Source: Lotus japonicus (Eukaryota > Streptophyta > Magnoliopsida > Fabales > Fabaceae). From it: a stretch of 64,000 nucleotides of DNA. A model generated the notes under the pieces. That model saw only the letters and a program-made list of their open reading frames with translations, made no database searches and was not told the DNA's origin. Every line of letters starts with the position of its first letter. Position 1 is the stretch's first letter. Below, one piece after another: positions 1 to 64,000 of the stretch. A program made the position numbers and the translations under genes. The stretch is taken from contig NC_080046.1 of assembly GCF_012489685.1 (NCBI RefSeq), positions 64,929,984 through 64,993,983 of the forward strand, given 5' to 3'.

Positions 1-1992
1 TTCCGGCGAGGAGTCATCAGGCGAGGCCTCATCCGGCATGGGAGGATCTGACGAGGATAGTATTCCTCCGCCTACTGTTGATGCTGATGTCCTGCCGCCA
101 GAACAGGGGGAGCAGGGGGCACAGGGTGGCGAGGAGGACCTGATCCAGAGGTTGCCGCCGTTTCCGGGGGGGCCTGTTGAGCTGTCGCTCCTCACCCATT
201 ATGCTGATCACAAGGCTCCCTGGGCGTGGCATGCACTCCTACGCACAGACGAGCAGTATGTGGACCGTCGACAGTTGAAGGTGGCCACAGCTGGGGGGAC
301 GGTTTGGAACCTTGCTTGTGATGGTGATTCAGACAGTCACAGGCGGGTTCGAGAGTTGATTGAGCAGACGGGTCTTCATCAGCTACCCTATTGCAGCTAC
401 CCGGTGATAGATGCAGGCCTTATTTTGGCCCTTGTGGAGCGATGGCATGAGGAGACTAGTAGCTTCCACATGCCGTTCGGGGAGATGACTATCACCTTGG
501 ACGACGTGTCGGCTCTTCTCCATCTCCCCATGGGGTCGAGGTTCTATACGCCTGGGAGGGGGGAGAGGGACGAGTGTGCAGCGCTCTGTGCTCAGTTGAT
601 GGGAGGATCTGTTGGTATTTATGAGGCTGAGTTTGATACGAATAGGTCCCGGACTATTCACTTTGGGGTCTTGCAGACCCGGTATGAGGCTGCGTTGGCG
701 GGTATGTCTTAATTATTATTGTATTGTCTTTGTATCTATTATTATTGTATTGTTATAAACTATTAACTTAATTCACTTCATTGTAGAGCACCGATATGAG
801 GACGCTGCGCGGATTTGGCTGGTGAACCAGCTAGGCGCTACGCTCTTTGCTAGCAAGAGCGGAGGCTACCATACGACCGTCTACTGGATAGGGATGTTGG
901 AGGATCTTGGTCGAGTGTGCGAGTACGCGTGGGGCGCGATTGCGCTCGCTACGCTATACGACCAGCTTAGTCGAGCGTCCAGGAGGGGGACGGCCCAGAT
1001 GGGAGGTTTTAGCTCGCTCCTGCTAGGATGGGTCTACGAGTACCTTTCTGACCGCGTCATTATCCGTAGGGCGGATCCGGAGTACTCGCAGGACCAGCCT
1101 AGGGCGCGGCGGTGGGCTATGTCCTGGGTCGGGCATGCAGGCCTTGATGAGAGGCGAGTCATGCTCGATGAGCTGACGGTGGATGACATTATATGGACCC
1201 CATTTGAGGACCATCGGGCTCATCGACCACGGGATCCGAGGGCCATGTATTCTGGCTACATCCGGTCGCCATTTGGCCGTGTTGTTCGACGGCATCTACC
1301 AGAGAGGGTTCTGCGCCAGTTTGGCTTCATACAGGATGTCCCTCGACACCCCTCTGAGATCCAGACGTCTGGGTCCCTTGCTGAGACCGCAGATGCTGCC
1401 TTTGCTGAGTTTGCGCCGCACCTCCGCCCTCAGGGGATCCCCGCTACATATCCGGGAGAGGTTGTGGAGGATTACATGAGGTGGTACAGCGCTGTGTCCC
1501 ATCGGTTCATCATCCCTGATGATAGGAGGGAGGAGTTCAGTGCGGTGGTAAGTTTGAATTTTATTTTCCATTCAATTGTGATTTTTTGTTCATGATATTT
1601 TATTTGTATCTAATGTATCTACATTATTTTTGCAGACTGTTATGCGTCGGGCTGTGGACTTGTTGGAGCAGTCACTCGAGGTGCCAGATGCTCCTGCAGA
1701 GGGCACGCATTCCCGATCCCTCACTAAGAGGGCGCTGGATCTTATTAGATCCAATGCCTTCATTGGTACCCAGGGGGTAGCCTTTGCTGCTGTCCGAGGA
1801 GCTAGAGCTGCAGGAGGCAGAGGTCGTGGAGACAGAGCGCGTGGAGGCAGAGGCCGTGGAGGCAGAGCCCGTGGAGAGGGTGCTCCTGCAGAGGGTGCTT
1901 CTGCAGAGGGTGCGCGTGGAGGCAGAGGCCGTGGAGGCAGAGCCCGTGGACCTAGAGGTCGTAGGGGGGTCGGTAGGGGTCGGGGCGAGTGA
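1..1992 (+). CDS. Plant mobile domain (MAIN-like / PP7 long-form-like) protein, 5' partial
   Basis: Three exons read in phase: 2-701, 787-1547 and 1636-1992 (GT-AG introns of 85 and 88 bases). The frame is open to the left edge, so ATG at 38 may not be the true start. The product has an acidic, proline-containing N-terminus, then the PMD fold typical of MAIN/MAIL1 and of proteins named 'serine/threonine-protein phosphatase 7 long form homolog': LLTHYADHKAPWAW early, the MTITLDDVSALLHLP motif, then repeated Trp/Arg-rich helices. The C-terminus, coded by the last exon, is an Arg-Gly rich tail (about 50 residues of RGGRGRGG-like repeats). Known PMD proteins occur both as host genes acting in silencing and as transposon cargo. 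Here it faces the HROB-like gene tail to tail, 243 bases apart. Function in the transposon is unknown. Confidence 0.8.
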
Positions 1993-2235
1993 TTGACTGT
2001 ATATTTGTATATTTTTTTTGTATTTTTATATTATGACATGTGACTCTTTGTATTAGGACTCTCTTTATATTAATCATGCTTTCTATTTTCACTCATTATA
2101 TGCCGACTCTTGTATTGAAAAAAACCCGTATAACTACACCGTAAATAATCAAAGGCAGGATAAGTAACATAAATATTTCATGGCAAACAGTTTAAAGGGT
2201 ACACGAAATTATTCAGAAGCAACACGAAAACAAAA

Positions 2236-2975
2236 TTAATCCTCAGTGATATCGATGAAGTCGTGGGGTCCGCTATCCTGTGGAAATACTTTGACTATGT
2301 TGGGCAACATTATATTCAGATAACGAACAGATTTACTCGGTGCAAACACAGCAACCTGCAAGTAAATTGCAAATTTAAAAGATTAATGCGTACTTGTTCA
2401 AAGGAAGCAAGATTAATGTTTAAGGTAATAGACCTTTTGGAGAACAAGAACAGATCCAACAGTTATGACATTCCTAAATTCCCCGTCAGTGAAGGCCTTG
2501 CGATGGACGCTAGCGTCAACGGTGCCCGTAGGGTCCTAAATCAATGCAATCGTGAGAGAAAATGAGACAAAAAATTTACGGTTAAAGAAGCTGGACAAAA
2601 GCGAGCAAATACCTTGAGGGTAACTTTGGCATCTCCGAAACCATTGGGAGTGCATGATTTAATAACAGCAACAACACTCTCTACTCTCTCAACATTCGTT
2701 GTGATTGTGCCCAGCGGAGTGGCAGATTCCACCAATTGCAGGGCTGTAAGCCAAGCATTTGAATTGAAATCAGGATCGGTTTCGGTTGATCTGTCTTCGA
2801 GCGCACGCCTCACAAATTCTTGGGTCGGAATGAGTAGTGTGTTAGGGTTGGATCTACGCCCATACATGGCAGCCTGGACGGCGCCAGCTGGCCCAGGAAT
2901 GAGAGGACGAGAGCTGCTAGAAGTGCTGCCTTGACGTTTGCAACGGCGGACTAATGCATCCCAGTCTTGTTCCAT
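2236..2975 (-). CDS. HROB-like (homologous recombination OB-fold) short protein
   Basis: Three minus-strand exons join in phase 0: 2975-2613, 2535-2434 and 2355-2236, giving 194 residues with a stop at the end. The start is MEQDWDALVRRC. Visible hallmarks are LIPGPAGAVQAAM near residues 25-37, then an OB-fold part with DPTGTVDASVH, ITVGSVLVLQK and YLNIMLPNIVKVF at the end. These resemble the C-terminal OB-fold region of HROB (MCM8IP), which in other eukaryotes recruits the MCM8-MCM9 helicase to recombination sites. The protein is shorter than full-length HROB, so it may be a captured C-terminal piece with its introns kept. It lies 479 bases downstream of the transposase stop on the same strand. 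No frame break is seen. Assignment rests on remembered family motifs, not on a search. Confidence 0.7.
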
Positions 2976-3166
2976 TGTATTTTTTTTATCTTCGAAAGCA
3001 AGACATGAAGAAAAGGATGAAGAAGAATAAAGAACCCATAGAGATTTATAGCAGAATGGTCAAAAGATTTATGGTGTTTGGTGGATAATACAAGTGTGGT
3101 TGGGGTTGGTTGGTGGTAGATAGTAATGTCAGGTTTCAAGTTCGTCATTTAGTGGATGAAAATGAC

Positions 3167-3286
3167 AAGACTCTGATGATGGGGTGGTTGGAAATGGCAG
3201 GACTCTGATGATGGGGTGGTTGGAAATGACAGGACTCTGATGATGGGGTGGTTGGAAATGACAGGACTCTGATGACAGAGTGGTTG
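3167..3286. repeat. 32-bp tandem repeat, about 3.75 copies
   Basis: Copies start at 3167, 3199, 3231 and 3263; the unit contains GGACTCTGATGATGGGG followed by TGGTTGGAAATGAC. The fourth copy diverges after GATGA. It lies upstream of the HROB-like start codon and downstream of the transposase stop. Confidence 0.95.
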
Positions 3287-3454
3287 TCTATGTTAATTAT
3301 CCCTGATGCTGATTCAAAATAATAAGGCCCATCAATATAACAATGACCATCAAATTAATATTATTAAAAGCAACAAATGAACATCATAAAGGCAAGGCCC
3401 ATCAGATTAATATTACAGAGCGTTTACAAATGAATATCACACAAAAGTGTGGTG

Positions 3455-6400
3455 TCAATCTGAGGTGATGTCTACATAGCTTTGGTGACTAAGAGGAACA
3501 CCAAAAGTAACAAGCCAAGCTTCGAATTCTGATGTGAATCTGCCTAAACGTGTACCATATGGGGCGCACCAGCTTACTGATGTAGGATCAACATACCGTT
3601 CCCACTGGAGAGCAATTGGCGGCATAGAATGTCCAGGAGTTAGATGGAGCTACATTATAGAGAATAACAATAAAATTAGATAACTTGCAAATACAACAAA
3701 TCAATTCACCAATTGGATATTAGTGTACTCAATCAAAAAATACCTGTACAAAGTGATTTATCACATGACCAACAGCTATAACATGATGTACATCCGGTGG
3801 ACCTTCTCCTCTTAGTGGAAGGTATGACCAACAACCCGTAGAGGAGATGGATATGAAAACCACTTGGAACCTGGTTGCTACAAGGTATCTCATCTCTGGC
3901 AGTTGCATCCATTTATCCTCGGTAGCCGGATCACCAGGAGGAAGAGTGAGTCGGGAATGTAAGGCATTAACCACATGTCTGGACCACATTTCATCATACA
4001 ACCCCCTGTGTCGTTCAAGTTCTTCTATCAACGCTGCCCTAACCCATGACCAACTTTCCTCACCTGATGGTAGTCCGAGTAATGCAGCAACGGCTCTATA
4101 GCCACAGTTACCATCATCCTCAACATTCTGAACTGTTTGTATATATGGGTGGAAAAAGGCTGGAAAATGACCCATGAAATAGCTTGTATCAGACTTCTTC
4201 ACACGCTTCTTCTTTGGTGGTTGTGAAACCTTCTTTGCCTCTCTAATCTCCCTATCAACATGTTCAAAACCTGAAAGATCACGAGTCAAGGATCCTATTG
4301 CTTTATTCTTGGGTGGTATTTTCTCATTCGCCTTAAGAGTGCGCTTGGACCTTATCTTAACCGCAGGAGTACAAAGTGAACTGCTTTCAGGACAATAGAT
4401 CGCTTGAAGCTTCCTCCTTACCATACTCTGCCCTCCAGTATCCAAAGAACTGAAATAATGTGTCAATGCCTCAACTTCTGGTTGCATATCTCCATGGTTC
4501 ATGCCGCAAATATGGTTGCTGGTAGTATCTGCAACAGGTTCAGGTACATGCTCCCAACTCAGTCTCTTCCAGAATGGATGAATTGACTCATATGGAATTC
4601 TTTCATAACCTGCAAGTTCACAAAAGTGTCACTTTCAATAACAAATAGAATTAATTGACAAGAGAGTGGTTGACCGGTGACCTGCAAGTTCACAACCGCA
4701 AGGTAGTCCATGAGTCTCTCTCAACAAGCAATCGCATCCGCCGTAGGACTTCATTCTTATATGTTCAGCGTCGATGAGCTGCAGGCATTTGTTTGACACA
4801 AATCCTCTAATATTTGTGTAAAATGGGAACATGAAAATGTGATCAATTCTGTGAATACTGCGCTCAAACGATGCTAATATTTCAGTATGTCGATTACATG
4901 TCAAACTATGCGACGCATCCCATGAAGTGGCTAGGTCACCCTTGCAATCCCGTAACATCTTCTTCAAACTGGCATGTGCACCCTCAGCCCTGCAAACAAC
5001 AAATAGATATCTTATTAACAACAATCTATCAAATGAACAAACAACGCATAAATTAAGCTCATGTAATTTTTTTACCTGTTACTTGTTGTTGTTCCAAAGT
5101 GCATCACATGATTTGTACATGCCTTGGCGAATTTTTCCTTGTGAACCAACCATGTAGTAGAACAATAGGAGGTAAAGTTGCTGTATTTTGCCTTGCACAT
5201 ATTAAACAATTGCATCCATTTCACTTCAAATTCTTCAACTGTTGCAGCATCCACCACCTCTGCCCACTTCATCATAACCAACTCAGCAAAATCATCTGTG
5301 CCAACATAGAGTTTGCACTTTGCCAAAACACACTTGTTGATGTGCCACAAGCATAATAAATGTGTAGTGTTAGGAAGGCTTTGCTTAGCAGCACTCAATA
5401 AGGCAAGATCCCTGTCAGTAACAATCACCTTAGGCAACATGGCTTGATCAGCTAATAGAGACTTCATACACTCCAGTGCCCAAACATAGTCATTTGTGCC
5501 CTCATTAACAATGTAGCAAAAGGCTATGGAGTAGGTCTTATCTGTGGAAGTCAGTCCAACAATCTCAAGCAAGGAAATTGCATATTTGTTTGTCTTGTAT
5601 GTGCAATCCATAATCACTACATACGGGAATGTGTTGAACAGTTTGATAGCATTTGGATGAGCCCAAAATACATCTCTAATGACTTCCGATCCAGGCTCAT
5701 GTCTTTCAAAGTGGACATACTTGTCACCGTCCAACTTCTTCAACAAGTGTTGCATTTCTGTCAATCCCCCGCGGAGGGATTTTCTTAACCTCTTGCAAAC
5801 ACCATAAATCTGAGATATGGTAGTCAAGTTTGAAGGATTGTTTTCCTTCAAAGTCAACAACATCTTTCTCGGTGGAACCCAACTCCTTGTCATTTTTTCC
5901 ACTTGCTCCTTCTCTCCGGGTTTTAGACGACCAACAAAATTGTGCCCAAGTAGTGACCTAGCTGGTTCATGGTTGTGTATACCTTCCATCACCTTTAGCC
6001 GCCAATCTCTATCTATGCCATTTTTCCTAGGTCGTCCTTTTAGTCTAAAAGGACAACCTGTCTTTTGTGATCTCGTCCCTTCAACAAGGTCAGGGTCTCT
6101 ATAAGGAACATATTTACCATGCTTCTCGCACCCCAACATGACATAAGCTTTTCTGCTTCCATTCCCACCATAATCTGACTTTGTGATCAACGTAACATAT
6201 CCATTTTCAATCGCAATTCCATGAACCCAATTGATAAGATCATCACGGGTAGGGAAAATCTGTTATAATAATAAGAATTGATTACAAGGGTGATCAAGAC
6301 ATAATAAGAATTGATATATTACACTCTCAAAACAATGCAAAAATATGTTCAAAGAATACCTGATCAGTTGCAAATAAATGCGAGACATCTATACTTATAC

Positions 6401-6512
6401 ACGGGGGCACAAATGCTGGTGGTGGCACCTCTGTAGTGGCCTCTTCAGGTTGACCATTGTGAAATCCAGCTTCAATCAATTGTGACTCACCAAAGAAAAA
6501 TGAATCTGTCAT
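3455..6512 (-). CDS. MULE transposase fused to OTU cysteine protease
   Basis: Five minus-strand exons stay in phase: 6512-6360, 6259-5076, 4989-4682, 4609-3744 and 3649-3455, about 901 residues. An in-frame ATG at 6551 could add 13. Order of domains: FAR1-type DNA-binding region (exon 2 start, with GCPFRLKGR and the HNHEP motif), MULE/MURA DDE core (VIMDCTYKTNKY and IVTDRDLALL hold the first two acidic residues, then the HLLCLWHINKC motif), a SWIM zinc finger (CDCLLRETHGLPCGC), a basic NLS-like PPKKKRVKK, and an OTU domain with VEDDGNCGYRA (catalytic Asp/Cys) and a late DVHHVIAVGHV (catalytic His). The transposase would bind the element's ends and cut; the OTU part is a predicted deubiquitinase. 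No stop or frame break is seen, so the gene may be active. Plant databases often label this family wrongly as PKS-NRPS-like. Confidence 0.88.
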
Positions 6513-6529
6513 CCCTGGAAGAGAATACG

Positions 6530-6660
6530 GAAAGTTACATTCCATACTCAATACGGAAAGCTACTTTCCATACTGAATACGGATTGTTACTTTCCATACT
6601 GAATACGGAAATTACCTTTCCATATTCAATACGGAAGATAACAATCCGTATTATATCACG
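6530..6660. repeat. Repeats of a TACGGAAA / TTTCCATAC motif upstream of the transposase
   Basis: Four to five near copies of an approximately 32-base unit with AATACGGAAA...CTTTCCATACT alternate direct and inverted halves. The same TACGGA/TCCGTA words reappear near 7010-7095 by the right end of the element and in the two 263-bp elements at 14.7-15.3 kb. They may be transposase binding sites; this is inference. Confidence 0.7.
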
Positions 6661-7140
6661 ACTCAGAATTCAAAAAACCATCCTTCTAACTACTTAAACT
6701 ACTTAATCTAACTACTTAAACTACTTAATCTAACTACTTCCACTACTTAATCCTACAAAATAACAACAAATAAACACATAGACTTACCTCTACTACAACA
6801 CTTGTTGATAGTGGTGGAGAGCTTGGGAAATGAAGGAGTGGATGGTGGTGGAGAGCTTGGGAATGAAAGTGAGGTAGGAGAGGGTGAGAGAGAGGGTGGT
6901 CTGGAGGCATTGAGGAGGTTCAGGGGGGCTGGTGAGGGGTTGGTGAAGGGGTTGGTGAGGGAGGAGTAATGGTGGAAAAAGAGGGAATCCTGTCAGAGTT
7001 AAATACGGAAAATACCTTTCCGTAGTCATCAAAACATAAAGTACCTTTCCGTATTAAGTTAAATTGAATACGGAAAGTACCTTTCCGTAGAACACTTTTG
7101 GGTTTAAAAAAAAAGGGTGGGGCGCGCAGCCCCATAGAGG

Positions 7141-7156
7141 CCCAAACCCAACTCCC
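7141..7156. repeat. Right terminus of the MULE
   Basis: CCCAAACCCAACTCCC, matching the outer ends of the two 263-bp elements (CCAAACCCAACTCCC). The base after it, 7157, begins TTCAACCAC, the candidate 9-bp target duplication to look for at the unseen left end. Confidence 0.7.
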
Positions 7157-7527
7157 TTCAACCACTCGGTTTTCGGTTGTTCTTTTCTCAAAAATCAAAA
7201 TCTTAAATTTTCCAAACATAACTCTGTTGGTTGAACACATTTATTATGAAAAATCACTGACTTCTATCAATCAATTGATTTACTGAGCTCACTCAAGTTT
7301 GGATATTTTTGGCAATGAAGTGGCGTTGAGACAGCAAAGCAACGTGAACAGAACAAACAGAAGAGAACAGAACATGCTTCTCTTCACTTCAAAATTTAAT
7401 GCTCTTTATCTCTCTCTCTCAGTCACACTTGCACTCTTCTCTAGTCATTTCTTTTTCTTTACCGCCATTATTATATGCTCTGCTATCCCACTTTCTCTCT
7501 CGAAGTTCAAACCTCTTGAACCTTTTC
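7157..7527 (+). promoter_or_regulatory. 5' flank and leader of the glycosyltransferase gene
   Basis: Only about 370 bases separate the MULE end from the chosen start codon. The last 150 bases are pyrimidine rich (TCTCTCTC, CTTTTTC) as in plant 5' leaders. No clear TATA box was settled on. Confidence 0.35.
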
Positions 7528-8865
7528 ATGTTTGAACCAATGGAGCTAGGAATCAAACCCTTGCTCTGCCTCCCATTTCTTCTCTTCCACCAACTTCAGC
7601 ACCTCAAAAAATCTATGTTTTCTCTTCTTTTCCACCTTCCAACATCTTTCTTTGCTCTTCTCCTTCTCTTCCTTTTAGCTTACAATGCTTTCACTGTCTT
7701 CTCCATTCATGTCCCCAAAACACACACCAAAACCAAATGGTCTTCTTCTTCTTCTTCTTCTTCTTCTTCTTCTTCTTCAAACCTCTCTTCTTCTGTGTTT
7801 TTTGCTCCAAAAGAAGAAGAAACTTTACCCCTCATGAAGAAACCCCTTCTGCAAATCTCCACTGAGAAATTCCAAATTCTCCCCACTCGCAGGGTGAGAA
7901 GAGTGAAGAAGCACAAGCGTGGCCTTAGAAGCTTGCGGTCTGAGAATCCTCCACTCCCACTTCCCCTGTTTCAGAACAGAGTAAAAGCATTCTTCTCTGG
8001 AAATTCCTCTGCTTCTTGTAAGCTCAGGTTCTTTATGACTTGGATTTCTCCCTTGAAAGCATTTGGTGAAAGAGAGATGCTATCTGTTGAGAGCTTGTTC
8101 AAGTCTCACCCACAAGCTTGTTTGGTTATAGTCTCCAATTCCATGGACTCTGACTCAGGAACTCAGATTCTGAGGCCTTTTGTGAGAAATGGGTTCAGAG
8201 TCATTGCAATTTCCCCTGATTTCAATTATCTATTCAAGGATACTCATGCTGAGACATGGTTCAATCGGTTGAGAGAAGGGTTTGTGAATCCAGGTGAAGT
8301 TTCTTTGGGCCAAAACCTCTCCAATTTGCTTAGGCTTGCACTTTTATACAAGTTTGGAGGCATATACATGGACTTAGATGTCCTGGTTTTGAAGAGCTTC
8401 TCTGAGCTAAGAAACACCATTGGAGCACAGGCTTCTGATGCTAGAACTGGGAAATGGAGCCGTTTGAACAATGGAGTGTTGATATTTGATAAGAAACACC
8501 CTTTGCTTTTCAAGTTCATTGAAGAATTTGCACTTACTTTTGATGGGAACAAGTGGGGCCACAATGGTCCTTACTTGATTTCTAGAGTGGTTTCAAGGGT
8601 GAGTGGAAGACCAGGGTTCAATTTCACTGTGCTTCCACCATCTGCATTTTATCCTGTGGACTGGAGAGGCATTAGGAGTCTGTTTCTTGGCCCTAAAGAT
8701 GAGGTCCATTCGAAGTGGTTGGCAAAGAAAATGGTGCAAATTCAAAGAGAAAGCTTTGCAGTGCACTTGTGGAACAGGCAGAGTAGGAACCTGGAGGTGG
8801 TGAAGGGAAGCATTGTTGATAGTATCATTTCAAGTTGTTGCATCTTCTGCAACACTTTGCTTTGA
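7528..8865 (+). CDS. Alpha-1,4-galactosyltransferase-like protein (DXD, Gb3 synthase family)
   Basis: A single exon of 445 residues from ATG 7528 (MFEPMELG). An in-frame ATG at 7399 lies in pyrimidine-rich leader-like sequence and is less likely. A hydrophobic stretch (FFALLLLFLLAYNAF) near residues 35-55 marks a type II Golgi membrane anchor. It is followed by a Ser run coded by a TCT repeat, then a lumenal catalytic region: KLRFFMTWISPL, LRLALLYKFGGIYMDLDVLVLKSF with the DXD metal/sugar-nucleotide motif at residues 282-284, LNNGVLIF, and the C-terminal alpha-1,4-glycosyltransferase domain ending in AVHLWNRQS. Plant members are annotated as lactosylceramide 4-alpha-galactosyltransferase-like, but plants lack that glycolipid, so the true acceptor is unknown. 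Frame is intact. Confidence 0.88.
   Translation: MFEPMELGIKPLLCLPFLLFHQLQHLKKSMFSLLFHLPTSFFALLLLFLLAYNAFTVFSIHVPKTHTKTKWSSSSSSSSSSSSSNLSSSVFFAPKEEETLPLMKKPLLQISTEKFQILPTRRVRRVKKHKRGLRSLRSENPPLPLPLFQNRVKAFFSGNSSASCKLRFFMTWISPLKAFGEREMLSVESLFKSHPQACLVIVSNSMDSDSGTQILRPFVRNGFRVIAISPDFNYLFKDTHAETWFNRLREGFVNPGEVSLGQNLSNLLRLALLYKFGGIYMDLDVLVLKSFSELRNTIGAQASDARTGKWSRLNNGVLIFDKKHPLLFKFIEEFALTFDGNKWGHNGPYLISRVVSRVSGRPGFNFTVLPPSAFYPVDWRGIRSLFLGPKDEVHSKWLAKKMVQIQRESFAVHLWNRQSRNLEVVKGSIVDSIISSCCIFCNTLL
7741..7778 (+). repeat. (TCT)n microsatellite in coding sequence
   Basis: Twelve or so TCT triplets code a serine run just after the membrane anchor of the glycosyltransferase; length variation would change the stem length without changing the frame. 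Confidence 0.9.
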
Positions 8866-10945
8866 AATGTGTAATTTATAGTTTGTAATTAGCTTGTTAG
8901 AATAGAAGTTCAAGTCTTAAATGTAAAGAGTTGTTAGCAATGATAGTGTTACAACTTGTCAAGGGATAAGAGGATATGTTGGCTAAAATTGGAGTAGTTT
9001 ATTAGGAAATAAAGGTTTGGAACCTTCCTTAATCATTTTGTTGTATCTCCATAAAAGGATATGAAAGGATTGAATTTTTTAAGTGATTTCCTTTCTTAGT
9101 AAAAACTTAATAGTAATTAGGTTACCAATGAATGTTTGGTTCAAGTGATATATGCTTGATTGTCTTTAAGTAAGGTTTTATAATCGAGTCTTTTGTATGG
9201 AAAAAACATCACTGGGAGAGCTAGTCTCAATAAAATATGAATGTTTTCAGCTTGTCTAGTATTGATTCTTGTCTAAGATATTTGTAGTCATACAAAAGAA
9301 AAACCATGTTTGCCTGTGGTTTTGGATTGAAGTTTGGAAATGGAAATTTAAGATTGCTTTGTATTCAAGAAGTTTATCTTGTTTGGGACAATTAAACTTT
9401 GAAAGTGATTTTTCAGCTTCCAATCTTAATAGGATACCTACTTTTATTTCATTCCATGTGACATTCACTTTGTTTCTTATTCCTCTTGCATGCATTATCA
9501 TATCTTCCAGTACATATGATTTGGGATTCATTGTGTTATGAATCCTCAACCATGAAAAGAGAAAAAAGGTAAGGGGAAAGGGAAGTTTCATGTAGAGTGG
9601 GGTGACACATACAGATAGATGATCCACCTACTTTCAAGTCCCAAGGATTCGACCACTGTTAGTTCAGACACAAATTTCTTGCCGAGGATATGCTACAATC
9701 CACATCTTAAAAATTGATTACAAAATTAGAGAAATTAAAGACATTCACATGTGTATTTTCAATGTTAAAGATTTATAACCACAACATTCTAGCAGATAAA
9801 TGAGCTTCGTAAACATGTTGTTAAGTATTGGAATGTTCGAGTAGGTGCCCACTAGGGTGGACTCTTTAAAAATTGGTCCACCGGTAGTCCACCTGTTAAT
9901 TACCGTTCGATTTTGGAATCTAGGAATATTCCTTAGATGGATGGCTAGGATTGAGAGGATGATAAAAGGGCAAAAATGTAATATACTTTCTTTTATTAAT
10001 TAAGAAATAAAACAAAAATAATAATTTCTTCCAGATTTCATCAAATAAGTATTAGATTTCAACAAATTTCATCAAGTATCATCAAATTCCAGATTACCAG
10101 TATCATGAAATCTATATATGTCCATACTCATCAACCAAACATGTAGAAAAAAAAAAAACTAAAGAAGCTTTGAATTAATAAAAGAAACAACTTTTCTTAT
10201 AAATTGGATGAATCAAACTTCAATTCTACAAAAGGGATTAATGTATGGGTCATTGGGAAATACAATGCAAAAAAGAACATACTTGATTAGCTATTTGCCA
10301 TTTAGAGGTGTAAGATTTGGTTGGTTGAGGGACATGACATCAAGATGAATGAAGAGTAGGGTACATAACAAACAAACAAAAATGTACAGGGGTGAAAATT
10401 TATCACATGTTAAACAATATCAGTCAACATGTAATAAAAGACTATTTGAGTTTTTTGGGAGTAAGTTTTCTTTGTTTCTTTTTTAAAAAAAAGGCGTTTG
10501 AGTGTTAAGGGATTGATTTTTGTCTAGATAAGAGAGGTGCCTAAATTTTGTTTAAGTATCATGTATTGCAAAAATCTAGAAAAGAGAGCTCTTAATTTGA
10601 AATATTGTTGTTCAATCTTGAGATATCCTTCTTAATTCTCTTTTTAACTATTTAAATCCCAGAATGTATTCAAAACTAATGTGGAAAATAGGGGTTGTTG
10701 TCTTGTCTTTTGTTTTGGGTCCATGCCTTTTGCCTTTACATTGATCATTTGGCAAGTACTTCTTGTCTTCACCATGAACGTGGTGGTCTCAACTTTCTAT
10801 CATCTTATATCCCCTTCCCACATTTTAAAGGACCCATCTCCGCAGACGTACAAACATTCAAACAAAGAAGCACAATTTTATTCTGCAATATTGGACAGAA
10901 AAAAAACTGACATAAAAAATTGTAAGTAGCCATATAAACTCTCAA
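8866..10945. other. Intergenic, no gene seen
   Basis: AT-rich DNA between the glycosyltransferase and a transposable element. Short open frames here are not supported by codon pattern or homology. A short inverted region near 9850-9895 (GGTGGACT... AGTCCACC) was noted, nothing more. Confidence 0.5.
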
Positions 10946-11984
10946 GGGTCCGTTTGGTGACCAGGACATGATAGGATAGGACAGGATAATAATCATATCC
11001 TGTTATTATCTGTTGTTTGTTGCGCCAGCAGGATATGATAACACTATCCTATCTCCTATCCTATCCTGTCAATCATGTGTAAAAGTTATCCTGAGGGGGG
11101 AGTTAGGATAGAGCAGGATAGGATACCAGTTATATATTTTCTTTCAGTATCCTAACTCCAAATTAATTTATTTTAATATTATATAATTTGTAATTTATAA
11201 TAATATTAATTAATAAATATAAAAATATTAATTTAACTAAAATAAAAAATAAATAAAATTATTATTCATAAATAGTAAAATAGACTACTCACTTACAAAT
11301 ATTGGTTTATTAATAATAATAGACTAATTTAATATTTTCATCTCCTTTTATTTAAAAATTATTTATCTACTTATATAATAATTTAAATATAAAGTATTTT
11401 TAAAATAATAATATTTTTAATTTAGTTAATTTTTATTGTTTATCACGTGTCACAACTAAGTGAAAAACATTGATTACAAATATTGATTTTTTAATAGTAA
11501 TAGATTAATTTTTTATTTTCATCTCCTATTATTTAAAATTACTTATCTACTTATATAATAATTTATAATTCAAATATAAAGTACTTTTGAAATAATAATA
11601 TTCTTAATTTAGTTAACTTTTATTGTTAATTATCACGTGTCACAACTAAGTGAAAACCAATCGGTTAATTGCATAGTTTTATTTAAAATATAGGGCATCT
11701 TCAAAACAATAAAATAGGCTAATTAATAAAATTTAAATTAATTTTATTTATTTTAAAATATAGACTCATTCATGAAAATGTAAAGAAATTAAATTTAATA
11801 GAATGATCAATTTTAAATGTATTTTTTATTCAAATATTAATCTGATAAATTTTTCCTTATCATATCTTGTCCTTATCATGTGCACCTCAAACACAGGATA
11901 TGATAAGAGTCTATCCTGCTCTTATCCTATCCTGTTGATATCCTGTTCACATATCATATCCTATCCTGACCACCAAACGAGCCC
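10946..11984. mobile_element. 1.04-kb AT-rich non-autonomous element with GTTTGGT termini
   Basis: The ends are inverted: GGGTCCGTTTGGTGACCAGG on the left and, reversed, GGGCTCGTTTGGTGGTCAGG on the right. Both ends are followed by repeated TATCCT/AGGATA words. There is no coding capacity. The interior holds a direct duplication of about 180 bases (about 11295-11468 and 11474-11659), each copy ending in TCACGTGTCACAACTAAGTG. No certain target duplication was seen, so the superfamily is not fixed. Confidence 0.65.
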
Positions 11985-12263
11985 TTAGTTAAGGTTTCTA
12001 CCAAAAAGAAACCTTAGTTGAGGTTGAAATATCTTGGACGAGACAAGCTTCTCATATTTAACTTTGCTTTCTCTTATCTCAAAAGACATTCTACTAATCC
12101 CAAACGTTGTCCCAGAACAATAGATCAAGTGATAGGTGCATGTGCAGGATCTTCCCTGCAAAGGATACAACCCCATTCCCGCTAAACAACTTATAGTAAC
12201 CAAATAATGCAAATATACTTTTAGTTTAATTAAAAGGAATAAGGCTCCTTTAAAATGTGTGTT

Positions 12264-12282
12264 GGGGGGGGGGGGGGGTGGA
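12264..12282. repeat. Poly-G run
   Basis: About seventeen G residues, interrupted only near the end. Could be a G-quadruplex former or a sequencing artefact. Confidence 0.7.
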
Positions 12283-12661
12283 CAACCACCCACTTGCTAC
12301 TCCTACAATATAAATATAGAGGGCAAATGGAGACCCTTACATGCACGTGATGGAAAAGAGACAACACAAATTCCGATTATGGTTCAATGAAACTACGCTA
12401 TATAAACTCATTTTCAACACACTGTAAAAAAAAATCACTATACAAATGAACAATGAGTAAATACTTAAGCTTATATTGGTGCTGGTGGCTTGAATGACAA
12501 CATTGCAATGATGCTTCTCCTCTTCTTGAATGGTGTCCCTCTGCTTGCACAACAAAGCCTTTCTGTTGTAAAAGCAGAAATGCCCGCTAATTACAACCCA
12601 AATAGATTTTCTGCCACCAAAACACTTATAATACTGAATTTGTACTATCTAGGAATTTATA

Positions 12662-12779
12662 ACATGTTTAGATTAGCTTCTTTTTCCTCATAATCAATTC
12701 TGGTAACCCACAAGCTGCTCATCTTGCCTGAATTGATTTTGTCTTCATAATCAATTATAGATGGATTTCAAAACATGCA
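12662..12779. mobile_element. Small MITE-like repeat, copy A
   Basis: Bounded by ACATGTTTAGA and its inverse TTCAAAACATGCA, with TCATAATCAATTCTGG inside. Related copies lie at 14363-14486, 57124-57247 and 57742-57868. It sits just downstream of the transporter stop. Confidence 0.5.
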
Positions 12780-12816
12780 CTCAGTGCAATAAAACTCAGA
12801 CTAGCATGCCACTAAT

Positions 12817-15350
12817 TCATGACTTCTGCATCAGTCGCTCCACATCTCCCATTTCCACTTCATTTTCTTGCAATTCATCCTTGTCTTGGAAGAGCACTTC
12901 AATTTCCTCAAGAGTCTTTCCTTTTGTCTCAGGAACACAGTAATGAACAAAGGCAACCGCGCTACATGAAATAACACCAAAGACAAAGAAGGTTCCTGCT
13001 ACTGTGATTGCTTCAGAGACCGAGAGGAAGGTCATGGAGATCACACCACTACTCACCCTGCTTCCCACTGCTCCAAGAGCTGATGCTTGAGCTCTGAGCC
13101 TCAAAGGAAATATCTCAGATGTCAACACCCAGCATATGGGGCCAATTCCCACTGAGAAGGAAGCTACATTTCCACAAACTGCAATAATTGCCAATGTGAT
13201 CCCAATTTTTGCATGGCTCAGAAAAGCCAGAGAGAAGCTGAGGCTAAACAAACTAACTGTCATCCCAATCGTGCTCGCATAAAGCAAAGGCTTTCTCCCC
13301 AGTTTATCAATAAGCATTATAGCTACCAAGATGAAGAGAGTTTTGGTGAACCCAACAGCAACAGTTGCTGCGAGGACCTCAGACTTGCCAGTGATCCCAG
13401 CATTCTTGAAAATTGTGGGGCTGTAGTATACAGTGGTGTCTATGCCTGTTATCTGCTGGAAACACTGAATTCCACAACCAGTTATAAGCATCCTTCGAAC
13501 TGGAGGAGAAGGACAAAAGATTTCTCGCCAGACAGCTTTTGGTTCATAATTCTCAGTATTCGCTGAACCTGCAGCTACCTGAATTTCTTGCAACTTTTCT
13601 TCGGCCTCCTTCTCGCTTGCATTTATCTTTAACAACACTAGTCTAGCTTCTTCAATCCTATTCTGCACCACAAGCCATCTTGGGGATTCAGGTATGAAAA
13701 AGAGTGCAACAGCAATAACAACTGAAGGAAGAAGTCCCACACCAAGCATTATCCTCCAACTTATATGAGCTGGAAGACCCGAAAATGCATAGTTTGATAT
13801 GTAACCGAGAAGGATTCCCAAGTTTATACATATCTCAGGGAAAGAAGTAAGAGATCCCCTAGCAATGGCAGGAGAAATTTCAGCGATATACACAGGTGCG
13901 ATCATGACACCGAAACCTATACCTACCCCAGCCAAGAGTCTGCCTATCATCAACACTTTGAAGGATGGAGCAAGAGCCATAACAGCCCCACCTGTTTGGA
14001 AGATAATCGCTGCCAAACCAATTGTCCATTTTCTGCCGATAGCATCGGATGTCTTTCCACCTGCTAAACTGCCCAACAGCGATATTATGCTCAAAATTCC
14101 AACAAGTACCTCCACCTGAACATCTGTTATCTTCAAATCATCCTGAATGAATAAAACTGCTCCACTCATAACACCTATATCTGCAAAATTATAAGCAAAG
14201 ATGGCTATAGCCTGAGTTTCGATCCTCATTAATAGCATAAATAAACACGCGCGAGCAATGTTTAAGTAGTAAATGTCAAAATAAATCAATACAACATGGT
14301 TGAATACAACTAGAGGATTCTGTGTTCAATTGTTAGTAAGTGTCTAACAATAGCATTTCCTGCACGTTTGGAAATCTTTCTACAGGTGATTCTGAAGTCT
14401 GAGTCAATTATGAGAAGAAGCTTTTATGAGTAATTTCTAGGTTTCATAATTGATTCTGGGGAAATAAAAACTGATCCAAACATGCTTATACGCAAAACAC
14501 ATATATGATATTTGGGATTTTATGAGCAGATCAAAATTTAAGCACAAAATTAGGAAAAGATAAGATAGAGAAATAGAATTACCTACCATAGCCGAGAAGC
14601 ACGGAATTGAGAGAAGCAAAGATGGCACATGCAATGATATATTTCTTTGTATCATAATTGCTAGTTTGCAAACCACCTTCATCTTCTTCTTCAGCTTCAG
14701 TGAGATCAGAGGTCATTCTGATGTACTTGGTTTTGGGGAGTTGGGTTTGGCACCCCACCTATGGGGCTTGGCACCCCACTTTATCAAATACGGAATTTAA
14801 AGTTCCGTATTCTCCATATTGAATACGGAACTTAAAATTCCGTACTGTATTTAAGCATGCGTGTCACATTTTCAACCACTCATTATATACTAAAACAGAT
14901 ACGAAATTTTATTTTCCGTATTGATACGGAAATTTAAATTCCGTATCTATTTTAGTGGGGTGCAAAGCCTAAGGGGTGGGGCTCCAAACCCAACTCCCTT
15001 GGTTTTGGTTCCCAATGGAATCTCAGATATAACATCTCCATTGACATTCCCATTTCCTGGGAATTGAGTTTGGTGCCCCACCCCTTAGGCTTTGCACCCC
15101 ACTTTATTAAATACGGAATTTAAAGTTCCGTATCAATACGGAAAATAAAATTCCGTATCTGTTTTAGTATATAATGAGTGGTTGAAAATGTGACACGCAT
15201 GCTTAAATACAGTACGGAATTTTAAGTTCCGTATTCAATAGGGAGAATACGTAATTTTAAATTCCGTATTTGATAAAGTGGGGTGCCAAGCCCCATAGGT
15301 GGGGTGCCAAACCCAACTCCCCCATTTCCTTGAACACCAACCAACCCCAT
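12817..15350 (-). CDS. Polyol/monosaccharide transporter (MFS), first exon split by two transposons
   Basis: Exon 2 is 14180-12817; exon 1 ends at 14587 and joins in phase (...LLGY + DIGVMSGAV). It is a 12-helix H+-coupled sugar/polyol carrier of the plasma membrane: GRKWTIG, PESPRWLV after helix 6, QQITGID in helix 7, GRKPLL, and PETKGKTLEEIE at the C-terminus. Reading from ATG 14716 (MTSDLTEAEEEDEGG) gives 497 residues. Without the two inserted 263-bp elements and their duplicated 9 bases, the frame continues upstream to ATG 15350 (MGLVGVQGNG...), adding 30 residues for 527, the usual length for polyol transporters. So the elements interrupt the cytosolic N-terminal coding segment. Expression now would need the internal ATG (20 bases from one element) or removal of the inserts by splicing. 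Transport core is intact. Confidence 0.85.
14363..14486. mobile_element. Small MITE-like repeat, copy B, in transporter intron 1
   Basis: Starts CACGTTTGGAAATC and ends ATCCAAACATGC, with GTCTGAGTCAATTATGAG and CATAATTGATTCTGG inside. Same family as 12662-12779, 57124-57247 and 57742-57868. Confidence 0.55.
14736..14998. mobile_element. 263-bp MULE-derived MITE, copy 1, inside transporter exon 1
   Basis: Begins GGGAGTTGGGTTTGGC and ends CCAAACCCAACTCCC. It is flanked by the 9-base direct duplication TTGGTTTTG (14727-14735 and 14999-15007), the Mutator hallmark. The interior holds several palindromic AATACGGAAnTT/AAnTTCCGTATT motifs. No coding capacity. Confidence 0.92.
15059..15321. mobile_element. 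263-bp MULE-derived MITE, copy 2, inverted relative to copy 1
   Basis: Same length and family as 14736-14998 but in the opposite orientation. It begins GGGAATTGAGTTTGG, ends CCAAACCCAACTCCC, and is flanked by the 9-base duplication CCATTTCCT (15050-15058 and 15322-15330). Its separate target duplication shows an independent insertion. Confidence 0.92.
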
Positions 15351-17184
15351 TGTTCTCTTTGCTCCTCCTCCTCCAAACCCAAAGAGAAAGAGGGTGAGAA
15401 ATCTAAATGGGGTTGTGTTGTGTTGTGCTCTGAGATCTGAAACTGAATCGGGGAAAACCCAGTTGAAACGTGATTTGCTTGCTTTGTAGCTAATTTTAGG
15501 AACAGAGTTAACACAACGTGAAGTGGTGGGGTCAGCTGAGTGTGGTCTTGTTTGTTCCTGGTACAGAGCATTAACGTATTTGAATTTTGAAGGGAAGATG
15601 ATGATGTTGTTCCTCTCAGGTTTGGTCTGTGCTGTTCGTGTGAATTCCAGTTTAGACCGTGTGGTGCGGTGTAGCGTCAACGGTTGGAGACAGAGGTTCC
15701 ACCGTCGGCAAGGGGTATTTCTGGATTTACAAATTCACACTGTTATACTATACCCCCTTACTTACTCCATCCATAGGCATAGTAAGGGTCATACTTGAGG
15801 CTCATGACCTTGGCTTGATGAATATCTTATGTATGGCTCCTCAAATGATGGTTGTCTTTAGAAAACTTTGTGATTGTCTAGTAAATGTGCTAACTTAAAT
15901 TGACTCGGCCGAGATGAGGCTCACTCTCACCCGTCTAGGCTGACCAATATGGTGTATGCTTAGTTGTGGAACTTTCGACCCCCTCTCCCCTAATTTGGTC
16001 TGTAATGCAATGTCAAGTGAATGCTTGTGAGAACATCATCAAGAAAGAGATTGAAGTCATTGTACAAGATGATCATTCTACACCATTTGGCAGTTCCATA
16101 CTCGTTATTACCATTTAAGAAAAACATCAGAGGCGTACTCCCACCTTAAGTCTGCTAAGGAAGAGGTCAATCATGACTCTTAAACATGCACCCGTTAAAC
16201 AAGCAAGAATCACTAAAACGGAAAGTTATGAGGTAAGAGTATTAGAAAATTGTGTTTGAAAGAGCGATGGCCATGATGAAACTCTTAAAGTTTGGGATCA
16301 TGAATTCATTGATGTGCTTATAAATTTTCAAGGTATCAATTGTTTACTACAAGTATTTCTCATGTCCAGCTTTAAGGTGTTGGTCCTCTAAAATTTGAAT
16401 CTAGTGATGAAATAAGCTTTGAGAACTCTTTCCATCTCCCATCTTCTTAACACAATATTGTTCATTCTCAGTTCATTTGAGATTCAATCGAAAACTCTAT
16501 GAAGGTATCTCAATATGTTAAGGAGGTTAATGTGCTCAACCCAACAAGTGTATTTCGTTGGCTGAATGTGCATTGGAATTCATGATCTAAAATTTCAATA
16601 CTTCAAACGGACTTCCTAACTGAAAACCAAACATACACTAAGATGTTTAAAAAAGTTGAGCATCAAAAAGATAAAAAGACGGAGGAGATAAAAAGTTGAG
16701 TCTCTTAAGAAAATGCTTGAAGATTAATAAACATAATGTTCTAAGGCTAAAAGTGTCGCTTCAGATAATAATGTTCATTATCCATTATCCAATAAATCCG
16801 CTTAATGTTAGTATACATTTTCAACGAGTAAGATTAAACACCTAACTTTATGGTTAAAAGGATGAGGTAAACCACCACTAATTGATAATATGTTTTTTTC
16901 TTCAGAAATTTGATAATATGTTTTTTTAGCCAATTATATGATTGTTATTTACCTACAAATTTAATTTTATCTTTGCCAATTTCCTATTATATTTATCTGC
17001 ATTTTATTTTATTTTAATGAAAAATAAAAAATATAGTAACCCGCACAGGAGTACATATAATATAACTCATCCCCATCGGCTCCATCTGTTCTCTCTGCAC
17101 ACATTCGGATTCGGATTCTCTTCCCACACACTGAAACTCCCTTCTCTTCATCCGATCCCTCAGATTTCACAAAACCCTTCAACC
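15351..17184. other. Intergenic between divergent transporter and SF3B2 genes
   Basis: The left part (15351-15480) contains the purine/pyrimidine-biased leader of the transporter. The middle holds no recognisable gene; some phrases near 15780-16600 could be decayed coding sequence but were not identified. 17080-17184 is the likely SF3B2 leader. A micro-insertion with flanking duplication lies at 16882-16927. Confidence 0.45.
16882..16927. repeat. Direct repeat flanking a 17-base poly-T tagged insertion
   Basis: TTGATAATATGTTTTTTT occurs at 16882 and again at 16910, with CTTCAGAAAT between. This looks like a tiny retroposed LINE tail with a target duplication. Confidence 0.5.
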
Positions 17185-20100
17185 ATGGCGGCGGAGACCC
17201 TCACCCATCAGAATGGCGTAGTCGATAACTCTAATCCCGCCACCGCCAAAAAGTCACGGGAGAGCGAGCGACGCCGCCGCCGCCGTAAGCAGAAGAAAAA
17301 CAACAAATCATCTGAAGAATCCGAGCCTAAAACCGCTGAAGATAATGACGACGCCAAGGAAAACACTGATCCGAAGCAGGTTCGCTTCCTCTATCGATAT
17401 CTTAACCTTCGATGCGTTGTTTATCATCGTACTCTCTCATTTGCCGGATTTTAATCAGTATTAATCGCTTTATCGCCGGAAATTGATTCTGAATGTCTAT
17501 ATCTGCGTTTTATTCAAGCAATTGATTTCGCAGTAGAAATTAGGGTTTTGGATTAGGACGTGTTAGTTAGCGAGAGAAGAATCTCTAGGGTTTAGAGAAG
17601 TGAAATTATCTATCTATTTGGATGAAGTGAAATCTATACTTTGTTTACAATGAAGTTGGTAAACTGGAATTGTTGAGTGTTTTGGGGATTTTTATTATCA
17701 TTAGAGCACAAATTGATGTCATTGTTTGTTGTAAATTGTAGGTTGTGGAACAAGTTGAAATTGAGTATGTGCCGGAGAAGGCGGAGCTAGATGAAGGCAT
17801 GGATGAAGAATTTAGAAGAATCTTTGAGAAGTTCAGTTTCAGTGATGTCGCTGGTTCTGAGGTAAATGAGTAGGTCTTTGATTGTCTGTTTCTTGTTGTT
17901 GCATATTCTTTCTTTATTGGTTGACTGAGAGTTTGCTATTGTACAACTAGGATACTGATAAGAAGGACGAGTCAGCAGAAAATGCAGCTATTAAAAAGAA
18001 GGCTGATTCTGATTCTGATGAAGATGAAGAAGAAAACGATAACGAGCTAAAAGAGAAAGGCGGCGTCTCAAACAAGAAGAAAAAGGTGTAGTAATTTGTA
18101 ACATGGTTGTTTTATTTTTTCTGCTTATCCATTTTTTTTTTACCGTTGTCTGTCTTTTGAGAACTATACTGAAAAGTTTGATTATGTGTTCAGCTTCAAC
18201 GGAGGATGAAAATTGCTGAACTGAAACAAATTTGCTCAAGGCCTGATGTTGTTGAGGTATGAATCTTTCACGTAGCTTACTTGGTGTTATATATTTAGGC
18301 TTCCCCTTCTTTCTATTAGTTTGGTTTCGTGGCTATTGTCAAAATGTTAGGTAACAATTTCTTTTTCATTTTCAAGGTGTGGGATGCTACTGCATCAGAC
18401 CCAAAGTTGCTGGTGTTTTTGAAATCTTATAGGAACACTGTACCTGTGCCTAGGCATTGGAGTCAGAAGAGAAAATTTTTGCAGGTTAGTCAATCCTTCT
18501 AAACTGATAATTATGGGTTAAAGATGCGAACATGTCTGATGGTTATGTGCTGCATGAGGGATGTGGGGATAGGGTGAGGAAGATAACGTCGATAAGGTTT
18601 CTCTTATATATATGTATGTGGTGCTTTGCAGGGGAGCGGCTGTGGCAATCAAGATTGACAAACTCGAGATATTTGAAGGGGCATATTATGTTATATAATG
18701 GGGATATATATGATATAATCATGTGCTATTTTTGCTTGATATTAATAGGCATTGGTTTATCACAAAGGTGCTAATAGTTCTGCTTTGAATTTTCAGATGC
18801 CTTTCCATAGTGCTTAATGCTCGGGCTGAATTCCTCTTAGCTTCAATTTTTCTAATGTTGATATTACTTAGCGGTCTTAGCCCTGATACATAGTCTATGT
18901 CCTTATAAAATACTTATATCTCATCAAAAGTTATGTTTTTGTTTTGGCAGGGGAAACGAGGTATTGAGAAACAGCCCTTTCAGCTTCCTGATTTCATTGC
19001 TGCCACTGGAATTGAGAAAATCAGACAGGTAGTGCTATCTATCTGTTCTCATATATATTTTTAAAACTCATCTGTTATGAGTTATGACTCATTGTTGAAA
19101 TAGTTAAATATTCTGTTATTTACTAAAGATTTATTTGCTATGTGTTACTTGAAACTGCATTTTCTGTACTATCAGATGTTACTACTGCTTGAAATTTTTA
19201 TGTGAATCACAGATTAGTGATATATGATTTGTTTGTAAAGATCCTTCAAATATGTTTGAGAATTAAGATTGTTATCTGAGTGGAAGTCCTTGTATGTTGT
19301 ATGTTTGAGAACTTTGTTATTTCTTATTTACATTTCTTGGATGGATGCATTGTCAGTTTTAATGAGCTTCATATAATCATGTAAAGTGTTGGTGGCCTGC
19401 CATGAAATCAATTTACTATCGAGTATTTATTCATTCTTAGTATGATCTATAATATCGGGGATGTTCATGCAATCACATTATATTTGGTATTATATATACA
19501 TCACCGTTCATATTCTCTGTTTCCTATGTTTGTGTGCCTATTATCCTTAAATCACTTTACCTAATTGTGTCTTTTATTTATCTTATTCTTATGTTGTCTC
19601 ATGCAGGCTTATATTGAGAAAGAGGACAGTAAAAAGTTGAAACAAAAACAAAGGGAACGCATGCAACCAAAAATGGGGAAAATGGACATAGACTATCAGG
19701 TTTCATTTGTCCATTACATCATTTGATTCCTTGCATGATTTTCTGCTTATTCAGATGTGAGGAATATTATCATATTTCCTGACAGTTATGTTTCTGGTTG
19801 CTAGGTTCTTCATGATGCATTTTTCAAGTACCAGACAAAGCCAAAACTAACTTCTCTTGGGGAGCTGTATCATGAAGGAAAAGAATTTGAGGTATAACCA
19901 TGCTTGTCTGAAGATTTGAAATACTGCAAACTTCTACAGAATGATGCTTATTTTCCTGTTGCAACATTTTTATTTTGATGTAGTATGACTATGACTATGG
20001 GGTTATGTCTTTGGACAGTATAAGAACCTTGTTCTTGTTATTTCGGTAGGAAGTGGGTCTTCAATAAATAATAATGGAGAAATAGGCTAAACAAGTGAGT

Positions 20101-20529
20101 TGACTGGTATTTAGAGTTTGTGATTATTTAGGACAGAGATATCCATTTAAAGTCTCTCCTCTCTTGTCGTTAAAAGTGTATAATGTGTCTCATTATTGTG
20201 ACTTGTAAGCTAAGGAAAATCATTAAATGGCTTTTGTCAATGAAATTGATTTATACCACGGATGTATATATACCTTGTTAGCAGTATTTTGTTTCCCCTG
20301 AGTGGGGAAAAGACTTTGGTGAGGGGGTGGTATTTTTTACCAAGTTGATTTTGAACTTCTATAGGAATTGAATTTCTACTTCCAATGGCAGTGTTTGAGT
20401 ATCTCTCTTTATAGATTATTGATCTAAGAATTGTTATTCATTCTACTTTAATGAAATGTGTTCTTTGATCTTGGTGAGACTTGAGAGTCAGAGTTCCTGG
20501 CAGCTTCACCAGTTTATATTTGGTTTAGA

Positions 20530-20568
<39 letters not shown>

Positions 20569-23500
20569 GAGAGAGAGGGAAGGATCTTATTGGATATAAT
20601 TACATTGCTTGATGTGCAGGTTAAGTTGAGGGAGATGAAACCTGGCATGTTATCACATGAATTGAAAGAAGCTCTTGGTATGCCTGAAGGTGCCCCTCCT
20701 CCGTGGCTTATTAATATGCAGGTATATGAGTGTCTTTTGGTGGAATATTCGTATGATTCTATTATTGGCCCTTTGACAACATTAAACACGTTTTTTGTTT
20801 TGTTTTCAGAGATACGGCCCTCCACCATCATACCCTTCCCTGAAGATTCCTGGACTGAATGCTCCCATCCCCCCGGGAGCTAGCTTCGGTTATCATCCTG
20901 GTGGATGGGGCAAGCCTCCAGTTGATGAAGTATATTTTTTATATATCCAGTTTTTATTTCATCATTTGTTCTTTCGAATTCCCCTTTTTGTCTCATTGAC
21001 CAGTTTACTTCTCTTCGTCTAAACAGTATGGACGCCCACTGTATGGAGATGTTTTCGGTGTTCAACAACAAGATCATCCTAACTATGAGGTTTGGTTTAA
21101 TCAGAAGTTCTCTGTAATTAGAATCGTAAATTCTTTTCAATATCATTTTACGAAGTTGTCTTTTTTCATCTTCAGTGTCAGACTTCAATCTTAACTTGTT
21201 TTGAAGCCTATGATACTCTCTTGTTTCTGTGCATGTCTCTAGTTTTTTTTTTTTTTTTTTTCGTTTTCTTATCAATTGTGCTTTTATATGGCATTCATTT
21301 TAGTGATGAAAATGAGAGAAACGTAAAGGTGAAAGTGAAATTAGCATTGTATTAGGTGGTCATCTTGCATATCTAAAACCACAAATATCTGGCCTATCAC
21401 CAGTCTTCCTCATGATAGAAAGTATATTCCTTCTCTTTTTGTTCCTCTTTTTTTTTCATTCCTTCGAAAATGCAGTCCTGTGTTAGGACTCAACTTTCTG
21501 AAATAGGCCCAAGTGAGGTGTTGATTCATCATGCGGGTAATGGGCCTAAGGTTTGGAGAACTTATTCTAGAAGGGGTAAGAAAGGGAATCCTAAGTAACT
21601 GCCTAACAGAATGGTAAGAGAATGAGAGTGAGAATATGATTGTATTAACCCTGAATATAAGGATGAATCAGTGAGGTAGAGAGGTATCTTATCTTATGCT
21701 ATATTGAGAGATGGGTAGGAAGCATTGGGCTTCCTATAGGAGCTAGGCTCTGGGACAGAATCGGATACCATTCCCTTCTGTATTTTTCGCTGACATTAAT
21801 AAACAATCATTCCTTTGTGTTCATCCATTTATTTTCCTGCAATTGATTCTGGTTCTTATCATCCTGTCATTGATTCAACAACAATAACCAAAGCTTTTTC
21901 CTACTAGGCCGCGTCAGCTTCGTAGGTCAAATCTTGCCACGATCATGGATCATGTTTAATGAGTAGTCATAAATAAAAATAATTCCTTCCATTGATTGAA
22001 AGCCAAAATATGTTTGTGTAAGAAATACAAAAAGGAAATTTTACTTAGGATCCCCTTACCATATTAAGTAAAAAATGGTTAATAATTTCATTATGGTATT
22101 CCTTTTTGGATTTTAATTAATATTCTCATAATGCAGGAAGAGCCAGTTGATAAGACCAAACACTGGGGTGATTTGGAGGAGGAAGAGGAAGAAGAGGAAG
22201 AAGAGGAGGAGGAGGAAGAAGACATGGAGGAGGAGGATCTTGAAGCTGGTATTCAGTCTGTTGATAGTCTCTCAAGGTATTGTTATTACAGCATTTTATT
22301 TTCTTGTTTATATAATGTGTTGGCTTAAATTACGTCTTTTGAAGTGCCTCAATTTGATTAAGAGATTGGCTTTGCTATTCTTCGTGAAAGATAAATTGCA
22401 TAATCATTTTCAGATTACATGGCATGATTGGCTGTCTTTGAGTTTTCTTGTTTTGTGTTGAGTGTCTAGTGTTAACTTCAGCTCAAAATGATGATCCTAG
22501 AGAGAACATTAAAATCCCAGTATTTAATCAATCAAATATCCCATTATTTACCAAAATGTAAAAAGAATAAAAAAAACCACCTCCCTATGATGGTTAAGAA
22601 TTCATAGGCTCTTAAGTGGTTGATATCCTGTTTCTTTGTCTTGGGGCTGCGGTTGGGTTATTGGGGTGCTTTTTGGGGGAGTTTTTCTAAATTCGTGGGG
22701 TGTATCTGTAGATTTTGTTTTTCATGCCTTTTTGTTATGAATTAAAATTTTGTTTTCGAAAAATAAAGAATTAGAACGGTTCCATAGAATTGTTTATCAA
22801 CATCCTGGATTTCTGTTTAGCGCAATTGATTGTTCGAGAGTCGATCTATATTTTACTGAACATTTACCATTCTTAAAGCGAATATTAGTTATTATTATTT
22901 ACCACTACAAATGCACTAAGTTCATGAATGTGAATCTCTTGCTCTACCTAATTTGGGTGTACTGGAGTAGATTGGTTGGAGGGAGGAGGGGGGTGTTGAG
23001 GTTGGTTGTATTTAGGTTTCTTACTATACCATTCTTTAACGTGTTCTCCTTTGCGTTTCTCTCTACAGCACTCCCACTGGGGTGGAGACACCTGATGTTA
23101 TTGATCTTCGGAAGCAACAGAGAAAGGAGCCTGAGAGGCCTCTTTATACGGTGAGTCTGTTCTATTGCTGTTTTCCCTCAGCTTTAACTTCTATTTTGAC
23201 TAGTTATATCAAATATCAAATATAATTTTGTTGTCATTTTCTATGCAGGTACTTGAAGAGAAGGAAGAAAAAATTGCTCCAGGAACTTTGCTTGGAACCT
23301 CGCACACGTATGCAATACTTCCACAACTTATTGTATTTGAGTTGCATTTTTTTCGGTACAGAACTATTTGTTTCTTTACAAGTTCTGATGTTCCTTTTTC
23401 TCCTCTCTGTAGTTACGTGGTTGGCACTGGCACCCAGGACAAGTCAGGTGCTAAAAGGGTAAGGGTTTCTCCCCTTTTATATCGCGTGAGGGTTTTTTTA

Positions 23501-24004
23501 CTTAATGATGATATTTCTTTTAAAGGTTACATGTTTCATATTTTGTGGCTTTGACACTTTCAGGTTGATTTGCTTAGAGGACAGAAGTCAGATAAAGTGG
23601 ATGTCACTTTACAGCCTGAAGAGCTGGAAGCAATGGAAAATGTTTTGCCTGCGAAGTATGATTTTTTAATAACTTCTCTGATAATTTTTAATAGCTCCTG
23701 AGTTGTATTGTGACATTGTTGGGCAATAAATTCTTACCCAAGTTACATCTGCTTGAACTATACAGGTATGAAGAAGCAAGGGAAGAAGAGAAGATGCGCA
23801 GTCAGCGTGAAGATTTTAGTGACATGGTTGCAGAGGTGGGTTAATTCACCCTTCATATCATATGGGCATGCTTATTAGCTGTTTTAATGTATCATTGTGT
23901 TTTGTTTTTAATTTTGTTGTTTTCTGGTCCAGAATGAGAAAAAGAGAAAAAGAAAAATGCAAGAAAAGGATGGCAAGTCGAAGAAGAAGGACTTCAAGTT
24001 TTAG
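17185..24004 (+). CDS. SF3B2: Splicing factor 3B subunit 2 (SF3B2/SAP145) homolog
   Basis: Eighteen exons join without a break: 17185-17379, 17742-17861, 17951-18085, 18194-18256, 18377-18484, 18951-19028, 19607-19699, 19805-19891, 20620-20721, 20810-20929, 21027-21089, 22137-22276, 23069-23150, 23249-23307, 23413-23458, 23564-23655, 23766-23835 and 23933-24004, for 574 residues. It is a core U2 snRNP SF3b protein that holds the branch-site region in the nucleus. Order: charged, Lys/Arg-rich N-terminus; DUF382 core (QICSRPDVVEVWDATASDP, LKSYRNTVPVPRHW, FQLPDFIAATGIEKIR); PSP motif (LREMKPGMLSHELKEALGM, APPPWLINMQRYGPPPSYP, LNAPIPPGASFGYHPGGWG); an acidic Glu run; and a basic Lys-rich end. Length fits the Arabidopsis gene. 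Introns hold an AT microsatellite and a solo LTR. The gene is intact. Confidence 0.96.
20528..20560. repeat. (AT)n microsatellite in SF3B2 intron 8
   Basis: Pure TA dinucleotides followed by GTATGTATGTAGAGAGAG, about 60 bases before the exon 9 splice acceptor. Confidence 0.9.
21481..21861 (+). mobile_element. Solo LTR in SF3B2 intron 11
   Basis: A 381-base unit starts TGTTAGGACTC and ends GGTTCTTATCA (TG...CA), flanked by the 5-base duplication TCCTG at 21476-21480 and 21862-21866. The end resembles Copia-type LTRs of plants. No internal retrotransposon sequence remains, so it arose by recombination between two LTRs. Confidence 0.85.
22175..22232 (+). repeat. GAG/GAA triplet run coding a Glu tract in SF3B2
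   Basis: A simple purine repeat within exon 12 codes an acidic tract of about 17 Glu/Asp residues; length may vary between alleles. Confidence 0.85.
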
Positions 24005-25033
<1,029 letters not shown>

Positions 25034-25042
25034 GAGGCTCCA

Positions 25043-25283
<241 letters not shown>

Positions 25284-25427
25284 TAGAAAAAAGGAATAGT
25301 AAATATATCTATTAGGAATTATCTTAAACCATTCGGAAGGATATCATTTCATAATTATCTATGACTGTTTTGTTTATGTCTAGCATATGACTGAATACTT
25401 GATCAAATGTGGAGGAAAGTGGGATAA

Positions 25428-25549
25428 ATGGCCGATACTACTGGAAGGATTCCTCTTTGGATAATAGGTACTGTAACTGGTATTACTGTGATCGGTTTAA
25501 TTGGTATTTTTTTTATGGTTCGTATTCCGGATTGAGATCATCCCTGTAG
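25428..25549 (+). pseudogene. psbJ: psbJ copy, frameshifted
   Basis: Starts [14 protein letters not shown]. In the T run at about 25507-25514 one T is missing compared with the frame needed for FFYGSYSGL, so translation stops at 25533 instead of the normal TAG at 25547-25549. Confidence 0.93.
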
Positions 25550-25944
25550 GAATCGGATGAATTAAGTTTTCAAAAAAAAGCGTAAGAACTCAACGGGACC
25601 CACTCGAATTCTTAAAAGAAAGAGTGTATCCCCGTTGAGTTCTTTATAATGATAATATTTTTGCTTCGTATAACATGACTCAATGGATAATCTTTTTTCC
25701 CATGTTTAAAAAAAAACTCCATTTCATTTTTTTCTAATGTTTTAAAAAATGAACTTCATTAATTGATTCAAAACACCTTATTCTTGAATAATATCTGTTG
25801 ATACTTTTTCTTTTAATTTGAAAAAAAAAAGACTAGAAAGAAGCAGAGGTATTTTCTTAATTTCTATACAGAGTAGAATTACATAATCCTAATTTTTGAA
25901 CAAAAATGTAGTTCTTTTTACAATATTTTGAGAAATCCCCGTAC

Positions 25945-26903
25945 CTAAAAATTCATTTCGGACAATTGAACCTTCTCAAATTGTTTCTTTTTAAGAACCA
26001 AAAAGATTTGTGCGAAAATAATAGATGCCAAGAAGAACAAGAGACCTTGGACACGTAACGGATCTTGAAGAACTATTTCTGCATCTCCCTGACCAAATCC
26101 ACCCACATTTGGATTACTTGTTAAAGGTTGATCAAGTTTGATGGATTCACCCTCTGAAACAACAAGTTCTGGTCCTGGAGGTATAATATCAATTACTTCA
26201 CGTCCATCCGATGCATCCACTATCGTTATTTCGTACCCCCCTTATCTTTTCGTATAATTTTGTTTATTATACCGCTCGTTGTAGCATTATAAACATTATT
26301 ATTACTCTTACTCCCGTCGGGATAAATCTGACCCATTCCCCTGCCGCCTACGTATGTAGGATATTTTAAGAAATTAACATCTCTATTAGTAGCGGGATCC
26401 GGGGGAAGAATCGGAAAGGTAATCTCACTATATTTCTGACCAGGAACAAGGCCTACCACAAGAATATTTTTTTTCGTGGGACGGTAGCTTTGAAAAGACA
26501 GATTGCCCATCTTTTCTTTAATCTCGGGCGAAATACGATAGGTGGGGGCCAATTCAAAACCCTCCGGTAAAATAAGAACAGCCCCTACATTTAAAGCGCC
26601 CCTTTTACCATTAGCAAGAACTTGTTTTACTTGCATATCATAAGGAATTCGAACAACTGCTTCAAATACAGTATCGGGAAGTACCGTTTGTGGGACCTCA
26701 ATATCCACGGGCTTATTGGCTAAATGGCAATTGGCACATACAATACGGCCAGTTGCTTCTCGCGGATTTTCATAACCTTGTTGGGCAAAAATCGGATATG
26801 CATTTGAAATGGGTGCTCGAATTATTATATATATCACGAGCAATACGGAAATGGATCGAGTAATCTCTTCCTTTATATAAGAAAAAGCATTTCTAGTTTG
26901 CAT
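25945..26903 (-). pseudogene. petA: petA (cytochrome f) copy with one-base frameshift
   Basis: The first 222 or so residues are good, with the mature N-terminus YPIFAQQ and the haem motif CANCH. At about 26235-26240 a G run is one base short, which turns KGGYEITIV into KGGTK-stop. The rest ([18 protein letters not shown] to [11 protein letters not shown], with the C-terminal membrane anchor) continues in the next frame. Confidence 0.95.
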
Positions 26904-27131
26904 GGTCCAATCATTAATTCTGATAATTTCTACAATAAAATTAGGTAGGTCACTGGCATAATTCCCTATCCATAATTCTGCTATTTACTGAAATAATTTC
27001 CTTAGAATATAGAAAGAATCGGGGTAAAAATAAAATAAAAAGAAGTAAAATTTTGAATGTTTAATATATATATTATATATATATATTGAATAAATAAACT
27101 TTATGATTTGATCGGTGGATCATTTTTTTTT

Positions 27132-27821
27132 TCAGTCATTCATTGAATGATAAATCACTACAAGTGAAGGAGATGCACGATTTAAATAACGGAAAATCCA
27201 ATATTTTAAAATTGTATCTAAAATCATTGGAAAAGTAAAAACAAGACCAGATATAATTTGATCATTCTGAATAAATCCAAAATCTTTATAGACGGACCCA
27301 ATCAGTAGTTCCCAACCATGAGTCGAATGGAACCCTATACATAAATCAGTTACTAAAAGAATAGAAAAAGCTTTTATTGTGTCACTTAAGTTATATAGGA
27401 ATTCTTGAACCCAAGAGTTAAGAATAATAAGTTCTTGATTACCTAGAATAGAATAACCACTTAGAATAATGAAATAGATTATATTTGTCGAGAAGTGCAA
27501 AATTGTATAGATACGATCTTCGTTGTGCGTCTTGATCAATTGAATTGTTTCTTTGTGGATTCCGGTACGGAGGATTTGAAGACGTGTTTCCGAATATTCC
27601 TTTAGCAGTTCATCCAAGAAGAACAGTTCCTCTAATTCCATGAATTTTTTTAGAATGCTCTTTTCTTGAATGATATTCAAGAAAATTTCGAATTGCTTAG
27701 TATTCCACCAATTAGTAACCCAATATTCCATACCTTTCTTACATGTAAAAGAGATGCACCAGGGCAAAAAGACTATAGATGTGAGAGATAGAAAGGGAAT
27801 AGATGCTTTCTTTTTTGCCAT
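27132..27821 (-). pseudogene. cemA: cemA copy (chloroplast envelope membrane protein), open
   Basis: 229 residues, the normal plastid length, from [13 protein letters not shown] to VVIYHSMND, with several hydrophobic helices. The frame is still open, which hints at a fairly recent transfer. In the nucleus it has no plastid promoter use or transit peptide, so it is taken as non-functional. Confidence 0.9.
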
Positions 27822-27959
27822 TTTTCCTCAAATGAATCCTCTAATCCATAATTAGGCATTCCCAATGGTAATATATAGATTTGGACATTTGGTGATGATT
27901 TTATGCATCAGATAAAGAACAGCATAAACAAACTGTTACTTTAGATCTTCTTCGATCAT

Positions 27960-28192
27960 TGGATTTGCCACCCCACTCATTAGAAATGTCACCCCACTTA
28001 CGGAAACTTAGTTTCCGAAATATTTCGGAAATAAGGTTTCCGAAGTATTTTTTCACTCAAAAGAAGGGTGTTACATGTATTTTGCACTACAAATCACGGA
28101 TTAATTTCGGAATATAAGATTCCGAAATAATTCGGAACTTAAAAATCCAAAAATTTGGGGTGTGAAATCTAATAGTTGGGGTGACAAATCCA
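27960..28192. mobile_element. Small inverted-repeat element with TTCCGAAA motifs
   Basis: Left end TGGATTTGCCACCCCA...ATTAGAAATGTCACCCCA; the right end reversed is TGGATTTGTCACCCCA...ATTAGATTTCACACCCCA. The interior has palindromic TTTCCGAAATATTTCGGAAA-like blocks. The layout copies that of the 263-bp MITEs at 14.7 kb though the words differ. No target duplication was seen. Confidence 0.7.
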
Positions 28193-28429
28193 GCTCTCGT
28201 TACTTTATCTCACCAATTTTCGTGGATGCTTATTATTTCTTCCTTATTCTTTTCACTGTCATATTCATGTTATACCAAGATTTCACATGAATGTTTGTCA
28301 TTGGTGTTCTGAAATTGCAAAACATAGATGTTATATAAATAGATTAGACTTGTGCTCTTATGGTGTATATATTTGGTAGTTCATATGCTGGGTTTTTCAA
28401 AATAACAGAAAAATAAAACTATAGTTATT

Positions 28430-28790
28430 TGATTTTTGCGACGAAAATATGTCCGTCGCAAACTGTTGTCAGCGTGAACTTGAGACCACTTCACGGCACA
28501 AAAATTGTTAGTGTGTTTGCGACGGATAATATATGCGTCACTATACTTGCAACGGTGAGAAATCCGTCACAAAATCCTTGTCTGCCTGATTGCGACGTAA
28601 AGTAAATCTGTCACAATGTCCTTGTAAGTGAGGTGAACTTCGCGACGGATCAAGAGATGGATTCCTTCCGTCGCAAAAGAATTTAATGGAAGGTCTTGTT
28701 TGAAATCATCCCTGTCTATTATTCGATCGCTAATTCCACATTAAAGCAAGGTTTTGTGACGGATTGGTTTTCAGTCGCAAACAACCCCAT
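28430..28790. repeat. Cluster of GCGACGGA/TCCGTCGC motifs, CACTA-like subterminal repeats
   Basis: At least eight forward or reverse copies of (T)GCGACGGA-like words in 360 bases, typical of the subterminal repeats of CACTA (En/Spm) elements. No CACTA terminus or transposase was found nearby, so this may be a decayed end. Confidence 0.55.
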
Positions 28791-29604
28791 GTTGGTAAAT
28801 TGTTTTTAAACTATATTTTTTTGGTTAATTGTTTTATTTTTTACATTATTTAAAAAAACAACTTTTGATGACCATGTATTTACGTGCTATGTATCAAATG
28901 GAATATATAAGGGAAATTCTCACATATAAAAAATCTATTAGAATGAATGCAACAAAAGATGTAAGAAATACATGGAAAAAAGTATAGAAATAAATTGTAG
29001 GAAATGAGGTGAGATATGTAATCAATAAAGCTAATGCGCATTTTAACAACTATTTAGCCGAGCAGAGTTGTTTATAAAACTATATTTGTTTGACTTTCTT
29101 TTTCCAATTTTAGTTTGGTTTTTGTACAAATAAACACATAGACATAAGAAGTAATTTGATTCAAACATATTCTCTTGCGTCATTGTCAACATAACCTTCA
29201 CATGCAGTTTTGCACCTAATGTCTAATGTCTCTCAAGTCACCACATCACTTTCATGTTATGATAAAAAATGCATATGTAGACTAAACAGTTTTTATGACC
29301 TCTCACTTATATCAAGCAATACTTGTAACAAAATATATATATGATCCTTCAAATCAACACTTTTTCTTCGTTGTAATGAGAAAACACCTTTCATAACGCT
29401 AAAATCTTAGTTTCCTGCTATTTAAAGAATATGATACAACTGTTTGCCTTTTATGAAGAGCTTCGTTACAGAGCATAAATCAATCATAAAATTTGTAATG
29501 TGATCATAGTCATTTAGAAATCAATCATAATTGTAAAATCTTGACATGAATATGTTAACTAAAAATAACAACGAACATACTAAAACATATTAAAAATAAA
29601 CAGA
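28791..29604. other. Intergenic, no gene seen
   Basis: AT-rich DNA before the F-box gene's 3' end; no element boundary recognised. Confidence 0.5.
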
Positions 29605-30723
29605 TCAATCCCATTGGAATGATGCTTGAATCCAAAATGTAAATGGTGCAGGTCGTTCCCTGAAGTCAGCGTAATGATGAAAACAGCTTCCATCCTTTAC
29701 GTTATAGATACTAAAATAAATCTCCATTGATGACTGAATATGAGGGTGGTAGTAAATAGAATCCTTTTGAAGGCAATTAGAAAAATATGAAGCAGACACC
29801 GAGAACGATGCAAATTTATCCACAAACAAAACATTGTCTCCCAAACTTTTAAGCCGCACAAGCTTTCCATTTTGCTCCTCCAATTTATACACCTGGAATT
29901 TGTAACGTGCACCCAGACCTTCACGATCTGATAATCTTCTCACCAACCACAAATCTCCCTCTAATGATTCCACCAGATAATTATAGCTAAACGCATCATG
30001 AATAACATTACCAATATCATTATCCTTGTCGTAGCTTCCTTGCAACACCATATTTGGAGTTGTCTTCTCATTACTAAAAGGATCAAAAGACATAATGTTA
30101 TTCATTTCATTCACCGCATATATCAAACCTTTGTGGAATAAAATAGCAGTGAAGAAGCATTCCGAGGGTATGTCGCTTGCCTGCAAATGAATATTTACTA
30201 TAGTCCAACACTTTTGGCTTTCTCTTTTGAAATAGATAAGGCCGTTATAAACTGCGGCGACAACATAATCATTCCCACTTGTTATGAGGTCAGCAGACAA
30301 AGTCACTTTGTAAACAGTGCAGTATTTATAACTTCTTGGTGTTGGAGGTGGCAAATGAATAGGAGCTACATTCTTAAAGGGATTTCGTAGAGTTATGCCT
30401 CTAGATTCAGTATTTTGTGTTGCAAACCAACCATGGTGGAAGCCATATAAAGACATACATTCACGCATAGGAATTTCAAAGTATGGGAAGGAGTACATTC
30501 TTTCACCTGGGATGCTATATAATCTTGTCTCTCCTTCGGCATGAAACATTAGCATAGGCAGTACATTGCTCTTGAATTGGTGGTTTTGATGGTGAATTTT
30601 TGCAGTTGACCGCCAACTCTTGCACACGGCACCGAACCAAATATGATCTATTCGTTCTTCTAAATTGTCAAGAATCAAACTAAGAGCAAGTGCATCTAAA
30701 TTTGCCCAATCTGCAGGCTCCAT
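29605..30723 (-). CDS. F-box protein with DUF295 domain
   Basis: A single exon of 372 residues. The N-terminus, WANLDALALSLILDNLEERIDHIWFGAVCKSWRS (residues 6-39 in two segments), is an F-box that would bind SKP1 in an SCF ubiquitin ligase. The middle is beta-rich with the DUF295 pattern (VYNGLIYFKRESQKCW; IYAVNEMNNIMSFDP), and the C-terminus holds the usual DUF295 block (FVDKFASFSVSA; NCLQKDSIYY; YNVKDGSCFHHY). The family is large and fast-evolving in plants; the target of this member is unknown. It ends FWIQASFQWD, the place where DUF295 proteins usually end, and no frame break is seen. Confidence 0.9.
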   Translation of the reverse strand: MEPADWANLDALALSLILDNLEERIDHIWFGAVCKSWRSTAKIHHQNHQFKSNVLPMLMFHAEGETRLYSIPGERMYSFPYFEIPMRECMSLYGFHHGWFATQNTESRGITLRNPFKNVAPIHLPPPTPRSYKYCTVYKVTLSADLITSGNDYVVAAVYNGLIYFKRESQKCWTIVNIHLQASDIPSECFFTAILFHKGLIYAVNEMNNIMSFDPFSNEKTTPNMVLQGSYDKDNDIGNVIHDAFSYNYLVESLEGDLWLVRRLSDREGLGARYKFQVYKLEEQNGKLVRLKSLGDNVLFVDKFASFSVSASYFSNCLQKDSIYYHPHIQSSMEIYFSIYNVKDGSCFHHYADFRERPAPFTFWIQASFQWD

Positions 30724-33700
30724 AGTTTAATCCAACAAAGCAGGTAAAAGTAAGGATTTAGAGAACGTATGTAAGCCTCCAATTTATAATTATATATAGT
30801 ATTGAATGTTGTTGTAATTCACTAGTATAATCAGACACCATATTTATGGTAAAGATTTCAATTCAAGATAAATCAAAATTCAAATTGATAAGCTACTATT
30901 TTAATTAGATGCATGTTAATAATAATTATTGTATTCCAAGTAACTATTCTAAGAAGTATTTTGAGAGGATTTCAAGAAGTTAAAAAAGATATAATGAAAA
31001 TATCATGATCAGATGCAAGTTCTTTGTAGTGAAGGTAGTTGAAAAAAAATCCCAAAAGATAGAAAGCTATTTGTTAAAAAAAATTGATTGAATTTGAAAA
31101 AGATCTTAATAGCTTTAGAGAAATTCTATTCAGAATAAAATCTTATCGATATTCACAAAATCATTAGGCAATCAATTATATTCTTTATCGAAACAAATTA
31201 AGGAGTTGTAGAAAAAGCAAACAATTTAAGGGAGGCCGGATGTACTATACACAAATACTTAAAAATTCACCCACTCATGTAGATCGTTCACACTTCACAA
31301 AGCCTCCATGAGGATTAAGCTACATTTTCACCCAGAAATATTAAAATATAGAAATGTCAAATTCTGTCACTTAGCCAATAAGATTAAATAAAAAAATGGT
31401 CAATTAGCCAATCAAACCTAAAAGAATATTGAAATACACATTCCAATTTGAAAGCTGCACCAATGGCCCAAATGGTTGATCAAATGGCAATTAACAAACA
31501 AACAATTGATTCGGGAGATCAATGTCTGATTACAAAACTAAAACCACGTAGTCGGCTCCACCTGTTAAGCCACCAAAGCACGCACGAGAATATTATTTTT
31601 TTCTCATGTTATCCCCGGTCATAGATTAATCTCCCAAGATTTTAGGATAACGTTAATTAGTAGCTAGATCTCTCATGATAAATCTTTTTTCCCTACGCAT
31701 TATCTAGAAATTAAACCTTAATCTAAATGCACTTAAAAAGCTCAATTATGTATCAGTTTTTCTACAAGTTCTTGGTATGGGTACGAGAATATGTTACTTT
31801 GATCCTTAACCAATTTTTTAAGTGATTATATTATAGTTTAATGTGGCGTTTTAGTTGGACAGAATAGACTCTCCCCATAGTTAAGAGAATTGAACTTAGA
31901 TTTAATTCCTTGTGTCGTTTTCATATTTGTCCGACAAATATTCTTTGTTTTGTCCTCTTGTTATTGTATTGTTTTTTTTTTTGGGTAAGCAGAGAATACA
32001 TGGGAAAGGAGAGAGATAATAAAACAAAAGGAACAGGGGAGAATACATCAGAGGAACAAATAAAAGAAAGGGAATCCTACGAAGACAAGAGACAGCACAA
32101 GTGCTTGTCCATCCTTCACACGGTTACACCTTCCAACCAAGGACAAATAGCACTCAATGAAAAGATCAAGTCTGATCTGAATATCTAATTATGCAGACAG
32201 CCTCCTTGTTCCAACTTCCAATTGCTGACAGAAAGACAGCACCACAATATCAGCAAAATTGATCCAAACATCCCTGTCAAACCCCCTTCAAACAGCACAA
32301 ACCCCAGACTAGTTACCCCACACTTCTGATGCATAATAAAGGTTCTGATACCGATTCATATATTGAAGGAGAAATGGAAATCCTTGACCTTCCCTTTTAG
32401 CCACAGCCATGCACGATGTTGGGCATTCTCCAGCGGCTCCATTCCTTCTATTGTTATTGTATTGTAATATTATAGTATCCATCACACGTATGAGAGACCC
32501 TTCACCTAACCCCAACCGACCAAGGTTTCCTTCCATGCAAGTTAATCTTTAAATATTGGTAAATGCAGTCAATCTGACAATCTGCACTGAGGTAAAGAAA
32601 GAAAGAGTTTTATCAAAAAAATTAAATTGCAATTTCATTTCTATTTTCCCCTTTTTGTTATGTTAATGAACTTCAGAACTTGCAATGCAATTCACATGGA
32701 CATTATTGAGCACGTTCCTTTCATTGTGAAAATCAAATGCTTCAGGTCCAAAAGTGTCGGCTGCTAATGATTCCTTGTATATGACACACCACCTAGTCAT
32801 TTGATTTGTCTGTAATTATTCATTTATTCAAATTTGTTCTCATGAGTTTCCACAATATATATATATGTAAATCTCTTGAAAACTACAACCATTAATATCA
32901 GGCTCTCTCTATTACTAGTTTTAGGTTACCAGAATAATATTAACTTGTTCCCCAGCTTGTATACTCTGTTTCGTTGGCTCTTCAGCAATTGAGATATTAC
33001 TTAAACATATATAATTTATGTTATTATTGCTTTAGTTAAGGAGCATGAGTCCAGATATAAAATTTAGGCTTAAATTTTAATAGAAACTTGTAATATAAAA
33101 CATTATTTTGATAAGAACTCCCTTGTTTTCAGGTTCCAATGGTCCAACTTATTTGACTCAGTTTTTTTTTCCCCATTCCTGAATCTAATATTTGACTTAG
33201 TTGTGATGTCTCTGACCATGATGTCACCCGCTCATCCACATAAGTCATAGAACTTGAGTTATCCTATAAACATCCAAACAAGTGTTGTGTGAGCAAGTAA
33301 ATTATCAAATTTGTTCTTGAACGTGTTGGATGCTGAAATGTTCATTTTTTGAATTGAGAAATAGTCCACTGTACTTATTTTGATTGTGTAAAATATCAGT
33401 TAATCCACATAATTAGATAAAACATCAATCATTTTATACAATTAGAAATTGTGAGAGGTAACGAAACCAACACTAAACATTTTCATGGACCAATTTGATC
33501 AAAGTATTAACTCAAATGCTGCATCAAACTCTCCTCTTGGCAACACCAAGTTAAGCACTATACCAATTCAATGTTTTCTCATAAACAAAAAATTATAAGA
33601 AGGCCACAAGCCAAAACTTCATTTTTAATTTTTGTGCCTAGTTAACACATCATGGATGCTTCAATCAACTCATATAGACATGAGACCTACAAGTGCATGC

Positions 33701-35228
33701 AACGTAAGATATACCCAACTTGCAACATGTAATCACATGACATAGGTACATAAATCACCAATCAGTAATGATGCTTATATATGCAAACATTATAAACACC
33801 CTACACAGTACACACACTCCAATTTTTCTCTCTTGTTCTATCTCTTCGATTACTTATCATATTTATTCATTATTTCTCTCTTCTTTTCCTTGATTTGCAA
33901 TATATGAATATCGAAGAATCATTTTCCATTATCCCCAATAGGTGTGTACATCTATTAATCTTTGTGTTGTGTCCCACAAGAAACCATGTGTTGCCAACTG
34001 TTTCTAACCTTAGTGATCTCTGCTTTCCCCTAATGCCAATCCATTTTAGAAAAACAAGACCCTAGTGTACTTGTTTTCTTTTTTGCCAACTGTGTTTGCA
34101 TTGGTTGCCAAGTACTCATCTAGTTGAATTATTATAGCATAGCATACATCTACGTTCCTTTTAGAGCCAAAACACACAGCACTATTAATGGCCTAGAACC
34201 TCCCACGTGCCAACCACCCACTTTCACCTTAGGGGTCAAGTATCTTCTCCATTTCCGATACTTGTTTGGAGAGAAAGAAAATTGAACTCCTCCTAGGTTG
34301 TGACCATAGTCTAGAAAAAAAAAATTGATGAGAAATTGCCTCCACTATGAGTACTACACATGCAATTTCAAGCAATTATTGCTGATCTTGTTTTTGTAAT
34401 TATTGCTCCTTTACAGATAGATAATACCATAAATAGATATTAGATATAGACAGATTAGAGAAAAGAACATGCTCACTACTCCTCTTCAAAACACTCCAAT
34501 TTCCTAAGACCTTCACACAGTTTGGGCTATAAGCAGCAACCTCATCCTCTAGTTAAAATCCATTTCTCTTCAACATCTTGATCATTTCAAAGGACTAAAA
34601 TTTTCCACCTCTATCATTGCATAGAAGAGAACTCTGCTTCTGATCCTGTTTTTTACTTGCTACTAGTTCTTGAAAGGGGTTGAAATTGAATTTAAGATAT
34701 GGGTTTGTGTATATAAATACTCTCATTTTCTTGATTAGGAAATATGAAGGGCTTAAATTTTAATGCCTCCAAAACCTTCACCATCAATCAACCCTATCCA
34801 TCCATCCTTCCATTTTTTTTCAGAGTTCCTATTTTAGCTCGTTGGGCCCAAGTGTTTTTTCAAAAGATACCTATATTTTTTTTTTTCATATTCTGAGGAG
34901 GGATCGGAGGGATCTCTGGTTGTTTAATTGGGCCAGGCTAACTACCAAGAAGATCCGCTTTCGCTATAGCAACTAAACTTGTGAGGGCAACAAGAGCCTT
35001 CGTGTAGATCTAACACTAAAGTCCATTAAACTATTATATGGTAATTTATGAAATTGACTAGAAAATGGTTATGTTCACATTTTTTACCCACACTTAATAG
35101 AGAAAGATAAAAGAGATAATTAAGAGATTTTATAGTTGATGTGATAGGAAAAAAAATGAATATAAAGATAAAATAACTAAAAATAAAATGGAAGGAAAAA
35201 TGATGTGTAAACATATTATAACTCAGTT
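30724..35228. other. Intergenic DNA
   Basis: No protein gene is supported. Contains a possible LINE remnant (31970-32520). 33780-34900 has leader-like CT-rich tracts but no open frame; a non-coding RNA gene cannot be excluded. Confidence 0.4.
31970..32520 (-). mobile_element. Possible LINE 3' remnant
   Basis: A poly-T run at about 31969-31982 followed by GGGTAAGCAGAGAATAC is what the 3' end of a minus-strand LINE would look like. The reverse strand up to 32520 has a broken open frame (EGQGFPFLLQYMN...) not matched to a known domain. Confidence 0.3.
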
Positions 35229-35774
35229 AGGGTCATGAAGATTGAAGAGCCTCAAGCAGTTGAGGCAATTGCCTTAGGCCTCCAAAAAATAATAATCAGT
35301 AGTTAGGCCCCAAAAATAATAAATAGTATCTATATAGTATTACAGTATATATTATTGAGATTTGAGAGATAATAAAACATTGAAAAATCAGGTCATATTC
35401 ATTGTAACGTAGACAATGCAATGTGCGAACTAGAAGTGCAATATGGACAATGCAACTTTGCCAATTATTAGTAGTAGTGTTTGTATTAGTAAATTTACAT
35501 TTTCCAAAAAATAAATAAATAAAATATCCTTTATTTTTACATTTCTAAAATTAAAAAAATAATTTGTGCTTAATCATAACCCTTAGTTTTTTTATGACTT
35601 TTATACCTATAGTATTGTAAAAGTTTGCTCTTCACTCATTATTTCTTCTCTTAAAAAAAGTTTTCATTGTTTCAACCTTGAAGTGAATTATTAAAGGAGA
35701 TATTTGATATCAAAATGTTGCAAAATCTCTTAACATTTTCGTCTTAGCCCCAAAATGTATGTACACGACCCTGA
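35229..35774. mobile_element. hAT-like non-autonomous element
   Basis: Starts AGGGTCATGAAG and ends TACACGACCCTG (imperfect inverted ends), flanked by ACTCAGTT and GCTCAGTT (7 of 8 bases match). 546 bases, no open frame. Confidence 0.5.
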
Positions 35775-35782
35775 GCTCAGTT

Positions 35783-36481
35783 GATTAAGGGTCAAAGTAA
35801 CTTAGTGGGCTTTGTTTGAGCTACCTATAAGAGTAGTGTTGTCAAGTGGCACTATCGATAAGGTTATTTTTTGATATCCTTTCGCACTTGAATTATTAAT
35901 GAATGTAGCACTCTTTTATGAATTATTACTATGAAATACTAACTACGTTGCACACAATCCGTATTTAAATACATACTAACTTTGTTTCTGAAGAGAGGAA
36001 GATTCAAGAATCAATTCAGGAGAGGAGATAACGATGTTTACTTTCTGTTATAGAAAAAAAAATACACACTAACATTGAATAGGTGTTTTCCCATAATTAT
36101 TAAGAAAAAGTATCTAATTGAAGATCATATTCATTTTATTGTAAGTGGAATGTCATGTCTACAAAACTGTAAATAATTTGCATACAACATGCATGCACTT
36201 TTTCTAAGGTTTTTATCGTGACATATGGATAATATCTACTATAAGAATTGAAGAGTAAAAAATAATGAATGTGATATGATAAAAAAGAAATAAAGATAAA
36301 ATTTTAGTGAATGATGACTGTAATATTTAGATGTCTACAAATTATCATTCACATTTAATAATAATCGAAATTGCAAGAAAATTACTTTGATCACACATGC
36401 AAGACGTTTTTCTCATGGATGCAGTTAAAATTCAATATGTTTTCATTCACACTTTTTCTACATTTGTACAAAGTAAGATAA
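35783..36481. other. Intergenic, no gene seen
   Basis: AT-rich sequence between two small elements. Confidence 0.5.
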
Positions 36482-36490
36482 ATAAAGAAA

Positions 36491-36687
36491 GAGTTTAATG
36501 GATATGCACTGACAGTGTAAAAAAATGGTTTTACACAGACATCCAATTGAATTCCGCCAAATTAGAAAATATTTTATTCTTTTAATTAAAATTAAAGTCA
36601 AATATAATTATCTTTCCTATGTGGCATGGTTTGATTGGATGACTGTTAAACTATTTTACATTATCCGTGCATATCCATTAAACTCTC
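36491..36687. mobile_element. 197-bp MITE with 9-bp target duplication
   Basis: Left end GAGTTTAATGGATATGCAC; the right end is its inverse (GTGCATATCCATTAAACTC plus two bases). Flanked by ATAAAGAAA at 36482-36490 and 36688-36696. The 9-base duplication points to Mutator-type mobilisation. Confidence 0.8.
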
Positions 36688-37522
36688 ATAAAGAAATTGA
36701 AGAAAATTATGTGATAGAAATATAAAAGAAAGATAAGAAGAAATGATACGTTTTTTATCATAATGTATGAAAGAGAACTAAAAGTGAATGAACGAATAAA
36801 AAAATAATATACAAAACGCATTATTCACGTGCTGTCTCATCGACACGTTTAATTAAAGACAGGCCCAATAAATTAATAATATACTGACAAGGTATCCGAC
36901 AAAAAGTGATCAATAAGACAGAAGGTATTAAATTTTTTAACGTACATGTATTAATCAAGGCTACCTGTTTTTCAAAAATAAAATTATGGCCACCAGAAAA
37001 TACATTAATGTGAAGAACTCTGATTGACTTTGTATAATTAAACTATACTCTCTGTTCCACAAAGATTGATATATGAATAGTAAGATGATAATTATTAATT
37101 CTATAATGTTACTATATAGTACCCTTATTTAATTTTATCAGTACTATGTGCAACAATTAAAATTTACTTGGATAGAGGAGAATTTAGTTAATAAAGAATA
37201 GATGTAGTTGGTTGATATTATAGGTGATAAGTGAGAAAAGTTTTATTAAATGAGGATATATGTAGAAAAAAATTAGCAAAAATGCATTTGCTTTCTAAAA
37301 CAACTAACATTTTAGAATATTAAAAGAAAATCCAATACAACAATTCTTCTAGAATGGAGGGACTAGGGAGTAACAACTAAAATTTTCAATGAGCATTAGT
37401 TTGAATACCTCCTCCTATTGTTTTGATACAATTATTTTTCCTCATAAAGATACAATTAAAGGTCGGTCATCCAATCTCATGAATTATGCTCACCAATTGA
37501 AATATCATCGTGACTCAGACGA

Positions 37523-38051
37523 CAGGGACGGATGCAAGTGTGTATCAAGAGGGGGGGGGGCACTTGACCCCACAAAATTCTGAGAAAATATACGCTCACA
37601 GTATACAAAAGTTTAGATGAGAGTGAGTATTGTAGAAAAATATATCATATCAAACAATTTATAATTAATGGTTTTGCCCCACACGAAATAGTAATGCCCC
37701 CACTATGACATATATGAATTGAATCATACTTTGTTCTATTACTCTCAGTTTCACTTCACTTGATTTAGGGTAATTAAATTTTGAAGTTTTTTTTTGAAAA
37801 CAATTGAATTTTGAAGTTACAAAAGTATATTAAAGATAAGGAAATAAATGGAAAAATGTAATAATATTTCTAAAATTTAATAAAGAAAACGCCGAATATG
37901 GCTATAAAGAGTTTTATAATTATGAAAGGGTGGAGTATAGAAATTTGTAGAGAAGAATCAAACTTTTAATAATGATATATTATATTTGAAAGGCGGCAGA
38001 TTTATGTGCAATTTTTGCCCCCACAATGTCGAATTTCTGGATCCGTCACTG
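37523..38051. mobile_element. hAT-like non-autonomous element (CAGGGACGGA ends)
   Basis: Begins CAGGGACGGATGCA and ends TGGATCCGTCACTG. GACTCAGA lies right after the right end (38052-38059) and three bases before the left end (37512-37519). 529 bases, no protein. A G10 run lies at 37551. Confidence 0.7.
37777..37818. repeat. Direct repeat flanking a poly-T tagged micro-insertion
   Basis: AATTTTGAAGTT occurs at 37777 and 37807; between lies a T run plus GAAAACAATTG. Same design as at 16882 and 44049. Confidence 0.5.
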
Positions 38052-38264
38052 GACTCAGATGCAGTTGGGTGGGAGACCTCTTACATGAGACGGGTGACTC
38101 AAAAAATTCGCACTAAAGAAGTACTAGACATTGTAGATTTGACTGAGGATTAATTGTTAATTTAGCTAATTGTTCATTTATAAAGAATTAATACTTATTT
38201 AGCTAAATATTAATGTGTTAAGAATTAATGCTTATGTAGCTAATAATTGTTACTGCATCTTCTG

Positions 38265-38610
38265 TTAATTCGCACTCTTGAGTTCTTTAGTGTGAAACTT
38301 GGAAATTTAAAATAAAAATTGAAATATTATATCCTCACTAGTTGTTGCATTCACACTTTTGAGCGTGGAACTGAATTGTATTTCACACTCTTGAGTCTTG
38401 AGTATGAAATGGAAATTAAAAAAAAATGAAATTGAAAAATTAAATACTCATAAGTCATTGCATTCACACTCTTGAGTGTGAAACTGAGTTATGGTTCACA
38501 CTTTTGAGTGCGAAATAGAAAAATGTTTAAAACGAATTTTAAAAAAATTATCAACAATTGTTGTGTTTAAACTCTTGAGTGTGAATCTGAATTGTATTTC
38601 ACACTCAACA
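38265..38610. repeat. Array of near-palindromic TTCACACTC...GAGTGTGAA units
   Basis: About six copies of the half-motif (T)TCACACT(C/T)TTGAG(T)GTG occur in two orientations within 350 bases, arranged as roughly 110-base units. The best single copy, TTCACACTCTTGAGTGTGAA at about 38461-38481, is nearly self-complementary. Origin unknown. Confidence 0.7.
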
Positions 38611-40251
38611 GTTTTGGTTTTTATGAGAGACTATTAATGGAAATTAGAAAAAAAAGGATGACATGGGATTAATTGAGGATGATATTAAAACTATTGCCTA
38701 TTCTCAATTCCAGTTTTTCTAGCTGTCGATTTATTTTACCTCCATCTCAAATGGTTTGTTTTGGTTTATAAGTGAGAAGAAATAAAATGAGTAAAGAGAA
38801 AGTGGTGACGGATGAGAAAAAAAATTGAGTAGAATGTTTATATGGTAGAAAGAGAAGAAAATTAACGACGCAATTTATCTTTCTCCATTTATTTGAATAG
38901 AAAGTGAAAAGAATGAAGATTGAGTTTTTTATGTAAAATAATATTAATATTTTAAATATAAAATATAATAAATTAATTTTAAATATATTTTAGAGTAAGT
39001 AACAATTCACCACCTTTAGTTTTTCTAATAGAACACTGAAGTCCAAATTTACTTAATTACTTACATTTCACCTCATTCAAAATAAGTGAGCTTTCAATTA
39101 TTAATATATCAAGTAAAGAAAATCAATATTTATTATATCGTTTAACCATTCGAGGATATTACAATTGGATTTTTCTTATATATGATTTGTGATGAGTTGA
39201 ATCATTCATTTATAGTCCGTTGAAAGATCTCTGCTGCTTTCATCTGATCAATTATAAGAGTATTGTCTAAAAGTGAATTTCATTCTCTTTAGACTTAATT
39301 TGTCATGATTTCATTTAAAATAAACTTTCTATAATTTAATCATCTATACTTTAATTAATGAACTGAACGATTCCATAAAACCCTCCCAATTTTAAAAGGC
39401 TGCTGGAAAATCGCCTTTTTCATCTTTCAGTTTCTCAGTCATTTAAAAAAAAAATTTGAAGGTACCATAAGAGTTAAAAACAATTCATTACGTAATAGTT
39501 AAGGGCATTAGATTGGGAAGGTGACGTTCTGCTCCCAAAATGACAAATTGAAATGAGTAATGATATAATCACATCTCACTTTTTCTTTCATCTCATTTTC
39601 ACATACATGTTTTTCTTTTTATCTCTATGCATGCATTTCTTGTTAAATTATAAATCTATCACTCATTATTTATTTCTTTTCTCTTTCTAATTGCATAAGG
39701 CGCGGTAAAAGTGAGATGTAAAATTATTCATCCACAACAATAGAAGTTATGATATACACACATCTCTCTACTTATTTTCCACCTATCACATCTTTACTTT
39801 CTCTCACCTTTCTTCATATATCTCTCTCTTCCTCCACCTCTCCACACCTAAAAAATGAGGTGTGAAGATATAATTATTCCAACAATAGTACATGTGCATT
39901 TATGTGCAACAATGATATATACACACCTCCTTTTTTATAAACTTCATTTCCACTTATTTTTATCTCTATCTCTCTTCTCTTATCACTTATCACATCTTAT
40001 ACTTTCTCTCTTTTACTTTTTTCATTTCTTTCTATCTCTCTCCTCCCCTACCTCATTCCACCTCATTTTTGAGGTGTCAACAAATAATTATCCTATTTAT
40101 TTATGTGTGGTAGAGAGTTGGGGGGACAGTTGGGAGAGGATATAAACACCTCTCTTCCTATCTCCACCTACCGTACGAAAACCTTAAACTTTTGCAACTA
40201 AGTCCTTTAAGAGTAGTATTTTACATGAAAGTCCCTCTTGCATGAGCTCAT
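38611..40251. other. Intergenic and distal promoter of the first PPO gene
   Basis: AT-rich; 39760-40120 repeats the words CACATCTY.. CTCTCTC ..TTTGAGGTGT twice (ends CCTAAAAAATGAGGTGTGAAGATATAATTATTC and CATTTTTGAGGTGTCAAC in separate copies), suggesting a duplicated short element. No gene. Confidence 0.4.
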
Positions 40252-40260
40252 TATAAAAGG
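40227..40260 (+). promoter_or_regulatory. Core promoter of PPO copy 1
   Basis: TATAAAA at 40252-40258, 60 bases before the ATG. The block GAAAGTCCCTC..ATGAGCTCATTATAAAAGGAC is shared with PPO copy 2 (minus, 50311-50345). Confidence 0.75.
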
Positions 40261-40317
40261 ACCTTCTAGAGATCTGAATCTTCATCAATCAAAACACACA
40301 AGATAGAGAGCTAAAAC

Positions 40318-42137
40318 ATGGCATCTATGATTCTCTCATCTTCTTCACCTCTGTCTTTGGTATCCAATGTCCCTTCTTCCCTGCATCCTCCATTATTCTC
40401 TAAAAAATCCACCACAGCAAACCAATTAAACGCCACCAATATCATCATCATCACGTAGCATGCAGCAGCAACACAACACCATCACCAAACACCAACAATA
40501 ACAATATTGATGGTGCAGCTGGATCAGGACATAGAAGAGATGTTCTGATTGGACTTTGTGGCGGTGCTGCCACCACTCTTTTCAACATTAACAATCCTTT
40601 AGCCGCCATTGCTGCTCCGGTGTTACCAGACTTTAACAATTGCGGTCCAGCAACACTACCTAAATGTCCAAGGCCTCCCTACGATTGCTGTCCACCACCA
40701 AATGTCTCAGGATCTGTCAAAACTTTCCGGCTACCGCTAGGCATTCGCCAATCCAGGCGGATAAGACTGCCGGCACATCAGCTGCCTCCTGAATATCTAT
40801 CCAAATACAAGACAGCCCTTAACAGGATGAAAAATCTTAAAGATGATGACCCTCGCAGTTTCAAGAACCAAGCCAAAGTCCACTGCGCTTACTGTAACGG
40901 TGCCTATCACCAAATAGGGTTCCCTAATGTTGAATTTCCAGTCCATAAATCGTGGCTCTTCTTGCCTTTCCACCGTTGGTACCTCTATTTCTTCGAGAGA
41001 ATCTTGGGTCACTTGATCGAGGACCCGACCTTTGCCATTCCATTTTGGAACTGGGATGCTCCTGATGGCATGACAATGCCTTTTGATTTCACTTGTGACC
41101 CTAATTCACCTCTCTATGACCCTCTCCGTAACACCAATCACATGCCAGCAACACTCATGGACCTTGGCCGCGGCCTAGAATGCTTGGGCAATGTCCACAA
41201 AGAATGCGTGCCCAATGTCCACACCAACCTCACAATCTTGCACAGAGTCTTTGTGGACAATGGAAAGACCCCAGGAGACTTCCTCGGTGGAGCTTACCGT
41301 GCTGGCGAAACTGCCTTCCGTAAAGGCTCTCTAGAGAATCTTCATGATAGTATCCATCAATGGACAGGTGATCCAAACCAGCCTAACGGTGAGGACATGG
41401 GAAGTTTCTACTCTGCTGCTAGAGACCCCATTTTCTACGCTCACCATGCAAATGTTGATAGGATGTGGTCTGTGAGGAACGAACTTGGACTTGGTGGAAC
41501 TACTTTCAATGACCCGGATTGGCTACAATCCGGCTTTTTCTTCTATGATGAGCATAAGCAACTTGTCCGTGTTAATGTCGGGGATTGCCTTTTCACGGCC
41601 GATCTCGGTTATGTTTACAAAGACGTGGACAATCTGTGGACAGACCCTAAATATGCGCCTAAACCAGCCAAGTCAAGGGCTCAGAGGTTGGAAGAACAGG
41701 CTAAGCGCGCACCGGTCAGTTTAAGGAAGAACTATGACGATGTCAAGTTCCCACTGGCTTTAGATGAGGCTGTGACTCTCGTGCTGAAGAGGCCCCAGAA
41801 ATCGAGGAGCAAGAGCGAAAAGGAGGAAGTGCAAGAGGTTTTGAGTCTTGAAGGGATAGAGTTCGATAGCAGCATGTCTGTGAAGTTTGATGTGATTATC
41901 GATGAAGAAGATTACAAGCTGGTGAACGCAGGGAATGCAGAGTTTGCAGGAAGCTTTTTGAGCGTGCCACATTCTGGTGGTGATATGAACATGAATATGA
42001 AAACTGATTTCAGACTTGCTTTGACCGATTTGTTGGAACGTTTAGAAGCTGAGGATGATGAGAGTGTGCTGGTCACGTTGGTTCCCAGGGATGGGAGAGG
42101 GATCAAAATCCAAGGGATCAAGATAGAGCTTATATAA
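40318..42137 (+). pseudogene. Polyphenol oxidase copy 1, frameshift in transit peptide
   Basis: ATG 40318 (MASMILSSSS) opens a plastid transit peptide, but this frame stops at a TAG at about 40456-40458. The remainder (VACSSN, then GHRRDVLIGL, the twin-Arg thylakoid signal, and the enzyme) is in another frame, so the frames differ by one base near the ATCATCATCATC run. Downstream is a full, open tyrosinase-type domain: CuA HCAYCNGAYH, VHKSW, PFHRWYLYF; CuB LHDSIHQWTG and FYAHHANVDRMW; then the DWL and KFDV C-terminal parts. The enzyme would oxidise o-diphenols to quinones in the thylakoid lumen. If the shift is real the protein could not enter plastids in the normal way; a base-call error in the repeat is the other option. 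Confidence 0.85.
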
Positions 42138-44893
42138 TTAAGTACTATAAGATTGAAAATTCCAACCATCCACTTGTATATGTGGTGGTACTGGTAATGC
42201 ATGCATATGGGTGAGAAGAATATGATTTTCCAGTATCTATTTTTATGTTTTCTTTTAACTGTATTTTATATGTTTGAATAGGTGCCTGTGGCACCTTAAA
42301 TCAAGTTAATAAATATCCATGTATTACGAGTCGGTAAGTATATAATTTTCCTATAAAATATTTTGTTCATTGGATGGTGAATATATATACAAAATAAATA
42401 AAACATCTAGTGCTTTCAGTATTTTCTTTAATTTTCTAGGTTTAGGAATTGAGATGTTCCAGGAATGTTATGGTGTGAAATTCATAAATGGAGTTAGTTT
42501 GGAGTCAGTGAAGGCTAGGTTGGAATTTTAGGCTTCTAACTGATGCTTTTTCTCAAAGTTGAAGTGATGAAGAATTTCTATGTGATTCAATTTGCAGTCT
42601 GAGATGGATTTCTTGCTAACAATGAATTGAGTCGGGAACAAGAAGCAATTGAATGAGGTTATCTTCTTCTCCCACTTCGCTTGAATTCCTAGGTTCTTGT
42701 AATTCATAGTTTTGTAATTTCTATAAAATTTTGATTGCTAATTATTGTTGTATCTGTGGGTTTGAACTAACATATGCATAATTTCATGCACCTAAGAGGC
42801 TAAGACAGAGTTGGTTACCCGCTCATTACTTCTTAATGGTGTGCCTTCAAGGTGTTTGATAAATTGTTATATGGTATAGGAACATTTGAAATGAAGGTTC
42901 TTCAGGTTTTTGCTTCTGCCACCAACCTTAAAGGCCTTTTGCTTCTTAATAATTTTGCTTTACATTATAATAAAGTTTATGTATTCATCGAAATCTAGAT
43001 ACTTGGTAGAAATTATTTGTAAAATGGGAAGGATTTGGTTTGTTATTTTTATTAGTTCTTAAAAGTAATTGTCTATAACTGAATCTGCTTTGTCTAGGTA
43101 AAGGGAAATCATTAGACCATGAAAGTGAAAGGGGATTTCATATATGTTGAATCAGGGGGATTTGATGAGTGTAATGATTTCATGGAATATATAAATGATT
43201 CTGGAGATGACTGCGAAGAAACTTTTACTGGTTGGTTGGGTAAGAAAAAGTAATGACTGGGAAGAGACTTACATATATAAATTTATAACGCAAATGAAAT
43301 TTATTAGCTAGCTCATGTTGCTTTCTGCTTGTTATATATATGTGTGTGAGAGAGAGAGAGAGAGAGAGTAAGAAAAAACCTATTCTGATTGCTTAGTTAC
43401 TCCTTTCCATTATTTGGCATCTTCTTTCATTCATAAAAGTTGTGCATGCTTGTAACATATCTGTGCAATGACCTTCTAGTCTATCCAGTTGGAGCCACCT
43501 ATGTGTGCTGTACTGTTGTGCAGTTTGCAATGCAGTCGCAGCAGTGCCACCTCGAAGTGTCTCACAACTTAAAGGTCATACTATTCTTTGTTTATGGAAC
43601 AAATAGTTAAACTTGATGTTTAATGAGTCCAAATCGTTTGTTTGTTTCTTCGGTTGATAGGCACTATTGCATTATCTTATTTGTGTTCACTCACTACGTG
43701 ATTTCAGTTCCAGTGTTTCGTTCACTTTTGTAGCCTCTCAAACATTAAACCAAGGTATTGTTGTTTTGGCATGTAACCACTCACTATAAAATTGTATTTG
43801 AATCTTTTATATTCTTTGCCTTGAATCTACGTCTTTCAATACTATACTTTCAGTGCCATGTTGTTTCACATCCTAGTTTGTCGTTACTTTCAAATTTGTA
43901 CAAGTTATGCGATTTTTCTTGCTTCATATTGAACACAAGTGGGTTATGCTGATCTGTTATTCACGGGTGCAGCAACAAGTCAAGTAATTGTGACTTGTGA
44001 GTATACTCTGGACTTTGATTCTAAAATATATATTCCATGTTGTTTCACGTTTTAGTTTGTTTTTTTTTTGAACGGTTTTAGTTTGTTGTTACCTTCAACT
44101 TTGTGCAGCAGCGCAATTAGAACCTAAAATATATATTCTAATTAAATGGCCTTTGTGTTGATTTACAGACTTTTGATTCAGAAGCTTACAACTTCTTGTT
44201 TGCCAAAAGTAATCCTTTAACTGCTAACTAGTTATTTTCTCTTATTAATTAATTGCTACTAGATCAGTATATAAAAACTAAATATCATATTTACATCAGT
44301 TAATTTATCTTAAAATTTTGGTTCTTGCTGACAAGAATTTGCAGGGTAAGAGGGAGTATGAAATTTGGCTTCTGAACCCAACAAAAGGATTTAGGAACTC
44401 AGTAGAGGTAATACAACAGTACAAAGTTAAAAATTTGTCACTTTCTAGGTAGTGCTTAGGTGCATTTATATTCTTCCTTTAGAATATATTTGAGTTATGT
44501 TGTTTACTTATGTGGGATTCTGATCATGATTTAGATGAATTGAGTGGTAAAGGTCACTGATGCAAGCGTTAAATTTGTTCATCAGTTATTCTGATTGTCA
44601 ATGTAACCATTCTACTCGGGTAGAGCAAGACATGTAGCCATGTAGGTAATCAATTTTTGATACCTACATGTAACTCACTAACTTGGCTAGCAAGAGTTTC
44701 TTCTGGAAAAGCTGGTACATTGAATGACAGGTTCCGTTTACCTTATTGGGAGCCATTTGATGGATAAGTCTGGAAGAAGACTTCTTATAACCGTAAATCT
44801 ATTTTCAATAACTCATTTATAAATGCTCTATAAGAGAAAAAGGATTAAGAACTCCTATGCTTAGCAAAGTTCTTGTATATATGCAGGTTTCCC
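42138..44893. other. Intergenic with possible decayed exons
   Basis: No complete gene. Coding-like phrases such as KREYEIWLLNPTKGF near 44346-44400 and an open stretch near 43118-43250 hint at remnants of an unidentified gene. A (GA)n run lies at 43346-43368. Confidence 0.35.
44049..44087. repeat. Direct repeat flanking a poly-T tagged micro-insertion
   Basis: GTTTTAGTTTGTT at 44049 and 44075, separated by a T run and GAACG. Looks like an ultra-short retroposed LINE tail with a 13-base target duplication. Confidence 0.55.
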
Positions 44894-45656
44894 CATGGGC
44901 GGATCTAGCGCCCGGCCACCCTGGGCATGTGCCCAGGCTTTGTGGCCAAAAATAATTTTTTACTTTGGGATGCAAGACCTCTTTTGGAGAAAAAAAACGG
45001 GGTAACCTGGACAACCATTGCTGTCATTCTCGAAGCTTAGACAATAAATTTGGGGTTTTCTCAAATCTAAGATGGATTCGAGGGTGGGGGGAAATAATTG
45101 AAAGGAGTGGTGAAGGGAAAAAGATTTGTGAATGGTGATTTGCTTGTAATGAAGGTTTGGTTGATGATGAAATTTGAGAGAAGGGCATGGTTCTGGAAGT
45201 GGGTGTTGTTGTGGGTGGGAGAAAGTGAAAAGTAAATGAGGAAGAAGACTATGTGGTCCCGTGGGTTTTACTTTCTGTCTTTCTTTCTCTCTCTGTCTAG
45301 TTCTAGGGTGTGGGTGCAGTAGAAAGTTTTAAGAGAGGGGAAGGTTAAAGAGTTGGATTTAGAGGATTGTAGGCCTTCCTAGAATGAGTTGAGTTTGAGT
45401 CAATCAATTTTTTTAACTTCTGTGATTAAATAAAATCATAAACTTCAAGATCTTATTTATAATTATATCAAATTGCTATATTATTATAAATCAATTTTAA
45501 AATTATTTATTGAGATGATTACAATTTTAAAAACTATATACTATTGTGAAATTGATAAATTTATTAATGAGAATATTGTGGATTATGCAAGTCCATTAAA
45601 GTGGTTGTTAGTATTTATGTTATGGTATTTTATAATGTATATATGAATTTGTATGC

Positions 45657-45660
<4 letters not shown>

Positions 45661-45693
<33 letters not shown>
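45661..45693. repeat. (AT)n microsatellite
   Basis: About 16 AT units inside the hAT-like element. Confidence 0.9.
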
Positions 45694-45696
<3 letters not shown>

Positions 45697-45838
45697 TAGA
45701 ATCGTAACGTCCATGTTACGTTTATACGATTCTGCACCTCCACTCCGCTTTTATGTAGAATCGCGATTCTATCAACCTTACTTCTTAGAATCATGTTGTT
45801 GCTTTCAGTCACCTGTATCTACTATCGCCAGTGGCGGA

Positions 45839-46078
45839 TCCAGGACCCCGAGGTTAGGGGGTTCATCATAATTTATCATGATAAATTATACAAGTCATAG
45901 TTGTGCAAATAAATGGGTCTTTGGTGCAAATAGGTGCAAAACTTAGTCTACTAGTATAATTTAAAATTTTCAGGGGTTCAAAAAAAATTTATATAGGAAA
46001 TTAAGTGCAATTTTTTTGGTTCAGGGGGTTCATCTGGGTTCAGATGAACCCCCTCACCACAACATAGGTCCGCCCCTG
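45839..46078. mobile_element. Nested 240-bp hAT-like MITE
   Basis: CAGTGGCGGATCCAGGACC...GGTCCGCCCCTG with the 8-base duplication ACTATCGC (45831-45838 and 46079-46086). Near both ends GGGGGTTCA and its inverse TGAACCCCC give a second inverted pair. Confidence 0.9.
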
Positions 46079-46306
46079 ACTATCGCAACTGTCCAGTTAG
46101 ACTTAGGCTTGACTTTGCCCAGGCTCCATAAAAATCCTGGCTCCGCCACTGGGTTTCCCCAAGTTGGACATTCTTGGACAGCTTTATTATCGAAATTCAC
46201 CTTCTTGACATCATGAATCAGAATCAAGGCTTATTGCTTGAGTAGGTGCCAACATTAGAAATTGCTGGTGTGTTGGTGAGATAGTGCGCAACTACACAGT
46301 CGTTTT

Positions 46307-47511
46307 GGCTTAATTCCACTTTGGGCCCCTGATGTTTTATAAATGTGCGATATGCACCCCCCGTGTATAAAACGTGCGGTCAAGGTCCCTGACGTTTCTA
46401 AAACGTGCGATTAACGCCCTTCCATCCAAATCTGTTTGGTTCCTCAGTTGACCAAACGGAAAATGCTGACGTGGCATTATTTAATTAATTAAATAAATGA
46501 AAAGCACTATGGGGTGCAATCCCGTATACAGCTAGAAAAGAAAACAACATAAAAGAGAGAAGAAGGTAGTCAAGAAGCAACCAAGAACAAGGAAAAAGAA
46601 ACGAGAGGAAGGCAAGTATGCTGCAAATCAGAGGAAACATAGAAAGCTCAGAGGACAGAAGAAACTGCTGCAAGTATGCTCCTAAACTACTGCAGTGTTC
46701 ACCCCCAAACTACTGCTGATCTGAAAAATTCAATCTGCCTCTGTTCCTCTTCCTCACCCTCTTCTCCTTCTCATTCTCCCATAAACTCAGATCCGCACCC
46801 AGATCGACCTCTTGAAGCCATGTCGGCAACCAACAAGCCACAACCACCACCCGAGCCCAAACCGAAGCAAGACCCAGTCGAACTCGAACCCAGATCGAGC
46901 CAGATCGATTGCAGGTGATGGTGGGGTTGGGGTTCCGGTTGCTGGTTTTCATGGGGTGTTGGTTGGGGGTTGCAGGTGGTGGTTTGGTTTTCATGGGTCC
47001 TTTGATGATGATGAAGAAGAAGAATAAGAATATAAAGGTGGAGGAGATGAATTTCTGGGTTCTACAGGAATTAGAAAATTAGGTTTTTTTATTTTTATTT
47101 TTTTGAGAAGATGAAGGAGGATAACACTGGGAGGAGGAGATGGGTTGAGGTGTGGTTGAGGAAGCCATGGAAGGAGGAAGGAGGAAGATGAAAGAAGAAA
47201 GAAGAAGAAGCGTGAAAGAGGGAGAGAGAGGGTCGAGTGTGAGAGAGAGAACTGAGTGAGTGAGAATCATTTTTTATTTTTTATTATTATTAAGTTTTAA
47301 TATTTTATTATTTTTTATTAGAAAAATGATTTTTTTTATGAAATTAAATAAGTGTCACGTTAGCATTCCGTTTGGTCAACAGACGGAACCTAACGGAAGG
47401 GCGTTAATCGCACGTTTTAGAAACGTCAGGGACCTTGACCGCACGTTTTATACACGGGGGGTGCAGATCGCACATTTATAAAACATCAGGGGCCCAAAGT
47501 GGAATTAAGCC
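46307..47511. mobile_element. Long-TIR Mutator-like element, copy 1
   Basis: Inverted ends of about 190 bases start GGCTTAATTCCACTTTGGGC; the right end is the inverse. Each arm contains ACGTTTTA, CCCCCCGTGT and TTGACCAAACGGA words. The interior (46500-47320) is GA-rich on one strand and holds broken open frames that could be captured host DNA. No clear target duplication. Confidence 0.8.
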
Positions 47512-48029
47512 TTTTATTTTCTATAGGGTTGAGGGCTGTTCCTTGGATGATAATGTCTTGAGGTATGTATCATTTGACACCGAAATTGTATTGGTATGTA
47601 GCTAGACTCTTCTGGCATATCTGTATTATTAAACAAAAGCTAGTAATACTTGAAATGATAGCTATCAGTATATGTTTTTGAAGTGTTCTTTATCAAGAGA
47701 TGTAACATGTTGAATTTCTACCGGTTTGTAACTTGATAAATGTATGATCAGTGAATATAATTTTCAGTGTTGTTTTCACTAGACAGAAGCTTTAATGTAA
47801 ATTTGATTATGCATTAGTTTAGAGCTTTTGTGCATTTTAGTGTCCAAGGGTATTTGTTTACATCCTATTTATTTCAAAGCCACTTGGATTGTGCTAGTGC
47901 CTAGTGATGAAAGCTTTGAATGACCTTTAAAAGGTCTATGGTATACAGTGTTTTTGGCAGCTATTGAAGCAATTTCTAGCCGTCTATAACCGACAGAAAG
48001 TGTTTTGTAAAGGATAATTGGAAAGTATG
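47512..48029. other. Intergenic, no gene seen
   Basis: Host DNA between the long-TIR element and the CACTA-like end; no supported frame. Confidence 0.5.
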
Positions 48030-48263
48030 AAAATATATTTTAGCGGCAATAAGAAAGGCTGTAAGGAATTGCCGCTACAACGTAATTATTTTCCCCGGCA
48101 ATTCAAGAAGCCTTTACTGGCGGCCGGAATAAGCACCGGTGAACCATTTACCGACCCTCGATACGCCAGCCGAAACCCATGTGCCGGTAAAAGTCATAGA
48201 GGCCATTTTTATTGCCGCTAAAAGCGATATTAATTGCCGCTGAAAACGCCTTTTGTTGTAGTG
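48030..48263. mobile_element. Solo end of a CACTA-type transposon
   Basis: Read on the minus strand the end is CACTACAACAAAAGGCG, followed by repeats of GCGGCAATT (subterminal motif) as far as about 48030. No partner end is in the window. Confidence 0.7.
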
Positions 48264-48427
48264 ACTTATAGATAATTCTAACAATTTGATTATGTTTTCT
48301 TTCGAAACAAACAAAGAGGAAATTTATTGTTACCACCACATGAACAAATAAAAATCACCCACATCACTAGATATAATTCAAGGAACCATTACCACCACAC
48401 ACACATGTACGTGGTTGAATTTTTTTT

Positions 48428-50266
48428 TTAATCTTCAAGTTCTATCTTGACGCCTCTGATTTTGACCAGCCCATTCCCAAACCTTGGAACCAATGTCACC
48501 ACAACACTTTCATCATCTTCAGCTCCCAAATCCTCCAATAAATCTGTCAAGCCAAGTCTAAAACAAGTGTTCATCTTCATGTTCTTATGTTTATGCGAAT
48601 GAGGCACGCTCACAAAGCTTCCCGCAAACTCTGTATTCTCTGGCCTAATCACCTTGTCATCTTCATCATTGATCAAAACATCAAACTTCACTGCCGTCTT
48701 CCTATCAAACTCTATCCCTTCAATCACCAAAACCTCTTCCAAATCCTCCTTCTCCTCTTTGGTCCTTGACTTCTTGGGTCTCTTCACCACGGCACTCACA
48801 ACAGAATCCAAAACCAGAGGGAATGTTACATAACTCTTTGAAGTACTCTCAGCAGCCTGTGCTGCACCAATGCCAAAATTTAAACCCTGTGCTACTTTCT
48901 GAGTCCTTGGCCTGCGCGGTGTGGGCTTGGAATTTAGCCACGGAATATCCACATCCTGATAAACGTACCCGAGCTTTGTGGTGTCAAGGCAATCCTCGAC
49001 CTTGACACGCACAAGGTTCTTATTCTCATCGTAGAAGAGAAATCCGGATTGTAACCAATCCGGGTCAGTGAAATCCTTTCTTTTTCCACCGAGTGTTTTC
49101 CATAAAGACCACAACCTATCAATGTTTGAATGATGACAGAAGAAAATGGGGTCTCTTGCAGCCGCATAGAAAATCCCCATGTTCTCAAGGTTAGGCTGAG
49201 TATTATCTCCTGTCCATATATGAACTGGGCCATGTGGGACATTCTCCAGTGAGCCAGCACCAGGGTCAGATTCATCTCCAGCACGGTAAGGTTCTCCAAG
49301 GAAGAGTCTTGGAGTCTTTCCATTAGAGACAAGTTGCCTGTACATTATAGTGAGGTTCGTGGAAACACTTGCATTAGGATCTTCCGTGAGATTATAGTCT
49401 AAATCTATGAGTGTTGGAGGGAGATGATTGGAATTCCGGAGAGAATCATAAAGAGGTGATTTTCTGTCATTGTAAATTGAAGGTAATTGCATTCCTCCTG
49501 GAGCATCCCAATTCCAAAATGGAAGGGTGAAAGTGGGGTCATCGATCAAGCTCCCCAAGATTCTCTCGTGGAAATAGAGGTACCAACGGTGGAAGGGGAA
49601 GAAGAGCCAAGAGTTGTGGACTTGAAGGTCGAGGTCAGGGAACCCATCTTGGTGATATGCGCCGTCACAGTAAGCGCAGTGGATGTTGGCTTGTTGCATG
49701 AAGCTTCTCGGGTCATTGGAAGGAAGTGATTTCATGATCTCAATAGCTTTCTTGTATTTGGCTAGATGCTCATCACTCGCTAGATTTGCTGCTGGTCTTA
49801 CCCGCAAGGGGGTGTTACTGTTAGAGGAAGGAAGCTTGAAATCGATGATGTTTGTGGAAGATGGTGGACAACAATTAAGGTTTGAATTTGCACCATCAGG
49901 GAGGTCTTCAGGGAGGTCTGGTGGACCGCATGTTTTGAGATTTGGAGGGGACACTGGAGCAGCAATGGCGAAAAGGTTGTTACTGCTGCTAAGAGTGGCA
50001 GCACCTAGGCCAATCAGAACATCTCTTCTGTGTCCTACAATGTTGTTATGGGTTTGTTCTGTTTTGTTGGAGTTTGGTGTTGTGTTGCCCTGGTTGCCCC
50101 TGCTGCATGCTACTGTAGATACGTGGTAATGATGCCGTTTTGGTTTGCTGAGTTTCTTTTGAGAGAATAATGGATGCAGAGAAGAATGGAAAGTGTTGGA
50201 GTTGGAAGAGACATTGATGACATTAGTGGATACCGAAGACAGAAGTGAAGATGATATAGATGCCAT
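48428..50266 (-). CDS. Polyphenol oxidase copy 2, intact
   Basis: One exon, 612 residues. Layout: Ser-rich plastid transit peptide (1 to about 55), thylakoid Tat signal with GHRRDVLIGLGAA (twin Arg 80-81) and a cleavage site near residue 102 before APVSPP. The tyrosinase domain follows: CuA HCAYC (196-200, the Cys forms the thioether link with His), H217 and H226 (PFHRWYLYF); CuB HGPVHIWTG and FFCHHSNIDRLW; then DPDWLQSGFLFYDE (PPO1_DWL) and the KFDV domain near the end. The enzyme is a copper catechol oxidase of the thylakoid lumen that browns tissue after wounding. It faces PPO copy 1 tail to tail across 6.3 kb of transposon-rich DNA; the two are clearly paralogues from a local duplication. 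Confidence 0.96.
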   Translation of the reverse strand: MASISSSLLSSVSTNVINVSSNSNTFHSSLHPLFSQKKLSKPKRHHYHVSTVACSRGNQGNTTPNSNKTEQTHNNIVGHRRDVLIGLGAATLSSSNNLFAIAAPVSPPNLKTCGPPDLPEDLPDGANSNLNCCPPSSTNIIDFKLPSSNSNTPLRVRPAANLASDEHLAKYKKAIEIMKSLPSNDPRSFMQQANIHCAYCDGAYHQDGFPDLDLQVHNSWLFFPFHRWYLYFHERILGSLIDDPTFTLPFWNWDAPGGMQLPSIYNDRKSPLYDSLRNSNHLPPTLIDLDYNLTEDPNASVSTNLTIMYRQLVSNGKTPRLFLGEPYRAGDESDPGAGSLENVPHGPVHIWTGDNTQPNLENMGIFYAAARDPIFFCHHSNIDRLWSLWKTLGGKRKDFTDPDWLQSGFLFYDENKNLVRVKVEDCLDTTKLGYVYQDVDIPWLNSKPTPRRPRTQKVAQGLNFGIGAAQAAESTSKSYVTFPLVLDSVVSAVVKRPKKSRTKEEKEDLEEVLVIEGIEFDRKTAVKFDVLINDEDDKVIRPENTEFAGSFVSVPHSHKHKNMKMNTCFRLGLTDLLEDLGAEDDESVVVTLVPRFGNGLVKIRGVKIELED

Positions 50267-50310
50267 GTTTTTAGCTAGTTGCCTAACTTGTTTTAAGATT
50301 CAGACTTTTG

Positions 50311-50345
50311 GGTCCTTTTATAATGAACTCATGAGGGACTTTCTT
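50311..50345 (-). promoter_or_regulatory. Core promoter of PPO copy 2
   Basis: On the minus strand, GAAAGTCCCTCATGAG then TTCATTATAAAAGGACC; TATA box at 50323-50317, 51 bases before the ATG. Nearly the same block precedes PPO copy 1. Confidence 0.75.
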
Positions 50346-52552
50346 ACAAGTTTGCGTGTGGTTAATGATCCCTAGAACATGGAGTATTTCCAACTTGAAC
50401 TGAAACAATACATATAGAGTAATGATATGTAGACATCTCATTTTTGTCGGACATCCTTCCAACACACTTCGTTGGATTTTTAACAAGCCACTGCAAATAT
50501 TAGCGGCCTTTAAAATCTGCACTATAGTGTATGTCGGAAAGATGCATCGGCCCATAATTTGTGATACATATATCATGTAGAATTTGAAACAATTGGTAAT
50601 TAAAATTTGCAACTTTTATACATCTACACTCACTTTCTTTTTAATTTTACTTTCACTCACTTTCTCTTCCTATACCTCTATTCTTTTTCAGAAAGGTTTG
50701 TTCGCATCCAAAACACACCATAGCGACAATGAAGAGAAGAAGGAGAAACAAGAGATATAATAAATAATATAATATGAAAAAAAAAAGAGATTAAGTATAA
50801 AGATAATGTGTATGAAAATGAAATGAAAGAAAACATTACATTACAAATCATGCCTCTCACTTCTTTCTTTTGTATTTTCATCTCTCCTTAGGTGGTGTGA
50901 AATGATTTTTTCCCAAAATTTGTAGGTCAGTTTTGAATTTTACATTAAAGGCCGTATGCAATTTGTGTTCTTGACATTATGCTTTTGTAATCTTACTTAG
51001 TCATTTTTTGTGTACATGTAATCTTTTTCTTTAATTGTCTCATCCTTCACAAAGGTTTTGTTTGGCGCCTAAAGTCCAAAATGAGTAGATATGTCGTCGA
51101 GAACTCTTGTGAGACTTTAATTGCACATTGCTCATGACCGGTGGACCCCATCTCTACATATGCAATTTGTGATTGTAAAAAATTCTCACAAATTGAAATT
51201 GCACAAGTCACTGCATGTGAATTGGACCCGTTAGAAAATCTTTTGCATGCATGCATGTGCTCAATATAATGGAATATGAATGGAAGACATGCATCCGTGT
51301 GAGCGTAGAAACCTCAAATGCCTATTCCGATTCTGTCCTGTTTTGATATGTTCTTGTCAAGTTTTTGGGGACCCAGTCCCACTAGCTAGAAGGAAAAGGG
51401 TGTGAAAGAGTCTCATTGAATGATGCAGGAAAAGATGGATTCAGCAGGTTAACATTCAATTTAACATGTCTAACATTTTAGTGCCTTTTTTATTGAAATA
51501 TTATTATGCTAAACTAAGCTAATATAAAATAATAAACTCATCCCATATATCAAATTTTGATCTTAATTTAAACAATCAAAATAATTTGGAGTTGCATATA
51601 AAGTATAAACCATATATATGTATCTCTGGGATTTCAATTCAATATCAATGCCACAGGTTTAGCTGGAGTTTAATTCTAGGATTGTGAGAGCAGTTGCATG
51701 TTGATTTTGGGTTTAATTTATATGTATTGATCGTGCAAATAGTTTTATATCGACATCTAACTAATTCTTGTCATATGATGTGACAAAATAGTTAGAGTTT
51801 AAGTATTGACATTTTTGTAAAATATTTTTTATTTTAATTTATATAATGGGGTAAAATAGTGAATGCTGATTAGATGTATGTGTAAATAAATTTTGTATTA
51901 TCAATACATAATTATTAAACTCTTGATTTTCTTGAGTTACGTACGCTTCAATTGAATGCTTTTAAATTGTTGGTGGATTGTATTATGGAAATAATTAGAT
52001 GGAGTTTAAGTCTCAAGGATTGGGTGCACTGTGCATATTGATATTGCTCGAGTTATATACGCTTCAATTTGAATGCTATATCTTGGTGGTTTTTTATCTT
52101 TAATTTCTACTTTTTACTTGAGAAAGTTGTTTTTAAGAATATTTTAATTTTAATAACATTTATTTTGCTTTATAAAAAGGCATAAAAACTTATAGAATCT
52201 GGTATCGTCATACTCAATTTAACTTTATTTCATTTCTAAGTAATCCAAGCAGAATATTCCAAAATAAATAGTGCTAATTTATTTTACTCTTAAAATCTCT
52301 AAGATTATTTTATTCATATTTTGTGTACTTTTCTCAGTTCCTCTAATGACCAAACAGGTTAAATGGCGGATAAAGTTGAGATTTCAAAACAGGTAATATA
52401 GGCCAATAAGTTTAACCTTTTTTTCAAAATTTGACTAATCATGTTGTCCTATTCTATGTGATAAATTCTTTTAATTTGACGGATCAGATCTTCAGTATAA
52501 CACGTGGGGTTGACATTTGCCACATTTGATTGAAATGTGTAGCTGTTGATAG
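50346..52552. other. Intergenic, no gene seen
   Basis: AT-rich DNA upstream of PPO copy 2; a weak inverted region lies at about 51725-51920 (TATCGACATCTAA... TTAGATGTATG). No supported gene. Confidence 0.45.
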
Positions 52553-52561
52553 TTATATTTA

Positions 52562-54201
52562 GGCTTAATTCCACTTTGGGCCTCTGATGTTTTCAAAATG
52601 TGCCATTGACACCCCCCGTGTTTAAAATGTGCGGTCAGGGCCCCTAACGTTACAAAAACGTTAACTTTGGGCCCTTCCGTCCACTTCCGTTAGTTGACCA
52701 AACGGAAATGCTGACGAGGCACCCTTTAATTAATAAAAAGTTCATTTTCTAATAAAAAATACATAATAATAAAATTTGATTAATCAAAAATACAATTTAA
52801 TAAAAAATAAAAGGCTTAATTCCACTTTGAAACTTTTTCCAGAATTCATATCATAATCTTTGTCCATAACTCATCATCATCATTTTTTTCCAGCATTCAT
52901 CACATTCATCATTTCCAGAATTATTTTTTTGTTTTCCAAATCATGAAGCTTTGAAACCATCATCTCTTGAAGCTTTGAAACCACCATCTCCTGAATCCAA
53001 GCAGCGAGAGCAAGAGCGAGGGAGAAAAGGATGAAGAATATCGAGTGAGAGCAAGAGTGAGCGAGAGAAAGAGCAAGAGTTCTGCAATTTTTTGGTCAAA
53101 ATTGAACCCAGAATTCTCCCAAAATTAACCCTACCTGATTACCCCCAATTTTTCCCCCAAATTGAACCCAGAATTCTCCTTCAGGCATGAACACAAAACC
53201 CAGAAGCCATCAATAACTGCCACCGCCATGACAAATCTCTAATCAGAACCTGAACCCACATCAAAGAACACAAACCTCAAACCCAATGTAACCACCAAAT
53301 CTGCCTTACGACCCAAAAGCCATCACCTTCATCCTCAAACCAGAAAACCTCAATCAAATTAAAGCCCTAATTCCCTCAACCAAATCCCCAAATCCATGAT
53401 CAGAAAAAGATGAAGGAGGAACAACAACTCCAAACTCCAATACCATAATGAATGCCCGCTCGAGCCACTTCCTTACCGCTGCTTGTTCCACCTAGCTTGT
53501 TGTGACCACCGAGCTTCGACCATGCCGCCACGGTAGGGGTGTCGTGCCTCCACCAAAGTCGTCACTGTGGTCGTGGGCCTTCTAACCCTCAATCTCCCTT
53601 CCTCCTTCATGATCTTCTTTGCCTCTACCGCGAGTTCTAGATCCATCCCTCTGTCACCTCTGCTTCATCTCCTTGGGTGTGACAACTCGAATCTGTGTGT
53701 GTGAGAGAGGGGTTTTGGGGGATTTTCGGTAATGTTTTTTAGGGTGGGCAGAAGATTGGGTTTTGAGGAGTTGGCGGTGGTGGTGCGGAGGCGGGGGTTA
53801 GAGGAGCTGGTTGCGGTGTTGGGTGAGTGGGGTTGGCGGTGACAGTGTTGTGGGGGGTTTTTGTTGGTGATGGTGTTGTTGGGTGGGAATGGGATAAGGA
53901 GGAGGAGAAGCATTTGATATGAAATTGGGGTTAAATTAAGGTTGAAAGGGATTTAGGGTTAATTTACCAAAATTTAAAAAAAATTAATATGTTTTAATAT
54001 TTTTTTATTTGAAAAATGAATTTTTTTTATTAATTAAAGGGTCCGACGTCAGCATTTCCGTTTGGTCAACTAACGGGAGTGGACGGAAGGGCCCAAAGTT
54101 AACGTTTTTGTAACGTTAGGGGCCCTGACCGCACATTTTAAACACGGGGGGTGTCAATCACACATTTTAAAAACATCAGGGGCTCAAAGTGGAATTAAGC
54201 C
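52562..54201. mobile_element. Long-TIR Mutator-like element, copy 2
   Basis: Same family as 46307-47511: inverted arms of about 200 bases beginning GGCTTAATTCCACTTTG. Flanked by the 9-base duplication TTATATTTA (52553-52561 and 54202-54210). An extra internal terminus (GGCTTAATTCCACTTTG at 52813) points to a rearranged or nested copy. The interior is C-rich, possibly captured, with no intact gene. Confidence 0.9.
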
Positions 54202-54210
54202 TTATATTTA

Positions 54211-54835
54211 TAAGGAATTTGTGTTCTACAACTTATTGTCTATACTTTGTTAGGACTAATTTGGCAGCCAAGGTTCACACGCAAATCCAAAAACATAGCG
54301 ATGTTCTTGCTACTCTTTTGAGTCTATGGTTGTGAACTGTACTACCGGTGAGAACTTTGCATGTGTTGTGCTTAACTTTCTCTCAACATGTTATATCATA
54401 ATTAAATCTATGTTCTATCATGTGACACTGACTTATGGATGGATACATGAATACTATTTTATGGAAAACGAAAATATTATACATTGTATATTTTACATAA
54501 TTCGTAATTTGTAATATCATTTCTCAAACCTCTTGCGTGTAGAATTAGTCACACTATATAAGTGGACCTTAATTTGGTTATGAATCAAGCAACACTATTG
54601 GACTTCCTATGTTTTCTTCACTCAAATTTCTATGTTCAATACAGACCATATATGTATTAAAGAAGTTAAACCAGAAATCTTAACACATAAAAGGCGAAGG
54701 AATATATATCTTGTTAATTTTGATCCGGCCTAATTGAAGGTAGCTGTTTACATTTTGGTCAAATAAATTTAGGCATTTAGCTTGGTGGTAATTCGGGTTA
54801 GGAATAGTTCAAATCGTTCGTAGGACTCATGATTT
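54211..54835. other. Intergenic, no gene seen
   Basis: AT-rich, no supported frame. Confidence 0.5.
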
Positions 54836-54839
54836 AGTC

Positions 54840-55275
54840 TTTTTTTTATGGTAAATGCAACTTTCATTAAATAATAATAGAAAATACATCTTCTAAAAGC
54901 GTAGCTTAAATTTGGAAAGGAAAGTTATCCCACCAACATTGGTTTGGACATTCCGCTGCAATTGAAGCTAAAATATGTGCTACTTTATTAGCTTCTCTCT
55001 TGACATGATGCAATTTTAAAGAAGGAAATTGAGCGGCAAGCATCCTGCAATCCTGCACTAGTGGCTCCAACTCTGCCTGGTCGTTTCCACTGTTAAAATG
55101 ATTCACCACATTTAGTGTATCAGATTCAAAAATTACCGTATCTAGCTCCAGAAGTTGTACCCGTGATATTGCCCAACGGAATGCTGTTGCTTCTGCTATT
55201 GTCGGCCCCAAACGGTGCTCAAGAATACCTGACTCTGCATACATACAGTTGCCATCATGGTCCCGAATGAATAAG
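54840..55275 (-). pseudogene. LINE-type RNase H fragment
   Basis: On the minus strand a frame reads FIRDHDGNCMYAESG, then AEATAFRWAISRVQLLEL, VIFESDTLNVV, and VKREANKVAHILA with a stop. This is the RVT_3 RNase H domain found at the end of plant LINE polyproteins. The unit then runs into a poly-A at 54848-54841 (poly-T on plus). It lacks the reverse transcriptase, so it is a 5'-truncated, dead copy. Confidence 0.8.
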
Positions 55276-55347
55276 GTATAAGTTTTTCAAAAGTTTATTT
55301 GGTTAAAAATACTACTAGACTCATATTGTCATACATTTTGTTTTTTG

Positions 55348-55740
55348 CTTAATAGCAGTACTTTTAGTCTCTCACTAATCACGATTTGACAATTTTGGTC
55401 CCTCTTGAAATTTATTAGCCTACAACGCCCCTCACATTTACTAATTGTTGTAGTTTTGGTTTACCATTAACTTCCATCCATTTTTTTACGGTTTTTGATT
55501 AAAAAATCAATTTAAAAAACTAGAAACCATAAAATTGTTAAATAGAAAACATAAAACTGTTCTTCAAGCTTTATTTTTAATTTATTTTTTAATTAAAAAC
55601 TGTTAAATATTGGATAAAAGTTGATAAAAAACCAAAACTGCAACAATTAGTAAACATGAGGGACGTTGTAGGCTAATAAATTTCATAAGGAACCAAAACT
55701 GTCAAATCGTGATAAGTGTGGGACTAAAAATGCTATTAAG
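55348..55740. mobile_element. 393-bp element with inverted repeats of about 120 bases
   Basis: Left end CTTAATAGCAGTACTTTTAG; right end is its inverse, ...CTAAAAATGCTATTAAG. Both arms hold ATCACGATTTGAC, TTTTGGTYCC and TTTATTAGCCTACAACG words. The centre is AT-rich. No target duplication settled. Confidence 0.75.
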
Positions 55741-56734
55741 TCTTTTTTTTTCTTGAAAGGAACTCATCGTTGTAAATGTCATTTGAACATTACACCCTAG
55801 CCTCTTTAAATAAATAGACAAACTTCTTAAAATTTCTTACTTGAGTTTAAAAATTCTTTAAATTTCACATTCGTTGGGTAAAAAAATAAATACAGTATTA
55901 AAAATATAAATCCTCTTACTCTTATTTATTGGGCACATGCCATAAACTAACATTTGCTTATAAAAAATATCCCACGAAGTAAGCTAGGATTTTCGGCTTC
56001 AATTCAAAATTGATTCTAAACTAAAAATCTTATGTGAATAACACAACCAAACATCTCAAGTTTTTCTTGACTTGCACTTTTGACATTGGGATTATTATGT
56101 AATGGGAACCAAACACCCACTTACTACAAAAACGGACATTAACTTTAAAAAGGAAAAAAAAAAACAGACTTATAATTGGTGTTCAGAAAGAACCTCACCG
56201 GTCACCATGTCAAATTTTCACTTCTTAAATACTAGTATTTAGCCCGATTACCCGTGCTATGCACGGTGGATTTTAATTCGAATAACATACTAATTATTTT
56301 GATAGAATATAGATCTGTATTGATATATATGGAATACTACAATGACGTATTTACTGATTGTAATTATTTTCTATTAATGTTTTTACATATCATTTTCAGT
56401 GTGGAGATTAATTGGATAGTTTTCTAAGATCAACTGTGCGAAGATCAACTGTGCTTCACACTGTGTGTTATTTGGCACAATCTTGCATGTAAATGTGATC
56501 TCAAGTGCAATCTTTCATGTAAAACTTAAACAAAAATTCATGTCAAGTGGTATATTTAGAGAGAGAACACTCCTCTCATACTAAACATCATTTTTCATCA
56601 AAAGACTAATATATTCATGGGTGATTGGGGTCACCATGTCAAATTTTCACTTCTTAAATATATTATAGATCAAGCATGTCATCAGCTCACAAGCTTATAT
56701 CTTTACTCGCAAGAAAGCTTGTGCAAGATCATAT
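55741..56734. other. Intergenic with local direct repeats
   Basis: GGTCACCATGTCAAATTTTC...TTCTTAAATA occurs at about 56200 and 56628. ATATTCATGGGTGATTGGGG occurs at 56612 and 56731, the latter covering the stop codon of the next gene. No separate gene. Confidence 0.6.
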
Positions 56735-59700
56735 TCATGGGTGATTGGGGTCACTCTCAATTTCCTTAGCCAGTTCTCTTGTCAACTTGTCAGCACGATC
56801 ATCATGTCCACCAGCAAATGTATACACCCGAAATGCGAATTGGAAAGCCCTCCAAAGCAACTTGCCATCACATCCTTTTCTTTTCCCATCACTAGCACTG
56901 TTTGACCTTGAAACCTTTAGTGCTAACTCCATGCAATTGGAAGAAACATCCACCATTGCTTCTTTAATTTTAACAAGAATGTAGAAGTCAAATTCGATGT
57001 TGTGGCCCTTGAATTTCTTGGACTCTTCATCTTTTGTTCGCTCCAAAGTATCTAATTCTGTTTTGATCTGCATGTTAATTGCTCTTGTTGGTTAGAAATG
57101 ATTGTACATATATAAAGGAACTAGTGCATGTCTGGAAATATTTCTGCTTGATTCTAAAGTCAAAATCAATTCTAAAAACTTCTGTGAGTAGCTCACTTCT
57201 GGATGCCAAAATTGATTATAGAAAATGAGAAGCCGATCCAAACATGTTATAAGAGACTGTGGAATACCTTGTTGAAATAGCGTTCAATCTTGTCAAGGAG
57301 CTGACCCACGGGAGCCACTATGTTCCAATTTTGAAGCTCAATATGTATTGAATCCAATTTATGGTATAGTGATGCTGCCATTCTTATAGCTTCTAGCTTC
57401 TTTGAGGGGAAACCTTCAAACCGTGATAGGACCTGCATAGCAATATTAGAATTGTACATGACAATTTAATAGATGCATTAGGTGCAATTCCAATGGAAAT
57501 GAAGTTTCTAAACTCACTTGTGATTCATCTGTTAAATTCTCAAGAACGGACTCAGCATCTTTGTGGAACTTGATCAACTCTGTCATGTCCTTTGTCTTAA
57601 AATTGGTAATAGAAGATCTCAGTTCTATGATCTGTTTTGTGTACTTTTGAACATCTGCTTCTATTTGTTGAAAGTATGATGATCTAGTAAAAATTTGGGG
57701 AAACAAAAACAAAAGACATTAGGTTCAACTTAACAGTTTTAGTGCATGTTTGAAAGCTCTTCTACGATTGATTCTAAAGTCAGGATCAATTTTGAGAAGA
57801 AGTTTTCATGAGTATCTTCTCGGTTTCGGAATTGGTTATGATGAAACGAAGCTGTTCCAAATATGCTGTTAGACGAAGACTAATAAAATGTTAAGAAGCA
57901 TACCTTTTTGTCATCTCTGCTAGAGCATCAGCCATTCCTTGTTTTCCTCCAGTTTTTCCTGCACCAATTGCACTTGTTCTCCCATTGGATGATTTGCCTC
58001 TGAGGCTAGATCCTTCTACTTTCACCTTGAGAGTTCGGTACAGGTTGCCTAATTGTGTTGACCTTTTCAGTTTAGTAGTTGCTTTGGGCCGCAAGGCTCT
58101 CCCTGCTCCAAGTGGAGGTGGTGGTGGGGCAGCAGCTCCATTTCCACATAGCATCGGTGGTGGTGGTGCTGGAGCTGATCCGGGTTTCAAGGACATGGGT
58201 GGTGGAGGTGGTGGTGGTGATCCAGCTTTCAGAGGAATGAATGGTGGAGGTGGAGGTGGTACTGCAGTACTGCTTGAGCTTGGAGACAGTGTTGGCGGTG
58301 GAGGTGGTGGTGGTGGTGGTGCTGGCATTGTCACATTTGGAAGTATCATGTATGGTGTGGAAAGGGGTGGGGGTGGAGGTGGTGGCATTGGTGTTAATTG
58401 AGGAGGTGGAGATGATTGTGTAGGTGTTTGCAATGGTTTATATGTTTCTAAATGATGACTAGTTGTTTTCTTTGATTCCTCTTTTGTGTCCAAGTCAAAA
58501 ACTAGATCCTCTGATGTATCCTTTCCAGAATTTCTAGCATTGAGATCCATTTCATTGTCTATGGCTGGTTCCTTCTCTATTTTATGATCATGAGTTTCCA
58601 TGCGTGGCGGTGACATGTGGAAAGCTAAGCGCTTTAAATCAATTGGGTTGAGCTTTCCCACAGCTTGAACTCTGAGAGACCTGAGTGTTGGGGTGCAAGA
58701 AGATCTTGGACTGTGTTTCATTGTTTCTGGAAGGACAGATTTTGGTGTGATTGGAGAAGAGGGGCAAAGGAAGCTGCTATCTGTAAAGGAGGATTTTGCA
58801 AATGAGCTGAATCCTTTCTTTGGACTATCCTCTTCCATGATATCAAACTTATCATTTGCAATCTTAATCAAACAATCAAGTGTAGCCAACATAGTTTCAC
58901 CTGCAAAACAAAGTCAAGTGTTGAAAATGGAAATAATTTCTAAATTCTGATTATTTTGACAGGGAGAATAAGATCATTGATAACATACCGAGTTGTTGCA
59001 TATTGGTATTATCCTTGCATGATGGTAAGTTGTAATTGCTTCTGTCCAGACTATCATTGTTCATTATCCATGACTCTCCAAGAGACTTCAAAGCCTCACA
59101 GAAGTAGGCCAGATCCTAGTGGAAAATTTTCTACATTTAGTACTTTGGGAGACCAAGATTTCAATGGTAATCATAATTAGAAATTAGCATAGTTTTAGAT
59201 GCAACAAATTGTTGAAACCTGATCTATTGAGTTGTCAATATTTGACACTCTTTTGCTTGGTATGATCCCAGGGTAAAGCCTTTGCAGATCTTCCACAGTT
59301 GTAATAACCATCTGTGCAAAGGAGCCAAAAAGAACATCACATAAGAACATCTTTTTGTAACAACTTTTAAGTAAGGGAGACAATCATTTTTTCAAACAGA
59401 AAATAGGAATAAATAACCTGACTTAAGGAAGCAGAAGTGTGCAAAGGAGAAAGGTCCATGATGTCCCTGAAGACAAAGATCTTCTTATGGACCTCCATCA
59501 TTAAAATCAATTGATCTCCACCAACAAATGACCACTCCATTGATTCTCCTCCCTTCCAATCATCATGATGAGCCTTTGAAGCCTTTTTGGGAGTGGAAGA
59601 GCTTCTTATTGACTGCAAAACATGTGATTAAACATTGAGAAGCTTTCCAACGTATAAAATCTGAATAATATTTCAGACAGCAAAAACCAAAACCACTAAA

Positions 59701-60119
59701 GCTTGTATACTAGATACCTCTTCTAATGGTTACACATGTAAATAAAATTTTCAGCAATTTCATCTCATGAAGGTTCTGAATTAAATGCTTCAAAGAAAAA
59801 AATTGGTAAATGGAATTGAAAAGGTATAATGACATTGAAGCATGGAACATACCATTTCATGAAAAATAACAATGACAAAACACATGGGAATTGCTATGTT
59901 AAAAGTATCAAAAACTGAATATCAAGATTTTCAATTTGTTTTTAAAGGATTCAGACTGTCTTTATTTGTTCATTTTGCAATCTCAGGTCCATAAGAGATG
60001 TTGAAATGCAAAGAAAAGGTCAGAGAAACAGGAATTTTCAGAAGATTACTTACCTCACAAGTATACGACTTCCTCCTAAAGATCATTGGCTTGAAACCGC
60101 AAAATTTCAGAGTAGACAT
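56735..60119 (-). CDS. Proline-rich protein of the Arabidopsis At4g04980 type
   Basis: Eight minus-strand exons stay in phase: 60119-60054, 59612-59418, 59311-59219, 59115-58989, 58900-57904, 57683-57518, 57432-57268 and 57067-56735, giving 713 residues. N-terminus MSTLKFCGFKPMIFRRKS, then a conserved helical part (LILMMEVHKKIFVFRDIMDL; EDLQRLYPGIIP), a Ser/Pro-rich linker, a long poly-Pro region in exon 5 (runs of 5-9 Pro) and a conserved helical C-terminal region (MADALAEMTKR, then coiled-coil-like helices to the end). The overall plan resembles formin- or CHUP1-like actin-binding proteins, but no FH2 domain is seen. Function is unknown; a cytoskeletal role is inference. The introns on either side of exon 7 side carry small MITE-like repeats (57124-57247, 57742-57868). 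Confidence 0.88.
57124..57247. mobile_element. Small MITE-like repeat, copy C, in an intron
   Basis: GTGCATGTCTGGAAAT to ATCCAAACATGTTAT with CTAAAGTCAAAATCAATTC inside; intron 7 of the At4g04980-type gene. Confidence 0.55.
57742..57868. mobile_element. Small MITE-like repeat, copy D, in an intron
   Basis: GTGCATGTTTGAAAGC to TTCCAAATATGCTG with CTAAAGTCAGGATCAATTTT inside; intron 5 of the same gene. Confidence 0.55.
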
Positions 60120-61508
60120 GTCTTAATTGCTTATAATGACTGGAAACTCTGGAAACTCTGGAATAAAAGATAAATTATGATGTGCAAACCACAACTTCAC
60201 AAAACGTGTACAGCCATGTTGAAATGTTCAGCTTATACTGAAAACTATGGAATAATTTACAAGAGAATTAGTCAATCCTTGTCAAGAAACAAAAAAAATT
60301 AAAAACAAGGTTGAGAATGAATATTCAAATTGGGTTGACAATAAAACATAAGAGACATGCATGCAAGTAAGAGGTATGGCTTGAGTTTGGTGTTTATGAT
60401 TTGTGTCTTTTTGCAATTCACAATAGCTAAGTGATTGTAAGGAGGGTGTTATTAATTAAAAAAAAAATTAGAAAAAAAAAATTAACCAATTACTAATTAG
60501 CAGTGTAAAGTAAGAGCGTTCTAACTAGCTTGATATTAATTAAGGGGAGGCTTATAGCTAAAAATAAGAGATTACTGAACAGCTTCTTCCATTTGAGAGC
60601 TACTACTAATTCTCCATGTCTCTACGGTTTTTCTATATTTAATCAACGTTAATTCTTTTCAGTTTTGCACCAAAAAACTTAACTTTCTATTCAGTTTTAA
60701 CTTCTAACAAACTACTCAACATTGGCGAGTGAATGCGTACGGTAGTTGAATTTGATGATCGATTTTCATACATTCTTTACCACCCTAATTTGTTTTGATT
60801 TATTATGAACTAGTAAGTAATAATAACTCCATGCACCTTTTGAGTACCTAAAAAAGGAATTGAGTTTGGTTCGGATTTAAACAAAGTCTATTTGTTCTAA
60901 ATTGTATAATGGCAGCAAACAGAAAAAATTAGCAGTCAGGTTCCAACTTCCAAGTTCTTTAAAACAAACGTGGTTCTCAAAACTTGTGAGAACTGTTGAA
61001 TCAGTTTCAAACTAATCGCAAACTAATGGTAAGAAACTCGCTAGGACAATTATTTCTCAAATTTTTAGTTCTTAATCAATAAAAAATATGTTTAGTTCAA
61101 TAAAGGTTGAATATCAAATTACATAGACTTATCTTTCCAATGTAAAAAAAAATTACATAGGCTTGTATTATTACTATTATTATTGCACCATTTTTAGGTG
61201 GTGTAATTTTACACCACCTACTTTGACTGGGTATAGTAAGTCAAGACATTATTTTTTTTAAGAAAAAATATCATTAAAAATTTATCATATATTAAATTTC
61301 TTTAAAAAAAAGATATGTTGACCTGTTATAGCAAGTTAAAAAAAGTGGTCTAAAATTAGACCACTTTAAAAGTGGTCCACATTAGGGGTCACCCGGGAAG
61401 TCATTTATATTTGGGTTGGCCTTGTTCTTAGAGTAGCTATTGTTTTTGCGGTTATTTGGCCAAGCATATGGGTATTGTAGAGAGGAGCCACTTTGGTTTG
61501 TTGTTTGC
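60120..61508. other. 5' flank of the At4g04980-type gene and intergenic DNA
   Basis: No gene. Two short near-palindromes lie at about 61193-61218 (AGGTGGTGTAATTTTACACC) and 61347-61367 (GTGGTCTAAAATTAGACCAC), possibly ends of a decayed element. Confidence 0.45.
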
Positions 61509-61516
61509 CTTCTTGA

Positions 61517-62034
61517 CATGGACGGATCCATGTTAAGGCTAGGTGTGGCTTTAGCCACACCAGTTTTTTTTAATTGTATATTATTAGTGATAACTCTTAA
61601 TACATAGTAATAGTCATGAAGTCAGAGATAGAAATGATAAGAATGAGAGTAAATAAGAATTGTTATTTGTGATACCTTGTATATAATTTTAGACAGTGTT
61701 AATATATTACATAGCTCATAATTGATTATTAAATTTGTTTGATTTGTATGATTCGATTGATTATAGTGAATTTAAGGACCTAGCATTTTGTTTGTCATGT
61801 TTTTTGTTTAAGAATGTCTCTACATATAGAGGAGATCACTTTGTGACAGAGGGTGTTTGTCATCTAATCACCCTTGCACTGTAAACTCTTCTATTTCCGT
61901 GAGAAACTTTCTTTCATGGTTTTATCTATAATATTTCTCTTTTTCGAAAAGAAAAAAATATTTTCAATATATTTTAGTCTATAATTTCTTTTATGTTTAG
62001 CCATAGTGATATATACGGTCTGAATCCGCCTCTG
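61517..62034. mobile_element. hAT-like non-autonomous element, 518 bp
   Basis: Begins CATGGACGGATCC and ends GAATCCGCCTCTG, flanked by the 8-base duplication CTTCTTGA (61509-61516 and 62035-62042). Near the left end GGTGTGGCTTTAGCCACACC is an almost perfect hairpin. No protein. Confidence 0.85.
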
Positions 62035-62204
62035 CTTCTTGAGAAAGGTGTTCTCAAGATAATGTTTTATAAATATATCCTCCCGAAAAAAAAATATACC
62101 GTATTTTTTAATTAATTTTGAATTGAATTTGAATTTGATGATAGTTTATCAGTGAATTGTTATATAATATTAAATATAACACATAAGGGTATATGTGTAA
62201 TTAA

Positions 62205-62351
62205 CTGTATGGTTCTGTTCTGTTTCACGTGCACCAAACACAGAACAAAACATAATTGTCCTGTTCTGTGCTATGTTTACCAAACACACTGCACAGAACA
62301 TTATTGTCATGTTCCGTTCTGTCCTGTTCCGTTCCGTTGCCAAACGCTACC
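62205..62351. repeat. Hairpin-prone block of CTGTTC/GAACAG words with a GTTTGG end
   Basis: On the minus strand it begins GGTAGCGTTTGGCAACGGAAC and continues with alternating GGAACAG and CTGTTC words around TGTTTGGTAAAC. The design matches the end of the element at 10946-11984, suggesting one terminus of a similar element; its other end was not found. Confidence 0.5.
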
Positions 62352-63205
62352 TTATAATGAACCATTAAATAATGCCTGGTAAAACATTGTCTAAAGTAGG
62401 CATTCATCAGATAAAACAATCTATAAAGTAGCCCTTCGTTGTAAAGACCATCTAATGTAGAAAGAGTGGAAGACGAAAATTTCAGTTTTGGAATAATAAT
62501 ATAGGGTTAGTGTCATTAAGAATACTAATTAAATAGTTAATAAAAGTCAAAGCACAATAAACAAGTTCTCACACTCCATTTCATACAGAAGTTTTGCGCA
62601 TTTGCTACATTCATTACTTGGGGAGGCGTTGACCTGAGGCCGAGCGTCATGAGAGATGTTTATGGCTGATAGCAAGCCATTAGTGTTGGTACAGTACTAT
62701 TAGTGCTGTTAATTTCAAGTGTTTAAGCAAGTATGTCTTGTTAGTAGTAGTGTTTATCATTCCATGAACAGCTATACCCCTCTTTTAGGAGTTTGAGTGA
62801 GATTCCCTTGATACAAGTTGGACTGTCCTTAAGGTTTCTTAATCTAAGAGACAAAATAAAAATGAAACTTTCATTTATCCAACAAAATAACAACTTTCAA
62901 GATTCAATATTCAACCAGAATTTGGCTCCTTTCAAGCACTTGGTACACTCTTGAGGACAAAGATATATATATAACTATGAATCAAAAGAAACCTATATTT
63001 TAGAGTATTATTGGCCTCAATACATCCAATGAATTAAGAGTTTATACAAAATGAAACTATTCATTTCAATTTAATCAACATTTATTTAAATACACTTCAC
63101 CATGCAGAGTCTCTGTGTACCTTGTAAGAGCAGCATCTTCATTAAATGTTGACAAGCTTTGCTAAATTGTCCTTACCTTGACAGAACTAATTCTGTTTGT
63201 CACAT
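62352..63205. other. Intergenic, no gene seen
   Basis: 3' flank of the gene at the right edge; no frame supported. Confidence 0.5.
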
Positions 63206-64000
63206 TTAGGGACTGACTCTTACTCTTGACACTTTAGTGGTAGAAACCCTTGCTGTTTTGCCTTCAATTTGGTCTTTTTTGGGCACGCCTCTAGCAACAC
63301 CAGAGGATGCAGTTCTTTCAGCAATTCTCCTCTGGCGTTCATTCGCCTTTTCTTCCATCTTCTTCCTTATTTCATCTTCCTATTTACCATCACAGATCAT
63401 TAGGAGTTAGAATTACTGAATGTTATGAGAAAAGTTGTAGGTGTTCAAAGCATAAAAAGTACTCAAAAACATTGAAAATTCACTATACCTGCTCCCTTTT
63501 GCTCTTCTGAACTACTGGCCTACTTGGGAGAGATGGCTTTCTGTTCCTAGATATTATTTCAGGCTTTCCCTTCCCAGAGGATCCGCGCAAAGCTTTCTCA
63601 GAATTTCTTGTAGCTGAAACTTTGCTTTTATTCATGCTGGTTTTCTCAGGACTACCAGAAAGGTTGTTACTCACATTAGGTGAATCATCAACAGAGGATC
63701 TTCTATCAGGTTCTGAGAAAGAAAAGTCAACTTCATAGTCCATTGACCGAGAGGCCTCGACAGAATCCAATCCTGAATCCCGTTGTAGAACTACGTAGAG
63801 GTCATTCGGCTCTTGGTTGTTTGCTAATGCTTTCTTCTCATTTGAAGCAGCCGTGTCACTTTCCAGCTTGTTGGCAGGAGTTAGATCTTCAACCATACTT
63901 AGGTCTGTCCTCCATTGTGTGTCAGAAAGACTATTATCCACCAATTGACCCTGTATCATGAAGGAATCATCAACCAGAGTTCCTTCTTTTCTTTTTTCAG
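63206..64000 (-). CDS. COP1-interacting-protein-like, 3' end only
   Basis: Two exons in the window: 64000-63489 (open to the right edge) and 63379-63206 with a stop. The readable part starts EKRKEGTLVDDSFMIQ, then WRTDLSMVEDL, NDLYVVLQRDSGLDS and MDYEVDFSFSE. A Ser-rich linker follows, then a basic end SRPVVQKSKREQ joined to EDEIRKKMEEKANERQRRIAERTA in the last exon. These phrases fit plant proteins related to CIP7 (COP1-interacting protein 7), nuclear proteins linked to light signalling. The N-terminal half is outside the window. Family name is from memory of conserved phrases, so the call is moderate. Confidence 0.65.

Follow-up and report, generated by a model that had tools for sequence, protein, structure and literature searches.

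A three-gene Mutator-like transposon of Lotus japonicus carrying an HROB-like gene alongside PMD and transposase-OTU genes

Introduction

Pack-MULEs, Mutator-like elements (MULEs) that carry coding sequence taken from the host, are typically non-autonomous and hold fragments of genes. They are mentioned in PMC8616336 and PMC2528002, and several other described systems come close to the locus presented here. In the MULEs of grasses and Amborella reported by Ikeda et al. 2017 (PMC5418596), a MULE is likewise combined with a plant mobile domain (PMD), for which an anti-silencing role was suggested; the KAONASHI and ULP1-MULEs (PMC13317346, PMC2528002) likewise unite a MULE with a ubiquitin/SUMO-related cysteine protease and with extra genes. 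Ginger1 transposons, which contain OTU or Ulp1 domains, likewise have a transposase with a C-terminal OTU, and their authors proposed an effect on DNA repair (PMC2836005). On the side of the host, loss of human HROB/MCM8IP chiefly lowers long-tract gene conversion (PMC7290032), and the OB fold of the human protein contacts MCM9 (PMC11055865). No link between HROB and a transposon was found in the literature searched.

Here we describe an element of Lotus japonicus in which a PMD gene, an HROB-like gene and a transposase-OTU gene almost certainly form one three-gene MULE that, judged from its sequence, is apparently autonomous.

Results

The window (the whole stretch of 64,000 nucleotides analysed, C6:64929984-64993983) holds, at positions 1..7156, the right 7,156 bp of an 8,321-bp MULE (G000:C6:64928819-64937139), which encloses three open spliced genes encoding a PMD protein of 707 aa, an HROB-like protein of 194 aa and a transposase-OTU protein of 901 aa. 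The initial annotation had described all three as unbroken in their readable parts, and the window copy is indeed free of stops and frameshifts; the annotation had also predicted a left terminus and a 9-bp duplication, TTCAACCAC, beyond the window, and both were recovered (in locus L017), the terminus lying 1,165 bp to the left and directly abutted by the left copy of the duplication. Within positions 1-3460 no left terminus was detected (best local match score 20 against a shuffle 95% point of 22), the interval between 3290 and 3455 included, where the annotation held that such an end would speak against a single element.

On the right, the terminal inverted repeat (7114..7156, minus strand, beginning GGGAGTTGGGTTTGG) matches the left end, with at least 15 bp perfect (the first 16 bases agree) and ~40 bp imperfect overall, and is followed at 7157..7165 by the second copy of TTCAACCAC, such that the target-site duplication is an exact 9 bp; the element thereby combines a MULE-type transposase, terminal inverted repeats and a 9-bp target-site duplication. 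Two subterminal palindromes, TACGGAA-N7-TTCCGTA, lie in 7004..7089 (at 7004 and 7069). The same palindrome occurs six times in two short elements of 263 bp (14736-14998 and 15059-15321), each bordered by identical 9-bp repeats that can be read directly from the sequence. An 18-base pattern at the 7156 terminus recurs at three other places in the window, with 2 mismatches each (shuffle mean 0.01), all of them inside these two elements; the terminus is indeed one shared with short MULE-type elements.

The PMD gene lies on the plus strand, with exon 1 at 1..701 (starting at window position -304; PF10536, 3.3e-50), exon 2 at 787..1547, and exon 3, which runs to the stop and encodes an arginine/glycine-rich tail, at 1636..1992; the protein is complete once the left flank is added to the window. 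The transposase-OTU gene is on the minus strand and has GT-AG introns. Its exon 1 (6360..6512) is followed by exon 2 (5076..6259), with a MULE transposase domain that passes the cut-off (PF10551, 4.2e-23), by exon 3 (4682..4989), whose C/H residues we take to resemble a SWIM zinc finger, by exon 4 (3744..4609), with an OTU-like domain, and by exon 5 (3455..3649), which ends the spliced frame in SYVDITSD. The proposed fusion of transposase and OTU is borne out by fold and motif, not by Pfam family: in structure comparison, OTU proteases are matched by the corresponding region of the model of P0162, a relative (best E 4.5e-05), and the catalytic D-G-x-C and downstream H pattern is present in the window protein (DDGNCGYRA at residue 713, GHVINHFV at 829), for which Pfam returned no OTU family up to E 1. 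Pfam likewise gave no Ulp1 match in any of the three window proteins.

Between these genes, and also on the minus strand, sits the HROB-like gene, with exon 1 at 2613..2975, exon 2 at 2434..2535 and exon 3 at 2236..2355, its spliced frame terminating in DFIDITED. Its annotation as an OB-fold protein is supported by a Pfam OB domain (PF15072, 1.1e-28) and by the model of the relative P0001, whose top hits to solved structures include OB folds; a solved structure of an HROB relative was sought, and single-sequence search returned none and profile search none that was credible. The OB core and PGPAG segment remain close to host HROB, and Lotus HROB sequences form a single clade inside legume HROB in the tree, so that one capture is the simplest reading.

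The ends of the protein differ from those of the host form. Acidic N-terminal motifs of human HROB bind RPA. Scored by sequence pattern only, such a motif was found in 0/14 Lotus sequences versus 27/64 other matches with the PGPA core, the other 37 of which lack it as well. The surplus of acidic over basic residues ahead of the PGP core is -2 in the window copy; two Lotus relatives score -3 and -1, and nine host-type sequences range from +3 to +6. The host C-terminal WTDEQ-type motif is absent, and in its place is an 8-residue tail of the transposase type, present in 14/15 Lotus HROB matches and 0/84 other HROB matches; HROB and transposase tails both occur at each of four diverged loci. Both tails are modelled with low confidence (in P0001 and P0162) and are probably flexible ends. 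DNA-level similarity between the HROB and transposase gene ends was not significant, and the common tail could be convergent. A reading of it as a SUMO-interaction motif was dropped because it misfits some copies (e.g. FTNITED). Elsewhere, HROB-like proteins of Tanacetum have an extra N-terminal domain, to which Pfam gave no name and for which the best PDB matches were repeat proteins lacking a significant matched stretch; no relatives were confirmed in viral contigs.

Among 19 other fetched copies, the 9-bp duplication is exact in 16 and has one mismatch in another (L030), with the remaining two (L019, L032) lacking a matching left end. Copies that are nearly identical occur at numerous sites, which implies that the element moved recently. 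Seven of the 19 are full-size, and the full-size copies carry the same three genes between matching ends, as the initial annotation had anticipated; an exception is one subfamily (two fetched copies, L041 and L042), which keeps PMD and transposase-OTU and from which HROB is cleanly deleted. Alignment and the junction in L041 place the missing stretch at 2173..3321. L042 is a complete 7,125-bp element with an exact 9-bp duplication and no HROB match, 99.7% identical to L041, from which we take it that this subfamily is one that has moved. HROB is therefore common but not universal.

Gene order is kept at 4/4 diverged loci, where genes may be partial (24 transposase residues only in L037, part of PMD only in L038). 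Among the matches listed, 82/136 OTU-exon matches have a same-strand HROB exon 693-1,058 bp downstream, with zero OTU-HROB pairs within 4 kb in any other arrangement; co-location of PMD was counted in fetched loci only. A first pass over the genome gave 531 candidate HROB copies, of which 150 were scored. In annotated gene models, transposase LOC130736031 adjoins HROB LOC130736032 by gene number, and a chimeric model, P0039, joins transposase exon 1 to HROB exons 2-3; both agree with the genome results, which supersede them.

Between subfamilies, the differences in HROB, PMD and transposase are mostly those expected under purifying selection. HROB dN/dS against the four diverged loci is 0.47, 0.46, 0.40 and 0.29, with all upper 95% bounds below 1 and dS between the compared subfamilies ranging from 0.18 to 0.77. 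In the aligned stretches, HROB has no in-frame stop at three of the four loci and one in L038, and its substitutions spare the positions that host HROB conserves, falling at host-variable ones (permutation p 0.0002). Private changes in young copies look near neutral (HROB 9 N and 3 S, omega 0.97; PMD 0.94). An initial HROB omega of 2.59 had the window copy as its sole reference, whose own changes enter every pair.

Discussion

Cut-and-paste elements multiply only if the hole left behind is refilled from the sister, or by moving during replication. We propose a tentative model for how the three genes might act together. The transposase would cut and insert the element; the OTU domain may strip ubiquitin off the transposase, or off proteins at the element ends; and the PMD protein may disturb PMD-dependent silencing. 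The HROB-like protein appears to retain the parts that match the MCM8-9 contacts of human HROB, namely the OB fold together with the stretch in front of it (the latter judged from position), and its missing acidic N-terminus may equal the RPA-binding part. Binding of MCM8-9 by the plant protein is putative; were it to occur, the protein could recruit MCM8-9 to the excision gap and favour long-tract synthesis off the sister chromatid, whereupon the donor site would be refilled with the whole element, and therefore copy number would rise. The short tail common to HROB and transposase may serve to dock both on one partner. Taken as a whole, this mechanism, in which HROB channels the gaps left by excision towards long-tract copying off the sister, is possible but short of probable. 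The wider proposal, of a plant DNA transposon family that keeps its own HROB under selection to direct excision-gap repair, and hence its replication, with the HROB-less subfamily dependent on the HROB of its relatives, we regard as rather doubtful; on that proposal, the transposon HROB has had the host regulatory ends removed and a transposase-type tail added. The movement of the HROB-less subfamily counts against an essential role, so HROB may be helpful but dispensable, or provided in trans.

These proposals have to be weighed against other accounts of the same genes. That the three are unrelated neighbours, with the transposase alone part of a MULE, might be thought from a left end not contained in the window and from the G+C-richer PMD stretch (0.52-0.59 per 500 bp in 1-2000 versus 0.34-0.48 in 2001-7000); the left end, which with its duplication lies beyond all three genes, rules this out, full-size copies of equal content elsewhere and the fixed OTU-HROB arrangement point the same way, and we give it practically no credence. 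It is also quite improbable that the element carries HROB and PMD as mere Pack-MULE-type passengers, without benefit and open merely because the copies are young: MULEs do frequently bear host gene fragments (PMC13317346, PMC2528002), a subfamily lacking HROB has moved, and young copies accumulate near-neutral changes, but the low dN/dS between subfamilies, the scarcity of in-frame stops and the tendency of HROB changes to fall at sites also variable in the host all speak against it.

Two further accounts accept a working HROB-like protein and differ over what it does. The shortened protein could be an inhibitor: lacking the RPA-binding part, it would tie up MCM8-9 and keep host recombination from proceeding, leading to end joining at excision sites or to dampened repair-linked silencing. 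Loss of both the acidic N-terminus and the host C-terminus is what a dominant-negative form might show, but a minimal activator could equally look like this, and blocking sister-chromatid repair would presumably cost the element a main route of copy gain; we consider an inhibitor unlikely. Nor do we think it likely that the protein has left DNA repair altogether and serves the element's replication or silencing, for instance as a tail-mediated partner of the OTU-transposase in an integration complex. The tail type common to the two proteins, at ends that are probably flexible, fits such a role, but the closeness of the OB core and PGPAG segment to host HROB suggests continued contact with the old partner.

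How far transposons steer the repair of excision gaps is a question to which the Lotus HROB element gives access: HROB-bearing and HROB-less versions in one genome form a natural pair for asking whether the element steers repair, and with the three-gene set kept across related subfamilies, whether a transposon recruits host repair for its copying becomes testable. Ubiquitin-protease-like and silencing-linked domains together with HROB likewise make three host pathways testable in one element, for which the role set of ‘integration, host evasion and repair’ given in the initial annotation would be a functional reading of its domains.

Set beside the described systems, the Lotus element differs from the PMD-bearing MULEs of PMC5418596 in its legume host, in having HROB and OTU alongside PMD, and in the form of the PMD itself, which is fused to the transposase there and here forms a gene of its own, with three exons, on the strand opposite the transposase gene. 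The KAONASHI and ULP1-MULEs carry ULP1 where the Lotus element has OTU, those of Arabidopsis are non-TIR, and the relevant passages of PMC13317346 and PMC2528002 mention neither HROB nor PMD; Ginger1, as described in PMC2836005, belongs to a different transposase superfamily and comes from animals. Host HROB/MCM8IP (C17orf53) and Lotus HROB share the OB domain, the PGPAG segment and an intron-bearing gene, whereas the Lotus protein, at 194 aa, lacks the acidic motif by pattern and the WTDEQ-type C-terminus and has the 8-residue tail instead. Finally, Pack-MULEs and the Lotus element both hold host-derived coding sequence within MULE ends, but in the latter the captured gene is present with complete exons, shows purifying selection between subfamilies, and adjoins the element's own open transposase gene.

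Results

The window, whose best-matching database proteins come from Lotus japonicus, was located by genome search at C6:64929984-64993983. With the left flank included, the three-gene element (window 1-7156 and its continuation to the left) has a total length of 8,321 bp; the left terminus and 9-bp duplication predicted for it by the initial annotation are indeed present, TTCAACCAC being followed by GGGAGTTGGGTTTGG at 1,165 bp beyond the window’s left edge. The right-end stretch (window 6700-7156) has at least 40 near-full-length matches in the genome at 95-100% identity, its own copy counted, this being a lower bound obtained by scoring 40 of 250 first-look candidates. Two 263-bp elements (14736-14998 and 15059-15321), which lie next to each other in opposite orientation, have the same terminal repeat as the large element, are flanked by 9-bp duplications (TTGGTTTTG and CCATTTCCT) and are likely to be non-autonomous relatives. 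The insertion site of the large element begins with 11 bases, TTCAACCACTC (7157-7167), that recur inside the short elements, e.g. in the interior of 14736-14998, probably by chance. A long stop-to-stop open frame (7348-8865) starts around 190 bp right of the insertion; the element therefore looks to sit just upstream of an apparent host gene.

All three genes of the window copy are spliced and readable, as first described: the PMD and HROB-like genes have three exons each and the transposase-OTU gene has five, with GT-AG introns. Once the left flank is added the PMD gene starts at window -304 and encodes 707 amino acids. Pfam recognises the PMD (E-value 3.3e-50), HROB (1.1e-28) and MULE transposase (4.2e-23) in the window proteins, but no Pfam family names an OTU domain in them. 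The transposase-OTU protein does carry DDGNCGYRA and, further downstream, GHVINHFV, and a structure model of its database relative P0162 (built from 28 of 120 listed relatives; mean pLDDT 66.5 for the whole protein, with blocks of 80 to 97 across the OTU stretch, at approximately residues 431-630) finds its best solved-structure matches among OTU proteases. For HROB, the model of a relative, P0001 (24 alignment rows), is an OB fold whose best matches include RPA, Teb1, TPP1, HIN-200 domains and lysyl-tRNA synthetases. Database relatives of the transposase-OTU protein are widely labelled ‘PKS-NRPS hybrid synthetase’ or ‘FAR1-RELATED SEQUENCE’, labels that are apparently misleading, the proteins being transposon-derived. 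A second tight Lotus group of seven PMD proteins (P0119, P0124, P0128, P0132, P0133, P0135 and P0153) is remote from the element’s PMD, and is perhaps another transposon family.

Nineteen copies, taken from the other 39 right-end matches, were compared. The 9-bp duplication is exact in 16 and has one mismatch in locus L030; a matching left end was not found in two of the 19 (L019 and L032). Seven are 8,193-8,302 bp in length, and ten others having both ends span 1.6-6.9 kb. Other full-size copies with the three genes between matching ends, as had been anticipated, exist: all 11 exons are at full coverage in five of the 19 (L026-L029 and L031), and in L019, L020, L025 and L032 the three genes are present but some of their exons are partial. 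Judged by BLAST exon matches rather than transcripts, the three HROB exons can be joined in nine of the 19 loci and are open in all nine; PMD is open in 3 of 10 joinable copies, the transposase in 4 of 7, and all three genes in a single copy (L026).

Against the window copy alone, a comparison that counts the window’s own changes again in each pair, dN/dS in these young copies is 0.71 for PMD, 2.59 for HROB (3 synonymous, 24 non-synonymous) and 0.27 for the transposase. Private changes relative to the consensus give 0.94, 0.97 (9 non-synonymous, 3 synonymous) and 0.51, respectively, and changes common to at least two young copies give 0.35 for PMD and 0.34 for the transposase, with one such change in HROB. 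No selection is thus seen on HROB among young copies; the signal lies between subfamilies.

A protein search with HROB returned at least 150 places in the genome (150 of 531 candidates scored), those listed falling into identity bands of around 97-100, 88-93, 72-80 and 67-68%, with a few outside. Four diverged loci were chosen, L037 (88-93%), L038 and L039 (72-80%) and L040 (67-68%). In each of them, sequence of PMD, HROB and the transposase lies in identical order and orientation, the transposase of L037 being reduced to its last 24 residues and the PMD of L038 to residues 526-673. L039 is a complete element of 8,370 bp with duplication GGAAACAAG; for L037, L038 and L040, a search for ends with a matching duplication gave no credible pair. 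Relative to the window copy, HROB dN/dS is 0.47 (0.30-0.69) in L037, 0.46 (0.29-0.76) in L038, 0.40 (0.25-0.61) in L039 and 0.29 (0.18-0.45) in L040; that of PMD is 0.59, 0.67 (upper bound 1.02), 0.32 and 0.29 in the same order, and that of the transposase 0.48, 0.49 and 0.33 in L038, L039 and L040. L038 carries two in-frame stops, one each in HROB and the transposase. Within a locus, dS for HROB, PMD and transposase agrees roughly (L038: 0.32, 0.25, 0.40; L039: 0.35, 0.66, 0.39; L040: 0.77, 1.27, 0.92), PMD being the outlier in L039 and L040. HROB changes across seven Lotus sequences avoid sites conserved in host-type HROB (permutation p 0.0002, against 21 host-type sequences of our own choosing).

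In 82 of 136 listed OTU-exon matches (two of these rows being pieces of one place), HROB exon 1 follows downstream at a distance of 693-1,058 bp (median 767) on the same strand, and 82 of 150 listed HROB matches have an OTU partner; no OTU-HROB pair within 4 kb in any other arrangement occurs among the matches listed. In the middle tier (86-95%), a listed HROB stands alongside 15 of 49 listed OTU matches. Two loci of this tier without one, L041 and L042, have PMD and transposase-OTU and gave no HROB match, so that the expected co-occurrence of the three genes holds for many copies but fails in these. L041 is missing the equivalent of window 2173-3321, the whole HROB gene within it; L042, a complete element of 7,125 bp with duplication TTATTCCAT, shares 99.7% identity with L041, in which the right end is cut. 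Because more distant loci possess HROB, the gene seems to have been lost once, the element moving afterwards either without HROB or with HROB from relatives, and the existence of these two loci counts against a necessary role for the gene.

A tree built from the window sequence and 69 of the 99 HROB matches in the database unites the 16 Lotus rows in a single clade (100/100) next to Sesbania HROB, itself weakly placed (84/24), within legumes; the length and form of the other legume proteins lead us to infer that these are host genes. An acidic N-terminal pattern is present in 0/14 Lotus HROB versus 27/64 other matches having the PGPA core, and a C-terminal WTDEQ-type pattern in 0/14 versus 22/85. 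A strict terminal tail, [VITS][DN][IL]xx[DE], ends 14 of 15 Lotus HROB (P0015, a shortened model, being the exception), 0/84 other HROB (Lotus-like fragments P0004 and P0017 included), 0/56 PMD and 17/120 transposase matches, many of these last being truncated gene models. All four diverged loci carry such a tail on both HROB and transposase. At the DNA level, no significant resemblance was found between the ends of the two genes.

Multi-copy HROB-like genes are also found in Tanacetum (P0042-P0044, P0049, P0053, P0082, P0073, P0075, P0088 and P0096) and Artemisia (P0034, P0036, P0057 and P0076), grouped together in the tree, and may represent an independent capture. Six of these proteins carry the name ‘transposase, MuDR, MULE transposase domain protein’, and four others have in common an extra N-terminal domain, which we take to resemble the N-terminus of mudrA transposases. 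A multi-copy Vigna angularis group (P0050, P0055, P0095 and P0097) has long branches and keeps an acidic N-terminal stretch.

Discussion

The initial annotation knew of no HROB-like partner described with MULE-OTU or PMD-containing elements. In titles and abstracts of the open-licence literature (the 2006 Lotus transposon survey lies outside it) nothing relevant links HROB or its older names to transposons. The same literature yielded no paper combining plant mobile domain, MULE and OTU, and none on a direct query for MULE transposase with OTU.

Human HROB/MCM8IP is required above all for long-tract gene conversion, with acidic N-terminal motifs that bind RPA and residues 396-413 that bind MCM8-9 (PMC7290032); its OB fold touches MCM9 and is required for helicase stimulation (PMC11055865). 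Repair of the gaps left by transposon excision draws on synthesis from the sister, as exploited in a Drosophila P-element assay (PMC8951532). Since element HROB keeps the OB fold and PGPAG segment and the acidic part is absent, we tentatively favour a role in which it would recruit MCM8-9 to excision gaps, over one in which it acts as an inhibitor, which we consider less likely. The PMD protein would counter silencing, as is suggested for MULE-borne PMD proteins in PMC5418596, and the OTU domain would aid repair, as PMC2836005 suggests.
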